From: Bacteroidales bacterium
GTDB lineage: Bacteria > Bacteroidota > Bacteroidia > Bacteroidales > UBA932
Reading direction: 5' to 3'
Length of the DNA: 59,364 nt
Assembly (NCBI GenBank): GCA_024401635.1
Contig: JAKSKP010000004.1
Coordinates: forward strand, 1 to 59,364
The notes beneath the pieces were generated by a model. The model ran no database searches, was not told the origin of the DNA, and saw only the letters and a list, made by a program, of their open reading frames with translations. Shown in pieces: positions 1-59,364 of this stretch (within the stretch, counting starts at the first letter, position 1; each line of letters begins with the position of its first letter). Made by a program: the position numbers and the translations under genes.

Positions 1-865
1 GTATAGTCTTCTTGTTGCGGTCGTGGGCATGGAGGGTCACCTCGCGGGGCGGGTCGCAAAGGTGATAGACACCGTGTTTGTTTATAGCTGTGTTGCACAG
101 GTCAAGGGCTTTCTGATAGTAGCCTTTGGCGTCCGCAGGTTTACGGTCAGCCTTGGGATAGGTGTCAATATTACCGGGGTTCTCGTTCCACCAGCCGTAT
201 GTCAGGTATGCCTTGGCAAGTACGAGACGTGCAACGTTCTTGGTGACACCGCCGACTACCCTGGGAGCATCGGGAAGTTCCTTTACGGCTTCCTCGAGGT
301 CCTTGAAGATGGCTGTGTAGACCTCGGGAACGGTGTTGCGGGTTGAAGTGCGGACAGGGGTGCTGTTGAACTTCATCTCGCCTGAGCCCAGATCGAGGGG
401 AACGCCTCCGAAAGTCTGTACGAGCTGGAAATAGTAGAAAGCGCGGAAGAACTTCGCCTCTGCCACAAGGCTGGCGGGAATCGACTTCACGGCAGTGGCA
501 TTCTCAATGATGCCGCTTGCAGTATTGATATAGGTAAACGCCATTCCCCAAAGAGCGTCGCTTCGTGATGAAGAGGGGTTGAGCGAACCTACACCTGAAA
601 GGTCGGCGTCCTTGAAGTTGCTGTCAGCGCTCTGGCCGTAGGTGGCTTCATCTGTACCGGTGGTGTTGATGTTGTAGTAGTAAGCCTGTCCGTAAACATA
701 GCGGAGAGACGCATACAATGCGGTGATACCGCCTTTTACACCGGCTTCAGTCTGGAAGAAACCGGGCTCGAAGAAGGTGCGGGGCTGTTCCTCAAGAACC
801 TTGTTGCAGGATGCCAGGGACAGGGCCGCAACTGCGATTGTTATGATATATGTTAACTTTTTCAT
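1..865 (-). CDS. SusD/RagB-family outer-membrane glycan-binding lipoprotein (partial)
   Basis: N-terminal part (about 288 residues) of a SusD-like protein; the C-terminus lies beyond the left edge. The ATG is at 863-865 and opens a lipoprotein signal peptide with lipobox SLASC near residue 20. The segment EQPRTFFEPGFFQTE and the following helix-rich text, including AKFFRAFYYFQL, are typical of SusD N-terminal regions that pack into TPR-like helices. In this family the protein sits on the cell surface as a lid over the SusC transporter and binds oligosaccharide. It starts 12 bases downstream of the susC stop, so the two are co-transcribed. The neighbouring GH115 and GH67 genes suggest glucuronoxylan oligosaccharides as ligand; this is inference from context. 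Confidence 0.93.
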   Translation of the reverse strand, partial: MKKLTYIITIAVAALSLASCNKVLEEQPRTFFEPGFFQTEAGVKGGITALYASLRYVYGQAYYYNINTTGTDEATYGQSADSNFKDADLSGVGSLNPSSSRSDALWGMAFTYINTASGIIENATAVKSIPASLVAEAKFFRAFYYFQLVQTFGGVPLDLGSGEMKFNSTPVRTSTRNTVPEVYTAIFKDLEEAVKELPDAPRVVGGVTKNVARLVLAKAYLTYGWWNENPGNIDTYPKADRKPADAKGYYQKALDLCNTAINKHGVYHLCDPPREVTLHAHDRNKKTI

Positions 866-877
866 GTTCGTATCGGT

Positions 878-3800
878 TTAGAAAGTGAAGTTTACACCGA
901 AGATGAAGTTGCGGGTGTTGGGGGTGTTGGTACCGACAACCCTCTGACGGCCGAGATAGCCTGCGCTGGCCTGGAATGCACCGTCGCTACCTGAAGCGTT
1001 GGGCTCGGGATCGAGGCCAGACATCCTGGTGTACTCAGAGCATATTACGAAGGGGTTCTGGGCAGTGGCGTAAACGCGGAGTTTGCTGATGCCGGCTTTC
1101 TTGAGAGCCTTCAGGCCTTCGAAGTTGTAACCGAGGGTGATGGTGCTGAATTTCCAGTAACCGCCGTCGAAGTAGCTGAGCGTCGAGCCGTACTTGGGGT
1201 TATCGTTGGAAGTTGCTCCACCCGGACGGGGGAATCTTGCTCCTGTGTTCTGAGGAGTCCAGTAGTCGACGTCAACCTGACCGCGACGACCGCTGAGCAT
1301 ATTGAGGTAACCTGATGAGCCGTAGAGGGTTGAGATCAGGATACCGCCGCACTGGAAGTTGCCGAGGATAGTGAGGTCTAGGTTCTTCCAGGTGAGGGTG
1401 GTGCTGAAACCTCCGAGGAACTTGGGATCGGCGTTGATGGGCACTTTGTCGTTGTCGTCGATGGCGCGTTTGGGAGAGCCGTCGGCGTTGTACTCACCGT
1501 GGTATTTGACTTTGATGTCACCGGGGGCTGAACCGGGGTCGAGGATGTCGATATATTTGTCGCCTTCCTGCCACAGACCGTCATTTTCGAAGTCATAGAT
1601 GCAGTTGATGGGATAGCCTACGAACCACTGGTTGCCCTTGTCTTCCTTTGAACCTGAGGCAAGTTCCTCGAGGGTGTTCTTGTTGGAATAGATGTTGAGG
1701 CCTGCGGTCCAGGTCCAGTCACCCTTGCGGATGATGGTTCCGTTCACTGAGAACTCTATACCCTTGTTGCTCGTGCGGCCGATGTTGGCTGTGTAGCTGC
1801 CTACACCTGCGGTTGAAGGCAATGCAAGGTTGAGAAGGATGTCGTGTGTGTTCTGTACGTAGTACTCGATGGATCCGTGCAGACGTCCCTTGAAGAAGCT
1901 GTAGTCGATACCGAAGTTCCAGGTCCTTGAATATTCCCATCCGAGTTCGCTGTTGGGAAGGGTGGAAACATAGTAACCTGTGTCATATCCGGTTTCGCCG
2001 AAGTTGTAGGGACGGGTTCCGAGGGAACCGAGGGTCTGATAAGGGTTGATGGCCTGGTTTGAAGTCTCACCATAGCCTGCCCTGACCTTCAATTCGTCAA
2101 CCCACTGACGTGAGTTTGCCATGAATTTCTCGTTGGCGATGTTCCAACCGATTGAAACGGCGGGATAAGTGTGCCACTGATGTCCTTTGGCCAGACGTGA
2201 AGATGCGTCTGAACGAACTGCTGCTGAAATCATATACCTGTCGGCGTATGTGTACATCGCACGGAACATATATGACTGAAGACCTGCCTGCCAGTAGTTG
2301 AAGTTGCCGGGAGCCACTGTGATATCCTCGGCGTTGGCTGTACCGATATTGTAGTACAGGAACTGCTCGTTGGGGATATTCTTGGCTGACATACCGTTCT
2401 GAACATAGGTTGTCTGCTCTACGGAGTACATTCCTACAACGTTCACGTGGTGCTTGCCTGCAAAGGTGTGGTCATAGGTAAGGAGGCTTTCGAGAGCCCA
2501 GTTCTTGGTCTCATTATTGCTCTGGCTTGCGCCGTTGGGATTGGCTTCGGTGTAGTTGTTCACACCTACGCCCGTGAATGAACCGCTGGTGCTCTTACGG
2601 TAGTTCATACTTGCCGTCTGCTTGAAGGAAAGACCTTCGACCCAGGGGCAGGAGAGCTGGATGTAGGCGTTGTTGTAAGTGGCCAGACCGTTGTTTTCGC
2701 TGACCCATTTCTCGCCGAGATTCTCGAGGGTTTTCCTGGTAAGCACGTAAACGTTGTCGTTGGGCATTGACTGACGGAGAAGCAGTTCGCCTTTTGAGTC
2801 ATAGGGGCTCAAGAGAGGGGTGAGCTGGAGTATGCTGTACAGACCCAGCTGGTTACCGTGGCTGCGGTTGTAGTTGGTGTTGGTGTTGAAACCGAGCTTC
2901 AACCAATCTGTGATGTTCTGATCCACGCTTCCGTTGATGTTGAAGCGGTCATAGTCCTGTGTGGGAATAACGGCCTGATCCCTGTAGTAGTTGACGCCTA
3001 CGCGGTAGCCGCCTTTCTTCGTACCGCCGGAAACTGAGAGCTCGTGGCTCTGAACCAGACCGTTGCGGTAGAAGAGATCCTGCCAGTCAGTGTTGTTGGT
3101 GTCGCTTTCGAAAGCTGAATTGGTGTATTTGCCTGCAGCCTTGCGCATCTCGATGTATTTGCTTGCGTTCATCATCGGGACCTTGATGGCTTTCTTCACG
3201 CCAACATAGTTGTTGAAGCTGACTTTTGCTTTCTGGCCTGAAACACCCTTGATTGTGGTGATGAGGATCACACCGTTGGCACCGCGTGAACCGTAGATGG
3301 CTGTTGCGGATGCATCCTTGAGTATGTCCATGCTCTTGATATCGGAAGTTGCGATGTCTGACAGCACACCCATGAACGGAACACCGTCAAGAACGATGAG
3401 AGGGTCGTTGGATGCGGACAGTGACCTTGTACCGCGGATGCGGATTTCCATTGAGGCGCCCGGACGTGATGAAGTCTGTGTCATCTGAACACCGGCGATA
3501 CGGCCGTTCAGGGCGTGGGTGATTTCTCCTGATGCCACCTGACGGAGGGTCTCTCCTTCCATTGAGGCGATGGAGCTGGTTACGTCCGCGCGTTTTGCCG
3601 TACCGTAACCTATGACCACTGCGTTGTCGAGCATTGCGGCATCGGACTCAAGCGTTACGTTGATTTTGCCGTTGCCGCCGACTGCGATTGTCTGGTCCTT
3701 GAAACCTATGCAGGAAATGAGGAGTGTTGCGTCGGGAGCAACGCTGATTGAATAACTTCCGTCAACTTCGGTGACGGCGCCGGTGGTTGTGCCTTTTACC

Positions 3801-3946
3801 ATAATGGCCGCGCCGACAACGGGTTCTCCCTGGTCATCGGTGATTGTGCCAGTTACGGTATGATTCTGGGCAAAGGCTGTAAGGGACAGCGCCATTCCCA
3901 GGCACACCAGCCATGAAAACTTTTTGAAAACTTGTTTCATAAGCAT
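878..3946 (-). CDS. SusC/RagA-family TonB-dependent outer-membrane transporter
   Basis: About 1022 residues. A signal peptide ending in LTAFAQ is followed by a carboxypeptidase-regulatory-like domain (about residues 25-110), a TonB plug domain with the family segment IRGTRSLSAS and DPLIVLDGVPF (about 125-240), and a long beta-barrel ending in aromatic residues (GVNFTF). It imports oligosaccharides across the outer membrane with its SusD partner just downstream. I place the start at the ATG at 3944-3946; the ATG at 3938-3940 would serve equally, while a longer reading from 4000 overlaps the promoter and adds no signal-like sequence. It is divergent from the HTCS regulator. The substrate is probably a (methyl)glucuronoxylan fragment, inferred from the adjacent enzymes. 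Confidence 0.95.
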   Translation of the reverse strand: MLMKQVFKKFSWLVCLGMALSLTAFAQNHTVTGTITDDQGEPVVGAAIMVKGTTTGAVTEVDGSYSISVAPDATLLISCIGFKDQTIAVGGNGKINVTLESDAAMLDNAVVIGYGTAKRADVTSSIASMEGETLRQVASGEITHALNGRIAGVQMTQTSSRPGASMEIRIRGTRSLSASNDPLIVLDGVPFMGVLSDIATSDIKSMDILKDASATAIYGSRGANGVILITTIKGVSGQKAKVSFNNYVGVKKAIKVPMMNASKYIEMRKAAGKYTNSAFESDTNNTDWQDLFYRNGLVQSHELSVSGGTKKGGYRVGVNYYRDQAVIPTQDYDRFNINGSVDQNITDWLKLGFNTNTNYNRSHGNQLGLYSILQLTPLLSPYDSKGELLLRQSMPNDNVYVLTRKTLENLGEKWVSENNGLATYNNAYIQLSCPWVEGLSFKQTASMNYRKSTSGSFTGVGVNNYTEANPNGASQSNNETKNWALESLLTYDHTFAGKHHVNVVGMYSVEQTTYVQNGMSAKNIPNEQFLYYNIGTANAEDITVAPGNFNYWQAGLQSYMFRAMYTYADRYMISAAVRSDASSRLAKGHQWHTYPAVSIGWNIANEKFMANSRQWVDELKVRAGYGETSNQAINPYQTLGSLGTRPYNFGETGYDTGYYVSTLPNSELGWEYSRTWNFGIDYSFFKGRLHGSIEYYVQNTHDILLNLALPSTAGVGSYTANIGRTSNKGIEFSVNGTIIRKGDWTWTAGLNIYSNKNTLEELASGSKEDKGNQWFVGYPINCIYDFENDGLWQEGDKYIDILDPGSAPGDIKVKYHGEYNADGSPKRAIDDNDKVPINADPKFLGGFSTTLTWKNLDLTILGNFQCGGILISTLYGSSGYLNMLSGRRGQVDVDYWTPQNTGARFPRPGGATSNDNPKYGSTLSYFDGGYWKFSTITLGYNFEGLKALKKAGISKLRVYATAQNPFVICSEYTRMSGLDPEPNASGSDGAFQASAGYLGRQRVVGTNTPNTRNFIFGVNFTF

Positions 3947-3997
3947 TTTGATGTTATTGGTTAGTAATGTAGTGTGTATATGCACTTTTTCATAATG

Positions 3998-4005
3998 CAA
4001 ATTTA
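3998..4005 (-). promoter_or_regulatory. Promoter -7 element for susC
   Basis: On the minus strand this reads TAAATTTG, matching the Bacteroidota -7 consensus TAnnTTTG. It lies 51 bases upstream of the susC start, giving a leader of roughly 45-50 bases. I see no clear -33 element, as would fit a promoter that depends on an activator such as the adjacent HTCS. Confidence 0.6.
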
Positions 4006-4065
4006 GACGATGCGGAACTATGCTGGCGACAGGTTGTTACATATTGTTTGCTCGCCGTAACCGAA

Positions 4066-4098
4066 TTTGCACTTTTGAAACATTTTTAGTTAAATTTG
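4066..4098 (+). promoter_or_regulatory. Promoter for the HTCS regulator (-33 and -7 elements)
   Basis: TTTG at 4066-4069 and TAAATTTG at 4091-4098 are separated by 21 bases, a good match to the Bacteroidota -33/-7 layout. The start codon at 4119 is 20 bases downstream. With both elements present, basal expression of the regulator seems likely, in contrast to the susC promoter facing the other way. Confidence 0.65.
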
Positions 4099-4118
4099 TA
4101 AGCATAATGCTCTGATAT

Positions 4119-7100
4119 ATGGAATTTGTTGCAAAAAAAGCTCTTCTGAAAGTTTCCCTGCTCGCCGTATCTGCAATGCTTTCTTTTGTGGCCAACGCCC
4201 AGAAGGCCCGTCTCTATGATTCTCAGAACGGACTTCCCAACAGTTCGATCAACAGGATAAGCCAGAGTGGGGACGGCTTTATCTGGATATGCACGCAGAA
4301 CGGGCTCGTGCGTTTCGACGGCAGGGAATTCTCTTATATAGGGAAGGAAGATATGTTCAACAACTCGGATGTCCAGATATTCCACGAGGATTCCAAGGGG
4401 CGTCACTGGGTGGGAACTTCCAGAGGACTTTTCTATTGCGACAACAACAGGTTGAAGTTTCGGAAATTGAATCTGGACGGTGACGGTGGAAGCACTGCTG
4501 TGCACTTCGTTTCCGACCTTGCGGGTGGGGGAGGTTCGCTGACAGCCGGCTTATCCGAATACCTTTTCGTCGCCACTTCGGGTGACGGGGTATATCCCGT
4601 CGACCTTTCCTCGATGTCCGTGAATCCCGCATTGAGGTCGAGGATACAGGAATCTCTCATCCATCAGTACGTGAAGAGGCTGTTCCTGGACAGTGTGGGC
4701 CGTCTGTGGATATGCTATGAGCAGGGCGGCATCACCGTGGTCAGCGGCAGGACGGGCAGACAGCTGGATGCCCTCCACTTCGACAATTCCGTTCCGAACG
4801 GAGGCAGAGATCTGTATATCAACGACATAATAGAGGATGAGACTGAAGGAAGGATGTATTTTGCGGCGTCTGACGGCATATATGTGCTGGAATCCTCATC
4901 GATGTCCATGCGTCGGGCGGCATTGCTGGGAAAGGCGAATGCATCCGCAACGTCGTTGCTCCTGTGCATTGATAACGGCAGACGCTATTTGACAGTAGGT
5001 ACGGAGAACAACGGTTTGAAAATCTTCGATATGGAGCAGGAATGCATCAGGGACGGGCTTTTCCCCAACGTTTTCTACGATTTGAGCCATTGGAAGATAC
5101 ATTGCATCCTCAGGGACAGCCAGGGGAATGTATGGGTGGGGGCCTATCAGACAGGCATACTGGTTCTTCCGAGAATGGTTTACGGCTTCTTCTCCTACGA
5201 ATTCCCGTCCTGTGTGACAAGCTTTGCCAGCGACGGATCGGTTGTCTGGATAGGCACTGACGGCGCCGGTCTGTACAGGCTGAAAGATGGATATCCGCGG
5301 GAGTCGTTCACGTCCTCCAACTGTGGTCTGACGAATGATTCGATAATGGCCGTTTCCCTTGACGGCCAGGGCCGGCTGTGGATAGGTACGTACCTGGACG
5401 GCATCTTCATCAGACAGTCCTCCGGCAGCATTGTCCCGTATCGTTATGCCGACAGTCTGCCCTCTTCCAAAATAAGCCTTCTGCGGTATGATGCGGAGAA
5501 TGACGTAATGTATATAGGTATGTTCGGCGGCGGCGTGGCCGTCGCGGATGCCTCTTCCGGCGCAATAAGGAAAATCATTGATGATGACGGCGTGAAGTGG
5601 CCGGAAGACGTGTCACTGCAGGGCAGCAATCTGTGGATAGGCTCGGTGACGGGGCTGTACAGGTATAATATCCTGCTGGACGAACTGGAGGGAAGCGCCG
5701 TGAAGAATACGGTTATCCTGTCCTGCATACAGAGGCAGGGGAAGATATTGGCCGGTACCAGGCAGGGCATAATATCATATGATCCGAAGACGGGGCAGGT
5801 GGGCCATATCGGAGTGGAGAACGGGCTCGTCGACAATGTGGTGATGGGCCTGGTGGAAGGCTTCGACGATGACATATGGGCTACCACAGCCAACGGGCTG
5901 TCGCGTATTTCCGACGGTGAGATAATCAACTATTATTCCTATGACGGGCTGCAGGGCAACGAGTTCAGGAGGGCTGCGGTGTACAGGACGGACAGGAACG
6001 TATATCTCGGAGGGATGAAGGGAGTCACCGTCATATCGGATTCGCATTTCGGAAATACGGATGAGAGCCCGCGGAGTCTGCGGCTGACAGGACTCGACAT
6101 TATGGACAGGCAATGCGATTCGCTGCTTCTGACGGGGAATCCCGTAAAGATAAGGAACAGGGATAAGGTTTTCTCCATTTCCTATTCCGCGATGGAGTAC
6201 ACAACCCCGCAGAGGGTGCGTTACCGTTATATGATGAAAGGCTTCGACAGGGACTGGGTGGAGGATTTCGGTACCCGTCGGGCTTCCTATACCAATCTTC
6301 CATTCGGCAAGTACGAATTCTGTGTGGAGGCTTATTACGAAGGTGGCAGAAAGTCGTCTGGAGTGTCGCTGGGCCTGTACGTCCTTCCTCCGTGGTTCCT
6401 TACCTGGTGGGCCATGCTCATATATGCGCTGATTGTCGTGGCTATGGCAGTGATGACTGTGTTGTGGAGGCGCAGAAGTGCAGCAAGCACGCTCAACCGT
6501 ATGAGATTGGATATGTTCACCGATTTCACCCACGAGATACGGACTCCCCTGAACCTGGTTATGAGCCCGCTAAAGATGATGAGGGAGCAGACGGATGATC
6601 CGGCACTCAAGGACAAATATAATCTGATGTATCGCAACTGCTTGCGTATAAACAGGATAGTGAACCAGTTGATGGATATACGCAAGATTGACTCCGGAAA
6701 GCTGATTCTGAATTTCCGTCAGACAGACATAATCCCTTTCATAAGGGACATCATGCAGCCCTTCGAGCAGCTGGCCCAGTCGGAAGGCGTGAATTTCACG
6801 CTGGAATCGCCTTTGGAGGAGAATGTGCTTTGGGTTGACCAGGGCAATTTTGACAAGATGCTCTTCAACGTAATATCCAATGCGTTCAAGCATACCCCGG
6901 AAGGTGGCGAAATACGCATCAGTGTCTCCATTCCGATGCAGAATGACGGCCTGCTGCCCTCTGCGGTAGCCGAATATGTGAGGATAGGCGTGTACAATTC
7001 CGGCAGCCATCTGGATCCCAAGGACCTGGAGAGGGTATTCGAGCGTTTCTTCCAGACGTCTCCACAGGAGGCTGTGAAAGGCACCGGAGTCGGATTGAAC

Positions 7101-8129
7101 CTTGCAAAGATGCTGGTGGAGAAGCATCACGGCAGGATTGTGGCCGAGAATATGGAGTCAGGAGTCTGCTTCTCGGTATATTTGCCTTGCGGCAAGGACC
7201 ATCTGAGCAGACAGGAGCTCAACGAGACCCTTCATCACAAAGACCTGTACGTGACCGGTCCCAGGGATGTGGCTGACTTGGAGAAGGCCGCGATGGAGAC
7301 TCACAAGAGCGTCAGGAACAGGAAGACCATAGTCATTGTCGACGATGACGCCGATTTCCTTGCATATCTTAACGGGGAATTGTCCCGGCAGTTCAATGTA
7401 ATAGCCTATTCCGATGCGGCCAAGGCGCTTGCAGCCGTGGAGACCGTGAAACCGGATGCCGTGCTTTCCGACCTTGCAATGGAAGGTATGGGCGGCGACG
7501 AACTGTGCAGGAATATACGGAACAACCCGGATACGGCCCTGATACCCGTGCTGATCCTGACCGGGAAAATGGAGGAGGATGCATCCGTGAAGAGCGTTGT
7601 GGACAGCGGGGCGGACAGGGTGCTCACGAAGCCGGTGTCAATGGATTATCTCAAGAGCAGCCTGACTCAGGCGATATCCATAAGGCATCAGATCAGGGCA
7701 CGCGGAGACAACAGCCTGGTCTATGATTTTGCCGGAATCAAGATAAGCACTGCTTCCGACAGGCTTGTCTCGAAGGTGCTTGAGGTCATAAAACAGAACA
7801 TAGACAATCAGGACCTGTCTGTGGAGACCTTGTGCAGGGAGGCCGGCATAAGCAGGGTTCATCTCAACAGGAAGCTCAAGGAACTTGTCGGAACGTCGCC
7901 GAGCGTGCTTATCCGCAACGTCCGTCTCAGACAGGCGGCTTATCTGCTCGCAAAGAACAACGTCAACGTCTCGGAAGTGGCATTCCGCGTCGGTTATTCG
8001 TCGCTTTCCCATTTCTCCAATTCGTTCAGGGAATATATGGGGATGTCCCCGAGGGAATTCGTTTCAAGGTATCAGGGGACCGATGATGTGTCATTTCTTC
8101 AACAATTTGAGCTGAATTCCGATTCATAG
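4119..8129 (+). CDS. Hybrid two-component system regulator (HTCS) of the glucuronoxylan locus
   Basis: 1336 residues. A signal peptide (ends VANAQ) is followed by two runs of beta-propeller (Reg_prop) repeats with the recurring W-I-G-T motif (about residues 30-660), a Y_Y_Y domain (about 680-750), one membrane helix (about 760-785), HisKA with phospho-acceptor His805 in the block THEIRTPLN, a HATPase domain with GTGVGLNLAK, a receiver domain with Asp1118 in VLSDLAMEG, and a C-terminal AraC-type DNA-binding domain (about 1215-1325). HTCS proteins bind a specific oligosaccharide in the periplasm and activate their own PUL. Its position between susCD and the alpha-glucuronidases suggests a uronic-acid-decorated xylo-oligosaccharide as the signal. 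Confidence 0.96.
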   Translation: MEFVAKKALLKVSLLAVSAMLSFVANAQKARLYDSQNGLPNSSINRISQSGDGFIWICTQNGLVRFDGREFSYIGKEDMFNNSDVQIFHEDSKGRHWVGTSRGLFYCDNNRLKFRKLNLDGDGGSTAVHFVSDLAGGGGSLTAGLSEYLFVATSGDGVYPVDLSSMSVNPALRSRIQESLIHQYVKRLFLDSVGRLWICYEQGGITVVSGRTGRQLDALHFDNSVPNGGRDLYINDIIEDETEGRMYFAASDGIYVLESSSMSMRRAALLGKANASATSLLLCIDNGRRYLTVGTENNGLKIFDMEQECIRDGLFPNVFYDLSHWKIHCILRDSQGNVWVGAYQTGILVLPRMVYGFFSYEFPSCVTSFASDGSVVWIGTDGAGLYRLKDGYPRESFTSSNCGLTNDSIMAVSLDGQGRLWIGTYLDGIFIRQSSGSIVPYRYADSLPSSKISLLRYDAENDVMYIGMFGGGVAVADASSGAIRKIIDDDGVKWPEDVSLQGSNLWIGSVTGLYRYNILLDELEGSAVKNTVILSCIQRQGKILAGTRQGIISYDPKTGQVGHIGVENGLVDNVVMGLVEGFDDDIWATTANGLSRISDGEIINYYSYDGLQGNEFRRAAVYRTDRNVYLGGMKGVTVISDSHFGNTDESPRSLRLTGLDIMDRQCDSLLLTGNPVKIRNRDKVFSISYSAMEYTTPQRVRYRYMMKGFDRDWVEDFGTRRASYTNLPFGKYEFCVEAYYEGGRKSSGVSLGLYVLPPWFLTWWAMLIYALIVVAMAVMTVLWRRRSAASTLNRMRLDMFTDFTHEIRTPLNLVMSPLKMMREQTDDPALKDKYNLMYRNCLRINRIVNQLMDIRKIDSGKLILNFRQTDIIPFIRDIMQPFEQLAQSEGVNFTLESPLEENVLWVDQGNFDKMLFNVISNAFKHTPEGGEIRISVSIPMQNDGLLPSAVAEYVRIGVYNSGSHLDPKDLERVFERFFQTSPQEAVKGTGVGLNLAKMLVEKHHGRIVAENMESGVCFSVYLPCGKDHLSRQELNETLHHKDLYVTGPRDVADLEKAAMETHKSVRNRKTIVIVDDDADFLAYLNGELSRQFNVIAYSDAAKALAAVETVKPDAVLSDLAMEGMGGDELCRNIRNNPDTALIPVLILTGKMEEDASVKSVVDSGADRVLTKPVSMDYLKSSLTQAISIRHQIRARGDNSLVYDFAGIKISTASDRLVSKVLEVIKQNIDNQDLSVETLCREAGISRVHLNRKLKELVGTSPSVLIRNVRLRQAAYLLAKNNVNVSEVAFRVGYSSLSHFSNSFREYMGMSPREFVSRYQGTDDVSFLQQFELNSDS

Positions 8130-8144
8130 TTCATTCCTAAACCT

Positions 8145-8152
8145 TATATTTG
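8145..8152 (+). promoter_or_regulatory. Promoter -7 element for the GH115 operon
   Basis: TATATTTG matches TAnnTTTG. The GH115 start codon at 8160 follows only 7 bases after the final G, so transcription should begin at or within a few bases of the ATG. No clear -33 element is visible, in line with activation by the HTCS encoded just upstream. Confidence 0.5.
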
Positions 8153-8159
8153 TGTCATT

Positions 8160-10700
8160 ATGCTGAAGAGAACCATACTTGCACTGTCTTTTTTCCTGTC
8201 GTGTTTCCCTGTCCGGTCGCGCGACGCTCTGGTTTGTGGCTCCAGTTGCGAAGGCTCCTTTGCCGTTCATTCGACATCTTCCCCTGCCGTGATATTCTGT
8301 GGCAGCGACGATTGGGAGGGGGTCAGGATTGCGGCTGGCAATCTCGCACGTGATTTCGGCCGTGTCTGCGGAAAGGATGCGTCCCTGTGCGATGCCGGGG
8401 AATGGAATGTTGCGGTCGGAAGTGTGGACAAGGGACAGACCATACGCTCGCTGCTTTCCAAGGATGAACTTTCATCTCTTGCGGGATGCCGTGAGAAATA
8501 CCTTATGATTGCCCGTGACGGCAGGCTTATCATCGCCGGGTCCGACAAGCGGGGCGCCATATACGGCATATATTCGCTTTCGCGTCAGATGGGCGTATCG
8601 CCCTGGTACTGGTGGGCCGACGTGCCCGTTGAGCACAGGGATGCTGTCTGTGTTGTTCCGGGATCGTTCACGGAAGGGGAACCTGCGGTCAGATATCGCG
8701 GGATTTTCCTCAATGACGAGGCTCCCTGCCTTACTTCCTGGGTGAAGAACACTTTCGGCACCGATTACGGCGGACACGAATTCTATGAGAAGGTTTTTGA
8801 ACTGGTACTGCGCCTCAAGGGCAATTTCATGTGGCCGGCGATGTGGGGCTGGGCGTTCTATGCGGACGATCCGCTGAACAGTGCCACCGCCGACAGAATG
8901 GGCGTGATAATGGGTACTTCGCATCACGAGCCCATGGCCCGCAACCATCAGGAGTGGGCCCGCCACCGCGACAGCTACGGTGCCTGGGACTACACGACCA
9001 ACAGGAAGGTTCTGGACAGGTTCTTCGCCGAGGGGATGTCCAGGGCGAAGGATACCGAGGATCTGATAACCATAGGAATGCGCGGGGACGGTGACACTGC
9101 AATGGGGGCCAGGGAGGGACACGACAATGAATTCGTCCCGAACGATTCCGCTACAATAAAGCTGCTTGAGAGAATAGTTGCCAACCAGAGGCGTATCATA
9201 AGCCGTATCACCGGCCGTCCGGCTGCGGAACGCCAGCAGGTCTGGGCCCTCTACAAGGAGGTGCAGCGCTATTATGACAAGGGGATGAAAGTTCCCGACG
9301 ATGCCATCATACTGCTCAGTGACGACAACTGGGGCGACATACGCCGTCTGCCGTCTGCGGAAGAGCTCAAAGGGCATAAAGGTGGCTTCGGAATGTACTA
9401 TCACGTGGATTACGTAGGTGCTCCCAGAAACACCAAATGGTTGAACGTCACCCCGATACAGCATATGTGGGACCAGCTTGAACTGACCTGGCAGTACGGA
9501 GTCGACAGACTGTGGGTGTTGAACGTCGGTGACCTCAAGCCTATGGAGTATCCCATATCCCTGTTCTTCGATATGGCCTGGTCACCGGACCGTTACTCCG
9601 CCTCCAACCTTCTTGACCATACGGAAGCCTTCTGTGCCGAACAGTTCGGAACCGGATATGCCGCCGAGGCCGCCGATATCCTGAACCTTTACAGCCAGTA
9701 TGCGGGACGCGTGACTCCGGAGATGCTGGACCGCAATACCTATAATCTGGAAACAGGGGAGTGGCGTGCGGTACGTGACGAACTTATGTCCCTGGAGACA
9801 AGGGCCCTGCGGCTTGACAGAGTTTTGCCCGATGCATATGCGGATGCGTATGCCGAGCTCATTCTCTTCCCTGTACAGGCCCTGTCGAATCTGTACGATA
9901 TGTATTACTCCCAGGCGATGAACCACAAACTGTATTCGGAGAACAATCCTGAGGCAAACCTCTGGGCGGACAGAACGGAAGCCGCTTTCAGGCGCGACGC
10001 CTCATTGTGCCGTTCGTACAACAAGGATATAGCCGGAGGCAAGTGGGACGGTATGATGACGCAGAAGCATATAGGGTATACCATTTGGAACGACTCGTTC
10101 CCTGCCGACACCCTGCCCGAAATCTTCCGCTTCGGTGATATCTCCGGAATGAAAGGGGGCTATGAGTTCGAAAGCCGTGACGGTGTGGCCGTCATCGATG
10201 CCGAACATTACTGGTCCGCCGTCGATGCCGCCGGCGCCGCCTGGACTGTAATACCCTATATGGGGAGGACTCGCAGCGGAATCAGTCTGCAACCCTACAA
10301 CGCGGAGGTTGACGGCTCGTCGATAAGCTACAGGGTCAGGATACCTGAGGGGGCGGGCACCGCCGAAGTGCACGTCATATGCTCCTCCACGCTTGCCTTC
10401 AGCAGAAAATCCGGCCACAGGTATGTGGTGGGCCTTGAAGGAAGCGATGGTGTGGAAGTGAATTTCAACGGGGAGCTGAACGAAGAGCCGGAGAACATCT
10501 ATCGGCTGACTTACCCTACTGTGGCATCACGCGTGATAGAGAAGGTCGTGAGACTGGATATGACGGGAGAAGGGGAGTACAGGGACATTGTGATACGTCC
10601 TCTGGACCCGGGTCTGGTCCTCGAGAAAATAGTGGTTGATTTCGGCGGTTTCAGAAAAGAATATCTTTACTCCCGCGAATCCCCAGGCAGAAGACATTAA
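8160..10700 (+). CDS. GH115 alpha-1,2-glucuronidase
   Basis: 846 residues, a normal length for GH115. A signal peptide (about residues 1-21, no lipobox) sends it to the periplasm or beyond. The family-specific core is clear: RYRGIFLNDEAP, LRLKGNFMWPAMWG, MGTSHHEPMARN and GMRGDGD, then ILLSDDNWG and WVLNVGDLKPMEYP. GH115 enzymes cut 4-O-methyl-glucuronic or glucuronic acid from internal or terminal xylose units of glucuronoxylan. The C-terminal ~200 residues look like a beta-sandwich domain. It is the first gene of an inducible-looking run followed 9 bases later by the esterase gene. Its product should be (methyl)glucuronate, which the downstream uxuA/uxuB-like genes can feed on after isomerisation. 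Confidence 0.93.
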   Translation: MLKRTILALSFFLSCFPVRSRDALVCGSSCEGSFAVHSTSSPAVIFCGSDDWEGVRIAAGNLARDFGRVCGKDASLCDAGEWNVAVGSVDKGQTIRSLLSKDELSSLAGCREKYLMIARDGRLIIAGSDKRGAIYGIYSLSRQMGVSPWYWWADVPVEHRDAVCVVPGSFTEGEPAVRYRGIFLNDEAPCLTSWVKNTFGTDYGGHEFYEKVFELVLRLKGNFMWPAMWGWAFYADDPLNSATADRMGVIMGTSHHEPMARNHQEWARHRDSYGAWDYTTNRKVLDRFFAEGMSRAKDTEDLITIGMRGDGDTAMGAREGHDNEFVPNDSATIKLLERIVANQRRIISRITGRPAAERQQVWALYKEVQRYYDKGMKVPDDAIILLSDDNWGDIRRLPSAEELKGHKGGFGMYYHVDYVGAPRNTKWLNVTPIQHMWDQLELTWQYGVDRLWVLNVGDLKPMEYPISLFFDMAWSPDRYSASNLLDHTEAFCAEQFGTGYAAEAADILNLYSQYAGRVTPEMLDRNTYNLETGEWRAVRDELMSLETRALRLDRVLPDAYADAYAELILFPVQALSNLYDMYYSQAMNHKLYSENNPEANLWADRTEAAFRRDASLCRSYNKDIAGGKWDGMMTQKHIGYTIWNDSFPADTLPEIFRFGDISGMKGGYEFESRDGVAVIDAEHYWSAVDAAGAAWTVIPYMGRTRSGISLQPYNAEVDGSSISYRVRIPEGAGTAEVHVICSSTLAFSRKSGHRYVVGLEGSDGVEVNFNGELNEEPENIYRLTYPTVASRVIEKVVRLDMTGEGEYRDIVIRPLDPGLVLEKIVVDFGGFRKEYLYSRESPGRRH

Positions 10701-10709
10701 TTGCAGAAT

Positions 10710-12059
10710 ATGAAACGCATACTTTTGACATTTTGTTCAGTCCTGATGTTTCAGGCTGTACTCGGAGCCCAGGAAGGGGAATTGTGGCTCTGCTCCGGTC
10801 AGTCCAATATGGAACTTCCCGTGAAGCGCTGCATGGACGTCGTGGCTTCTGACGTGAAGGATTACACCAATCCCTCCATCAGCTATATGAAGGTTCCGAT
10901 AGCCTACAATTTCAATTGGCCTCAGAAAGCGCTGCCGGCTTGTGAATGGGAGATACTGGACAGTCCCGCGAAGGCTCAGTCGTGGGGTGCCCTGTGCTAT
11001 TTCGTGGCCAAGGGTCTGGCGGAGGCTGACGGCAGGAAGGTCAGGATGCTGAATTCGTCTGTCGGAGGTTCTCCCGTCGAGGCCTGGATGAGAGCGGAAG
11101 ACCTTCCGGATTATGCCCAGAAGGAACTTCTGGAATGCAGGGACAGCGCCTGGATGGCCAGGACGATTTATCATAACGCCCATCTCTACGTCGACTGGCA
11201 GGCCGAGCACAACGCCCTGCCCGCAAACGCCGATGCCAGGTGGGAGGAAATAGACATGTTTTCGGACTGGGGCTATGAAGACGGCCACGAGGTGTTCGGC
11301 AGCCATTATCTGCGCAACACTGTCAGGCTGACCTCCGCCCAGTGCAAGGGTGATGCGGTTCTGCATCTCGGCGCAATGCGCGATGCGGACTCCACGTTCG
11401 TGAACGGACATTTCGTAGGCAACATAACCTATATGTATCCTCCGCGCAATTACAGGGTGCCCGCCGAATACCTCAAACCCGGAAAGAATGTGGTGGAGGT
11501 GCACCTGTACGCAGCGGAAAACGGTGCGGCTTTCGTTCCCGACAAGCAGTACTGCCTTGAGACAGTGAAGGGCAAGGTCAGCCTGCTGGAGGGATGGCAG
11601 CACAAGGCGGGCAGGAAGATGCACCGCCGCGACAACCAGATATTCCTGCAGTACAAGCCTTCCGGCCTGTACAATGCAATGATAGCTCCCATCACCGAAT
11701 GCCCCAAGGGCGTAATATGGTATCAGGGAGAATCCAATGCCGGCCGTCCTGACAACTATGCAGAACTGCTCAAGGCTATGATACTGTCCTGGCGCGAGCA
11801 TTTCCACAACCCGACGCTTCCTTTCTATATAGTTGAGCTGGCGGCTTTCGAGCATTCCGAACTTGAAACCGCCGCTACCAGCGGATGGGTGAAACTGCAG
11901 GACCTGCAGAGGCAGCTCGCCGAGGAAATGGACAACGTATATCTTGTGCCCAACCGCGACTTGGGAGAATGGAACGACATTCACCCCCAGGACAAGAAGA
12001 CTCTTGGAGAAAGGGTGGTGAAACTCATACTTGAAAACGAAGCCAAAGGAGTGCAATGA
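10710..12059 (+). CDS. SGNH-type carbohydrate acetylesterase (sialate O-acetylesterase family, CE20-like)
   Basis: 449 residues with a signal peptide ending near LGAQE. Block I GQSNMEL supplies the catalytic serine, GVIWYQGESNAGRP is the family's conserved middle block, and NDIHPQDK supplies the Asp-His pair. A beta-sandwich (jelly-roll) stretch is inserted around residues 185-290, an architecture seen in sialate O-acetylesterase-like proteins and CE20 xylan acetylesterases. In this locus removal of acetyl groups from glucuronoxylan is more likely than action on sialic acid; that is inference. The ATG at 10710 is preferred over a TTG at 10701. The stop overlaps the GH67 start by 4 bases (ATGA). 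Confidence 0.85.
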   Translation: MKRILLTFCSVLMFQAVLGAQEGELWLCSGQSNMELPVKRCMDVVASDVKDYTNPSISYMKVPIAYNFNWPQKALPACEWEILDSPAKAQSWGALCYFVAKGLAEADGRKVRMLNSSVGGSPVEAWMRAEDLPDYAQKELLECRDSAWMARTIYHNAHLYVDWQAEHNALPANADARWEEIDMFSDWGYEDGHEVFGSHYLRNTVRLTSAQCKGDAVLHLGAMRDADSTFVNGHFVGNITYMYPPRNYRVPAEYLKPGKNVVEVHLYAAENGAAFVPDKQYCLETVKGKVSLLEGWQHKAGRKMHRRDNQIFLQYKPSGLYNAMIAPITECPKGVIWYQGESNAGRPDNYAELLKAMILSWREHFHNPTLPFYIVELAAFEHSELETAATSGWVKLQDLQRQLAEEMDNVYLVPNRDLGEWNDIHPQDKKTLGERVVKLILENEAKGVQ

Positions 12060-13810
12060 AAACCAAACTGATTGCCGCATCGCTTCTCCCGCTGCTGCTC
12101 GCAGGCTGCCGTGGAGAAAAGGAAGGCCTGCTGTGGCTTTCCTGCGGCGTTCCCGAGCCTGAGGGTGAACCTGCCTGCAAATACCGCATACTTGATCACT
12201 GGGACAATCTGGACGACAGTGTGGAACGTGGCTATGCCGGCCACAGCATATGGCAGTGGACCTCGGATGAGATTCCCGTCGGAAAGATAGAGGACTATGG
12301 CCGGCTGAACCGTTCCATAGGCATCAACGGAGTGGTGCTGAACAACGTGAACGCCAACCCCGCCATACTGGACAGCCTGCATCTGGAGCGTGTCCGTGCG
12401 ATAGCCGACATACTGAGACCTTACGGAATGAGGGTTTACCTGTCCGTGAACTTCGCCTCTCCGCTTGCCCTGGGTGAGCTTCCCACGGCCGATCCCCTCG
12501 ATGAGTGCGTGGCTGACTGGTGGAAGAGCAAGGCTTCGTACATATATGGCAGGATACCGGATTTCGGAGGTTTTCTGGTCAAGGCCAGCAGCGAGGGCCA
12601 GCCGGGTCCGCAGAATTTCGGCAGGACCCACGTGGACGGGGCCAATATGCTTGCAGATGCGCTTGCCCCTTTCGGAGGCATCGTGATGTGGCGTTCCTTC
12701 GTATACGCTCCCGACAGCCCGGACCGTGCCTGCCAGGCTTATGAGGAATTCCAGCCTCTGGACGGCCTGTTCAGGGACAATGTGATAATACAGATCAAGA
12801 ACGGTCCCGTGGATTTCCAGCCGCGCGAGCCTGTCAGCCCTCTGTTCTGGGCGATGGAAAAGACTGCGGTTATGCCCGAATTCCAGATTACCCAGGAATA
12901 CACGGGACAGGACAAGCAGATGTGCTATCTTGCTCCTATGTGGAAGGAGTGTCTGGATACGCTGCGCAACAACGGTCTGAAGGCTCCATTCCCGGCCTTT
13001 GCCGGAGTTGCCAACGTAGGTGATTCACCTCTTTGGTGCGGTCAGGTGTTCGCCCAGGCCAACTGGTATGCGTTCGGACGCCTTGCCTGGGACCCCACGC
13101 TTGACAGCGATAAAATTGCGGAGGAATGGATACGCGGCACCTTCCGTAAGCCCTGGTGGTGCGGCGAAAGACGTTTTACCGTGAAATTCGTGGAACCTGT
13201 GAAGGGGATGATGCTGTCCTCCCGCGAGATGGTTGTGGATTACATGATGCCTCTCGGGCTTCACCACATCTTTGCCGGCGACCACCATTACGGTCCCGAA
13301 CCCTGGTATGCGCCCCAATGGTGCCGTCCCGACTGGACTCCGCCCTATTACCACAAGGCATCCGCAGAAGGCATAGGATTCGACCGCACGATGAAGGGAA
13401 GCGGTAACGTTGCCCAGTATCCCGAGGCTCTGTGCAGGCAGTATGACTCTGTGGAGTCCTGCCCCGAGAACCTGTTGTTGTGGTTCCATCATCTTCCCTG
13501 GGATTATGTGATGAAATCGGGCCGCAGCCTTTGGGATGAACTGTGCCTCCACTACGACAGAGGATGCAGACAGGCCCGCTGCAACGTTGAGTTGTGGGAA
13601 AGTCTGAAACCCTATGTGGAAAAGGAACTGTGGGAGTCTGTGATGCAGACTCTGGTGACGCAGGAAAAGGATGCGCGCTGGTGGCGTGACGCGTGTCTGC
13701 AGTACTTCGGTGAATTCTCCGGACTGGAGGTCCCGCAGGATGTGCAGAAACCGGAAATACCGCTTGACTCGTTGAAAAGGATAAAATTGAAACAAACAAT
13801 ACACAGTTGA
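12056..13810 (+). CDS. GH67 alpha-glucuronidase, lipoprotein, short N-terminus
   Basis: 584 residues. A lipoprotein signal with lipobox LLAGC (Cys at about residue 18) anchors it to a membrane. The GH67 catalytic core is well conserved: HWDNLDDSVERGYAG, KASSEGQPGPQNFGRTH, IKNGPVDFQPREP, MPEFQITQEYTGQ and FAQANWYAFGRLAWDP. GH67 removes (methyl)glucuronate from the non-reducing-end xylose of xylo-oligosaccharides, complementing GH115. Only about 40 residues precede the conserved core, whereas characterised members of about 680-730 residues carry an extra N-terminal domain of well over 100 residues, so that domain seems absent. It overlaps the esterase stop by 4 bases and the uxuA start by 1 base. 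Confidence 0.93.
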   Translation: MKTKLIAASLLPLLLAGCRGEKEGLLWLSCGVPEPEGEPACKYRILDHWDNLDDSVERGYAGHSIWQWTSDEIPVGKIEDYGRLNRSIGINGVVLNNVNANPAILDSLHLERVRAIADILRPYGMRVYLSVNFASPLALGELPTADPLDECVADWWKSKASYIYGRIPDFGGFLVKASSEGQPGPQNFGRTHVDGANMLADALAPFGGIVMWRSFVYAPDSPDRACQAYEEFQPLDGLFRDNVIIQIKNGPVDFQPREPVSPLFWAMEKTAVMPEFQITQEYTGQDKQMCYLAPMWKECLDTLRNNGLKAPFPAFAGVANVGDSPLWCGQVFAQANWYAFGRLAWDPTLDSDKIAEEWIRGTFRKPWWCGERRFTVKFVEPVKGMMLSSREMVVDYMMPLGLHHIFAGDHHYGPEPWYAPQWCRPDWTPPYYHKASAEGIGFDRTMKGSGNVAQYPEALCRQYDSVESCPENLLLWFHHLPWDYVMKSGRSLWDELCLHYDRGCRQARCNVELWESLKPYVEKELWESVMQTLVTQEKDARWWRDACLQYFGEFSGLEVPQDVQKPEIPLDSLKRIKLKQTIHS

Positions 13811-15012
13811 TGGAAAAAACTTGGAGATGGTTCGGCCGCAAGGACAGGATTACCCTTGCGATGCTGCGGCAGATCGGCGTGGAGGGCATAGTGACCGCCC
13901 TGCACGACGTGCCCAACGGAGAGATTTGGACTGAGGAAGCCATACGCGACCTGTGCTCATACATAGAGAGTTACGGGATGCGGTGGTCCGTAGTCGAGAG
14001 TCTTCCCGTTTGTGAGGCCATTAAATATGCGGGCCCGGAAAGGGACGCTCTGATTGAGAATTACAAGGTCAGCCTTGCCAATCTCGGAAAATGCGGTGTC
14101 AAAACGGTATGCTACAACTTCATGCCGGTGCTCGACTGGGCAAGGACCGACCTGGAGCACAAGTGGGAGGATGGCACGACTTCGCTGTACTTCGATTATG
14201 TGCGCTTCGCCTACTTCGACATCAAGATACTCGCCCGCGAAGGCGCTGCCGCGGATTTCCCCGCTGACATAGTCGCCAAGGTAGAGGAGCTGGACAAGGT
14301 TATGACCGACGGAGACAGGCATACCCTGGTGGAAAACATAATAGTGAAGACGCAGGGCTTCGTGAACGGAAACATCAGCGAAGGGGACCGTGAGCCCGTC
14401 CGCAAGTTCAAGTCCCTGCTGGACCTGTACAAGGGCATAGACCGTGACGCGCTCAGGGAGAACCTGCGTTACTTCCTTGCCGCGATAATGCCCGTCTGCG
14501 ACGAGTGGGACATAAATATGTGCATACATCCCGACGATCCGCCTCTGGACAAGGTGTTCGGACTGCCGCGCATAATCACGTCCAGGGATGACATCAGATG
14601 GTTCCTCGGCGCTGTGGACAACCCTCACAACGGCCTGACCTTCTGCGCCGGTTCGTTGTCGGCCGGTTCCCGCAACAATGTAGTGGAGATGGCCCGTGAG
14701 TTCGCCCCGCGTACCCATTTCGTGCATCTGCGCTCCTGCAACGTGCTGGACGGAGGCAATTTCATCGAGGCTCCTCATACGGCAGGAAGGGCCAACCTGG
14801 TGGAACTGTGCAGGATTTTCACCAGGGAGGAAAGACGCCGCAACGCCAATGGCGGCATAGGACTTCCGATGAGGGTGGACCACGGAAAGAACATACTCGG
14901 GGATGCCGAAGGCGGCTACAATCCCGGTTACGGTTTCTACGGAAGGATGTGGGCTCTTGGCCAGGTTACAGGAATGATGGCCGCAGTTGAAAACGAATTA
15001 AACACAAAATAA
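13810..15012 (+). CDS. uxuA: D-mannonate dehydratase
   Basis: 400 residues, normal for UxuA. It dehydrates D-mannonate to 2-keto-3-deoxy-D-gluconate in the cytoplasm, the committed step of glucuronate breakdown. Diagnostic segments include MEKTWRWFGRKD, VCYNFMPVLDWARTDL, MCIHPDDPP (metal-binding His), FCAGSLSAG and THFVHLRS, and the C-terminal RVDHGKN. The ATG at 13810 overlaps the GH67 stop by one base (TGATG); a TTG one codon earlier is less likely. The next gene begins immediately after its stop. Confidence 0.96.
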   Translation: MEKTWRWFGRKDRITLAMLRQIGVEGIVTALHDVPNGEIWTEEAIRDLCSYIESYGMRWSVVESLPVCEAIKYAGPERDALIENYKVSLANLGKCGVKTVCYNFMPVLDWARTDLEHKWEDGTTSLYFDYVRFAYFDIKILAREGAAADFPADIVAKVEELDKVMTDGDRHTLVENIIVKTQGFVNGNISEGDREPVRKFKSLLDLYKGIDRDALRENLRYFLAAIMPVCDEWDINMCIHPDDPPLDKVFGLPRIITSRDDIRWFLGAVDNPHNGLTFCAGSLSAGSRNNVVEMAREFAPRTHFVHLRSCNVLDGGNFIEAPHTAGRANLVELCRIFTREERRRNANGGIGLPMRVDHGKNILGDAEGGYNPGYGFYGRMWALGQVTGMMAAVENELNTK

Positions 15013-15828
15013 ATGAACGAAATGTATTCAGTTGCCGGAAAGGTGGCCGTCATAACCGGTGCCGCCGGCGTTCTGGGAGGTTCTCTTGCACGCCATTTCG
15101 CCTCACAGGGGGCTGACGTGGTGGCATTGGTCCACAGGCCCGAACAGGCCGGCCCCGTGGCGGAGGAACTCAAGGCTCTGGGCGGCAAGCCTTCTGCCTA
15201 TGCCTGCAACGTTATGGATACCGGAGCGGTATCGGAGATTGCAGATGAAATCGTCAAAGCCTACGGCAAGGTGGACATACTCATCAACGTGGCCGGCGGC
15301 AACGTAGCCGGCGCTAATGTGATGCCCGACCAGAATTTCTGGGACATGAAGCTCGAGGACTGGGACAAGGTGCTCGACCTCAACCTCAACGGCACGGTTT
15401 ATCCCTGCCACGTATTCACGAAAATCTTCGCCGCTCAGGGTTACGGCTGCATACTCAACATATCGTCTATGGCAGCCTATGATGCTTTGAGCCGTGTAGC
15501 CGGGTACGGAGCGGCCAAGGAGGGCGTTTCCAATTTCACGCGCTGGCTGGCTGCGGAAATGGCAGTCAAATACGGAGAGAAGATACGCGTGAACGCTCTT
15601 GCTCCCGGTTTTTTCATCGGGAAGCAGAACCGGGCTGCGCTCCTGAATCCTGACGGTTCCCTTACCGACAGGTCTGTCAAGGTGCTTAACAAAACCCCGA
15701 TGAAAAGGTTCGGCGACATCACGGAGCTGAACGGTGCGGCACAGTTTCTGTGCAGTGACGCTGCAAGCTTCGTGACCGGTGTCATACTTCCGGTAGACGG
15801 AGGATTCAGTTCATTCAGCGGAATTTAG
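15013..15828 (+). CDS. SDR-family D-fructuronate reductase / D-mannonate oxidoreductase
   Basis: 271 residues of a classical short-chain dehydrogenase: nucleotide-binding TGAAGVLGGSLA (residues 16-27), NVAGG near 95, catalytic Ser in NISSMAAY, and the Y-x-x-x-K pair in GYGAAKEG. The segment QNRAALLNPDGSLTDRS is typical of the SDR enzymes annotated as D-mannonate oxidoreductase in Bacteroidota. It would reduce D-fructuronate to D-mannonate with NAD(P)H and hand it to UxuA, encoded directly upstream with no gap. Glucuronate isomerase (UxaC) is not in the window and must be encoded elsewhere. It replaces the unrelated long-chain UxuB of enterobacteria. Confidence 0.85.
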   Translation: MNEMYSVAGKVAVITGAAGVLGGSLARHFASQGADVVALVHRPEQAGPVAEELKALGGKPSAYACNVMDTGAVSEIADEIVKAYGKVDILINVAGGNVAGANVMPDQNFWDMKLEDWDKVLDLNLNGTVYPCHVFTKIFAAQGYGCILNISSMAAYDALSRVAGYGAAKEGVSNFTRWLAAEMAVKYGEKIRVNALAPGFFIGKQNRAALLNPDGSLTDRSVKVLNKTPMKRFGDITELNGAAQFLCSDAASFVTGVILPVDGGFSSFSGI

Positions 15829-15867
15829 AACTTGTTTTGAAATTATTAACCAATCAATTAAACGGCA

Positions 15868-16476
15868 ATGAAAAGAATTTTGTTTTCTGCAGTCATTCTC
15901 GCATCAACTCTTGTCGGAGCAAATGCGCAGGAGGTTCACACCGATTGGTACGATGTGGACAAGGTTGAGGTTTACAACAGCATCAACCTGGACGATTATA
16001 CCCAGCTTTACATTCTTCCTATCAAGGAGTCAGGCCTGGTCATCACCGGCAAGGACAATGAGGTCGCCAAGATGCGCAAGGCAATCAATGAGTTTCCCGA
16101 GCATATCAAGCATCAGATTTCTGCCAGGTACAAGAATTTGGAAATCAACATTGTAAAGGCTCTTCCCGCAGGTTTGACGGACAAAGCCCTCGTCCTGGAT
16201 CTGGACATAGTGTCCTTTGACCAGGGCTCTCGCGCTGCACGTGCCTGGGGAGGATTCGGTGCCGGCGCACAGTCCACGGAACTGGCCGGCACCTGCAAGG
16301 ACGGCAAGGGAAAGAAGATATTCCATTTCCAGCACCGTCGCGTCAACAGCGCAATGGGGCAGCTTTCAAACGATTACTACCCCGTCATCAGCAAGACTGA
16401 AAGAGTGCTTGGCAGTGATATCTGCAATATCTTCAACGCAATGGCCGGCAAGAAGCAGACCAAGGCCGTTAAATAG
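15868..16476 (+). CDS. Secreted protein of unknown function (DUF4410-like)
   Basis: 202 residues with a signal peptide ending in GANAQ. The mature part is a single small alpha/beta domain; the segment YTQLYILPIKESGL and the block VLDLDIVSFDQGSRAARAWGGFGAGAQ, with a glycine-rich stretch then a conserved-looking HFQHRR, recall DUF4410-type envelope proteins. I cannot assign a function. It starts 39 bases after the SDR gene and could be read through from the PUL, but nothing ties it to xylan. It converges with pta, and the two 3' ends overlap by 8 bases. Confidence 0.7.
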   Translation: MKRILFSAVILASTLVGANAQEVHTDWYDVDKVEVYNSINLDDYTQLYILPIKESGLVITGKDNEVAKMRKAINEFPEHIKHQISARYKNLEINIVKALPAGLTDKALVLDLDIVSFDQGSRAARAWGGFGAGAQSTELAGTCKDGKGKKIFHFQHRRVNSAMGQLSNDYYPVISKTERVLGSDICNIFNAMAGKKQTKAVK

Positions 16477-17479
16477 CGTCCATAGCCTGGCAGGCGGTGA
16501 TGGCTACCATCTTGTAGATGTCATCCACGCTGCATCCGCGGCTCAGGTCGTTTACGGGACGCGCAATACCCTGGAGAATGGGGCCGATGGCCTCGGCATC
16601 TCCGAGACGCTGCACGAGTTTGTAGGCGATATTGCCGACTTCCAGGTTGGGGAATACCAATGTGTTGGCCCTTCCGGCGATTTCAGAGCCGGGGGCCTTC
16701 TTTGTTGCCACTGAAGGAACGAGGGCGGCATCGGCCTGGAGTTCACCGTCAATATTGATGTCGGGATCCAGCTCCTTTGCAAGGCGTGTGGCTTCCACTA
16801 CCTTGTCCACCACTTCGTGCTTTGCAGAGCCTTTGGTGGAGAATGAAAGCATTGCAACTCTGGGCTCCTTGAAGCCACCCACGCTGCGTGCCGTACGTGC
16901 CGTGCAGACGGCTATCTGGGCAAGCTGGGCTGCATCGGGGGCCGGGGTTACGGCTACGTCACCTATGACGAGGACACCGTCTTCGCCGTATTGGGGAGTC
17001 TTTGTTATCATAAGCATCGCTCCGCTGACACAGCTGATGCCGGGGGCGCATTTGATTATCTGCAATGCGGGACGCAGGGTTTCGCCTGTGGTCGAGAGTG
17101 CACCGCTTATCTGTCCATCGGCATCACCGTTCTTGATAATAAGGCATCCGAAGTACAGGGGGTTGTTGCGTACGAGCTGCTCTGCCTGCTCGGGAGTCAT
17201 CCCCTTCGCCTTTCTGAGTTCATACAGCAACTGTATGTATTCCTGGGTCTTTTCGCTTGTAGCGGGGTCGATTATCGTGGCCTTGCCTATGTTTTCAAGT
17301 CCGAGGCTTGCCGCCTTTGCGAGAATCTCGTCCCTGTTGCCAATGAGTATGATTTCTGCGATTCCGTCCGCTATCGCTTTGTCAGCGGCGGTTATTGTCC
17401 TTTCTTCCAATGATTCGGGAAGCACGATGCGCTGTCTGTTGGACTTTGCGCGGGAAATGATGTCATCAATCAGTGCCAT
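16469..17479 (-). CDS. pta: Phosphate acetyltransferase
   Basis: 336 residues, the single-domain form without the N-terminal DRTGG region of the long enterobacterial enzyme. It interconverts acetyl-CoA and acetyl phosphate. The family blocks IVLPESLEERT, GDADGQISGA, GDVAVTPAPDA and MLSFSTKGSA are present, with the terminal RGCSVDDIYKM. Acetate kinase is not adjacent. It lies 12 bases downstream of the HPr-kinase-like gene and is probably transcribed with it. The 3' end overlaps that of the converging secreted-protein gene. Confidence 0.95.
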   Translation of the reverse strand: MALIDDIISRAKSNRQRIVLPESLEERTITAADKAIADGIAEIILIGNRDEILAKAASLGLENIGKATIIDPATSEKTQEYIQLLYELRKAKGMTPEQAEQLVRNNPLYFGCLIIKNGDADGQISGALSTTGETLRPALQIIKCAPGISCVSGAMLMITKTPQYGEDGVLVIGDVAVTPAPDAAQLAQIAVCTARTARSVGGFKEPRVAMLSFSTKGSAKHEVVDKVVEATRLAKELDPDINIDGELQADAALVPSVATKKAPGSEIAGRANTLVFPNLEVGNIAYKLVQRLGDAEAIGPILQGIARPVNDLSRGCSVDDIYKMVAITACQAMDAI

Positions 17480-17491
17480 AATCTTTATTAT

Positions 17492-18394
17492 TTACTTTGT
17501 TATCGTTCTGTAACACAGCTCGGCCGCTTCCCGATCGGGGAGACAGCTCAGAGCCCAGCAGGGTATGGATTCCAGCAGGCCGGAAATTGAATCGTTGATA
17601 TCGTCCGCCATCTTCCACCGGCCGTTTTTCAGCCCGCTGACGGAAGACAGGATGGACGCATAGCCGTCCAGGACACCCATCCTGCATATGGAGTTCTCAG
17701 GAGCCTGCTTTATCTGGACGAAGGCCCCGACAGGCGCGCTGACATTCTTGTAGCAGGGGGTCTTGCCGCTCCAGGGCGAGCCGTAGGCCATAATCCTTCC
17801 GTCGGACCACAAGCGCACTACGGGATTGTCGTCGTTCATCAGCGAACTCCTGTCTATGTGTTTGAGCCACAAACTGCTGTGTGTGCTCTTGCCTGTGCCG
17901 CTCTTGCCCAGGAACAGGTACGCGCGTCCTCCGTTCTCTATGACGGAAGCGTGAAAGGCCAGTGTTGCGTGCGGGGCTGACGCGAATGCAAAAAGGAGCA
18001 TCGCCGCGTTGTTGACGCAGAACAGGACGTCGGCAGGAGTTTCCGACTCGAGCTTGAGGCGGGAGTTTCTGAAATCAGAGTCCGTTATTACACTTGCGCA
18101 TACCGGACTGTCGCTGTCTTTCATTATCTCGAAAATCCATCCGGAATCAAGCCTGAAAAGACGTATGGCGGTCTCGCCTTTTTCCGTAGGCACGTCATAC
18201 ACGCACTCCCTTTTCCCGCCGGGTATGACGTCCGTCAGACCCAGGCTGAACAGGAGTTTTTCCTGCGGGCATACGGCGGCGGTTGCTTCGAACGGTCCGT
18301 ACTGTTTGGCCAGGAACTTCCACAATGTACCTTCCTCCGGAAAACGCAGGCTGAACGTATGTCCTGCGACTTGAAAATATCGTGTAATGTCCAT
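17492..18394 (-). CDS. HPr-kinase/PEPCK-like P-loop ATPase
   Basis: About 300 residues. A Walker A loop GKSGTGKS sits near residue 155, followed by MNDDNPV, AYGSPWSGKTP and CYKNVSAPVGA, a layout shared with the C-terminal domain of HPr kinase/phosphorylase and PEP-carboxykinase-like proteins common in Bacteroidota. No HPr or other PTS gene is near, so a role in carbon catabolite control is not supported; the substrate is unknown. I chose the ATG at 18392-18394; a TTG at 18415 would extend into the promoter. The gene is divergent from the acyltransferase gene and probably leads an operon with pta. Confidence 0.75.
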   Translation of the reverse strand: MDITRYFQVAGHTFSLRFPEEGTLWKFLAKQYGPFEATAAVCPQEKLLFSLGLTDVIPGGKRECVYDVPTEKGETAIRLFRLDSGWIFEIMKDSDSPVCASVITDSDFRNSRLKLESETPADVLFCVNNAAMLLFAFASAPHATLAFHASVIENGGRAYLFLGKSGTGKSTHSSLWLKHIDRSSLMNDDNPVVRLWSDGRIMAYGSPWSGKTPCYKNVSAPVGAFVQIKQAPENSICRMGVLDGYASILSSVSGLKNGRWKMADDINDSISGLLESIPCWALSCLPDREAAELCYRTITK

Positions 18395-18402
18395 ATCAAA
18401 AG

Positions 18403-18410
18403 CAAATTTA
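18403..18410 (-). promoter_or_regulatory. Promoter -7 element for the HPr-kinase-like gene
   Basis: Minus strand TAAATTTG, matching TAnnTTTG, with its final G only 8 bases from the ATG at 18394. The transcript would carry almost no leader. It also supports the 18394 start over a longer reading. Confidence 0.5.
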
Positions 18411-18440
18411 GCCAATAATCCGCAATATCAAAAATTTTGC

Positions 18441-18448
18441 TATATTTG
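18441..18448 (+). promoter_or_regulatory. Promoter -7 element for the acyltransferase-GH3 operon
   Basis: TATATTTG on the plus strand, 19 bases upstream of the ATG at 18468. It sits back to back with the minus-strand promoter at 18403-18410. It also argues against the upstream in-frame ATG at 18387, which would be outside the transcript. Confidence 0.55.
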
Positions 18449-18467
18449 CAGGATAACTGAAACCGAA

Positions 18468-19316
18468 ATGTCTGTATTAGAGAACAAAAGATACAGGGAC
18501 CTGAAGCTTGAAGAGGGCGTTTACGTTCCGGACATAGGAATGGAGTATCCCGAGGACGACCCCGATGCCCGTCTGGTCCCCGCCGTCAAGGTAAGGGACC
18601 TCAAATTCGACGAGAATTACGCTTTCATCGATGACAGCTTCCTGTTCAGGATTCAGAGGGGTTTCGTGTATTTTATGATACACACCGTATACGGACTTAT
18701 CAACCGTTTGCGCTTCGGACTCAGATTCGAAGGCCGTGACATTCTCCGGAAGTACAGGAAGGAATTTTCCGACGGCATAATGAGCGTGGCCAACCACTGT
18801 TATGTCTGGGACGGTATGGCCATCGCGCTCTGTCTCAATCACAGACTTTGGATTCCTATGCTTTCCGACCATATCAACGGCAAGAGCCATTGGCATCTTA
18901 CCCATTTCGGAGGCATACCTCTCGCCGACGGCACCATCAGCGCCACCAAGAAATTCAACGAAGCGTTCGATACCCTGCATGCCAGGAAGGACTGGGTGCA
19001 CATCTTTGCGGAAGCCAGGAACTGGCACTTCTACAAGCCCCTGCGCCCCTTCCAGAAAGGCGCCTTCACAATGGCATACAAGTGGAATTGTCCCATCCTG
19101 CCCATTGCCTTGACTTACCGTCCCCGTACCGGTTTCTTCCGTTTGACGGGCCCCGCCAGGCTGCCGCTCATTACGGTCAGGATCGGCGAACCGATTTTCC
19201 CCGACGCGACGAAGCCGCGCAGGGAAGAAGTTGACAGACTCCTGCGTGCAACCCACGCCTCAATATGTTCACTTGCCGGAATAGTTGAAAACAGCTGGCC
19301 GGCTTCAAGAGATTAA
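18468..19316 (+). CDS. PlsC-like lysophospholipid acyltransferase family protein
   Basis: 282 residues. It has the acyltransferase motif NHxxxxD as NHCYVWD, a second block IPLADGT, the FPE-like region as FAEARNW, and the proline-rich ILPIALTYRP, in the order found in glycerol-phosphate acyltransferases. One hydrophobic stretch before the motif (about residues 55-75) could hold it at the inner membrane. Enzymes of this family move acyl groups from acyl-ACP or acyl-CoA onto a lysophospholipid or other hydroxyl or amine acceptor. It is the first gene of a four-gene plus-strand run with a HAD phosphatase and two GH3 proteins, which suggests a specialised lipid rather than housekeeping phosphatidate synthesis. 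The start is set by the promoter at 18441-18448. Confidence 0.85.
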   Translation: MSVLENKRYRDLKLEEGVYVPDIGMEYPEDDPDARLVPAVKVRDLKFDENYAFIDDSFLFRIQRGFVYFMIHTVYGLINRLRFGLRFEGRDILRKYRKEFSDGIMSVANHCYVWDGMAIALCLNHRLWIPMLSDHINGKSHWHLTHFGGIPLADGTISATKKFNEAFDTLHARKDWVHIFAEARNWHFYKPLRPFQKGAFTMAYKWNCPILPIALTYRPRTGFFRLTGPARLPLITVRIGEPIFPDATKPRREEVDRLLRATHASICSLAGIVENSWPASRD

Positions 19317-19325
19317 ACTCCCCCG

Positions 19326-19949
19326 ATGCAATACAAAGCAGTAATCTTCGACCTTGACGGTACGTTGTACGACAACACCAAGCTTGCCAGATATGTAGTG
19401 TTGAACAGCCTCTGCCATCTTCGTTATCTGTATTCCGAGCGCCTGTGCCGCTATCATATGTCAGGCCGTTACTACGGAACCAAAGGTTCCACATACAAGG
19501 AGCTCTTCCGAAGGATGGCCGCCACTACGGGCAAGTCCGAGGACAAGGTGTCAGCCTGGTACTGGAGCAAGTATATGCCTCTTCAGGTAAAGATGCTGCA
19601 TCGTCATTTCCACAAGAAACCATGGGTGGACAGCACCCTCAGTTCCCTGAGGGAAGAGGGTGTCAAACTGGTCTGTTTCTCCGAGTACAGTTTCATACGC
19701 GAGAAGCTCAAGGCCATAGACATTTCGCCGGACTCGTTCGACCTTATTGTGGATGCCCCCACGGCAGGCGGCTGCAAGCCCTGCCGCAAGGCTTTCCTGT
19801 ATATTGCCAGGAAGCTGGAACTCGAGCCTGAGCAGATACTTATGGTGGGTGACAGGGAAGATACCGACGGGGCCGGTGCCGAAGCTTCCAATATGAGCTT
19901 CTTACTGGTTCCAAAGAATGATACAAATGAATTGAACTTATGCGCTTGA
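19326..19949 (+). CDS. HAD-superfamily hydrolase
   Basis: 207 residues. HAD motif I is FDLDGTLYDN at the N-terminus with the nucleophile Asp, motif II is the serine in CFSEYS, motif III is the lysine in GGCKPCRKAF, and motif IV is MVGDREDTDGAGA. A small helical cap follows motif I. It most likely removes phosphate from a small molecule or lipid intermediate; the substrate cannot be read from sequence. It starts 9 bases after the acyltransferase and overlaps the first GH3 gene by 10 bases, so the three are translationally linked. Confidence 0.88.
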   Translation: MQYKAVIFDLDGTLYDNTKLARYVVLNSLCHLRYLYSERLCRYHMSGRYYGTKGSTYKELFRRMAATTGKSEDKVSAWYWSKYMPLQVKMLHRHFHKKPWVDSTLSSLREEGVKLVCFSEYSFIREKLKAIDISPDSFDLIVDAPTAGGCKPCRKAFLYIARKLELEPEQILMVGDREDTDGAGAEASNMSFLLVPKNDTNELNLCA

Positions 19950-21667
19950 GTCCTAAAGACAAAGGAATAGGCCTGGTCGTAAATACGGGCATAGGGGTCA
20001 AGGGCGGCCCGGAGATAAGCCGTCTTCGTCAGGCGTGCACTTTCCCGAGACTTGCGCAGACGCGCACACTCAGATCCATACTTGAGAATGCCAGGGAGAC
20101 TGAATATGGAAAGGAGCACCATTTCGACAAGATATTGGAAGCCCGCTCCGAAAAAGAACTTTATTCGCTCTACCGCAAATACAACAAGCCGGCCGAGTAC
20201 GAGGATTTCCGTCCGTACGTGAACCGTATGATGCAGGGTGAGGCTGACATACTGTTTCCGGGACATCCGCTGCTTTACGCGACCACGTCCGGCAGCAGCG
20301 CTTCTCCCAAGTTCGTCCCCATTTCCGACCTTTACCTGAACGGCATCTACAGGAAGATGTCGCTGGTATGGATGTACAGCTTCATGACCTGCAGACCCAG
20401 GGTCTTCTCCGGCAAGGTCTTCACGGTGGTGGGCAAGCAGACGGAAGGACTGGCTCCTGACGGCACGATGCTCGGTTCGGTGTCGAGCTATACCAACAAG
20501 AGTACTCCTACACTGGTTCAGGACAGATACGTAATACCTTCCATAGTCTATACAATAGATGATTATGCGACACGCAACTATGTGCTGATGCGCCTGGCGA
20601 TAGAACAGAATGTCACACTCTACGTCACCCCGAACCCTTCCACCGTGGTGGAACTGCAGAACGTGGTGGACAAGTGGCTGGACGAATTCATCACCGACAT
20701 AGGCGGCGGCACGCTGACCGGCAAGGTCGATGTTCCGCCCGAGGTGCGTGAGGCCGTGGAACCTTTGCTCAAGCCCAATCATACGAGAGCATTCGAGCTG
20801 CGTGCACTGCAGTCGCAGTACGAAAGGGTCCTTCCCAAGCATTTCTGGCCGGACCTGCAGATCATATGCACCTGGAAATGCGGCAACACCAGCATATATC
20901 TCAAGCAGATGGCCGATTTCTTCCCGGAGAATACCTGCCATCTGGAGCTGGGGTATTTCTCCACTGAATGCCGTGCGGGACTTGCCATAGAGGAAGGTAT
21001 CGACAGCGTTCTGATGCCGCATATGCATTTCTACGAGTTCAAGAAGGAGAAGGATATGGATAACCCCAAGGCTCCCTTCTATTGCCTTCACGAATTGAAG
21101 GAGGGCGGGAGGTACTGCCCCTTCGTGACCACCTTCAGCGGCCTTTACCGCTACAGCATGAACGACATAATCCAGGTGGGTTCGAATTTCATCAAAAGCC
21201 CCCGTGTCCATATGGTGCGCAAAGCCAACGGCATAGTCTCCATTACGGGCGAGAAACTTTACGAGGAGCAGTTTATCAGCGCTGTGGACAAGGCTCAGGA
21301 GTCCACCGGAATGAAACTCAACTATTACACCGGGTACGTGAATCTGTCAAAAGGATGCTATGACTGGTATTTCGAGTTCGAGAACGGTAGGGTTACACAG
21401 AGGAAGGCGAATGCTTTCGCTGCCATCGTGGACGAGAATCTGAAGAAACTGAACATTGAATACGAAAGCAAGCGCAATAGTTTCCGTCTGAAGAATCCGG
21501 AAGTGTTCCTGCTCCAGAGGGATTCGTTCCAGAAATTCAAGGAGTTCATCCTGAACCGCAACCATCGCGACGCTTCGCGCTTCAAACCCAACGTGCTGGC
21601 CCAGAACGAGGAGCATCACGACGTCATACACCATCTTCGTCAGGAAGGCAACCAACAGGAAAACTAA
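19940..21667 (+). CDS. GH3 (auxin-responsive promoter) family protein, paralogue 1
   Basis: 575 residues, the usual length for the family. GH3 enzymes belong to the adenylate-forming superfamily; plant members activate acyl acids with ATP and join them to amino acids, while the bacterial ones are largely uncharacterised. Conserved blocks here include YEDFRPYVNRM, LYATTSGSS, KHFWPDLQIICTWKCGN, FVTTFSGLYRYSMNDI and GIVSITGEKLYEEQF. The ATP-binding loop reads SGSSASPK, departing from the SG(T/A)TGxPK-like form kept by its neighbour. It overlaps the HAD gene by 10 bases and is followed 12 bases later by a paralogue. Confidence 0.88.
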   Translation: MRLSPKDKGIGLVVNTGIGVKGGPEISRLRQACTFPRLAQTRTLRSILENARETEYGKEHHFDKILEARSEKELYSLYRKYNKPAEYEDFRPYVNRMMQGEADILFPGHPLLYATTSGSSASPKFVPISDLYLNGIYRKMSLVWMYSFMTCRPRVFSGKVFTVVGKQTEGLAPDGTMLGSVSSYTNKSTPTLVQDRYVIPSIVYTIDDYATRNYVLMRLAIEQNVTLYVTPNPSTVVELQNVVDKWLDEFITDIGGGTLTGKVDVPPEVREAVEPLLKPNHTRAFELRALQSQYERVLPKHFWPDLQIICTWKCGNTSIYLKQMADFFPENTCHLELGYFSTECRAGLAIEEGIDSVLMPHMHFYEFKKEKDMDNPKAPFYCLHELKEGGRYCPFVTTFSGLYRYSMNDIIQVGSNFIKSPRVHMVRKANGIVSITGEKLYEEQFISAVDKAQESTGMKLNYYTGYVNLSKGCYDWYFEFENGRVTQRKANAFAAIVDENLKKLNIEYESKRNSFRLKNPEVFLLQRDSFQKFKEFILNRNHRDASRFKPNVLAQNEEHHDVIHHLRQEGNQQEN

Positions 21668-21679
21668 AACCAATTCAAT

Positions 21680-23383
21680 ATGAAAGTAAACCAGGATACA
21701 CATTCGGCATTCGTTCCGAACTTGCTGCTCGGGATGGCCGGGGGAATACAGTACCTGAAGCTCAAATGCGCAAGCAGGGATCCCCGAAAATCACAGGAGA
21801 AGACGCTCCGTGCCATTCTCGAATATGGAAAGGATACGGTTTTCGGCCGTGAGCACAAGTTCTCGTACATTCTCGAAGCCGCTGATGACGTTGAGTTGTA
21901 CAAACGTTACCAGGAGTGCATCAAACCCTCCGAGTACGAAGATTACCGCCCTTACGTGAACAGAATGAAGGACGGTGAGGCTGACGTTCTGTTCCAGGGA
22001 CGTCCCATGCTCTACGCCACCACCTCCGGCGCGACCGGCGAACCCAAGTGGATACCCATTTCAGCCGCATATCTTGACAAGGTGTACGGAAAGATGAACA
22101 AGGTGTGGCTCTTCAATTTCATCAAGAACCGTCCCAAGGTTTACCGCGGTTACATCGTGTCCGTCGTGGGCAAGCAGATTGAGGGTTATACTCCGGACGG
22201 CACCATCTACGGTTCAGTATCAGGTTTCACCCAGGCCCGCTGCCCCGGTTTCGTGAGGGCTCTGTACGCTTCCCCTTCCGCCATATTCAACATTGATGAC
22301 TATACGGCACGCAACTATGCCATAATGCGTATGGGCATAGAGAGGAACGTCACTCTGGTCGTTGCCGCCAACCCTTCCACCATGGTGGAGATGCAGCACA
22401 ACGTGGACGTATGGTGGGACGAGTATGTCAAGGACATTGAGAACGGAACCCTGTCCGACAAGGTCAGCATTCCCGATGACATCCGCAAGGCTTGCGCCCC
22501 CTATTTCAAACCCAATCCCGAGCGCGCTGCCGAACTACGCGAACTGAAGGAGAAATACGGACAGGTCCTGCCCAAACACTTCTGGCCCAACCTCCAGCTG
22601 CTTACAACCTGGAAATGCGGCAATACGCAGATTTATCTCGACAAGCTGAAAGGCTGCTATCCCGATGCAATGCTGCACCAGGAATTCGCCTATTTCTCAT
22701 CCGAGTGTCGTGCCGGACTTGTCCTCGACGACACCATCGAGACGGCGCTTTTCCCTCATATGCACTATTATGAGTTCAAGAAAGCCGAAGAGTTTGACGA
22801 TCCAGCGGCTCCTTTCTACCAGCTGCACGAGCTGAAGGAAGGCGAGAAATACTGTCCTTTCGTGACCACATTCTCCGGTCTGTACCGCTACAATATGAAC
22901 GACATCCTCCAGGCCGCTTCGCCCTTCGTGAACACGCCCAGGGTGCATATGGTGCAGAAAGTGAACGGAATCGTCACAATTACCGGCGAGAAACTGTACG
23001 AAGGCCAGTTCATCAATGCCGTGAACGATGCCTCCAAGTCAACCGGTCTGGCCCTCAACTATTTTACCGGCTACGCAAATCTGAAGGAAAGCCGTTATGA
23101 CTGGTATTTCGAGTTTACGGACCGCAGCGTATCGCAGGAACAGGCTCAGGCTTTTGCCGAGGTCGTTGATGCCAACATCAAGAAGTCCAATATCGAATAC
23201 CAGGCGAAACGCGACAGCTTCCGTCTGAAGGATCCTGCCGTATTCCGTCTCCAGGAACAGGCTTTCGACAAGTTCAAACAGTATATCATCAACGCTACCA
23301 AGCAGGATGCTTCACGTTTCAAACCTAACGTACTGGCCCAGAATGAGGAGCGTCACGAAGTGATAGGAAAGTTCGTCCTGTAA
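21680..23383 (+). CDS. GH3 (auxin-responsive promoter) family protein, paralogue 2
   Basis: 567 residues, clearly similar to the preceding gene over its whole length, so the pair arose by tandem duplication. The ATP loop is SGATGEPKWIP, close to the adenylate-forming consensus. Other family blocks are KHFWPNLQLLTTWKCGN, FSGLYRYNMNDI and TITGEKLYEGQF. Together with the acyltransferase and HAD phosphatase it suggests formation of acyl-amide or acyl-amino-acid lipids; the true acyl and amine substrates are unknown. It ends 29 bases before the inverted-repeat element. Confidence 0.88.
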   Translation: MKVNQDTHSAFVPNLLLGMAGGIQYLKLKCASRDPRKSQEKTLRAILEYGKDTVFGREHKFSYILEAADDVELYKRYQECIKPSEYEDYRPYVNRMKDGEADVLFQGRPMLYATTSGATGEPKWIPISAAYLDKVYGKMNKVWLFNFIKNRPKVYRGYIVSVVGKQIEGYTPDGTIYGSVSGFTQARCPGFVRALYASPSAIFNIDDYTARNYAIMRMGIERNVTLVVAANPSTMVEMQHNVDVWWDEYVKDIENGTLSDKVSIPDDIRKACAPYFKPNPERAAELRELKEKYGQVLPKHFWPNLQLLTTWKCGNTQIYLDKLKGCYPDAMLHQEFAYFSSECRAGLVLDDTIETALFPHMHYYEFKKAEEFDDPAAPFYQLHELKEGEKYCPFVTTFSGLYRYNMNDILQAASPFVNTPRVHMVQKVNGIVTITGEKLYEGQFINAVNDASKSTGLALNYFTGYANLKESRYDWYFEFTDRSVSQEQAQAFAEVVDANIKKSNIEYQAKRDSFRLKDPAVFRLQEQAFDKFKQYIINATKQDASRFKPNVLAQNEERHEVIGKFVL

Positions 23384-23412
23384 TTTTCCGTGTTATAGCG
23401 GCAGTGCCATCA

Positions 23413-23611
23413 CTTCAGGGGGCATAGACCATCTTCAGGACTCGCGCACTATGTGCGCTCGGCCCCTCCCAAGTTTCACTTGGGCCCCTCCCCCTATACC
23501 TGTCCGGGGGTCGCGAGGGTGTTTACAGCAGGCATTTTTATGCCTGCGGCCCGAGCAGAAGGGCTTCAGCCTGCCGGAGACAGGCCTTCAGATGGTCTAT
23601 GCCCCCTGAAG
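23413..23611. repeat. Multi-hairpin element with perfect 22-base inverted ends
   Basis: Positions 23413-23434 and 23590-23611 are exact reverse complements (22 of 22), starting CTTCAGGGGG. Inside lie several self-complementary stems: GCGCAC/GTGCGC with a 3-base loop (23444-23458), CCCAAGT/ACTTGGG (23468-23484) flanked by direct copies of GGCCCCTCC, a five-C/five-G stem (23490-23510), and GCAGGCAT/ATGCCTGC with a TTTT loop (23528-23547). It fills the gap between converging GH3 and truB genes, ending 6 bases before the truB stop. There is no obvious target-site duplication and no coding capacity I believe. It could be a non-autonomous mobile repeat, a two-way terminator, or a structured RNA. 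Confidence 0.75.
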
Positions 23612-23617
23612 GGTAGT

Positions 23618-24463
23618 CTATCGCAGAATCGCCACCGCCTTCTCGACCGTTGCGGCGTTTTCCACCCGGAAGGCGCCGCAAGCGCTTCTTTGGAGGCTGC
23701 AGAGGAAGGCCCCTGATTCGAGCCGTTCTCCCATATCTCGTGCAAGGGCCCTGATGTAGGTACCCTTGCTGCAACTGACACGTATCGTGGCTACGGGAAG
23801 ACCGTCGGGCAGTACGGCCACATTGATACGGGATGACGCCCCGCTGCCTTTCCCTTCAGCAGCGAGTGCCGGTGCAATGTCCGTGCTGGAACCGTAGGAC
23901 TCCAACTCAATGGAGTTTATGCATATATGATTCATCTGAAGCAGCTGCGATGCGGCTTCGTCCAGCGCTTTTCCTTCAGCAAGCATCCTGCGTGCCAGTT
24001 CGTAGGCCCTTCTGCCGTCAACCTGTTTGGCACTGAAAAGCGGCGCAACCTGGTCCTGTTCGCCCAGAAAGCCGGGAAGTATAGCCCGCACTGAGTTTTC
24101 TGTCACCTTGTCGATAGGGAAGGTCCTGTCAATATCCTTCTCCATATCGTATGAAGGCGTCGTGGCACCGAAGCATACTCCCGCAACATATTCCTTGTCG
24201 CCGGCCTGGAATTCCATAGCCTTTTTGCAGGCATTTCCTATGCATACCAGAAGCACGCCTGTCGCCAGCGGGTCCAGCGTTCCCGCGTGCCCCACTTTCA
24301 GATTCTTCTTGTTGAAATGCCTTATGGCAGCGAATTTGACCTTGCGTATGACATCGGCGGAAGTCCAGCGGTAGGGCTTGTCCATTACCACTACGATGCC
24401 TTCGGGATAATCGTTGATATCCCGCGAGAGCGTTCCGGAGAAATTGCCGTCGACAACAGTCAT
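23618..24463 (-). CDS. truB: tRNA pseudouridine(55) synthase
   Basis: 281 residues. It converts U55 of the T-loop of tRNAs to pseudouridine. The catalytic aspartate lies in GHAGTLDPLATG, and the family blocks DKPYRWTSADVIRKVK, QVPPxFSA-like QVAPLFSAKQVDGRRAYE and RVSCSKGTYIRALARDMG are present. The ATG at 24463 overlaps the rpiB stop by one base (TGATG); a TTG one codon upstream is less likely. It is the last gene of gltX-rpiB-truB. Confidence 0.95.
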   Translation of the reverse strand: MTVVDGNFSGTLSRDINDYPEGIVVVMDKPYRWTSADVIRKVKFAAIRHFNKKNLKVGHAGTLDPLATGVLLVCIGNACKKAMEFQAGDKEYVAGVCFGATTPSYDMEKDIDRTFPIDKVTENSVRAILPGFLGEQDQVAPLFSAKQVDGRRAYELARRMLAEGKALDEAASQLLQMNHICINSIELESYGSSTDIAPALAAEGKGSGASSRINVAVLPDGLPVATIRVSCSKGTYIRALARDMGERLESGAFLCSLQRSACGAFRVENAATVEKAVAILR

Positions 24464-24891
24464 CAAAGGCTTATCTTGTCTATGCGGCGCTGATGGCGTC
24501 CGCCTTCGAATTCAGTGTCCAGCCAGGTCTGTACGCAGGCAAGGTTTTCCTCTTCGGTGGTGAAACGCTGCGACAGCACAAGCACGTTGGCATTGTTGTG
24601 AGCCTTCACGAGTCCAGCTATCTCCCTGTTCCAGGCCAGGCCGGCACGTATTCCCCTGTGCTTGTTCAGGGTGATGGCCATCCCGTTCCCGGTGCCGCAG
24701 GCGGCTATTCCCAGATCGGCCTGCCCGCTTTCCACCCTGGCGGCCAGTGCGTGGGCGAAATCGGGATAATCCACGCTTTCAGGTCCGAACGTTCCGAGAT
24801 TCTCGAATTCTATACCTCTGTCCTCAAGCAGTTTCCTTACAGGTTCAGCCAGCAGATATCCGGCGTGGTCGCCGGCGAATGCTATTTTCAT
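24463..24891 (-). CDS. rpiB: Ribose-5-phosphate isomerase B
   Basis: 142 residues. It interconverts ribose 5-phosphate and ribulose 5-phosphate in the pentose phosphate pathway. The N-terminal AFAGDHAGYLLA and the active-site block ACGTGNGMAITLNK, with the catalytic cysteine, are diagnostic of the RpiB/LacAB family. It overlaps gltX by 4 bases (ATGA) and truB by 1 base, indicating translational coupling. Confidence 0.95.
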   Translation of the reverse strand: MKIAFAGDHAGYLLAEPVRKLLEDRGIEFENLGTFGPESVDYPDFAHALAARVESGQADLGIAACGTGNGMAITLNKHRGIRAGLAWNREIAGLVKAHNNANVLVLSQRFTTEEENLACVQTWLDTEFEGGRHQRRIDKISL

Positions 24892-26429
24892 AACAGTGCC
24901 TTCTTTATGTTTTCAATACGTTTGCTGAACTCACCGACACCTATCAGTGATACTATGTCGGCTATTCCGAGACCTGATGACGATCCCACCAGGGCGAGAC
25001 GTATGCAGTTCATTATCTTGCCCATAGGCCATTGCCTTTCGCGTATCTGCTCTTCTGCAGCCTCCACGCCCTTTCCGGCGATGATGTCCGCAATCTCGAA
25101 GGCGAGGGTGTAATTCTCCTCTTTCCAGAATTTGGCCACATCCTTTTCGTTGTACGAAGCCGGAGCCACGAAGAGATAGGATGCTATATCCCAGAAGTCG
25201 GCTACGAAGGTGGCTCTTTCCTTTATGAGTCCGCATACTTTCACAACGTAGTCGTGATCCGCCCTTACGTCGTGCGATGCGAGTATGGGTTCGAACAGCG
25301 TTGCGAGCTGCTCGTCGGACTTCATACGCAGGTATTCCTTGTTGTACCACTTGGCTTTGTCAGGGTTGAACTTGGCTCCCGATTTGCTGACGTGTTCCAC
25401 GGAGAAGGCTTCAATCAGCTGCTCCATGGAGAATATTTCCTGCTCCGTACCGGGATTCCAGCCCAGCATTGCCAGAAGGTTTACGAAGGCATCGGGGAAA
25501 TATCCGTCCTCGCGATAGCCGTGATACGTTTCTCCTTCAGAATTCTTCCAGTTGAGGGGGAATACGGGGAAACCCATCTTGTCTCCGTCCCTCTTGCTCA
25601 GCTTGCCGTTGCCGACGGGTTTGAGCAGCAGCGGCAGGTGCGCAAAGCGCGGCATTGTGTCAGTCCATCCGAAAGCCTCGTACAGAAGATAGTGCAGGGG
25701 CAGGGATGGCAGCCATTCCTCGCCGCGTATAACCTCCGTGATTTCCATAAGATGGTCGTCCACTATGTTTGCGAGGTGGTAGGTGGGCAGTTCGTCTGCG
25801 CGTTTCCACAGCACCTTGTCATCAAGCGTGTCGGTGTTGACCTCCACATGCCCGCGTATCATATCGTCCATAGCCACAATCCTGCCTTCAGGCATCCTGA
25901 ACCTGATGGTCCAGTCGGTGCGGGTATCCAGCATATTCTTCACTTCTGTCTCGGGGATGGTCAGCGAGTTCCTGAGCTGTCCCCGTGTGGATGCGTTGTA
26001 TATGAATGTGCGTCCCTCGGCTTCGGCCGCGGTCCTTGCCGCATTCAGCTCTTCTGAAGAGTCGAATGCATAATATGCCCATCCCGCATTCACAAGCTGC
26101 TCGGCATAGGCACGGTACAGTCCGCGTCTCTGGCTCTGGCGGTAAGGCGCGTGAGGGTGCTTTGCGGATGCCTCCTCCACGACCTTTCCGGTAGCCATAT
26201 CGACACCCTCGTCAGGGATGATGCCGCACCAGGCGAGAGCTTCGATGATGTAAGCCTCGGCACCCGGCACGAATCTCTGTGAGTCGGTGTCCTCGATCCT
26301 TATTATGAAATCTCCGCCTCTCTTCTTTGCATAGAGATAGTTGTAAAGCGCGGTGCGCACGCCTCCCATATGCAGGGGACCTGTGGGGGAGGGCGCGAAC
26401 CTTACGCGCGTTCTTCTTTCATCAGCCAT
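24888..26429 (-). CDS. gltX: Glutamyl-tRNA synthetase
   Basis: 513 residues. It charges tRNA(Glu). The class I signature is PSPTGPLHMGGVRTAL (HIGH-type motif as HMGG), and the KMSKS-type loop reads KLSKRDG. A C-terminal helical anticodon-binding region follows. It starts 6 bases after the ftsZ stop on the same strand, so it may be read through from the dcw cluster. Confidence 0.97.
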   Translation of the reverse strand: MADERRTRVRFAPSPTGPLHMGGVRTALYNYLYAKKRGGDFIIRIEDTDSQRFVPGAEAYIIEALAWCGIIPDEGVDMATGKVVEEASAKHPHAPYRQSQRRGLYRAYAEQLVNAGWAYYAFDSSEELNAARTAAEAEGRTFIYNASTRGQLRNSLTIPETEVKNMLDTRTDWTIRFRMPEGRIVAMDDMIRGHVEVNTDTLDDKVLWKRADELPTYHLANIVDDHLMEITEVIRGEEWLPSLPLHYLLYEAFGWTDTMPRFAHLPLLLKPVGNGKLSKRDGDKMGFPVFPLNWKNSEGETYHGYREDGYFPDAFVNLLAMLGWNPGTEQEIFSMEQLIEAFSVEHVSKSGAKFNPDKAKWYNKEYLRMKSDEQLATLFEPILASHDVRADHDYVVKVCGLIKERATFVADFWDIASYLFVAPASYNEKDVAKFWKEENYTLAFEIADIIAGKGVEAAEEQIRERQWPMGKIMNCIRLALVGSSSGLGIADIVSLIGVGEFSKRIENIKKALL

Positions 26430-26435
26430 AATAAT

Positions 26436-27650
26436 CTAGTGTTTTATTCTCTTGATGGATGCCGTCTGTTCCAACTCGGCGATGGCGCCTCCTTCATAGT
26501 TGCAAAGGACGGGAGCCTGGGTGAAGTTGAAGCGTCTTTCGTTGCGTGCGTCGCTGGGGCCGACCTTGATGTTGTCCACGACGTCGTGGATGATGTCAGG
26601 GTCAGGGGTGTATTCGTAGTCTGTGGTAAGTTCGATGAGGTTGCCGAGACTCTTGTCGGTCACGCCGTGGAGGCTGTCCATGGCAAAACCTGTGGCTATC
26701 ACCGTAATGCATACCTTGTCACCGAAGTCCTCGTCCATCTCGTACACTATGCCTCTCTTGAAGCGGCTTGCGCTGCCGGTGTAGCTCTCTATGAGCCTGT
26801 CGATCTGCGCCAGGTCCTTCATCAGAAGTCCGTTCTCGTTGTAGCCGGAGGTGACGTTGACGAGTATGTTCTTGGCTGTCTTGAGGTCGAAGTCGTTGAG
26901 CAGAGGTGATATGACTGCGCCCTTCACGGCATCCTCCAGACGTTTTTCACCGGTGCCCGTGCCTATGCCCATCAGGGCCACGCCGCTGTCGCGCATCATC
27001 GTCTTGACGTCTTCCATATCCACGTTGACATAACCCTTCTTCTTGATAATTTCGACTATGCCGCGCACGGCGGTGGCCAGAATTTCATCCGCCTTGGGGT
27101 AAGCGTCCTTTGCGAGCATATCTCCATATACGTCATAGAGTTTTTCATTGTCTATGACCAGCAGCGAATCGACGTTCTTTTCCAGTTCGCGTATGCCGCT
27201 GATGGCTTTCTGTATGGATTCCCTTCCTTCATTCTGGAAAGGTATGGTGACCACGCCTACAGTCAGTATGCCACGCTTCTTGGCCATTGACGCGATGACG
27301 GGTGCGGCGCCGGTGCCTGTTCCTCCACCCATTCCTGCGGTGATGAACAGCATCTCGGTGCCCGTATCGAGGACCTTTTCGGCTATTTCATCCACGGCCT
27401 CCTCCGCTGCATTGCGTCCCTTGATGGGGTCGCATCCTGCGCCGAGGCCCTTGCCGAGGTGTATCTTTATCGGGACGTTGCTGTTCTCGAGAGCCTGCGC
27501 ATCCGTGTTGCACACTATGAAGGTACAGCCCTCGATATGTTGGTTGTACATATATGTGACGGCGTTCTGTCCGCCACCGCCCACTCCTATGGCTTTGATG
27601 TTGGAGTTCTCGGGTACCCAGTTTTCGGGTATGAATCTAATGTCGTTCAT
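26436..27650 (-). CDS. ftsZ: Cell division protein FtsZ
   Basis: 404 residues. This tubulin-like GTPase forms the cytokinetic ring. The G-box GGGTGTGAAP, the N-terminal AIGVGGGGQNA and the T7-loop-like NVDMEDVKTMM with its catalytic Asp are intact. After the globular core (ending near residue 340) only about 60 residues remain, finishing in TASIKRIKH, which lacks the usual D-I-P-A-F-L-R-like peptide that binds FtsA and other partners. The ATG at 27648-27650 is chosen; a TTG four codons upstream overlaps ftsA. It is the last division gene of the cluster. Confidence 0.97.
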   Translation of the reverse strand: MNDIRFIPENWVPENSNIKAIGVGGGGQNAVTYMYNQHIEGCTFIVCNTDAQALENSNVPIKIHLGKGLGAGCDPIKGRNAAEEAVDEIAEKVLDTGTEMLFITAGMGGGTGTGAAPVIASMAKKRGILTVGVVTIPFQNEGRESIQKAISGIRELEKNVDSLLVIDNEKLYDVYGDMLAKDAYPKADEILATAVRGIVEIIKKKGYVNVDMEDVKTMMRDSGVALMGIGTGTGEKRLEDAVKGAVISPLLNDFDLKTAKNILVNVTSGYNENGLLMKDLAQIDRLIESYTGSASRFKRGIVYEMDEDFGDKVCITVIATGFAMDSLHGVTDKSLGNLIELTTDYEYTPDPDIIHDVVDNIKVGPSDARNERRFNFTQAPVLCNYEGGAIAELEQTASIKRIKH

Positions 27651-27658
27651 AGTTGTCG

Positions 27659-29041
27659 TCAAATTTTATTGTCTTCATCGTCATCCGGTCCGAAGAGCAG
27701 GGTCTCAAAACTTCTGGCCCAGGGACGTCTGGGCTCTTTGGGTGCTTTTTGCGGCTTGGATGGTTTTGCAGGCTTTGGCTGAGGCTCCTGAGGCTCGGGC
27801 TGCTCCGTGAACAGTTCGGTCAGATCGGGGGTGCTTTCAGGAACCGTTTCTTCGGCCAGTTCCGTGCAGGCGTTGGCTTGCTCACCCATGAACTGCAGTA
27901 TGAGTCCGGCACTTGCGCTGGCTCCTGCAGTGAAGAAACTGCTGTCCGCGTCGAATTTCTTGCGTGAAGGGGCTCCCACCCTGGCGTTGTAGCCTGAGAT
28001 TTCCTTAATCATATTGCAGATATTCAACGTGTTGGCGCAGCCTCCCACTACCACGACGCCGTTCTTGAGCTTGTCTGCGTAGCCGCTCAATTGTATCTCA
28101 TACAGCAGGGCATCCAGAATTTCCCTGGTGCGCGCTGTGATTATCTCGGAAAGATATTTGGCTGTGATTTCCACCTTGCTGCCGCTGGCGATGTCGGTTA
28201 TCTTGAGGGTTTTCTCTCCGAGCGATGCCAGTTTGTCCGGCATCAGCCCGCCGTATCCCATCTTGATGTTCTCGGCCAGGTGCTCGTCGATGCCGCACAG
28301 GTTGCGAATGTCGCCCGTGATGCTGTTGCCTCCGAAGGGTATGGCTCCGTAATGCCTCATTGTGCCGTTGTAGAAGACGGATACGGAACTTCCACCCGCT
28401 CCTATATCCATCAGGGCCACTCCGCTTTCCATCTCGGCAGGGGTGAGAACGCACTCGCCGACACGGGCCGGTATGAATACGGGCCGGACCACTTTCACCC
28501 CTGCGGCGTTGAAGGCCGCCTCGATGTTGTTGTGGTAGCTGCTCCTGCCCAGATATGCCTTGTAATGACCGGAAAGATGTTCGGCCACCATACCCACTAT
28601 GTCCTTGACGCCTACGCTGACCTCATCGTTTGTATCGAAGGACTGGGCCACGACTCCGAGCACATCCTCACCGCTTTCTGCATTTTCCCTGGCGTCTGAC
28701 CACACCATATTCTCCAGATTGTCTATGTCTTCGGCCGTTATGCATCTTCCTTCGCTGATGTCTATCCCGGACTCTACGCTTATTTCACGTATGTCGTACT
28801 TCTGGATATTCACCATGGCTTCGTTTATCTTGAGTTTCAGGAAGCGTTCGGTATCATCGACGGCTCTTTTCAAGGCTGCTCCCAACTTGCTGGGATTCAG
28901 TACCTTGCCTCGGCTGATACCGTCAGAGGGGAATTCGTTGTAGCATAAGATTTTGATCTGCCCTTTCCCTTCGTCCGTCGCTACGGAGAGACCAAGTTTC
29001 TGGGTTCCCAGATCGATTGTGACAATGTTTTTTCCTTCCAT
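27659..29041 (-). CDS. ftsA: Cell division protein FtsA
   Basis: 460 residues of an actin-like ATPase that tethers FtsZ to the membrane. The N-terminal TIDLGTQKLGLSVA is phosphate-loop 1, DIGAGGSSVSVFYNG phosphate-loop 2, and VVVGGCANTLNI lies in the adenosine region. The C-terminus is a charged linker rich in E and P, followed by a short amphipathic segment around RRPWARSFETLLFG that should bind the membrane. The start is the ATG at 29039-29041, 10 bases after ftsQ; a TTG at 29065 would lie inside ftsQ. Confidence 0.96.
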   Translation of the reverse strand: MEGKNIVTIDLGTQKLGLSVATDEGKGQIKILCYNEFPSDGISRGKVLNPSKLGAALKRAVDDTERFLKLKINEAMVNIQKYDIREISVESGIDISEGRCITAEDIDNLENMVWSDARENAESGEDVLGVVAQSFDTNDEVSVGVKDIVGMVAEHLSGHYKAYLGRSSYHNNIEAAFNAAGVKVVRPVFIPARVGECVLTPAEMESGVALMDIGAGGSSVSVFYNGTMRHYGAIPFGGNSITGDIRNLCGIDEHLAENIKMGYGGLMPDKLASLGEKTLKITDIASGSKVEITAKYLSEIITARTREILDALLYEIQLSGYADKLKNGVVVVGGCANTLNICNMIKEISGYNARVGAPSRKKFDADSSFFTAGASASAGLILQFMGEQANACTELAEETVPESTPDLTELFTEQPEPQEPQPKPAKPSKPQKAPKEPRRPWARSFETLLFGPDDDEDNKI

Positions 29042-29051
29042 AGGTGCTATT

Positions 29052-29792
29052 TTATTTACATACAATCTGACCGTAATACTTCACGTTGACATACCCGTAT
29101 TCCCTGCAAGTGCTGTCCGATGCAATCTTTTCGATGTATCTGTCAATCTTCCTGAACTTCGCCTTTATCTTGACAGGCTGCCCTATCAGGAAACGCTCGT
29201 TCCTGTCTTCCAGCCTCAGGGTGAGTTCGCCGTTCGGAGTGCAGGAAATCCTGGACACTCTGCCTTTCCACTTGTCTTCGTTCTCCAGCCAGGTGGCCAT
29301 TCCCGCCACCCTCGACGTCCATTTCCTGTCCCGTATGCGGGGGCTTCCCTTGACTGAGAGTATGCCCGAGCTCCAATCCTTCATTATCGGGAAACATTCG
29401 CCCTTCCTGTCCAGATACCATTTCGTGCTGTCCGTTTCCAGCTTTATTACTGGCGTACACTGGCGTACTTCCATATGGAGCATTCCGTCAGGCGTGAAAT
29501 AGGCGCAGCATTCCTCTATGTACTTGTGCTTTTTCATCAAACTTTCAAGTCTGTGCAGATTGACGCTGTCCACAAGGCGGTTGCGGTAGCCGCCGAATTC
29601 CTCATTCAGGATGCGCGAAATGTTTTCCCTGGTAGTGAACATATTGCTGGCACTGTCCAGAAGTTTGATTTCGATGTCCTTGCACCGCAGGTTGTCACGG
29701 CCTGCACGGCTGCCGGTAAGACCGATGGCCGTGACTGTGACCGCAGTTGCGGCGATACAGCAGGAGATTATATTTGCAAGCCTATTTTTCAA
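29052..29792 (-). CDS. ftsQ: Cell division protein FtsQ/DivIB-like
   Basis: 246 residues. A short cytoplasmic tail and one membrane helix (about residues 8-26) are followed by a periplasmic POTRA/FtsQ region with IEIKLLDSASNMFT and a C-terminal beta domain. In division it links FtsL and the synthases to the ring. The only usable start codon is TTG at 29790-29792, because the upstream reading frame meets a stop at 29802-29804. The start overlaps the 3' end of the murG-murC gene by 11 bases, so translation is probably coupled. Confidence 0.88.
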   Translation of the reverse strand: MKNRLANIISCCIAATAVTVTAIGLTGSRAGRDNLRCKDIEIKLLDSASNMFTTRENISRILNEEFGGYRNRLVDSVNLHRLESLMKKHKYIEECCAYFTPDGMLHMEVRQCTPVIKLETDSTKWYLDRKGECFPIMKDWSSGILSVKGSPRIRDRKWTSRVAGMATWLENEDKWKGRVSRISCTPNGELTLRLEDRNERFLIGQPVKIKAKFRKIDRYIEKIASDSTCREYGYVNVKYYGQIVCK

Positions 29793-32238
29793 GCAGTTCG
29801 GTTATTGGTTCGATGAATCTGTCTATGTTGCCCGCACCGAAGCTCACGAGTACCTCAATGTCCTCCTTTGCAAGGGTGTCCATCAGTTCCTCCTTCTTTA
29901 TGAGCATCTTCTCCTTAGCGGTGATGTCCCTGTATATTATCTCACTGGTTACTCCGGGTATGGGTTCCTCGCGGGCGGGGTATATGTCCAGAAGTATCAC
30001 CTTGTCCACTGCGCTCAGCGCTGCTGCGAACTCGGCCGCAAAGTCGCGCGTGCGTGTGAAAAGATGTGGCTGGAATATTGCGGTGATCCTGCGTCCGGGG
30101 AACATACCGCGTATGCTGCTGATGGCCTTTGCGAGCTCTTCCGGATGGTGGGCGTAGTCGTCTATGTAAACAGTCCTGCCGTTGTTGACGTGGATGTCGA
30201 AACGCCTTTTTACTCCGCTGTAACACTCTATCGCTTTCTTTATCTGCTCGTGAGGCACCCCGTAGCAGATTGCGGCGGCGGCAGCGGCTATGCTGTTCTC
30301 CACGTTAACCCAGCCGGGTATGCCGCAGCGGCAGCCCTCTATCTTTCCGTCAGGGTGGTTAATGGTGAAGCTGTAGTGCCCGAATTCGTCACATACCATA
30401 TCGGAGGCATAGAAATCGGATTCGGGATTGTCGTAGCTGTAGTGAAGCAGCCTGGCCGGGGTGTCCTTTGCCTCAATGGGCAGTCCCGTCTTCGTTATCA
30501 GTACGCCGCTCACCTGGGATGCGAAGGCGCGGAACGCCTCGTGCACGTGTTCGATGTCACTGTATATGTCCAGATGGTCGGCATCCATCGCCGTAATCAC
30601 GGCCACTTCGGGATGAAGCTGCAGAAAACTGCGGTCGAATTCGTCGGCTTCGGTTACGACAACATCGTTGTCGCTCAGCAGCAGATTTGTGCCATAGTTC
30701 TTGCTTATGCCTCCAAGGATTGCATTGCAGCCTATGCCGCTGTTATGGAATATATGTCCCAGAAGGGTGCTTGTCGTGGTCTTGCCGTGGGTCCCGGCCA
30801 CGGCAAGGCAGTGCTTGTCCCCGGCAATCTCTCCGAGCATGCGGCTGCGCTTTATGACGCGGTAGCCGTGCGCGTTGACATATGTCAGTTCCCCCATATC
30901 GGAAGGTATTGCGGGGGTATAGACCACGAGGGTGTTGCTTACGTCCTTGGGCACATAGTCGACATTGTCCTCGTAGTGGACGGGGATACCTTCGCTCTCC
31001 AGCGCCTGCGTGAGTTCCGAGGGAGTCCTGTCGTAGCCGCTGACTCTGAATCCCTTCGACTTGTAGTAACGGGCCAGGGCGCTCATACCGATTCCGCCTA
31101 TGCCTATGAAATATACTTCCTTCTTTTTTTCTGACTTGCAGCCGAGCATCTTTTCTATCTCGTCCACAATGCGGTCGGCGGCGTCCGTCACGCCCAGAGG
31201 CGCAATGTTCTTTTCCAGTTCGGTTATGGCCTTGGGGCTTCTTGCCAGGGTTATGGCCTCTGTCATCAGTTTCTCTCTGGCCTCGGCATCCTTCACTATG
31301 CGCGCGGCTCCCTTGTTCACAAGACTCATCGCATTGAAGGTCTGGTGGTCTTCGGTGACATTTGGGGATGGAACGAAAACAGTGGCTTTGCGGCATACGC
31401 AAAGTTCGCTGATGGATGATGCTCCGCTGCGTGATATCACAACGTCTGCGGCCGAATAGGCAAGGTCCATACGGGCAATGAAATCGGTGTGATGGATGAA
31501 GGGCAGTTTTCTCCCTTCCATAAACTTGTCCACGGCGGCCTTATAGTATTTGCCGCACTGCCACAGTATCTCGATGCCGTCGTCACCAGGGCATCCGTCC
31601 TCTATCCATTGCATCATGCTCTCGTTCAGCGTCCTGCTGCCGAGGGAACCGCCCACTATGAGTATCTGCTTCCTCTTGCCGTCCAGCCCGTAAAACGACA
31701 GGCCTTCGGCGCGGCTTTCAGCTGTAGAGGGCTTTATACCCTTGCGTATGGGGTTGCCCGTGAACACAGTCTTGTCGGCCGGGAAGAACCTTTCCATATT
31801 GTCATAGGCCACGCATATCCTCCTCACGCTTTTCGCAAGTATCCTGTTCGTCAGCCCGGCAAAGGAATTCTGTTCCTGAATGAGGCAGGGAATACCCCTG
31901 TGCGATGCATACCAGAGGGTCGGCGCACTGGCATATCCGCCCACGCCGATCACGACATCAGGCTTGAACGCCCTGATGGTCCTTCCGGCCTTGACATAGC
32001 TTCTGAGTACCTTGAAGGGCAGCAACAGGTTCTCGGGGCTGAGACTGCGCTTCAGGCCCGCTACCGGCAGACCCGTTATCCTGTACCCTGCTGCGGGCAC
32101 TTTTTCCATCTCCATCCTGTTCTCGGCTCCAATGAACAGTATCTCTGTCCGGGGATCCCTTTCCCTGAGTTTGTCCGCTATCGACAATGCCGGAAATATA
32201 TGTCCTCCGGTTCCCCCTCCACTGATTATGGCTCTCAT
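29782..32238 (-). CDS. MurG-MurC fusion: lipid II synthase joined to UDP-MurNAc:L-alanine ligase
   Basis: 818 residues carrying two complete enzymes. Residues 1 to about 360 are MurG, which adds GlcNAc to lipid I: ISGGGTGGHIFPAL, GVGGYASAPTLWYA and ISRSGASSISELC are visible. Residues about 372-818 are MurC, which adds L-Ala to UDP-MurNAc: FIGIGGIGMSALARYY, AVAGTHGKTTTSTLL (ATP loop) and DDYAHHPEEL. The joint is only about ten residues, basic and lysine-rich, around 31114-31149. Two separate adjacent genes is the usual arrangement in Bacteroidota. The ATG at 32236-32238 starts 1 base after the ftsW stop; a longer reading to 32280 lies inside ftsW. An internal ATG at 31147-31149 could still start a separate MurC. 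Confidence 0.93.
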   Translation of the reverse strand: MRAIISGGGTGGHIFPALSIADKLRERDPRTEILFIGAENRMEMEKVPAAGYRITGLPVAGLKRSLSPENLLLPFKVLRSYVKAGRTIRAFKPDVVIGVGGYASAPTLWYASHRGIPCLIQEQNSFAGLTNRILAKSVRRICVAYDNMERFFPADKTVFTGNPIRKGIKPSTAESRAEGLSFYGLDGKRKQILIVGGSLGSRTLNESMMQWIEDGCPGDDGIEILWQCGKYYKAAVDKFMEGRKLPFIHHTDFIARMDLAYSAADVVISRSGASSISELCVCRKATVFVPSPNVTEDHQTFNAMSLVNKGAARIVKDAEAREKLMTEAITLARSPKAITELEKNIAPLGVTDAADRIVDEIEKMLGCKSEKKKEVYFIGIGGIGMSALARYYKSKGFRVSGYDRTPSELTQALESEGIPVHYEDNVDYVPKDVSNTLVVYTPAIPSDMGELTYVNAHGYRVIKRSRMLGEIAGDKHCLAVAGTHGKTTTSTLLGHIFHNSGIGCNAILGGISKNYGTNLLLSDNDVVVTEADEFDRSFLQLHPEVAVITAMDADHLDIYSDIEHVHEAFRAFASQVSGVLITKTGLPIEAKDTPARLLHYSYDNPESDFYASDMVCDEFGHYSFTINHPDGKIEGCRCGIPGWVNVENSIAAAAAAICYGVPHEQIKKAIECYSGVKRRFDIHVNNGRTVYIDDYAHHPEELAKAISSIRGMFPGRRITAIFQPHLFTRTRDFAAEFAAALSAVDKVILLDIYPAREEPIPGVTSEIIYRDITAKEKMLIKKEELMDTLAKEDIEVLVSFGAGNIDRFIEPITELLEK

Positions 32239-32239
32239 A

Positions 32240-33721
32240 TTACAATGCATTTTTGTCCGGTTCATCCGGCTCGTCATCAATGTTTCCGTTCAGTATCTGT
32301 TCGTCAATGGTCTCCAGGATGTCCATGGACATTCTGACCTCATCCTGTTTCATCAACTCCTCTTCCTCCCTGCGTTCCTTCTTTATTTTGTTGTATGCCA
32401 TCTTGCTTATGCTGAGGATGACTCCGAATGCTATGCTGAAGCAAAGGAAGGAGCATCGGCCGTGGCTGATCAGAGGCAGGGTCTGGCCCGTTAGCAGGCC
32501 AATGTTGCAGTTCACCACTATATGGAAGAAGGCCTGGAAAGTAATCAGGAACACAAGTCCTCCCACACAGGCCTGCGCATATCTGTTACGGCAGTTCTTC
32601 ACTATTATCGCACCCCGCGCGAAGAGGCTCATGAACATCACTATGATGAGGAAGCCTGTGAGCAGGCCGTATTCCTCGACAATGAAACTGAACATATAGT
32701 CCTCGAACATCACCGGCACGACATATTTCTGCGTGCTGCGTCCCGGACCTTTGCCTATTATACGTCTTCCTCCCTCCACTATGGCGATTTCCGCCGCTTC
32801 AGGCTGACGTATCTCGTCCAGATATTTCCTGAATTTCTCTGAGCCCGGCTCCAGGGTGGCGGGGTCGGTTTTTTTCAGTTCTATGGCTTGGTGCTGCCGT
32901 TCCCTGGCCGCGTGGTCAGGGTAGGGAAGTTCAATCTTTACGCGGTTGCAGAAAGTCTCGAAGCGCGGCACTATCCTGCCGCTGCTGGCTATGTGCAGTG
33001 CGGCAATCAGGCAGAGACCGCCCAATGCCACGACAACGGGCCCCAGCAGGTCGCGTATCTTTATCCCGCCTATCAGTATGGTGACGAACATCACTATGCC
33101 GGTCAGTGCGGCGCTGCCGGTACTTCCCGGCATTATGAGCATCATCACCGTCATCATCGGAATGAAAATGTAAATCCAGCGCTGGGCCCTGGCATCCTTC
33201 ATCCATCCGAGTACCGTGGGGAATGCCGTACCCAGGAATATGGCCCATTTGAACTTGCCGCTCTCATAGGCCTGCACGGCCCAGGCCAGATACATCACCA
33301 TCGCTATCTTCACCACCTCGAATACCTGCAGATTGAATCCGCCTATCCTGATGGCCCTGGTGGCATTGTTCACTGTGACTGACTTTACGAAATCGCCTAT
33401 GCTCAGATGCAGGTCGAGGAATATCAGAAGTGCGGCCGACACTATGAAACCGTAACGCGAGACAAAGCGCAGGAATTTGATGTTGGGAAGCGCGGACAGG
33501 AGCACGAGTATCAGACATCCTGCAGCCACTATCTTCAGCTGGCCCCAGAATATGCTCACCCGGCTGACCTTTTCCCTGATTGCGAGCAGGGAGGTGGAAG
33601 AGAAGATGGCCACTATGGAGAACAGCATCAGCAGAACGACGATTATCCAGATAACCCTGTCGCCGTCCTTGATGTTCTGAGCCAGAGACCCAAGCAGACC
33701 TTTTTTCTTCTTGTCCTCCAT
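32240..33721 (-). CDS. ftsW: FtsW, SEDS-family peptidoglycan glycosyltransferase
   Basis: 493 residues with about ten membrane helices. SEDS-family landmarks are GGFNLQVFEVVKIAMVMYLA, IEEYG-like FIVEEYGLLTGFLII and the terminal PLISHGRCSFLCFSIAFG. It polymerises lipid II at the septum with the FtsI transpeptidase encoded in the same cluster. It is longer than typical FtsW (about 380-420): the large periplasmic loop (about residues 255-335) is expanded with a charged segment, and both cytoplasmic tails are extended and charged. The murG-murC start is directly adjacent. Confidence 0.92.
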   Translation of the reverse strand: MEDKKKKGLLGSLAQNIKDGDRVIWIIVVLLMLFSIVAIFSSTSLLAIREKVSRVSIFWGQLKIVAAGCLILVLLSALPNIKFLRFVSRYGFIVSAALLIFLDLHLSIGDFVKSVTVNNATRAIRIGGFNLQVFEVVKIAMVMYLAWAVQAYESGKFKWAIFLGTAFPTVLGWMKDARAQRWIYIFIPMMTVMMLIMPGSTGSAALTGIVMFVTILIGGIKIRDLLGPVVVALGGLCLIAALHIASSGRIVPRFETFCNRVKIELPYPDHAARERQHQAIELKKTDPATLEPGSEKFRKYLDEIRQPEAAEIAIVEGGRRIIGKGPGRSTQKYVVPVMFEDYMFSFIVEEYGLLTGFLIIVMFMSLFARGAIIVKNCRNRYAQACVGGLVFLITFQAFFHIVVNCNIGLLTGQTLPLISHGRCSFLCFSIAFGVILSISKMAYNKIKKERREEEELMKQDEVRMSMDILETIDEQILNGNIDDEPDEPDKNAL

Positions 33722-33725
33722 AATC

Positions 33726-35063
33726 CTACAGCTTTCTTACCGCATCCTTGAATTGTTTGCCCCTGTCCTCGTAGCTCTTGAACAGGTCGAAACTTGCACA
33801 GCAGGGGCTGAGCAGTACCACGTCACCGGCACTTGCCAGACTGGCGCTGGTCCTGACCGCATCCTCGGCACTGTCCGTATCCACTATCGTGTCCACGACG
33901 CCGCTGAAACTTTCGTGTATCTTCCTGTTGTCGACTCCGAGGCAGACGATGGCCTTGACCTTATCCCTGGCAAGGGGAACAAGGGGAGTGTAGTCGTTGC
34001 CCTTGTCCTTGCCCCCGACTATCCATACCACAGGCCTTGTCTGGCATTCAAGAGCGTACCAGGCGGAGTCCACGTTGGTCGCCTTGCTGTCGTTTATGTA
34101 CAGCACGTCCCTGATGGTCAGCACTTTCTCCATCCTGTGCTCTATGTTCTGGAAGCTCCCCAGAGCCTTGCGTATGTCTTCGTTGCTGATGTCCATAACC
34201 TTTGCGGCTATCGCAGCGGCCATCGAGTTGTACACGTTGTGGCGTCCTCCGAGGGCCAGCTCCTTGAGGAATATGTTGCAATCTTCCTTCTGCGGAACCT
34301 TGACGATTATCTTGTCGACATCCAGGTATGCTCCCTGATTGACGGGTTTCGTCTGGCTGAAGGGCAACTCCTTGGCCTTGATTATTATCTTGTCCAGATG
34401 CTTTATCGTTATCTCGTCATCACTGCAGAATATGAAGCAGTCGTCCTTGTCCATATTCTGGGTTATGCGGAACTTCGCCTTCACGTAGTTCTCCATATTG
34501 TAGTCGTAACGGTCCAGATGGTCGGGCGTGATGTTGGTTATGATTGCGATGTCGGCTTTGAAATCATACATATTGTCCAGCTGGAAGCTGCTGAGTTCCA
34601 GCACGTAGGTATCGAAATGCTCGGTGGCTACCTGATAGGCGTAGCTCTTGCCTATGTTCCCTCCCAGTCCGACGTTGAGGCCGGCCTGCTGCAGAAGGTA
34701 ATATATCAGTGAGGTGGTCGTTGTCTTGCCGTTGCTGCCGGTGATGCAAATCTTCTTCGCCTTGTCGTAGCGGCCGGCGAACTCTATCTCCGAAATGATG
34801 TGTATTCCGCCCTCGACGGCCTTCCTTACCAGTGGAGCGTTGGACGGTATGCCGGGACTCTTTATTATCTCGGACGCATTGAGTATCCTGCTCTCGGTAT
34901 GACCTCCGGATTCGAAGGGGATGTCCCATTTTCTGAGTTCCTCTTCGTATTTCGGTGCAATCTTTCCGCTGTCGGAAAGAAATACGTCAAAGCCTTTCAC
35001 TTTGGCCAGCACGGCGCTGCCTACTCCGCTTTCGCCGCCGCCTAAAACTACAATCCTGCTCAT
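33726..35063 (-). CDS. murD: UDP-MurNAc-L-Ala:D-glutamate ligase
   Basis: 445 residues, normal for MurD. It adds D-Glu to the peptidoglycan precursor in the cytoplasm. The N-terminal VLGGGESGVGSA is the UDP-binding loop, CITGSNGKTTTTSL the ATP loop, NITPDHLDRYD the middle-domain block and NDSKATNVDS the conserved late motif. It sits 1 base from mraY and 4 bases from ftsW in the dcw run. Confidence 0.97.
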   Translation of the reverse strand: MSRIVVLGGGESGVGSAVLAKVKGFDVFLSDSGKIAPKYEEELRKWDIPFESGGHTESRILNASEIIKSPGIPSNAPLVRKAVEGGIHIISEIEFAGRYDKAKKICITGSNGKTTTTSLIYYLLQQAGLNVGLGGNIGKSYAYQVATEHFDTYVLELSSFQLDNMYDFKADIAIITNITPDHLDRYDYNMENYVKAKFRITQNMDKDDCFIFCSDDEITIKHLDKIIIKAKELPFSQTKPVNQGAYLDVDKIIVKVPQKEDCNIFLKELALGGRHNVYNSMAAAIAAKVMDISNEDIRKALGSFQNIEHRMEKVLTIRDVLYINDSKATNVDSAWYALECQTRPVVWIVGGKDKGNDYTPLVPLARDKVKAIVCLGVDNRKIHESFSGVVDTIVDTDSAEDAVRTSASLASAGDVVLLSPCCASFDLFKSYEDRGKQFKDAVRKL

Positions 35064-35064
35064 A

Positions 35065-36345
35065 TTATCTGACTTTTAACAATGCAACTGAAAGTACTGC
35101 CAGTATTATCTGTATAATCCAGAACCTGGCAACTATCTTGGATTCCGGCAATATGCCCGAAGGCGCCTGGATCAGAGCCGGCACGCCTTCCTTCTGGAAA
35201 TGGTGGTGCAGGGGAGCCATCTTGAACACGCGTACTCCCGTGCCGTATTTCTTTTTGGTCCTTCTGAACCAGAAACGCTGTATCAGAACGCTCAGGGCCT
35301 CCACGAAGAACACACCGCACAGTACGGGCAGCAGCAGTTCCTTCCTGATGAGGATGGCGCACACGCCTATGACACCGCCCACGGCAAGGCTGCCTGTATC
35401 CCCCATGAATACCTGTGCGGGATAAGAATTGTACCAGAGGAAGCCTATCAGGGCGCCTATCAGCGCGCTCATGAACACTGCTGCCTCTCCGGCTCCCGGT
35501 ATGAACATTATGTTCAGATAGTCCGAGTAGATTACGTTGCCCGAAAGATATGCGAACACCAGAAGCACGACTCCGGAGATGGCGCTGGTACCGGCCGCCA
35601 GTCCGTCCATTCCGTCAGTAAGGTTGACGCTGTTGGAGCAGGCCGTAATCACGAGAACTATCATTACGAGGTATATGGCCCATTTGCTCCACCATCCCCA
35701 CTTGCCCTTGAAGGGACTCATCCATTTGTAGTCGAATTCGTTGTCCTTGACGAAAGGAATGGTAGTCTTGGTACTCTTGACTATGTCCTCGGCCACAGTG
35801 GTGGTGACTGTCTGCATCTGGCCCTCGTCATCTATCACATATTCCGTCTTTTGTTTTACGGACACGTCGTCACGGACCAGTATCTTGGGGCTGTAGCATA
35901 TTGTAAGGCCGATAATCAGTCCGAGGGAAATCTGACCGATGAGCTTTGCCTTCTCGCTCATTCCTTCCTTGTTGTGCTTGAACACCTTTATGTAATCGTC
36001 GCAGAAGCCCAGGGCCCCGAGCCACAGCAGGGATATGCACAGCAGAATCGTGTAGATGTTGCTCAAGTCCTCCCACAGGAGCACTCCGGCAAGTGTAGAC
36101 AGAATGATGATGATTCCTCCCATCGTCGGCGTGCCTTTCTTGGCCAGCTGGCCTTCCAGACCGAGATCCCTTATCTCCTCTCCTATCTGACGGCGCTGTA
36201 TGGCGCGTATTATCTTCTTCCCGGCAAACAGAGCCACAAGCAGCGCCGTGAGAGCCGCCATAAGCGACCTGAACGAAAGATAGCCGACAAGACCGGCTCC
36301 CGGGAGGTCGTACTCCTTCAACAATTGAAACAGATAGTATATCAT
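35065..36345 (-). CDS. mraY: Phospho-MurNAc-pentapeptide translocase
   Basis: 426 residues, about ten membrane helices. It transfers phospho-MurNAc-pentapeptide to undecaprenyl phosphate, making lipid I at the inner membrane. The Mg-binding FCDDYIKV, the block NSVNLTDGMDGLA and the histidine-rich APLHHHFQK near the C-terminus are diagnostic. A cytoplasmic or periplasmic segment around residues 170-220, including charged TTTVAEDIVKSTKTT, is longer than in E. coli, as is usual in this phylum. The ATG at 36343-36345 is preferred over one at 36372 inside murE. Confidence 0.96.
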   Translation of the reverse strand: MIYYLFQLLKEYDLPGAGLVGYLSFRSLMAALTALLVALFAGKKIIRAIQRRQIGEEIRDLGLEGQLAKKGTPTMGGIIIILSTLAGVLLWEDLSNIYTILLCISLLWLGALGFCDDYIKVFKHNKEGMSEKAKLIGQISLGLIIGLTICYSPKILVRDDVSVKQKTEYVIDDEGQMQTVTTTVAEDIVKSTKTTIPFVKDNEFDYKWMSPFKGKWGWWSKWAIYLVMIVLVITACSNSVNLTDGMDGLAAGTSAISGVVLLVFAYLSGNVIYSDYLNIMFIPGAGEAAVFMSALIGALIGFLWYNSYPAQVFMGDTGSLAVGGVIGVCAILIRKELLLPVLCGVFFVEALSVLIQRFWFRRTKKKYGTGVRVFKMAPLHHHFQKEGVPALIQAPSGILPESKIVARFWIIQIILAVLSVALLKVR

Positions 36346-36347
36346 AA

Positions 36348-37772
36348 TCAGTCCTTTATTTGCTCCAAACATTCCCTGACAATCTCGTGCTCGTCGAAAT
36401 GACGCTTTTCGTCGCCTATTATCTGATAGTCTTCGTGACCTTTGCCGGCCAGCAGTATTGTCTCATCCTGCACCGAGGTCAGAATCGCGGTGCGTATGGC
36501 TTCGCGTCTGTCCTCCAGGGCGAGAATCTTGCGTCTGTCCTCCACGGCTATCCCTCTGCGTATGTCGTCCATTATGTCTATGGTCTTCTCCGTGCGCGAG
36601 TTGTCTGACGTTATTATCACCTTGTCGGCCATCGATGCGGCTATGGCACCCATTTCAGGCCTCTTGGTCCTGTCCCTGTCTCCGCCGCAGCCGAACAGGC
36701 AGCTGAGCTTCCTTTCCGGAGCGATTTTCCTCAAGGTCTGCAGCACGTTCTTCAAGGCATCCGGCGTGTGTGCATAATCTATGACCACGTTTATTCCGTG
36801 CGGGCCCTTTATCTGCTCCAGCCTTCCGCACACCTGTCCTATCCTGCTGAGCCCGACAAGGGTCTCTTCGCTTCCTGCACCGAGTTCGACGGCCGCACTG
36901 TATATCGCCAGGGCATTGTAGGCATTGTGCTGGCCAATGAGCGGACACCATACCTGGGTGCCGTCAATCTCCAGCAGCATTCCGTCGAAAGTCTCCTCGA
37001 GCACCCTGCACTTGTGTGTGGCCATACGGCGGCAGGAATATGTCACAACCTCCGCCCTGGTGTTCTGCACCATAATCCTTCCGTTCCTGTCGTCGACGTT
37101 GATTATTGCTTTGGCGTGTGCCGGCAGGTCGTCGAAGAAGAGCTTCTTGCACCGCAGATATTCGTCGAAGGTCTTATGGTAGTCCAGATGGTCGTGCGTG
37201 AGATTGCTGAAGATGCCTATGTCGAAATCCAGAGCATGCACCCTGTCCTGTTCCACGCCTATGCTGCTCACTTCCATGAAGCAGTATTCGCAGCCCTTGT
37301 CCACCATTTCCCTCATAAGGCTGTTTATGGTAAGGGGGTCGGATGTAGTGTTGACCGCAACGTGGCGTTCGCCGGCTACATAGTTGGCTATGGTGCTCAG
37401 CAGCCCGCATTTGTATCCCATTGCCGTGAACAGGTTGTAGAGCAGCGTCACCGTTGTGGTCTTGCCGTTGGTCCCCGTTATTCCGACCAGCTTGAGCTGC
37501 CTGCTCGGATGCCCGTAGAACTCGTCGGCCAGTTCGGCCACGGCCTTTCTGCTGTTCTCAGTCTTTATCCACTTCACGCCACTTCCGGCCCGGTCCTCGA
37601 ATTCTTCACGTTTCCTTTCGTCTTCGTACACTATGGCACAGGCTCCCTTCCCTATGGCCGTGCCTATGTAGTCGTGACCGTCGGAGCTGTAGCCCCTTAC
37701 CGCCACGAACAGACTGCCCGGAATAACCTTGCGGCTATCCGACGTTACAAGTGTATAATTCTCAATCATCAT
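36348..37772 (-). CDS. murE: UDP-MurNAc-tripeptide synthetase, probably meso-diaminopimelate-adding
   Basis: 474 residues. It adds the third amino acid of the stem peptide. GITGTNGKTTTVTL is the ATP loop, NLTHDHLDYHKT the middle block, and VVIDYAHTPDAL the late motif. The residues DNSRTE near residue 390 correspond to the DNPR-type motif that selects meso-diaminopimelate; the Pro is Ser but the Arg is kept, so meso-DAP remains the likely substrate. It overlaps ftsI by 11 bases. Confidence 0.95.
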   Translation of the reverse strand: MMIENYTLVTSDSRKVIPGSLFVAVRGYSSDGHDYIGTAIGKGACAIVYEDERKREEFEDRAGSGVKWIKTENSRKAVAELADEFYGHPSRQLKLVGITGTNGKTTTVTLLYNLFTAMGYKCGLLSTIANYVAGERHVAVNTTSDPLTINSLMREMVDKGCEYCFMEVSSIGVEQDRVHALDFDIGIFSNLTHDHLDYHKTFDEYLRCKKLFFDDLPAHAKAIINVDDRNGRIMVQNTRAEVVTYSCRRMATHKCRVLEETFDGMLLEIDGTQVWCPLIGQHNAYNALAIYSAAVELGAGSEETLVGLSRIGQVCGRLEQIKGPHGINVVIDYAHTPDALKNVLQTLRKIAPERKLSCLFGCGGDRDRTKRPEMGAIAASMADKVIITSDNSRTEKTIDIMDDIRRGIAVEDRRKILALEDRREAIRTAILTSVQDETILLAGKGHEDYQIIGDEKRHFDEHEIVRECLEQIKD

Positions 37773-39609
37773 TCAGACAATAAATTTTATCTGCAATTTC
37801 CCTGAACGGAGGAGCGGCATACGAGGCTCCGAAGAAGTTGCTTGCGGAGGGTTTGCTCCATATCACGACTATTGCGGTGTATTCGGGATCATCCACAGGG
37901 AAGAACCCCACGAAACTGCCCTGCTGACTTTCCACACCGTTGTCGTTGTATCCGTATCTTCCGTTGCTCATCCTGAACACCCTCTGTGCGGTTCCTGTCT
38001 TGCCGGCTATGGGACAAACTGCGCCGTGAAGCTGCCAGTATGCCGTACCGCCCTTGTCAGAAGTCACCATGCTCATCACTTTCTTCAGCGTGTCGGCCGT
38101 TGCCTTGCTGCAGATATGCCTGTGCAGGACTTCCGGCTTGAATGACTCGATTTCGCGACCTTCCTCCTGAATGGCTTCGACCAGGTATGGCCTCATCATC
38201 ACGCCGTCGTTCGCTATGGCATTGTAGAAGGTCACAAGGTTCAAAGGGCTGAGCTCCATACCGTAACCGATGGCAAGTCTGGGGAATGTACCTCCGTCCC
38301 AGAAACCTTTCGCCGTTCTTTTTTTCATCGAAGGCTCGAGGATGAATGGAGGCGTACAGCCCTTGAGGTCGAAATCCAGCGTGTCAATCAGTCCGAAGCC
38401 CTTTATCCTCTCTATGAATCGTGCGGGATTGGTCCCGTAGTGGCTTGTATCGCATATCAGCTGGCGGAATGGATTGTTTGCGGACATCTCGAATGCTTCG
38501 CGGAGCTTGACCTTGCCGTTGGGGAATCTCTGTTTTCCGACGTGTTTGGTGTCATCGTAGTTGATGCCGTTGTATTTCCAATGTCCGCCGTAGGTCGGGA
38601 TCTCGTGTTCCAGCGAGGTAATGTACCCGTCTTCAAGAAGAGCCATCACTACGGCTCCCTTGAAAATGGAACCCGGGGCTTCGGCCGTGCGCACCGCATA
38701 GTTGTCCCATTCGCCGATGTTTCCTTCCCTGTCCCTTCCCAGATTGACCATCGCCCTTATTGCTCCGGTTTTTGTCTCCATGACGATGACGCAGGATTTC
38801 TCAATGAGCTCGCTGCGGCCTATGGCCTTCCTTAGCGCTTCGTCGGCGATGTTCTGTATATCGACGTCTATCGTGGTCCTTACATCCACTCCGCTGACAG
38901 CCCTTGTGTTGCCCTTGTCGGTGACGGGAATCATACCGAAGTCGCTCCGCCTCATCAGCTGCCTGCCGTCCTTGCCGTGAAGATAATCGTTGTAGTTGCC
39001 TTCCAGACCTATCATCCTGCTGTTTGCGCTGTCGACGTTGTCGCGCACGTAGCCTATGGTCCTGCGGGCAGACGAGCCGTAAGGATACAACCTCTTCTGG
39101 CTGCGCTCTTCCAGATATCCTCCGTGGTAGCGCCCGCTGCTGAAGATGGGCATTTTTCTTATACTGTTGATTTGCAGCTGCGTAAGGTCTTTTCCTATGA
39201 GCAGATACCTGTTTCCGTTGCTGCGGCCGCGGCGCAGGATGGCTTCATATTCCTCAAAAGTCCTGTCACCGAGTTCCGTCGCCAGCCTGTAGGCGAGGCG
39301 GCTGACATTGTTGTTCCACAGGGAGTCCTCGGGAACCGTGCAGTCCAGACGGACCTCATATGCCAGCGTCGATGTCGCCATTATCCTGTTCCTGCAGTCG
39401 AGTATGTCACCGCGTACGGGGGTTATGGGAGCATATCTGTTCTGAGGGACCAGGTAACGCCCGAACTTGCTGTCCTCCCTGTATGAAACGACCTTCCAGA
39501 GCAGGAGAACGCATAGCGCCACTCCCGCCAGAATGAACAGCCCCCAGAGCCACGCCATAACGATGCTTGACCTGTCCAGCGGTTCCAGTCTGTTTCTGTC
39601 TTCAGCCAT
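37762..39609 (-). CDS. ftsI: Class B penicillin-binding protein (FtsI/PBP3-like transpeptidase)
   Basis: 615 residues. A short cytoplasmic tail, one membrane helix (about residues 18-40), a pedestal domain with RGDILDCRNRIMA, and a transpeptidase domain with Ser314-x-x-Lys317 (in APGSIFKGA), Ser376-x-Asn378 (MSANNP) and Lys537-Thr-Gly (AGKTGTAQR). It cross-links septal peptidoglycan together with FtsW. I see no C-terminal PASTA repeat; the protein ends soon after the transpeptidase fold. It follows ftsL and overlaps murE. Confidence 0.95.
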   Translation of the reverse strand: MAEDRNRLEPLDRSSIVMAWLWGLFILAGVALCVLLLWKVVSYREDSKFGRYLVPQNRYAPITPVRGDILDCRNRIMATSTLAYEVRLDCTVPEDSLWNNNVSRLAYRLATELGDRTFEEYEAILRRGRSNGNRYLLIGKDLTQLQINSIRKMPIFSSGRYHGGYLEERSQKRLYPYGSSARRTIGYVRDNVDSANSRMIGLEGNYNDYLHGKDGRQLMRRSDFGMIPVTDKGNTRAVSGVDVRTTIDVDIQNIADEALRKAIGRSELIEKSCVIVMETKTGAIRAMVNLGRDREGNIGEWDNYAVRTAEAPGSIFKGAVVMALLEDGYITSLEHEIPTYGGHWKYNGINYDDTKHVGKQRFPNGKVKLREAFEMSANNPFRQLICDTSHYGTNPARFIERIKGFGLIDTLDFDLKGCTPPFILEPSMKKRTAKGFWDGGTFPRLAIGYGMELSPLNLVTFYNAIANDGVMMRPYLVEAIQEEGREIESFKPEVLHRHICSKATADTLKKVMSMVTSDKGGTAYWQLHGAVCPIAGKTGTAQRVFRMSNGRYGYNDNGVESQQGSFVGFFPVDDPEYTAIVVIWSKPSASNFFGASYAAPPFREIADKIYCLNDD

Positions 39610-39613
39610 TTCC

Positions 39614-39937
39614 TTACTTTATCCTTTTTGCCTTGTTCTGCGGAATCTGTACCGGACTCCCTTTTTCCTGAAGCATGTCCTCTACCTTACATACGCTGTT
39701 GAGACTTGTAAGACGGCAGGTGAGCTCGGTGTGTACGCTTTTCAGGTTCTCTATCACTTTCTTGTTCTGCTCCTTTCTGTGTATGGTGCTTTCGATGCCG
39801 AGGTTGATTCCTATGGTGGCGGTGGCCATTGCAAAGAAGAAGATTATCTGGGGTAGATACCTGTCAGCTCCGAGGCGAAGCAGGAGCTTCCCCTGGAATA
39901 CCGGTTTCAACTTCTCTATCAACTGCACGATTGACAT
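39614..39937 (-). CDS. FtsL-like small division protein
   Basis: About 107 residues. One membrane helix (IIFFFAMATATIGINLGI, about residues 32-50) is followed by a segment with heptad character rich in E, K and L and a short tail. Position between rsmH and ftsI matches ftsL in the dcw cluster, and size and topology fit; sequence alone would not identify it, since FtsL is poorly conserved. The ATG at 39935-39937 is preferred; an ATG at 39946 overlaps the rsmH stop. FtsL forms a complex with FtsQ and FtsB-type proteins to activate FtsW/FtsI. Confidence 0.8.
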   Translation of the reverse strand: MSIVQLIEKLKPVFQGKLLLRLGADRYLPQIIFFFAMATATIGINLGIESTIHRKEQNKKVIENLKSVHTELTCRLTSLNSVCKVEDMLQEKGSPVQIPQNKAKRIK

Positions 39938-39942
39938 ACACT

Positions 39943-40851
39943 TCAAATTTTTTCCGCGACACGGAGTTTGGCGCTCCTTGCCCTCGTGTTACTTTCAATT
40001 TCCGTCTCGGACGGCTCGACAGGTTTTCTTGTCACTGCCTTCAGGACATTGTCGGTGTTGCCGTACAAGTCCCTTTTCTGTGTGCCGTCGATGTTGCCGG
40101 CCTTGATGAAGTTCTTCACCATCCTGTCTTCCAGGCTGTGGTAGGTTATGACCACCAGCCGTCCCCCCTTCCTGAGGGAAGCTGCCGCTCCGAACAGGAA
40201 TTTCTCCAGATCCCTCATCTCGGAGTTCACCTCTATCCTCAGCGCCTGAAAAATCTTGGCCAGCGCCTTGTGCTCCATTCTGGGCGGCAGCACAGGTGCA
40301 AGGGCTGCCTGAAGTTCTCCCGTGGTGAGGATGCTTCGCCCAGAGCGTGCATGCACGATGAGCGAAGCTGCCTTGCGGCTTCCTTCCACTTCGCCGTACA
40401 CGCGGAGAAGCCTTTCCAGATCTTCTTCGCTGTACGAATTAACAATGTCAGCTGCGGTCTTGTCCGCATTTGTGTTCATTCTCATATCCAAAGTAGCGTC
40501 AAAACGGAATGAGAAACCCCTTTCGGGTGTGTCAAATTGATGGGAGGATACACCGAGATCGGCTATGACTCCGTCAATGCCGTCGGAATAGCCTTCCTTC
40601 AAGATGAAGTTATGAATGAATCTGAAATTGTTTCTTACAAGAGTGAGCCTCGAATCGGAGAAGGCGTTGTCGATGGCGTCCTGATCCTTGTCGAACGCAA
40701 TGAGCCGGCCCTTTGCCGACAGCTTCGACAGGATGTGACGGCTGTGCCCGCCCCCGCCGAAAGTGGCATCGGCAAAAACGCCGTCAGGACGGCCTGCAAG
40801 CAGGTAGTCCACACTTTCTTCAAGTAAAACGGGATTGTGGTATTCGCTCAT
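39943..40851 (-). CDS. rsmH: 16S rRNA (cytosine(1402)-N4)-methyltransferase
   Basis: 302 residues. It methylates C1402 in the ribosomal P site. EYHNPVLLEESVDYL, DATFGGGGHS (SAM-binding), IADLGVSSHQFD and ERGFSFRFDATLDMRM are diagnostic of RsmH (formerly MraW), and VITYHSLEDRMVK lies near the C-terminus. It lies 19 bases downstream of mraZ and ends 5 bases before ftsL. Confidence 0.97.
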   Translation of the reverse strand: MSEYHNPVLLEESVDYLLAGRPDGVFADATFGGGGHSRHILSKLSAKGRLIAFDKDQDAIDNAFSDSRLTLVRNNFRFIHNFILKEGYSDGIDGVIADLGVSSHQFDTPERGFSFRFDATLDMRMNTNADKTAADIVNSYSEEDLERLLRVYGEVEGSRKAASLIVHARSGRSILTTGELQAALAPVLPPRMEHKALAKIFQALRIEVNSEMRDLEKFLFGAAASLRKGGRLVVITYHSLEDRMVKNFIKAGNIDGTQKRDLYGNTDNVLKAVTRKPVEPSETEIESNTRARSAKLRVAEKI

Positions 40852-40870
40852 TCTTCCTTACCTCCGCTCT

Positions 40871-41329
40871 CTATTTCAACGAGATGCTTTCGGTAAGGCT
40901 GATGAACTGTTCACTGCTGAGGCTGCTGTTCTCAAACTGCTCTTTGCCCCAGATTTCGATTTTGTGATCGCATCCACAGAAGACGAGTTCCCTGCCTGCC
41001 CCGATAGACTCCAGTAGCGTCTTCGGAATAGCCATGCGCCCGAGTTTCGCTTCGGGCTCCGCTATGCAGCGGTGGCGGGTATACTCCCTCCAGAATGCTG
41101 AATGATCTCTGTTCAGAGGATTGATTTTCGAGTTTATCTCCTCACTCTGGCGTTCCCACTCGGCAAGAGTGTACATCTCCAGGCAGGGCTCCCAAAGGTC
41201 TTTCTTTATGACGAAACGCAGATCTGCAGGACCGTTTCCTTCCTGCATCTGGGCCTTCAGGGCGGAAGGGAACACTACTCGTCCCTTGTCGTCCACCTTG
41301 GCCGTATATTCGCCGATAAACTTGATCAT
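40871..41329 (-). CDS. mraZ: MraZ, transcriptional regulator of the dcw cluster
   Basis: 152 residues with two SpoVT/AbrB-like MraZ repeats; the DNA-contact motifs appear as DDKGRVVFPSAL in the first half and KLGRMAIPKTL in the second. In E. coli and Mycoplasma MraZ binds short direct repeats spaced 10 bases apart in its own promoter and controls the whole cluster. A matching four-repeat array lies just upstream at 41371-41410, so autoregulation is likely here. It is the first gene of the division operon. Confidence 0.96.
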   Translation of the reverse strand: MIKFIGEYTAKVDDKGRVVFPSALKAQMQEGNGPADLRFVIKKDLWEPCLEMYTLAEWERQSEEINSKINPLNRDHSAFWREYTRHRCIAEPEAKLGRMAIPKTLLESIGAGRELVFCGCDHKIEIWGKEQFENSSLSSEQFISLTESISLK

Positions 41330-41352
41330 TATTCCATTTTGACGCTTGTGTG

Positions 41353-41360
41353 CAAAGATA
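41353..41360 (-). promoter_or_regulatory. Promoter -7 element for mraZ and the dcw operon
   Basis: Minus strand TATCTTTG, matching TAnnTTTG, 23 bases upstream of the mraZ ATG. No second strong promoter is visible inside the tightly packed cluster, so this may drive much of the 15 kb downstream. The MraZ-box array begins 10 bases upstream of it. Confidence 0.6.
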
Positions 41361-41370
41361 TGATAATTTT

Positions 41371-41410
41371 TCCACTTTGTTACACTTTTTTACATTTTTT
41401 TCCACTTTCC
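41371..41410 (-). promoter_or_regulatory. Four MraZ-type operator boxes, 10-base period
   Basis: Read on the minus strand, the four successive 10-mers are GGAAAGTGGA, AAAAAATGTA, AAAAAGTGTA and ACAAAGTGGA, with no gaps. The shared core is AAAGTG(G/T)A; only the second departs from it. Exact 10-base spacing, one helical turn, is the hallmark of MraZ sites, and the core matches that reported for Mycoplasma MraZ (AAAGTG followed by T or G). The array overlaps the region where the -33 element would lie. Confidence 0.75.
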
Positions 41411-41454
41411 TGTTGTAAGAACGCTTTTTGCTTATTGCTGACAACAAACGGTCC

Positions 41455-41484
41455 GACCGGTCCCGCCAATGGCAAGGACCGGTC
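41455..41484 (-). terminator. Hairpin downstream of miaB
   Basis: GACCGGTCC (41455-41463) and GGACCGGTC (41476-41484) form a perfect 9-base stem with a 12-base loop that itself holds GCC/GGC. It lies 32-61 bases past the miaB stop. On the minus strand it is followed by a weak T-rich stretch (CGTTTGTTG), so it is a plausible terminator separating miaB from the mraZ promoter. Confidence 0.55.
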
Positions 41485-41515
41485 AGGCCATAATATGCAA
41501 TTATTTGAATGTGAA

Positions 41516-42841
41516 TTATATCTCCTCGCAGAGGAGGGTGGCGGACGTGCTGCCGACCACGCGTACGTCCGCGTATCGGCCCTTGCGGTCGACTCCTGGC
41601 TGCAGGTCAGGGAATACGCACATCATATTGTTGGAAGCCCTGCCGCACAGGTCAGAGGCGCTCTTGTGAGACGGGCCTTCTATAAGCACCCTGTGCGTGA
41701 GACCTATCTGGGAACCGTAGCGACGGGCTGAGGAACGTACCTGGTGACTGATTATCTCGTTCAGTCTCCTGGTCTTTTCTTCCGCCGGTACGTCATCAGC
41801 ATAGTGCCTGGCTGCCAGTGTACCGGGCCTTTCCGAATACTGGAACATGAATGCGCTGTCGAAACCCACCTCGTCCATAAGGGACAAAGTTGCAAGGTGA
41901 TCTTCCAGGGTTTCTCCGCAGAATCCGGCTATCACGTCGGTGGAGAGGCCGCAGTCCGGAATTATCCTCCGTATGGCCGCAACCCTTTCCAGATACCATT
42001 CCCTCGTGTATTTGCGGCGCATCTTTTCGAGCATCGCGTTTGAGCCGCTCTGTACGGGCAGATGTATGTGTCTGCATATGTTGTCGTGCGCGGCCATAGT
42101 CTCCAGGACCTCATCTGACAGGTCGTGGGGGTTGGAGGTGCTGAAGCGTATCCTCATATCCGGTACCGCCTCCGCAACCTTTGCAAGAAGACCGGCGAAA
42201 TTCAGCACGGAGCCGTCTTCGGCGGTGAATCTGTAAGAGTCCACGTTCTGCCCCAGTAGCGTGATTTCCCTGTATCCTTTGTTTTCCAGATCCCTGGCCT
42301 CGGCCACGATGCTCTCCGGCTCCCTGCTCCTTTCCACGCCTCTGGTGTAGGGTACCACGCAGTATGAGCAGACATTGTTGCAACCTCTCATTATGGAAAT
42401 GAAGGCCGAGACTCCTGTCTTGTCCAGACGGTGGGGGATTATTTCCGCATAGGTCTCGCTCCTGGACAGCTGCACGTCGATGGCTTTCTGCCCGGCACGC
42501 AGTTTTCCGACCAGCTCGGGCAGCCTCCTGTATGAGTCCGGGCCGCATACCAGATCGACTTTCCCGCCTTCGAGCAATTCTTCCTTCATACGTTCCGCCA
42601 TACAGCCCACAATTCCTATCCTGACGTTCCTGTTTGCCTTCTTTGCGAGCAGAAACTGCTCTATGCGTCCGTGGATCCTCTGTTCGGCATTGTCCCTGAC
42701 CGAACAGGTGTTGGCCAGAATAAGGTCCGCTTCCTCCATATTTTCCGTCAGAGTGTATCCGCAACCGCCGAGTATTGACAGTATGACTTCGCTGTCGTTG
42801 ACGTTCATCTGACAGCCGTATGTTTCGATATATACTTTCAT
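41516..42841 (-). CDS. miaB: tRNA-2-methylthio-N6-dimethylallyladenosine synthase
   Basis: 441 residues. This radical-SAM methylthiotransferase modifies A37 of tRNAs reading codons that start with U. N-terminal ETYGCQMNVNDSE with its cluster cysteine, TCSVRDNAEQR, the radical-SAM motif CNNVCSYC with VPYTRGVERSR, and a C-terminal TRAM domain (about residues 375-438) are all present. The start codon lies just 5 bases after a promoter -7 element. It is a single-gene unit upstream of the dcw cluster. Confidence 0.96.
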   Translation of the reverse strand: MKVYIETYGCQMNVNDSEVILSILGGCGYTLTENMEEADLILANTCSVRDNAEQRIHGRIEQFLLAKKANRNVRIGIVGCMAERMKEELLEGGKVDLVCGPDSYRRLPELVGKLRAGQKAIDVQLSRSETYAEIIPHRLDKTGVSAFISIMRGCNNVCSYCVVPYTRGVERSREPESIVAEARDLENKGYREITLLGQNVDSYRFTAEDGSVLNFAGLLAKVAEAVPDMRIRFSTSNPHDLSDEVLETMAAHDNICRHIHLPVQSGSNAMLEKMRRKYTREWYLERVAAIRRIIPDCGLSTDVIAGFCGETLEDHLATLSLMDEVGFDSAFMFQYSERPGTLAARHYADDVPAEEKTRRLNEIISHQVRSSARRYGSQIGLTHRVLIEGPSHKSASDLCGRASNNMMCVFPDLQPGVDRKGRYADVRVVGSTSATLLCEEI

Positions 42842-42846
42842 ATTGG

Positions 42847-42854
42847 CAAAGATA
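42847..42854 (-). promoter_or_regulatory. Promoter -7 element for miaB
   Basis: Minus strand TATCTTTG, only 5 bases from the miaB ATG, which predicts a transcript with essentially no leader. It lies back to back with the plus-strand element at 42868-42875. Confidence 0.5.
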
Positions 42855-42867
42855 GCCGTTTTTTTAC

Positions 42868-42875
42868 TAACTTTG
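42868..42875 (+). promoter_or_regulatory. Promoter -7 element for the lipoprotein-SPOR-rpoN operon
   Basis: TAACTTTG, matching TAnnTTTG, 16 bases before the ATG at 42892. Divergent from the miaB promoter. Confidence 0.5.
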
Positions 42876-42891
42876 TGAAGTATATTGTAAA

Positions 42892-43371
42892 ATGAGAAGG
42901 TTCGCTTTCATAGTTACGGCCATTCTGGCCATGCTTACGCTGCTGTCCTGCAACAACAGGGTGGGAGATATTACTGTGCGTGACTTCAGAATAGACCAGG
43001 TCGTCCCCGAGAGTCTGCACAGCGTCAGGTTCACCGTAGCCATAGAACAGCATAACGCCGGTGTGACCATAAAGGTGAACACTATGGAGGGCAAACTTCT
43101 GCGCGACGGCAATCCCGTGGGCAGCTTCACCCTGCTTCAGCCGGTGTCCCTCACCGGGCCCGGGTCCTGCTGGGCCGACATCAATGCGCGCGCCGAGCTG
43201 GCCGACGGCATCAACCTGCTCTCCGCTTTTGCTATGGTCAAGGAGGCGGATCCCTCGAGATACAGCGTAAGTTTTGTCGCCAATGTCAACATAGGCAGAG
43301 GCAACAGGAATATAAAGCGTGACAATGTCCCGCTTGAGAAAATTGTCAAATTCGCAAATTCCAGACAATGA
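42892..43371 (+). CDS. LEA14-like lipoprotein
   Basis: 159 residues. A lipoprotein signal with lipobox TLLSC (Cys near residue 20) precedes a single beta-rich domain. The pattern of a predicted Greek-key sandwich, with VRDFRIDQVVPESLHSVRFTVAIEQHN at the start and FTLLQPVSLTGPG in the middle, resembles the water-stress/LEA14 domain. The role is unknown; LEA-type lipoproteins are often envelope-associated. It overlaps the next gene by 4 bases. Confidence 0.7.
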   Translation: MRRFAFIVTAILAMLTLLSCNNRVGDITVRDFRIDQVVPESLHSVRFTVAIEQHNAGVTIKVNTMEGKLLRDGNPVGSFTLLQPVSLTGPGSCWADINARAELADGINLLSAFAMVKEADPSRYSVSFVANVNIGRGNRNIKRDNVPLEKIVKFANSRQ

Positions 43372-43898
43372 AACGTGCCGTTCTGATTTTTGTTGTGATG
43401 CTGGGCGCCGCCTTGTGGCCCGCCTTCGGCCAGATACGCTCCGCTCAGGATTCCCTTGCCACTGCGGTACGGGACAGCCTTCGATACGAAGGCAGCATAC
43501 GTCTGGATTCCACATTGCTGCACAAGGATATTTTCGAAATAATGCCTTCGCGCGGCAGAGGAGATGCCGCAGACGTTAAGGTGAATCAGAGCGATGAGGT
43601 GAGATCGACGATGAGGGATAGGATTGCGTCCTCATCTTTCCGCAAGCTGCAGGGCTACCGCGTCAGGATATACTTCTCCAATGCGCAGAATGCCAGGGAG
43701 GCCTCTCTTGCCGCCGTACAGCTTTTCAAGGAGCACCATCCCGGGCACAATGTGTACCGCAGCTTCATCAGCCCCAATTTCAAGGTCACCGTAGGCGATT
43801 TCCGCAGCCGCAGCGAGGCCCTCGTGCTCCTGAATGCTGTAAAATCGGATTTTCCGGCCGCGTTCATAGTAAGAGAGGATATAATATACAATTATTGA
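43368..43898 (+). CDS. SPOR-domain protein
   Basis: 176 residues. A signal peptide (ends PAFGQ) leads to a short linker and a C-terminal domain from about residue 95 (GYRVRIYFSNAQNAREAS to FIVREDIIY), with the repeat-like VGDFRSRSEA typical of SPOR domains. SPOR domains bind glycan strands stripped of stem peptides, usually at the division septum. It overlaps the preceding gene by 4 bases and the rpoN start by 1 base (TGATG), so it is translated in step with sigma-54. Confidence 0.8.
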   Translation: MKRAVLIFVVMLGAALWPAFGQIRSAQDSLATAVRDSLRYEGSIRLDSTLLHKDIFEIMPSRGRGDAADVKVNQSDEVRSTMRDRIASSSFRKLQGYRVRIYFSNAQNAREASLAAVQLFKEHHPGHNVYRSFISPNFKVTVGDFRSRSEALVLLNAVKSDFPAAFIVREDIIYNY

Positions 43899-45316
43899 TG
43901 TCAATAAAACTGGCACAGGAACAGAAACTGCTGCAGCGCTTGTCACCGCAGCAGATTCAGACCATCAAACTCATTGAACTTCCGATTCAGGATCTGGAGC
44001 AGCGCATCCGGAAGGAATTGGAGGAGAATCCTGTGCTTGACGAGGACAGTACGGCAGACCAGACCGATGAGGAGAACGAGCCCAGGCAGCTGTCTCTCTC
44101 CGAATACAAGGAAGACGATTCCATACCTTCATACAGGCTCTATGTCAACAACCAGGGGAGGGACGAGAGACCTCAGTACAACACATTCAGCGTGAAGGAG
44201 AGTTTCTCCCAGTCCCTTATGGAGCAGCTGGGATACCGCAATCTGAGCGAGCATGAATATGCAGTGGCGGCATTCATAATCGGTTCTCTTGATGACGACG
44301 GATATCTTCGCAGGGATCTGGAGTCTGTGGTTGACGATATGGACTTCCGCGCCAACATCAGGTCGGACAGCGAAGAAGTGCTGAAGATGCTCAAGGTGAT
44401 ACAGGAGTTCGAACCCACGGGCGTCGGTGCGAGAGACTTGAGGGAATGCCTGCTCCTGCAGTTGCGCGGGATGAAGGACTGCAAGGAAGTCAGGAATGCA
44501 ATCCGCATAGTGGACGGATACTTCCGGGATTTCAGTGCCAAGCACTTTACCAGGATAATGCAGAGACTGGACCTCACGCCGGAAGAAATGAAGGCCGCGA
44601 TGGAAAGGATAGTGAAACTCAACCCCTCGCCCGGCGGTCAGATTGATGATTCCTACACTGACCAGGCACAGCAGGTTGTGCCGGATTTCCTCCTGGAGAT
44701 GGACGGCGGCGAGCCCAGGCTTTCAATGCCCCGCTTCAACATTCCGGAACTGAGGATAAACAGGAAGTATGCGGAAATACTGACGGAGGCCTCAGGCAGC
44801 AACGAGAAGGAGAAGAAGGAGGCGGCCGCTTTCGTCAAGCAGAAACTTGACTCGGCAAAATGGTTTGTAGAGGCCATCAAGCAGAGGCACAATACCCTTA
44901 TGAGCACTATGCAGGCCATAGTGGACTACCAGCGCGATTTCTTCACGGAAGGAGATGACAGCTGTCTCAAGCCTATGGTGCTGAAGGATATAGCCGCCGT
45001 GACGGGTTTCGATATATCGACCGTATCAAGGGTTGTCAACTCCAAATACGTGGAGACCTGGTTCGGAATATATCCTCTGAAATATTTCTTCAGCGAAGGC
45101 CTTGAAAATGCCGAAGGAGACCAGATCAGCACCCGTGAGCTCAAGAAGGCGCTGCAGGATGCCATCGATGCCGAAGACAAGAGCAACCCGCTGACGGATG
45201 ACCAGCTGGTCGATTATATGGCTTCGAAGGGGTACAGACTGGCACGCAGGACCGTGGCAAAATACCGTGACCAGTTGAACATTCCCAAGGCCCGTCTGCG
45301 CAAGGAACTGATCTGA
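43898..45316 (+). CDS. rpoN: RNA polymerase sigma-54 factor
   Basis: 472 residues. Region I is the Gln-rich activator-contact segment LAQEQKLLQRLSPQQIQTIKL; the core-binding region and helix-turn-helix follow, and the C-terminal RpoN box reads ARRTVAKYR, with one conservative change possible in its first residue. It directs transcription from -24/-12 promoters and needs an enhancer-binding ATPase, none of which is encoded in the window. The ATG at 43898 overlaps the SPOR stop by 1 base; a TTG one codon earlier is less likely. Confidence 0.96.
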   Translation: MSIKLAQEQKLLQRLSPQQIQTIKLIELPIQDLEQRIRKELEENPVLDEDSTADQTDEENEPRQLSLSEYKEDDSIPSYRLYVNNQGRDERPQYNTFSVKESFSQSLMEQLGYRNLSEHEYAVAAFIIGSLDDDGYLRRDLESVVDDMDFRANIRSDSEEVLKMLKVIQEFEPTGVGARDLRECLLLQLRGMKDCKEVRNAIRIVDGYFRDFSAKHFTRIMQRLDLTPEEMKAAMERIVKLNPSPGGQIDDSYTDQAQQVVPDFLLEMDGGEPRLSMPRFNIPELRINRKYAEILTEASGSNEKEKKEAAAFVKQKLDSAKWFVEAIKQRHNTLMSTMQAIVDYQRDFFTEGDDSCLKPMVLKDIAAVTGFDISTVSRVVNSKYVETWFGIYPLKYFFSEGLENAEGDQISTRELKKALQDAIDAEDKSNPLTDDQLVDYMASKGYRLARRTVAKYRDQLNIPKARLRKELI

Positions 45317-45413
45317 GCCGTCCGGATTCCGTAAAAAAAGAAATTCCTTTAAAAAAAAAATTTTATTTCCTTCCCGCTGTTGACGGCTGACTTCTTGTGC
45401 CGTATATTGCGGC

Positions 45414-46100
45414 ATGGAAAATTTGAAACTCAGCGATTGGAATTCAGAGGACAGGCCTCGCGAAAGGCTGCTGTCCTGCGGGGCGTCTTCACTGTCTACT
45501 GCCGAGATTGTGGCAATATTGCTGCGCACGGGAGTGCCAGGGGCAAATGCAGTGGACACTGCGCGGAAGCTGCTGCAGAGCGCAGGGAACAGTTTGACAC
45601 GCCTGTCGGAGATGTCGGTGGAGTCCCTGTGCCGAATCCAGGGAATAGGGAAGGGCAAGGCCCTGATTGTGGTAGCCGCCTTCGAACTGGAAAGACGGCT
45701 TGCCCGCGAAAGGCACGGCGGACGTGTCACGATAGACAATCCACGCGATGCCGCCGACGTGTTGAGGACTCTGTTCACGGACTTCGCCCGCGAGGAGTGC
45801 TGGTGTCTTTTCCTCAAAAGATCACGACTTCTGATAGGCTCGATGCGTGTCAGCGAGGGTGGGGAATCGATGACCGAGATAAACATCAAGAAAATAGTGC
45901 GCCGCGCTCTCGACCTTTCCGCCGTGTCGGTAATACTGTCGCACAACCACCCGGGAGGAAATCCGAGGCCGTCTCCGGCCGATATCAGGCTGACAAAACA
46001 GCTGAAGCAAGCCCTTGGAATGTTCGAGCTTGCTCTGACGGATCATATAATATTGTCGGAAAGAGGATGCTATTCCTTTTCTCAGGAAACGGAGTTCTGA
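45414..46100 (+). CDS. radC: RadC-family JAB/MPN protein
   Basis: 228 residues. N-terminal helix-hairpin-helix region with IQGIGKGKALIVVAAFEL, then a metalloprotease-like JAMM domain with the metal-binding EN/E-type residue and SHNHPGGNPRPSPAD. Family members are common in bacteria; the original link to DNA repair in E. coli is disputed and the biochemical role is unknown. It is about 100 bases from rpoN; the gap contains A-rich runs (around 45335-45365) and no clear promoter. It converges with the carboxyltransferase gene. Confidence 0.92.
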   Translation: MENLKLSDWNSEDRPRERLLSCGASSLSTAEIVAILLRTGVPGANAVDTARKLLQSAGNSLTRLSEMSVESLCRIQGIGKGKALIVVAAFELERRLARERHGGRVTIDNPRDAADVLRTLFTDFAREECWCLFLKRSRLLIGSMRVSEGGESMTEINIKKIVRRALDLSAVSVILSHNHPGGNPRPSPADIRLTKQLKQALGMFELALTDHIILSERGCYSFSQETEF

Positions 46101-46111
46101 TTCACCCGTAT

Positions 46112-46224
46112 GCGGGGCTTTGGCTCGCAGCCTGAAATTTTTCGGAACCTTCCGGGCCCGTCACTCGCCGTAACGGTTCCCGGCTTTCCAAAAATCTTTC
46201 AGACTGCCTCGACTGACGCCCCGC
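46112..46224. repeat. Long imperfect palindrome between radC and the carboxyltransferase gene
   Basis: Nested complementary arms: GCGGGGC (46112-46118) with GCCCCGC (46218-46224), CTGAAA (46132-46137) with TTTCAG (46197-46202), and GGAACC (46144-46149) with GGTTCC (46175-46180). A-rich and T-rich runs sit in the arms. It lies between two converging genes, so a two-way terminator is the simplest reading, but the arms span over 110 bases, more than a simple terminator needs. A degenerate mobile repeat is an alternative. Confidence 0.55.
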
Positions 46225-46255
46225 TATAAATTCATCCGCCTGAAAAGATGGATTG

Positions 46256-48043
46256 TCACAGGCTCAGGTAAAGGGCGATAATCTCGTTCTTTTCAACTTT
46301 CGCACCCTGGGCTGCAGGGACGGCCACTAGGCGGCCGTCGGCGGGAGCGACCACGTCCTCAATGCCGTAGAAACACTGAATGTGTCCCACTGTCTGCCCG
46401 GCCTTGACGGCAGTCCCGGCTGCAGGAGCCTTCGACTCGTCCGCCACGTCTATCTGCCACAGCATCTGTCCCTTGACGGGGGCCTGTATAGGCAGCGCTT
46501 CCGGGTGGGCCTTGAGAACGGCATCAATGTCCCAGGAAGGCATTTCCACCACCTTGCGTTCGATTATGATGGGGGCTCCGGCCTTGGCCTTGTGCTCCTC
46601 CAGATCCTTGTTGAAGCGCTCCTTGGCTATGCCGCTGCGGTAATCTCTGTACTGACGCTCGTGCATCGCCAGCTCGAACAGTTCCTCGTCGTCCTGTCCG
46701 CAGTCCCATCCTTCCTCTTCCATCATCTTGCGGAACTTTGGAAGTTCGTCGGGGAATGCGTCCTGAGGGTCTCCTTCGTAGAATTCCAGGCCTTTGGCCT
46801 TTGCGGCCTCAACTATTTCGGGAGCCAGCTCTCCGGGCAGTTTTCCCATCTTGCCGAGAATCATATTCCAGGTGTCCTTGTCGATTGTAGCCCAGCGTTC
46901 GCCACCCTTGAGCGTGCTCATCAGGTTCATCAGCGCGGTGTTCTTGGTGTACTGGCTGAAAGGCGTCACCAGAGGGGGATATCCCAGACGCGGCCATACG
47001 TATGCCACTTCGTCGAATAGCGCCACCATCAGCTGATCCAGCGTCAGTTCCTCCTTGCCTCTCGCCCTCAGGCCGGCGTTGATGGCGCCGTGGAAGCCCT
47101 GGAGGTCGGCCATCATGGAGCCCATCATTCCGCCCGGGAGCCCGCAGCCTACCAGTAGCGAACTCATATGGGAATTGTTGGGGTCTATCCAGTAGCCCAG
47201 GAAATCGTCTATGTACTTCTGCGTGAGGGCTCTTACCTGCATATACGCATCCATATTGATGTCCTTCACCAGAAAACCGTCCGCGCGCAGCATCTGCTGT
47301 ATGGTGATTACGTCGGGATGTATCTTCCCCCAGCTGAGAGGCTCTACGGCCACGTCCAGATAGTCGGCCCCGGCACGCGCCACCTCAAGCATAGAAGCGG
47401 GGGAGAAGCCCGGCCCGCAATGGCCGTGGTACTGGACCTTGAGATGCGGGTATTTCTTCTTGATTCCGCTCACAATCTGCCCGAGTACTGTCGGACGTCC
47501 TATGCCGGCCATATCCTTCAGGCATATCTCGTCGGCTCCATATTCTGCCAGTTTGTCCACCAGACCGAGGTAGTATTCCACAGTATGCACGGGCGAGTTG
47601 GTTATGGAAAGGGCGGCCTGGCTTATCATTCCGGCTTTCCTTGCCCCTTCTATGCTTACCTTCAGGTTCCTGTGGTCGTTCAGACCGCAGAAGGAACGGG
47701 AAATGTCAGTGCCCTGGGCCTTCTTGACGCGAAACATCAGTTCGCGCACGTCCTTGGGTACAGGATTCATTCTCAGAGCGTTGAGGCCCCTTTCCAGCAT
47801 ATGGGTCTGGATGCCGGCCTTGTGGAATGGCGCTGTCCATTCGCGCACCGCCCTGTTGGGGTTTTCTCCGAAAAGAAGGTTCACCTGTTCGAAGGCGCCG
47901 CCGTTGGTTTCCACCCGGTCGAAGCATCCCATATCAATTATAGCCGGAGCCACTTCCTTCAACTGGTCCACGCGGGGAACGTATTTGCCGGCGCTCTGCC
48001 ACATGTCACGATATACGAGAGAGAATTTTACTTCCTTTGCCAT
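46256..48043 (-). CDS. Oxaloacetate decarboxylase alpha / pyruvate carboxylase B-like carboxyltransferase
   Basis: 595 residues. The N-terminal carboxyltransferase TIM barrel (about residues 5-300) has YRDMWQSAGKYVPR, MLERGLNALRMNP, metal-site blocks with EICLKDMAGIG (the carboxylatable Lys) and QYHGHCGPG. A conserved helical domain follows, then a biotinyl/lipoyl-like domain at the C-terminus (about 525-595). In that domain the usual EAMKM becomes QCFYG: Tyr replaces the biotinylated Lys, though the following APADG is kept. The enzyme would therefore need a separate biotin carrier, or the domain is only structural. No biotin carboxylase or sodium-pump subunit gene is adjacent. Single-gene unit with its own promoter. 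Confidence 0.88.
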   Translation of the reverse strand: MAKEVKFSLVYRDMWQSAGKYVPRVDQLKEVAPAIIDMGCFDRVETNGGAFEQVNLLFGENPNRAVREWTAPFHKAGIQTHMLERGLNALRMNPVPKDVRELMFRVKKAQGTDISRSFCGLNDHRNLKVSIEGARKAGMISQAALSITNSPVHTVEYYLGLVDKLAEYGADEICLKDMAGIGRPTVLGQIVSGIKKKYPHLKVQYHGHCGPGFSPASMLEVARAGADYLDVAVEPLSWGKIHPDVITIQQMLRADGFLVKDINMDAYMQVRALTQKYIDDFLGYWIDPNNSHMSSLLVGCGLPGGMMGSMMADLQGFHGAINAGLRARGKEELTLDQLMVALFDEVAYVWPRLGYPPLVTPFSQYTKNTALMNLMSTLKGGERWATIDKDTWNMILGKMGKLPGELAPEIVEAAKAKGLEFYEGDPQDAFPDELPKFRKMMEEEGWDCGQDDEELFELAMHERQYRDYRSGIAKERFNKDLEEHKAKAGAPIIIERKVVEMPSWDIDAVLKAHPEALPIQAPVKGQMLWQIDVADESKAPAAGTAVKAGQTVGHIQCFYGIEDVVAPADGRLVAVPAAQGAKVEKNEIIALYLSL

Positions 48044-48066
48044 ATGTTCTGAATTTATCTGTCCTA

Positions 48067-48074
48067 CAAAGATA
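48067..48074 (-). promoter_or_regulatory. Promoter -7 element for the carboxyltransferase gene
   Basis: Minus strand TATCTTTG, 23 bases upstream of the start codon at 48043. It lies in the short gap after the peptidase stop at 48098, showing the carboxyltransferase has its own promoter. Confidence 0.5.
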
Positions 48075-48097
48075 GTGGAAAAACCATCCGGTTGTCC

Positions 48098-50332
48098 TTA
48101 CTCCTCACCCAGCCACTTCTCCAGCCACTTGAAGTATTCGCGCTGCCAGAAAATGCAGTTCTGCGGGCGTACCACCCAGTGGGTTTCTTCAGGGAAGATG
48201 ATGAGTTTGGAAGGCACTCCCATCATCTGTGCTGCGTTGAAGGCTGCCATACCCTGTTCGTAAGGTATGCGGAAATCCAGCATTCCGTGTATGCAGAGTA
48301 TGGGCGTATGCCATTTCGTAATCTTTGATTCGGGGTCTTCCGTGTAATGCTTGCGCGCTTTGGCTGTCACGGCGTACGGTGCTCCTGCCTGCTGCATTCC
48401 GCCGAAGGTGACCCCGTCGCCCTTCGGGCCTGTCTGCCCGGGCTCGTATGCGTATTGCGTCAGACCTCCGTTGTCCCAGTTGCCGAACCAGACCTCCTCG
48501 GTGGTGTACCACAGCATTTTCTCGCTGAAAATGCCTGCGTGCGCTATGAAACAGTCGTAAAGGTCTCCGTGCAGTCCCATCAGGTTATAGACGGAGAATC
48601 CGCCGTATGAGGCCCCCACGCCAGCCAGCTTGCCGCACCAGCTCTGGTTCTTTATCCAGCGGCCTGCAGTGAGGTAGTCCTGCATGTTGAGACCCTGGTA
48701 GTCTCCGCTGATCTGCTCTTTCCAGGCCTGCCCGAGACCCGAGCATCCGTGCCTGTTGGGGAGTATAACCACATAGCCCTGCTGGGCCATCAGGAAGAAG
48801 TTCCATCTGCGGCTCCAACTCTGGTCAAGAGTGCTCTGGGGGCCTCCGTTGAACATTTCTATTGCGGGCCATTTTTTGTCCGGGGTGAATTCCGGGGGAT
48901 ATAGCACCCAACAAAGCATCTTGCTGCCGTCCGCGCAGTCCAGCATCACCTTCTCCTGACGCACCTGGCCTATCGCTGCGAAATAGGCGTCATTTTCGTG
49001 GCTCATTGCCTCGTAGGAAGGTTCGCCGCTGTCAGGTACGGTCACCTTGACCATCTCTGAAGGGAACAGATTGCTCTGATATGTGGTGAGAAGTGTCAGA
49101 CCCTCTTCTGCGCGTTTGATGCCGAAAGGCTTGTCAAAACCGAACCACCAGTCTTCTGGCGTAAGACGCTGCACTATAGGGGCATTATCATCCACATTCA
49201 CGCTGAACAGGGCCTGTACGGCATCCACGACTGCAGGGAATATGATGCTGCTGCCGTCGTCGGTCCAGGCTATGCCGGCCACGTCGGCGTCGAGAGAGGA
49301 TGCAAGTTCTCGTATATTCTCCACGCGCAACCCGAAGCTCTGGCCATCTTCAGCGGGCTCCTCCCAAATCACATCCGCGGTGAAAAGCCTCTGCCTGTCG
49401 GCTTCATAGCCGTCGCGTTCCATCGAAATCCAGGCGATGTGACTGCCGTCAGGACTCCAGGCAGGGTCGGTGTCATATCCTCCGGTTTCCGTTACGGCAA
49501 TCTCTTCACCTGTCAGCACGTCGTAAATGTAGATGCTTGTATTCGTGCTGAATGCATATTCGATGCCGGTTTTCTTGCGGCAGCTGTAGACGATGTGGCG
49601 TGAATCCGGAGCCCAGTCAAGCTGTTCCGCCCCTCCGAAAGGTTCCGTGGGAAGCTCAAACTTCACGTCGGCTCCGAGTATGTCTATGGAATTGTCCTTG
49701 GTGATGATGCCGTTGCACAGATTCGCCACATAGGTATGCGGAGTTTCCGTAACCCAATGGTCCCAGTGACGATACATCAGCTGGTCCGTGACGTAGGCCC
49801 TGGCCTTGTCAAGGTCGGGATATTCATCCTTCGGGGCGCTTACCGGACCGGGTATCGAACTGATGTAGTATAGGCTGTTCTCGTCGGGACTCAACCTATA
49901 GTCGCTTATTCCTCCCTCCACATCGGTCAATTTTACCTTTTCGCCCAACTGGCCGACGTAGAACGGCGCTTTCCACAACTGCCCGTCCTGTAGGAAGAAT
50001 ATATGCTTCATGTCCTTGCTCCACCTTGCCGCATTCACGCTGGAAGCATAGCGGCTGACCGGCACCTTGCCGCTTCCGTCGGCGTTGCACAGCCACAGGT
50101 TGCGGTTGGACCGGTTCTCCTCTATGGAAGTGTAGGTGATTCCGTACAATATGTTGTGCCCGTCGGGGGACAACTGCGGATCCGACAGATAGCCCAGCCG
50201 ATGCATATCCTCCGGTGACATTTTCCCGTTTTCCGGTACAAGTTGCGGGGCCGCAATGTACCCTTTTTCACAATTGTCGTCGCAAGCACTGATTGCCATA
50301 AGAAGTAAAAATGTAAAAAGTGATTTTTTCAT
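48098..50332 (-). CDS. S9-family prolyl-oligopeptidase-like serine peptidase, lipoprotein
   Basis: 744 residues. The signal peptide ends in a lipobox ISAC followed by DDN, an acidic start that in Bacteroidota can favour display on the outer surface. Residues about 50-420 form WD/PD40-type beta-propeller repeats (SPDGHNILYG, SPDENSLYYIS, APDSRHIVYS, SPDGSHIAWIS). The C-terminal alpha/beta hydrolase has nucleophile Ser in GASYGGF, Asp in GMLDFRIPYEQG and His in ETHWV. It resembles dipeptidyl- or acylaminoacyl-peptidases used to digest peptides in the envelope. The ATG at 50330-50332 begins the signal peptide; a longer reading to 50413 is not supported. It is divergent from the surface-protein operon. 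Confidence 0.92.
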   Translation of the reverse strand: MKKSLFTFLLLMAISACDDNCEKGYIAAPQLVPENGKMSPEDMHRLGYLSDPQLSPDGHNILYGITYTSIEENRSNRNLWLCNADGSGKVPVSRYASSVNAARWSKDMKHIFFLQDGQLWKAPFYVGQLGEKVKLTDVEGGISDYRLSPDENSLYYISSIPGPVSAPKDEYPDLDKARAYVTDQLMYRHWDHWVTETPHTYVANLCNGIITKDNSIDILGADVKFELPTEPFGGAEQLDWAPDSRHIVYSCRKKTGIEYAFSTNTSIYIYDVLTGEEIAVTETGGYDTDPAWSPDGSHIAWISMERDGYEADRQRLFTADVIWEEPAEDGQSFGLRVENIRELASSLDADVAGIAWTDDGSSIIFPAVVDAVQALFSVNVDDNAPIVQRLTPEDWWFGFDKPFGIKRAEEGLTLLTTYQSNLFPSEMVKVTVPDSGEPSYEAMSHENDAYFAAIGQVRQEKVMLDCADGSKMLCWVLYPPEFTPDKKWPAIEMFNGGPQSTLDQSWSRRWNFFLMAQQGYVVILPNRHGCSGLGQAWKEQISGDYQGLNMQDYLTAGRWIKNQSWCGKLAGVGASYGGFSVYNLMGLHGDLYDCFIAHAGIFSEKMLWYTTEEVWFGNWDNGGLTQYAYEPGQTGPKGDGVTFGGMQQAGAPYAVTAKARKHYTEDPESKITKWHTPILCIHGMLDFRIPYEQGMAAFNAAQMMGVPSKLIIFPEETHWVVRPQNCIFWQREYFKWLEKWLGEE

Positions 50333-50351
50333 ATACGTCTGTACTATGCTG

Positions 50352-50359
50352 CAAATATA
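50352..50359 (-). promoter_or_regulatory. Promoter -7 element for the S9 peptidase gene
   Basis: Minus strand TATATTTG, 19 bases before the start codon at 50332. Directly upstream on the same strand is a run of T residues. Confidence 0.55.
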
Positions 50360-50472
50360 CAAAAAAAGACGTGCCGTTGGCCTTGTGGGACAAATTGTTA
50401 AAAAATACAACAAATGATGATAAATAGTGAAATTTCCGTGTTCAAAACAGAGGGATTTTCGTTAAAAATGCA

Positions 50473-50480
50473 TACATTTG
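50473..50480 (+). promoter_or_regulatory. Promoter -7 element for the surface-protein operon
   Basis: TACATTTG, matching TAnnTTTG, 38 bases before the TTG start at 50519. This appears to be the only promoter for the run of genes to at least 59288, since later gaps are under 40 bases. Confidence 0.55.
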
Positions 50481-50518
50481 CAAACTTATAGTTAAAAAAC
50501 AAGTGAGATATTGATAAT

Positions 50519-52348
50519 TTGAGCCCGGCAGGAGGTAATATCGTAAAAAGGTTGGCGTCATTGTTCTGCTTTGTTGCAGCGATTTGTGGCGTCATTTCCT
50601 GCAACGTGGGCAGTTACAGCCCGGATATTGCCACTGGCAATGGCCCCGTCACTTTGGGCTTCGGCATTGCCGGCGGCTCATCGACGAAAACGTCGGTGAA
50701 TGACGACGGAAAGAGCGTATCCTGGTCCGATGGAGACAAGGTAAGGCTGTGGGCGGTCAATTCCTCCGGTGCTACGGTGATAGACGCTCATCCCTTCACG
50801 ATGCTCGGAAGTTTCGGCAACGAGGCGATATTTACTGCCCAGTTCGCCAATCCTATGCCGGAGGATACCTATACGTATTATGCCTGTTATCCCGCCCCGC
50901 TGTCATCCGACGGCGACATTCTGAAATTCTCCCTGCCTGCCAATCAGGATGGAAAGGCATCCGGGGGTGCGGACATAATGATTTCGGGTCCGGTCACGCA
51001 CGGTGCTCTGAAGCCATTGGGGAAGGATTCATCCTCGGACTTCCGAATGTCTCTGAAGCATATGGTGCATATCCTGAAGTTCTATCTTCCGGAAGGCTCC
51101 AACGGATTGAAGGGCGAGGGGGTAAGGAAGATCAAGGTGGAAATGGATGAAAACGTGGTCGGTACAATGTCGGTAGACCGTACCGATCCGTCAAAGACGC
51201 CATCCTTGACCGATGGCGGTTCGACCATTGTCCTCAGTATGGATGAGCCGCTTACGCCTTCGTACGGCGGTACGCGCAATTATGCCTCCGCCTCAATATG
51301 TCCCACACCCTTTGACGACGGTGCAAGGATGAAAGTGACGCTTTATTCCGACAGCTGGATAGGGACTGTCGCACCGTTCAACGTTGCGGGACGCGATTTC
51401 AAGGCAGGCCACACCACATCGGTCCGTCTGAATGTGCTTACGGTTGATCCGTACTATACGCTCAATTTCAGATTTTCAGGGAACAACCTTGGAGAGAATA
51501 TTCAGAAAATCACCTTTACTGTTGATGACAACTCTCTGCACCTGGGTGACGACGGTGCTTCAAGCTATACCTTCAGTCCCGGCAGGGACATCGCAATTGG
51601 GGAGACTGTCACCTTCTCCTATACCGATGTCAACGCGTATCTGACTCTCAGTGGCCATAAGGTGACTATGACCTATGAATCCGAGCACGTACGCAGCACC
51701 GAATCGTTGACATTGCCGAATCTCGAATCGTTCAGAAGCTATACTTACGGTATGACGGTACCTTACCTCCTGTTCGAGGACTTCTCTACGGTTGGCTCTT
51801 TCAGTTCTTACGACGGATATAGTTCAGGGTTTAATTCAGGAGACAAGGATCCTATCTCTTTCCTCAACGGTTGGACAGGTGCCCGTATCGGAGGACAGAC
51901 AGGCACGTCCATCAGAATAGCCCCCAGGCGCGAAACTTCCGCCCGCTATCATTCCCGTGTCGACTCGGCACCTCTTAACGGTTCTATAATCAAGTCCGTA
52001 AATGTTAAGGTCACTTTTGATTATGGTATGGCCGAACAGCACGGTGGAATTGGCAGTAAGCAGTATCCTATGCTCTTCTGGGTAGGTTACGTACGCAAGG
52101 CACAGGGTTATAGCGGTAATTCAACAACGGGAACGTTCGGAGATGAAAACGTCATCAACGAGACCGACGGCTCCTGGACTTATCTCCCCAACAGAATGAA
52201 TGTTGAGATGCAGTTGCCTGCGGTGGATTCAGACAATCCTGTGAATCGTATTTCCATAAGGGCGGAGGTAGAAAACCACGCCGGAGCGAACAACAATACA
52301 AACTGGCTCTACATAGACAACGTGAAGGTCGTCGTTGCGCCGAAATAA
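50519..52348 (+). CDS. Fimbrillin-like lipoprotein with C-terminal beta-sandwich
   Basis: 609 residues counted from a TTG at 50519. A lipoprotein signal KRLASLFCFVAAICGVISC is clear. The next ~280 residues resemble fimbrillin-like proteins: TKTSVNDDGKSVSWSDGDKV, then TYTYYACYPA and a conserved-looking FRMSLKHMVHILKFYL. A middle Ig-like stretch (about 315-410) and a jelly-roll C-terminus (about 420-609, beginning LLFEDFSTVGSF) follow. Fimbrillins are surface-fibre subunits or adhesin tips; a role here is inference. The start is odd: a strong AGGAGGT at 50530-50536 is followed by no ATG or GTG at normal spacing, only ATC at 50540 in frame. TTG at 50519 is the conservative choice. Confidence 0.75.
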   Translation: MSPAGGNIVKRLASLFCFVAAICGVISCNVGSYSPDIATGNGPVTLGFGIAGGSSTKTSVNDDGKSVSWSDGDKVRLWAVNSSGATVIDAHPFTMLGSFGNEAIFTAQFANPMPEDTYTYYACYPAPLSSDGDILKFSLPANQDGKASGGADIMISGPVTHGALKPLGKDSSSDFRMSLKHMVHILKFYLPEGSNGLKGEGVRKIKVEMDENVVGTMSVDRTDPSKTPSLTDGGSTIVLSMDEPLTPSYGGTRNYASASICPTPFDDGARMKVTLYSDSWIGTVAPFNVAGRDFKAGHTTSVRLNVLTVDPYYTLNFRFSGNNLGENIQKITFTVDDNSLHLGDDGASSYTFSPGRDIAIGETVTFSYTDVNAYLTLSGHKVTMTYESEHVRSTESLTLPNLESFRSYTYGMTVPYLLFEDFSTVGSFSSYDGYSSGFNSGDKDPISFLNGWTGARIGGQTGTSIRIAPRRETSARYHSRVDSAPLNGSIIKSVNVKVTFDYGMAEQHGGIGSKQYPMLFWVGYVRKAQGYSGNSTTGTFGDENVINETDGSWTYLPNRMNVEMQLPAVDSDNPVNRISIRAEVENHAGANNNTNWLYIDNVKVVVAPK

Positions 52349-52375
52349 AAACGATAAATATTAACATTGGATATT

Positions 52376-53101
52376 ATGAAAAAGAAACTGCTAATCACTC
52401 TGGCCTGTATTCTGGCCATTGCCTCCTGCAGCAAGGAAAGAGGCTCGGGGAGCATAGAGTTTGCCATCGCGAGCGACATTTCCGTGGAAGATGTCGTCAA
52501 GAGCAAGGTGTCCGAATACGCCACTCTGCCTGGTGGAGGCGATTTTACAATCGTGATCAAGGACGCCGGCCAGGAGAAAATCTGGGAAGGTAAAGTAAAA
52601 GATTGGGTTCCTGCCACCAAACTGACTATGGGAACCTACACCGTAGCGGCAAGTTATGGTGACGTCACCCAGGAAGGTGCCGGCAAACCCTGCTACAAAG
52701 GGAACACGAATTTCTCTGTTGAAGGCGCTGCCACCACCACCGTCAAGATTCCCGTGGAGTTGGAAAACTGCCTGGTGAAAGTGGTCTGCACCGACAATTT
52801 CAAGAAATATTTCACTGAAGGCAAGTTCACGCTAACCACCGGCAACGGAAACTCCTTTGACATAACCAAGGATTCCGATACGGCACTTTTCATCGAAGCC
52901 TACAAATTTACCATCGCGGGCAATTTCAAGAATCAGGGAGGCATTGACAAAACTTTCAGCAATGAATATCAGGACCTCAGTCCGGCCACGCTCTATACGG
53001 TCAAGTATGACATCAGCAATGTCGGAGGGCTCAAGGTAACCGTCACGTTCAATGATACGGTTGCCGAATTCGACCTTGGTGAAGTGGAAATCAACAACTA
53101 A
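52376..53101 (+). CDS. DUF4493-like lipoprotein
   Basis: 241 residues. Lipobox AIASC, then two beta-rich repeats: the first half includes YATLPGGGDFTIVIKDAG and LTMGTYTVAASYGD, the second TVKIPVELENCLVKV and LSPATLYTVKYDISN. This resembles the DUF4493 family of Bacteroidota lipoproteins. Function unknown; the predicted fold suggests a surface or periplasmic beta-sandwich. The ATG at 52376 is used; a TTG three codons earlier is not needed. It is the second gene of the operon, 27 bases after the first. Confidence 0.8.
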   Translation: MKKKLLITLACILAIASCSKERGSGSIEFAIASDISVEDVVKSKVSEYATLPGGGDFTIVIKDAGQEKIWEGKVKDWVPATKLTMGTYTVAASYGDVTQEGAGKPCYKGNTNFSVEGAATTTVKIPVELENCLVKVVCTDNFKKYFTEGKFTLTTGNGNSFDITKDSDTALFIEAYKFTIAGNFKNQGGIDKTFSNEYQDLSPATLYTVKYDISNVGGLKVTVTFNDTVAEFDLGEVEINN

Positions 53102-53113
53102 ACGCCATTGATT

Positions 53114-54364
53114 ATGAAAAAGAACATCATACTCTCACTTGCGGCGCTGATTGCGCTTGCATCCTGCAGCCAGAGGCAGGAAATCTCCAAGGCCGGTATG
53201 CCCGGAACGCTGTCCTTCGCCGGATGCAATCTCGGCGTGGACGAGGCCGTTGAGACAAAGTCCGTGATGCCAGCCGGCGGAAACTACACCATAATAATCA
53301 ATGACAAGAGCGGAGAGACCGAGCCTGTCGTCACGAACTACGCAGCAATAAAGGACAACGACAACAAGATTTCCCTTCCCGAAGGAAAATACACCGTAAT
53401 CGCCCGTTCCGAGGGGGACGTTCCTGCGGCCGCATTCGAACAACCGGTATATGGTGCACAGAAGGATGTGACCATAGTTTCCGGGGAGACCACGGAGATA
53501 GGCGAGCTGATCTGCAAGCTGCTTCAGGTCAAGGTTACCGTCGATTACAGTGAGGAGTTCCTCGCAATGGTGACCGGCGACTGCTCAACTACAGTATCCG
53601 TTTCTCCCACGGACCATCTTGATTATATTATGAGTTATCTGGCTGGGAGTGTGACCTATGACCACAGTGCCGGATATTTTGCTGTGAACAATGGCAACAA
53701 CACTACAATGGAAATTGTCTTCAAGGGTTCTGTCAATGGCAACAGCGGCACCCAGAACATCACTATCGCCAACATAAAGCCCTGCACCTGGCATCAGATC
53801 AAATTCGTCAAGAAGGCGTCTGAAGACGGAAGCGCCGATTTCAGCATCGTAATCGAGGACCTCGTTGAGGATATGGAACTGGGCAGCGATATCCTGGCTG
53901 CTGAAACCGTTATCGGTGACGATCCCGATGCTCCCAAGGGAGACGGCGGCATCAAGCTCGAGAGCACCTGCTCTTATGACATCAACCAGCCCATAGTTGT
54001 TCCCGCTAACGGAAATCCTTTCGTATTGACCATGAAGGCTGTCATACCCAACGGCGTGCTCAAGTTCTCCGTTGACGTAACTTCAGACAACCCGGATTTC
54101 GTAGGTTCAGTCAAGATGATCAACGACGGTTCGGCAACCCTCGACCTCGTGAATCCTTCTTCCGGAGCGATAGAGGTGTTCACAACGATACTTCCTTTCC
54201 CTTATGGCGGGGATGTGGCAGGAAAGACTGAAATCGATTTCAACCTCTCAGACGCACAGACGCCAATCAACGGCTTCAGGGGATCACATACGTTCGTGAT
54301 GAACGTGATGGACAAGACCGGATGCAAGAAGTCTATTCCCATTACCATGGTTGTACCCGAATAA
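53114..54364 (+). CDS. DUF4493-like lipoprotein with added C-terminal domain
   Basis: 416 residues. Lipobox ALASC. The first ~265 residues parallel the preceding protein: MPAGGNYTIIINDKSGET, LPEGKYTVIARSEGD, then VTIVSGETTEIGELICKLLQVKVTVDYSEEF, so the two are paralogues. About 120-150 further residues form a second beta-domain with KLESTCSYDINQPIVVP. Function unknown. The ATG at 53114 begins the signal peptide, 12 bases after the previous stop. Confidence 0.8.
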   Translation: MKKNIILSLAALIALASCSQRQEISKAGMPGTLSFAGCNLGVDEAVETKSVMPAGGNYTIIINDKSGETEPVVTNYAAIKDNDNKISLPEGKYTVIARSEGDVPAAAFEQPVYGAQKDVTIVSGETTEIGELICKLLQVKVTVDYSEEFLAMVTGDCSTTVSVSPTDHLDYIMSYLAGSVTYDHSAGYFAVNNGNNTTMEIVFKGSVNGNSGTQNITIANIKPCTWHQIKFVKKASEDGSADFSIVIEDLVEDMELGSDILAAETVIGDDPDAPKGDGGIKLESTCSYDINQPIVVPANGNPFVLTMKAVIPNGVLKFSVDVTSDNPDFVGSVKMINDGSATLDLVNPSSGAIEVFTTILPFPYGGDVAGKTEIDFNLSDAQTPINGFRGSHTFVMNVMDKTGCKKSIPITMVVPE

Positions 54365-54382
54365 GCAATGGAGGAACAGATT

Positions 54383-56188
54383 ATGAAAAAGAAAATAACA
54401 ATACTGGCAACAGTTGCAATTGCGGCAATTGCCGTTTCCTGCGCAAAGACGGAAACGCAGGAAAACAGAGGTGAAGGAGCCTTGACGCTAGCAGTGGATA
54501 TCGACCGGACAAAGAGCGCCCTGTCACCGGAGGACCTGCTTGCGACAGCCAACGTCAAGATATACAAGGGCGATTTCACCGGTATGGTACGCAATTACAA
54601 ATATGCCCAGGCCCCGGAGGTCATCTATCTCCCCGCCGATTCATACAGGGTGGACGTGGAGGCAGGTGAACTTGCAAATGAAACACCTGCACCCGCATCC
54701 TGGGAGCAGAAGAGCTACAAGGGTTCTGCGAAGTTCAACATCACTGCAGGTACGACACAGTCAGTCCAGGTGGCGGCAAACATAGTGAATGCAATAACCA
54801 AAGTCACCTTCGACCAGTCCATTGCCGACAGTTTCAGGGACGGCTACAGCTTCACGATAGGAGTGAATGAGAGTGATGCTTCAAAACAGTTGGTCTACAC
54901 CGCCCAGAAGAGCGGAAGCGAAGGATACTTCCTTCTTCCCGACATCGACCCCGAGCTGTACTGGTCATTCAGCGGCATTCTCGACAAGGACGGCAGCACG
55001 GTGACGAATTCAGGCAAGTTCACCGACATCGAGAAGGGCAAGCTCTACAAACTTACCCCAAAGTATACGGTCAAGGAAGGAGACCTGGGCTTCGAACTCT
55101 TCGTTGACCGTGATGTCGAGATTTTCAGCGATATCGTTATCTTCGATCCCGTATCAACAGGCCTTCTGAAGAGCAACGCGATGGAAATATGGGCCGGACA
55201 CGCCACTGTCCACGCCAATGTTGACGAGGGCGAATACAATGATCCTTCCAAGATTAAGTTCTCCTTCTCTAAGGATGGTTCGGTATGGACTACCGTAGAG
55301 TCTACAAGAGTTGCGGAAGGTTCTTATGACGGAGTCCTGACCGGGCTTCAGGGCAGCACCGAATACACCTACAAGCTCGTCATCGACGGAGTGGAGATAG
55401 GTGCTCCTATGAAAATCACCACCGATGTGGCAACACAATTGCCCAACTACGGTTATGAAGTCACCAGCAACTGTGAAAGCAGCAAATACATAAGTTTCTA
55501 TGATTCATCATCTTCAAACCCTCTGACCAAGACCAAGTTCTGGGACAGCGGAAGTTCCGCTTCAACTTCCGTAGGTGCCGGCGGAGCAATATGCTATTCA
55601 AGTACAGACGTTCCTTCCGGCATAGGTTCTACGAAATCGGCCCTGCTCCAATCCAAGTACGTCGTAATCAAGTTCGCTGCAGGAAACCTGTTCACAGGTG
55701 AATTTGCAGGTCTTGTAGGCACCAGTGGTGGCAAGGTTAATTTCGGGCGCCCCTTCACCGGTCGTCCTACGGGAGTACGTTTCTGGTACAAGTACATCAG
55801 CGGCAAGATTGATTACGAGCAGAGCGGTGCTCCCGCCAAGAAAGGTGACTGGGACCAGTGCAATGTCAAGGTGGCCCTGGGCACCTGGAGCGGCAAGAAA
55901 TATGGCGGAAGCACTTCGTGTCCCATACAGGTGAACACTACTGACAAGTCCACGTTCTGGGATTACCCCGCTCTTCCTGAGACCATAGCCTACAAGGAAT
56001 TCGCGAAGCCCGCAAACGAGGCTGCCACGGAATGGACCCAGGTCACACTCCAGCTTGACTACATCAATCTGACAACTACGCCTACCTTCATCGTCGTATC
56101 CTGTGCCGCAAGCCGCTACGGTGACTACTTCACCGGTTACAGTGACAGCCAGTTCTATATCGACGAATTCGAACTTCTTTACGAATAG
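54383..56188 (+). CDS. DUF4493-PCMD lipoprotein
   Basis: About 601 residues. Lipobox IAVSC; a DUF4493-like region (about 10-235) with YLPADSYRVDVEAG and FNITAGTTQSVQV; a fibronectin-III-like domain (about 255-350) with LTGLQGSTEYTYKLVIDG; and a C-terminal PCMD domain (about 355-600) with KFWDSG, FAAGNLFTGEFAG, FGRPFTGRPTG and QVNTTDKSTFWD. PCMD is a beta-sandwich common in Bacteroidota surface lipoproteins, often near glycan loci. Start: ATG at 54383 follows a GGAGGA 7 bases upstream and opens the signal peptide; another ATG at 54368 in frame is less likely. Shares its C-terminus with the protein at 57681. Confidence 0.85.
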   Translation: MKKKITILATVAIAAIAVSCAKTETQENRGEGALTLAVDIDRTKSALSPEDLLATANVKIYKGDFTGMVRNYKYAQAPEVIYLPADSYRVDVEAGELANETPAPASWEQKSYKGSAKFNITAGTTQSVQVAANIVNAITKVTFDQSIADSFRDGYSFTIGVNESDASKQLVYTAQKSGSEGYFLLPDIDPELYWSFSGILDKDGSTVTNSGKFTDIEKGKLYKLTPKYTVKEGDLGFELFVDRDVEIFSDIVIFDPVSTGLLKSNAMEIWAGHATVHANVDEGEYNDPSKIKFSFSKDGSVWTTVESTRVAEGSYDGVLTGLQGSTEYTYKLVIDGVEIGAPMKITTDVATQLPNYGYEVTSNCESSKYISFYDSSSSNPLTKTKFWDSGSSASTSVGAGGAICYSSTDVPSGIGSTKSALLQSKYVVIKFAAGNLFTGEFAGLVGTSGGKVNFGRPFTGRPTGVRFWYKYISGKIDYEQSGAPAKKGDWDQCNVKVALGTWSGKKYGGSTSCPIQVNTTDKSTFWDYPALPETIAYKEFAKPANEAATEWTQVTLQLDYINLTTTPTFIVVSCAASRYGDYFTGYSDSQFYIDEFELLYE

Positions 56189-56193
56189 GTTTT

Positions 56194-56934
56194 ATGCGTA
56201 AGTTGACCTCGCTGATTCTTATCCTGTTCTGCCTCGGCTGTATTGACGCCAGGGCGGACAGGAAGGACCGTGGGGTAGCCTCGCTGACATCGGAAAACCC
56301 CCATCTTGCCAAAGGGGAGATGATGATTGGCGGCAACGTCGCCTATTCGATGCATAACAATGATACATACAGGGTTCTGATAATCGAAAACGTGAGTTCC
56401 CAGGGCTACAATGTTTCCGCAAAGCCGTTTTTCCTCTATGCGCTCACTGACGATCTCGCCGTAGGCGTGTCCGGTCTGTACAAGCGCGGTCTCACCGACC
56501 TCAAGAGCGCAGGAGTATCGCTGATGGGCACGGAACTCAAGCTGGAGGACTTCTATTCCATAAGCAACAAGTGGGGTGCTGGGGTCTTCGGACGCAAATA
56601 CCTTGTTCTGGGCCATTCAGGCAGGTTCGCCCTGTTCGTGGACGTGGAGCTTAACTTCAGCTGCTCGCAGTCTAAGATATCCAGCAGGCAGAACAACCAG
56701 ATCATAGGCACCTACCAGACGGACTGGTGGATAGGCCTGGGCGTCAATCCCGGGATATCATTCTATATCACCGACAATTTCGCCCTCCAGGCGGGTGTGG
56801 GGATACTCAACTTCGGAGTGGGCAGGATCAATCAGGTTCACAATCAGGTCGCCCGTGGCTCCGCATCAGGATTCAGGGCTTCCTATGCCGTGGACCTGCT
56901 GGCAATGAACATCGGTGTGGCATTCAGGTTCTGA
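56194..56934 (+). CDS. Predicted outer-membrane beta-barrel protein 1
   Basis: 246 residues with a signal peptide ending near DARADR. The rest alternates polar and hydrophobic residues in strands of about ten, with aromatic girdles, and ends in AFRF, the terminal aromatic typical of barrels assembled by BamA. The strand pattern suggests roughly eight to ten strands, but exact topology cannot be read by eye. No family name recognised. It follows the PCMD gene by 5 bases and overlaps the next barrel gene by 1 base. Confidence 0.75.
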   Translation: MRKLTSLILILFCLGCIDARADRKDRGVASLTSENPHLAKGEMMIGGNVAYSMHNNDTYRVLIIENVSSQGYNVSAKPFFLYALTDDLAVGVSGLYKRGLTDLKSAGVSLMGTELKLEDFYSISNKWGAGVFGRKYLVLGHSGRFALFVDVELNFSCSQSKISSRQNNQIIGTYQTDWWIGLGVNPGISFYITDNFALQAGVGILNFGVGRINQVHNQVARGSASGFRASYAVDLLAMNIGVAFRF

Positions 56935-57680
56935 TGATGACAAGGCAATCCTTCATATCACTGCTTGCATGTGCCGCGCTGTTCGCTTGCACGGTGACGG
57001 AACTGTCCGCCCGCGATACTGCGTCGCAGGAACGCTTCGAACGTCGGACTGTTCTCTACCGCGGGGAGAAGACGGTAGGCGCTTCCATAATGAGTGCCAA
57101 TGTTACCAGTGCCAACAGCGAGGCTCTTCTGGTGGTGGGCGATCTGGACGTGACGGGAAAATTCTTCCGCATCGCTCCAAGCTTTGAATGTGCCTACAGG
57201 GACAATGCCAGTATGGGAATACGTTTGTCTTATCTCAGGGCGGCCCTGGACCTTTCATCTGTGGACCTGTCTCTGTTCAGCAGCGATTTGAGTTTCTCGC
57301 TCGACGACGCTGTCGGGACGCTGAACTCCTTCAAGGCCGTGGTTTTCCATCGTAACTACATAGGTTTGTCCAAGAAGGGCTCGGTGGGACTTTTCCTGGA
57401 GGAGGGCCTTTCATATACGCATGCGACCACCGACCTCGGAACGGGGGATTCCGCCACCAGGGACGTGCGCCAGCGCTTTATGCTGTCTCTGTCCCCGGGC
57501 GTAATCCTCTATATACTTCCATTCGTCTCCATCGACGCGTCCATAGGCATAGCCGATCTTGCTTTCGTGACATCGTCTGCCTCGAAGAACGGTCAGACGG
57601 ACGGCTCGCGCTGGCAGTTCAAGGCCGGTTTCAAGCTCGACGTGCTGAACCTCAACTTCGGCATACATTACCATTTTTAG
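56934..57680 (+). CDS. Predicted outer-membrane beta-barrel protein 2
   Basis: 248 residues. Signal peptide to about LSARDTAS, then barrel-like alternating strands ending HYHF. It is like the preceding protein in size and C-terminus, with the block SLSPGVILYILPFVSIDASIGIADL matching the other protein's PGISFYITDNFALQAGVGI, so they are paralogues. The ATG at 56934 overlaps the previous stop (TGATG; a second ATG follows directly). A longer frame upstream to 56727 lies inside the first barrel gene and is not used. Stop and next start are adjacent. Confidence 0.75.
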   Translation: MMTRQSFISLLACAALFACTVTELSARDTASQERFERRTVLYRGEKTVGASIMSANVTSANSEALLVVGDLDVTGKFFRIAPSFECAYRDNASMGIRLSYLRAALDLSSVDLSLFSSDLSFSLDDAVGTLNSFKAVVFHRNYIGLSKKGSVGLFLEEGLSYTHATTDLGTGDSATRDVRQRFMLSLSPGVILYILPFVSIDASIGIADLAFVTSSASKNGQTDGSRWQFKAGFKLDVLNLNFGIHYHF

Positions 57681-59288
57681 ATGAAGAAGGTCCTTTCATA
57701 TATTCTGGCGCCGATTGCGGCTTTCATCTCCGTCACGTCCTGTGTGGAGAATGACCTGCCGTATCCTGTCGTGGTTCCTGTAATCGAGAAGATTGAGGTG
57801 GATGGGGCACTGAGCGTGAATATCGACCAGATGAACTGCGTGGTAAACGTCGAACTTACCGAGCAGGCCGACATCAGGCGCGTGAACGTAAGGTCCATCA
57901 CCTTCAAGGACAGCCTTACCACTATGTCACCTTCCATCACGGGAGAGCAGGACTTGAGCTCCAGAAAACATTTCGTACTGCATACCTATGCGGATTACCA
58001 CTGGAATATGGTCGGCGAACAGAAAATAGAAAGATATTTCAACGTATCCGGACAGGTAGGGGAGGCTGTGATAGATGACGTCAACAGGAGGGTAATCGCA
58101 TATGTGACGAAAAAGACAGACCTGAAGAAAATAAAGGTTCTGAGCGTCAAGCTCGGCGCCGAAGGTGTTTCTGAATATTCTGAAGACCTTATGCAGAGGA
58201 CGGATTTCAGTGATATGGTGGAGCTGTATGTGACTACTCACGGCATCAGGGAGGCCTGGCACATTTTCATTGAGAGGAAGGATGTTCAGATGGAATTCAA
58301 GACGCTTGTGCCCTGGACCAGAGTGGTCTGGATGGCAGCTGACGGCGTTGCGGGGGAGAATAACGGCTTCTGCTACAGGGAGGCGGGCACGGAATGGTGG
58401 AGTGAGGTTCCGCAGTCCTTGATAGTTCAGGAAGGCGGCTCGTTCACCTGCTGTCTTGACGGCCTCGATCCGGAAACGGAATATGAGTGCTATGCGTACA
58501 GCGGCAGTCTGCAGTCAGATGTGCGCAGCTTTGTCACCGAGGCCGAGCTGCAGCTGCCCAATGCAGGGTTTGAAGTCTATTCCAATGCCGAGTCCCCCAA
58601 TTTCAAGTCCTGGTATGATCCTTCCGGCACTTATGCCTCCGAAAAATGGTGGGATTCCGGTAATGTGGGCTCCACGGCGGTGGGCGCGTCCGGTGTCATA
58701 TGCTCTCCGGACAACGAGACTTTTACACAGGGAGCGACCTCAGCGCGTCTCAATTCCCGCTATGTAGTGGTCAAGTTTGCTGCCGGCAACCTTTTCAGCG
58801 GCGAATTCGCCGGGCTTGTGGGCACCAGCGGCGGCAAGGTCAACTTCGGAAGGCCTTTCACACTGCGCCCCAGAAAGCTCACGCTGATGCTCAAATATGA
58901 TTGCGGAAAGATAGACAATGTGGGTGAATATCCTGCAGGCGATCCCGTTGCCAAGGGTGACCCGGACCGCTGCCAGGTGTTCGTCGCTCTGGGCGACTGG
59001 GACTACAAGAAATACGGCGGTTCGAAGGAGTGCCCCGTTCAGGTGAACACCACGCAGAAGGAAACCCTATTCAATCCCAAGTCAGAGGCTGTCATCGCCT
59101 ACGGCTCCTATGTCTCATCCGAGACTGTGCCGGAATGGACAAAAATAGAGATTCCTCTGGAATACAACGCCGTGGACAGGAAGCCCACACATATAATAGT
59201 GTCCTGCGCAGCCAGTATGCTTGGCGATTACTTTACAGGCTCATCTTCAAGCGTCCTCTGGCTGGACGATATGATATTGGAATATTAG
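57681..59288 (+). CDS. PCMD-domain lipoprotein
   Basis: 535 residues. Lipobox SVTSC; N-terminal beta-domains (about 20-215) with DIRRVNVRSITFKDSL and VNRRVIAYVTKKTDLKKI, a fibronectin-III-like part (about 215-295), and a C-terminal PCMD domain (about 295-535) with KWWDSGN, FAAGNLFSGEFAG, FGRPFTLRPRK, QVFVALGDW and QVNTTQKETLF. The N-terminal part resembles domains of PCMD lipoproteins that fold as tandem Ig-like modules. Function unknown. The operon may continue past it, since a new frame opens 19 bases later. Confidence 0.85.
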   Translation: MKKVLSYILAPIAAFISVTSCVENDLPYPVVVPVIEKIEVDGALSVNIDQMNCVVNVELTEQADIRRVNVRSITFKDSLTTMSPSITGEQDLSSRKHFVLHTYADYHWNMVGEQKIERYFNVSGQVGEAVIDDVNRRVIAYVTKKTDLKKIKVLSVKLGAEGVSEYSEDLMQRTDFSDMVELYVTTHGIREAWHIFIERKDVQMEFKTLVPWTRVVWMAADGVAGENNGFCYREAGTEWWSEVPQSLIVQEGGSFTCCLDGLDPETEYECYAYSGSLQSDVRSFVTEAELQLPNAGFEVYSNAESPNFKSWYDPSGTYASEKWWDSGNVGSTAVGASGVICSPDNETFTQGATSARLNSRYVVVKFAAGNLFSGEFAGLVGTSGGKVNFGRPFTLRPRKLTLMLKYDCGKIDNVGEYPAGDPVAKGDPDRCQVFVALGDWDYKKYGGSKECPVQVNTTQKETLFNPKSEAVIAYGSYVSSETVPEWTKIEIPLEYNAVDRKPTHIIVSCAASMLGDYFTGSSSSVLWLDDMILEY

Positions 59289-59307
59289 AAACAGCGCTTA
59301 TAATGTA

Positions 59308-59364
59308 ATGGCCGAGAAAACCCAGAAGTCTTCAGCTTCTGTGGATGAATCGGCCAGGCGTATC
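59308..59364 (+). CDS. Start of a further open reading frame (partial)
   Basis: ATG at 59308 opens a frame of 19 codons to the window edge (begins MAEKTQKSSASVDE), 19 bases after the PCMD gene's stop on the same strand. No stop is seen. It has no signal peptide, so it would be cytoplasmic. Too short to identify. Confidence 0.4.
   Translation, partial: MAEKTQKSSASVDESARRI

Follow-up and report, generated by a model that had tools for sequence, protein, structure and literature searches.

The right end of the window, by which we mean the entire 59,364-base contig of a draft Bacteroidales genome (1.43 Mb, 84.9% complete), carries a cassette of seven co-directional genes, g1–g7, read from the ORFs on the + strand between positions 50519 and 59288. 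Twelve other loci have the seven genes in the same order, with g7 cut by the contig end in one of them (L034), and a recurrence on this scale far exceeds what chance would give. The original prediction had proposed such an operon and had suggested a gene-order comparison across Bacteroidales as a check; the 12 further loci bear it out. We infer that the products form a complex, and the chances appear about evenly balanced that this complex serves surface adhesion or glycan binding and is built from type V-pilin-like parts, with tip-pilin-like adhesins standing on a lipoprotein base docked on small outer-membrane barrels.

The seven genes and their products

Coordinates and assignments are given in Table 1. 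The gaps from g1 to g7 are 27, 12, 18, 5, −1 and 0 bases; five of these agree with the values first given, and the second, originally 14, becomes 12 with the g3 ATG at 53114. The g1 start codon is TTG and is uncertain. The sequence TACATTTG upstream of g1 fits TAnnTTTG, the Bacteroides-type −7 consensus; it is weak evidence for a promoter because the pattern has three matches on the + strand of 50414-59364, two of them within genes. Scans for sigma-70 promoters (14 promoter-like sites, 8.0 expected) and for terminators (seven sites, 8.0 expected) are uninformative. The contig ends 76 bases past g7, and a possible eighth ORF starts at 59308, 19 bases past g7, and is cut there; this fragment (59308-59364) has no match among the ORFs of the compared loci. 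The window copy of the cassette adjoins an S9 peptidase gene, and elsewhere in the window a gene for the sigma-54 factor RpoN (43895-45313), in which all three Pfam domains are present, lies near a RadC gene.

Table 1. Features of the cassette region. Pfam cut-offs are 27 bits for DUF4493 and Mfa_like_1 and 28 bits for PCMD (PF13201).
Feature	Position	Strand	Assignment	Basis
−7 box	50473-50480	+	presumed Bacteroides-type −7 box, TAnnTTTG (TACATTTG)	pattern match, upstream intergenic gap
g1	50519-52348	+	fimbrillin-like (Mfa_like_1) lipoprotein	PF13149, 36.1 bits
g1C			C-terminal domain of g1, without family assignment	
g2	52376-53101	+	DUF4493-only lipoprotein, 241 aa	PF14900, 125 bits
g3	53114-54364	+	DUF4493 and C-terminal Ig-like domain, lipoprotein	DUF4493, 121.7 bits
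g4	54383-56188	+	DUF4493, Fn3-like and PCMD domains, lipoprotein	DUF4493, 121.4 bits; PCMD, 117.4 bits
g5	56194-56934	+	small OmpA-type outer-membrane barrel	structure model
g6	56934-57680	+	second small barrel, paralogue of g5	profile match
g7	57681-59288	+	lipoprotein with Ig-like, Fn3-like and PCMD domains	PCMD, 120.2 bits

The composition of the operon is as originally described, with a fimbrillin-like lipoprotein, three DUF4493-like lipoproteins of which one has a PCMD domain, two paralogous small barrels, and a second PCMD lipoprotein; g4 and g7 both belong to the PCMD family. A lipobox can be read by eye in all five non-barrel proteins (ISC/N in g1, which also contains the motif 'STKTS'), and g2 is the sole pilin-like subunit in the window operon that lacks an extra C-terminal domain. 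Gene g5 scores under the cut-off for two Pfam barrel families and g6 has no Pfam match, and both match a single barrel profile built in this analysis (g6 with E 4e-61, and 2.4e-70 in the genome search); the structure model of g5 is an OmpA-type barrel. NCBIfam gave no match above cut-off. There is no Pfam match to a SusC/SusD pair among the seven genes, in keeping with the earlier view that this is not a standard PUL, and no PF08842 match at E≤1 among the seven proteins, so that the reported absence of an Mfa/Fim-type anchor gene (Mfa2/FimB) also holds; the window's own draft genome, at its 84.9% completeness, has no PF08842 match at E≤0.001.

Gene g4 matches the PDB entries 4jrl, 4het and 3hbz, and the PCMD domain of g7 resembles these and 3s30, with E down to 4.1e-27. 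The PDB chains share the PCMD domain with g4 and g7 but are only 342–360 residues long, of which about 100 precede the PCMD part, whereas the cassette proteins have longer pilin or Ig modules and a cassette context. A hydrolase reading of PCMD was set aside; the depositors' names for these proteins are 'putative' or 'hypothetical' glycoside hydrolases.

Distribution of the cassette and its two modules

Maps were drawn for the window and 42 loci (43 stretches in all), gene strings were derived where a stretch contains at least three cassette-type genes, and two main architectures emerge. Type A has the order fimbrillin-g1C, DUF4493, DUF4493-Ig, DUF4493-PCMD, barrel, barrel, Ig-PCMD, and is present in 13 copies including the window (L032 and L033 being near copies), plus L036, which is cut by the contig end. 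In type B, with 15 loci, a long DUF4493-PCMD' protein takes the place of the first two genes and there are one or two barrels; a DUF4493-only gene is absent from 14 of the 15, and L044 carries an extra one. There are four close variants besides: L072 opens with two DUF4493-only genes, the order in L092 and L093 is that of L044, and L094 has one DUF4493-only gene first and two more DUF4493 genes after Ig-PCMD. The constant core is thus DUF4493-Ig, DUF4493-PCMD, one or two barrels, and the Ig-PCMD lipoprotein; setting aside mis-called starts, most gaps are below 30 bases. For the L069 cassette, a weak barrel match on the opposite strand at a distance of 2.75 kb was left out of the gene string. 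Downstream of the cassettes in L032 (11889-16570) and L033 are genes of about 1060–1107 and 494 aa, which may be a SusC/SusD pair judging by size and N-terminus only.

Cassettes are found in nine Bacteroidales family codes (f1, f3, f21, f25, f57, f58, f84, f99 and f103, including G317). A match to g7 is present in 26 of 61 genomes, some via the PCMD domain alone, and in a class-wide sample a cassette protein is found in six of 346 genomes, namely the window's own and five of the same order. The four named relatives are all metagenome-assembled Bacteroidales, one of them from goat omasum.

Across 148 genomes of the order, 17 have a DUF4493 match and 67 a PCMD match. Full-length Ig-PCMD matches below 1e-170 are present in 11 of these genomes and barrel matches below 1e-76 in the identical 11, with profiles that themselves contain sequences of these genomes and with scores for the best candidates of each genome only. 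The barrel profile (A2) was made from 51 of 53 barrels, leaving out two from the near-duplicate pair L032/L033; the Ig-PCMD profile (A3) from 29 of 32 proteins, leaving out near-duplicate L033, contig-cut L034 and short L051; and profile A1 from 30 g3-type proteins and five of 28 DUF4493-only proteins. The next genome by barrel score (G124, 3.4e-34) also has its barrel adjoining a PCMD gene, and in three genomes outside the profiles a barrel again lies beside Ig-PCMD, two of the three sharing a family with G135, which is in the profiles. The DUF4493 genes also occur alone, as six of the 17 genomes with a DUF4493 match fall outside the 11. The draft genome G165 (L075, L087/L090) has a DUF4493 trio in the interior of a 206 kb contig and barrel-barrel-Ig-PCMD in that of a 220 kb one, and the G013 locus, in its own content, has only a barrel, Ig-PCMD and an Ig-like lipoprotein. 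Because of the co-occurrence, the G165 split and the content of the G013 locus, we conclude that the barrels and Ig-PCMD constitute one module and the DUF4493 genes another, with boundaries suggested by these natural minimal and split versions.

The original prediction had the barrels either anchoring or exporting the lipoproteins. The pairing of barrel and Ig-PCMD in the same 11 genomes fits the first part, with g7 as the probable partner that would dock on the barrels; the second was set aside, since the modelled OmpA-like barrel is too narrow for a protein export channel. A dedicated translocon in which the barrels export or flip the surface lipoproteins would account for the linkage of barrel and lipoprotein across genomes, and is nonetheless highly improbable given that width.

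Pilin-like subunits and a model of the proposed complex

The predicted structure of g3 (pLDDT 83.6) has fold matches between its DUF4493 part and type V fimbrillins at middling Z, and on these matches the two-domain type V pilin fold is predicted for DUF4493. Links at the sequence level, DUF4493 to fimbrillin and g1C to PCMD, were rejected, with hhalign values of at most 2.4% in all 21 domain pairs, and profile A1 has no fimbrillin match at E≤1 among PDB sequences. The type V pilin fold may thus have in DUF4493 a branch that has gone unrecognised, as the structural prediction suggests; neither DUF4493 nor the PCMD domain is mentioned in the open-licence PMC papers searched, and the model below would give these two uncharacterised families a testable shared role.

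According to passages of PMC12632263, a surface clostripain cleaves type V pilins close to the N-terminus, and the anchor pilin retains its lipid. We counted a motif of this kind from the lipid Cys in proteins with a pattern-accepted lipobox (100 of 107 DUF4493 and eight of 13 fimbrillin-type proteins; seven DUF4493, five fimbrillin-type and three Ig-PCMD proteins were dropped), the rows being related to one another. T[KR][ASTP] at +12 to +45 is present in 50 of the 100 DUF4493 proteins against a background of 218 in 3781 windows (5.8%), and in six of the eight fimbrillin-type proteins (background 2/362), with no enrichment in the Ig-PCMD lipoproteins (3/29; background 41/1113). Two other counts were discarded in favour of this count from the lipid Cys, one of the K/R site on the raw profile alignment (20/107), which misaligns the loop, the other of [KR][ASTG] within the 19 residues at the start of the domain (89/107 vs 304/833 windows). 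As a lipoprotein g7 starts C-V-E-N-D-L-P-Y-P, and C-x(2,3)-N-D is present in 29 of 29 Ig-PCMD proteins, the N and D columns being invariant in the 29 rows of A3. The window's own genome has a C11 protease match (4.9e-19).

In the model that we propose, g1–g4 and g7 would be exported as lipoproteins to the outer face of the outer membrane. The subunits with predicted pilin folds, g1–g4 (g1 from Pfam, DUF4493 from the g3 structure), would, by analogy to type V pili, be processed by a clostripain-type protease that cleaves behind a K/R close to the N-terminus, and this would remove the lipid and first strand and open a groove. Lacking enrichment of the motif, g7 would keep its lipid and dock through its Ig-like N-terminus on the small barrels, much as the N-terminal domain of the levan SGBP sits on SusC, to form a base, on which the pilin-like subunits would assemble into a short or tip-only heteromer with g2 as the only candidate stalk or adaptor. 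The C-terminal additions of g1 (g1C), g3 (Ig) and g4 (Fn3-PCMD) would point outward and bind glycans or cells, a glycan being the probable target of the PCMD, Ig and g1C domains. Such a base, if it exists, would let barrels stand in for the known pilus anchor. In part of PMC12632263 the targets of gut Bacteroidales fimbriae are acknowledged as an open question, for which the cassette offers candidate binding domains in a defined set.

The cassette resembles type V pili (Fim and Mfa) in its lipoprotein precursors, predicted pilin fold and basic motif after the first strand, and resembles the tip pilins in that g1, g3 and g4 each have a pilin domain with a C-terminal extra domain. Its products may act together in the manner of type V tip pilins. 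The cassette differs in having no Mfa2/FimB-type anchor match among its seven proteins and no clear stalk, in having OmpA-type barrels and an Ig-PCMD lipoprotein instead, and in the want of a sequence link between DUF4493 and fimbrillin. With no anchor match in the operon, and with a stalk and polymerisation no more than possible, we do not file it as a type V pilus. The tip architecture of three subunits in the window operon would also suit a conventional type V pilus operon with stalk and Mfa2 anchor encoded elsewhere and the cassette providing alternative tips, and an Mfa2-family match is indeed present in 10 of the 15 cassette genomes tested; however, the other five, including the window's own (84.9% complete) and the cassette-bearing G061 (100% complete), have none, the barrels are left unexplained, and we judge this arrangement distinctly unlikely.

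The main rival to the pilin-like model is a non-polymerising glycan-binding complex formed without cleavage, with the DUF4493 proteins staying lipidated and displaying PCMD and Ig domains, and the barrels and g7 serving as a scaffold, without transport, in the manner of a SusC-docked SGBP. The N-terminal region of g7 resembles the levan SGBP of the utilisome, Bt1761 (E 4.3e-9, a weak match with a best stretch at i-Evalue 0.00046), whose N-terminal domain is placed on SusC in a passage of PMC7618045. Both have a lipidated N-terminal Ig-like domain, a further Ig-like domain, a C-terminal putative binding domain and a gene-linked barrel, but the partner in the cassette is a small OmpA-type barrel and not a TonB-dependent transporter, there is no SusD and no enzyme, and the C-terminal domain of g7 is PCMD and not DUF4960. 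Against it stand the enrichment of a cleavage-type motif in the pilin-like subunits and not in g7, which is unexpected for such a complex, and the absence of SusCD and of any enzyme from the operon. The glycosidase-type names of deposited PCMD proteins and the lack of a stalk candidate in most type B cassettes fit it, and so does an acidic residue at +2 to +6 in 84 of 100 DUF4493 and 29 of 29 Ig-PCMD lipoproteins (raw counts with no background), K-(D/E)2 and S(D/E)3 being given as known export signals in part of PMC6222051. On balance we consider this rival possible rather than probable.

Chromosomal site and history of the cassette

In the window's family many cassettes lie in one chromosomal neighbourhood, flanked on one side by a gyrB/parE-like gene and on the opposite side by ArsP_2, DUF1573 and, in many cases, M16 genes; the window copy has the S9 peptidase gene beside it instead. 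Type A is located here in L039 and L040, and by one flank in L077; type B in L043, L048 and L076 by both flanks, in L044 and L047 by one, and in L052 nearby; and a minimal form in L051 by one flank. One site is thus occupied by three architectures in different species within one family, as if these were interchangeable alleles. The Ig-PCMD tree has three groups joining at one inner node, comprising type A (support 100/100), type B copies from the window's genus with L051 (100/99), into which L072 also falls, and other families (100/98); a single supported branch (100/97) separates the two-barrel from the one-barrel copies. From this grouping the same genus carries two deeply separate lineages. 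Cassettes may thus have been replaced at one site, and old paralogues with losses are a possible alternative. A broader proposal, that these are a type V-pilin-derived appendage class in which an OmpA-type barrel and lipid-anchored Ig-PCMD replace the Mfa2/FimB anchor, tip-type pilins assemble stalkless, and cassettes are exchanged like alleles at one site, is speculative and in our view rather unlikely.

Several DUF4493 genes lie outside cassettes. L078 (G155, cut by the contig end) and L079 (G124) are clusters of three DUF4493 genes with no barrel in view and were not counted as cassettes. Solitary DUF4493 proteins of about 420 aa are encoded in L080, L081, L082, L083 and L084, in genomes where neither the barrel nor Ig-PCMD has a strong match; that of L084 (6666-7943), the one scanned, has a Lamin Tail Domain after DUF4493. 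The window's own genome encodes a further DUF4493 protein at a distance from the operon (L085:7422-8504, contig C9 of G000).
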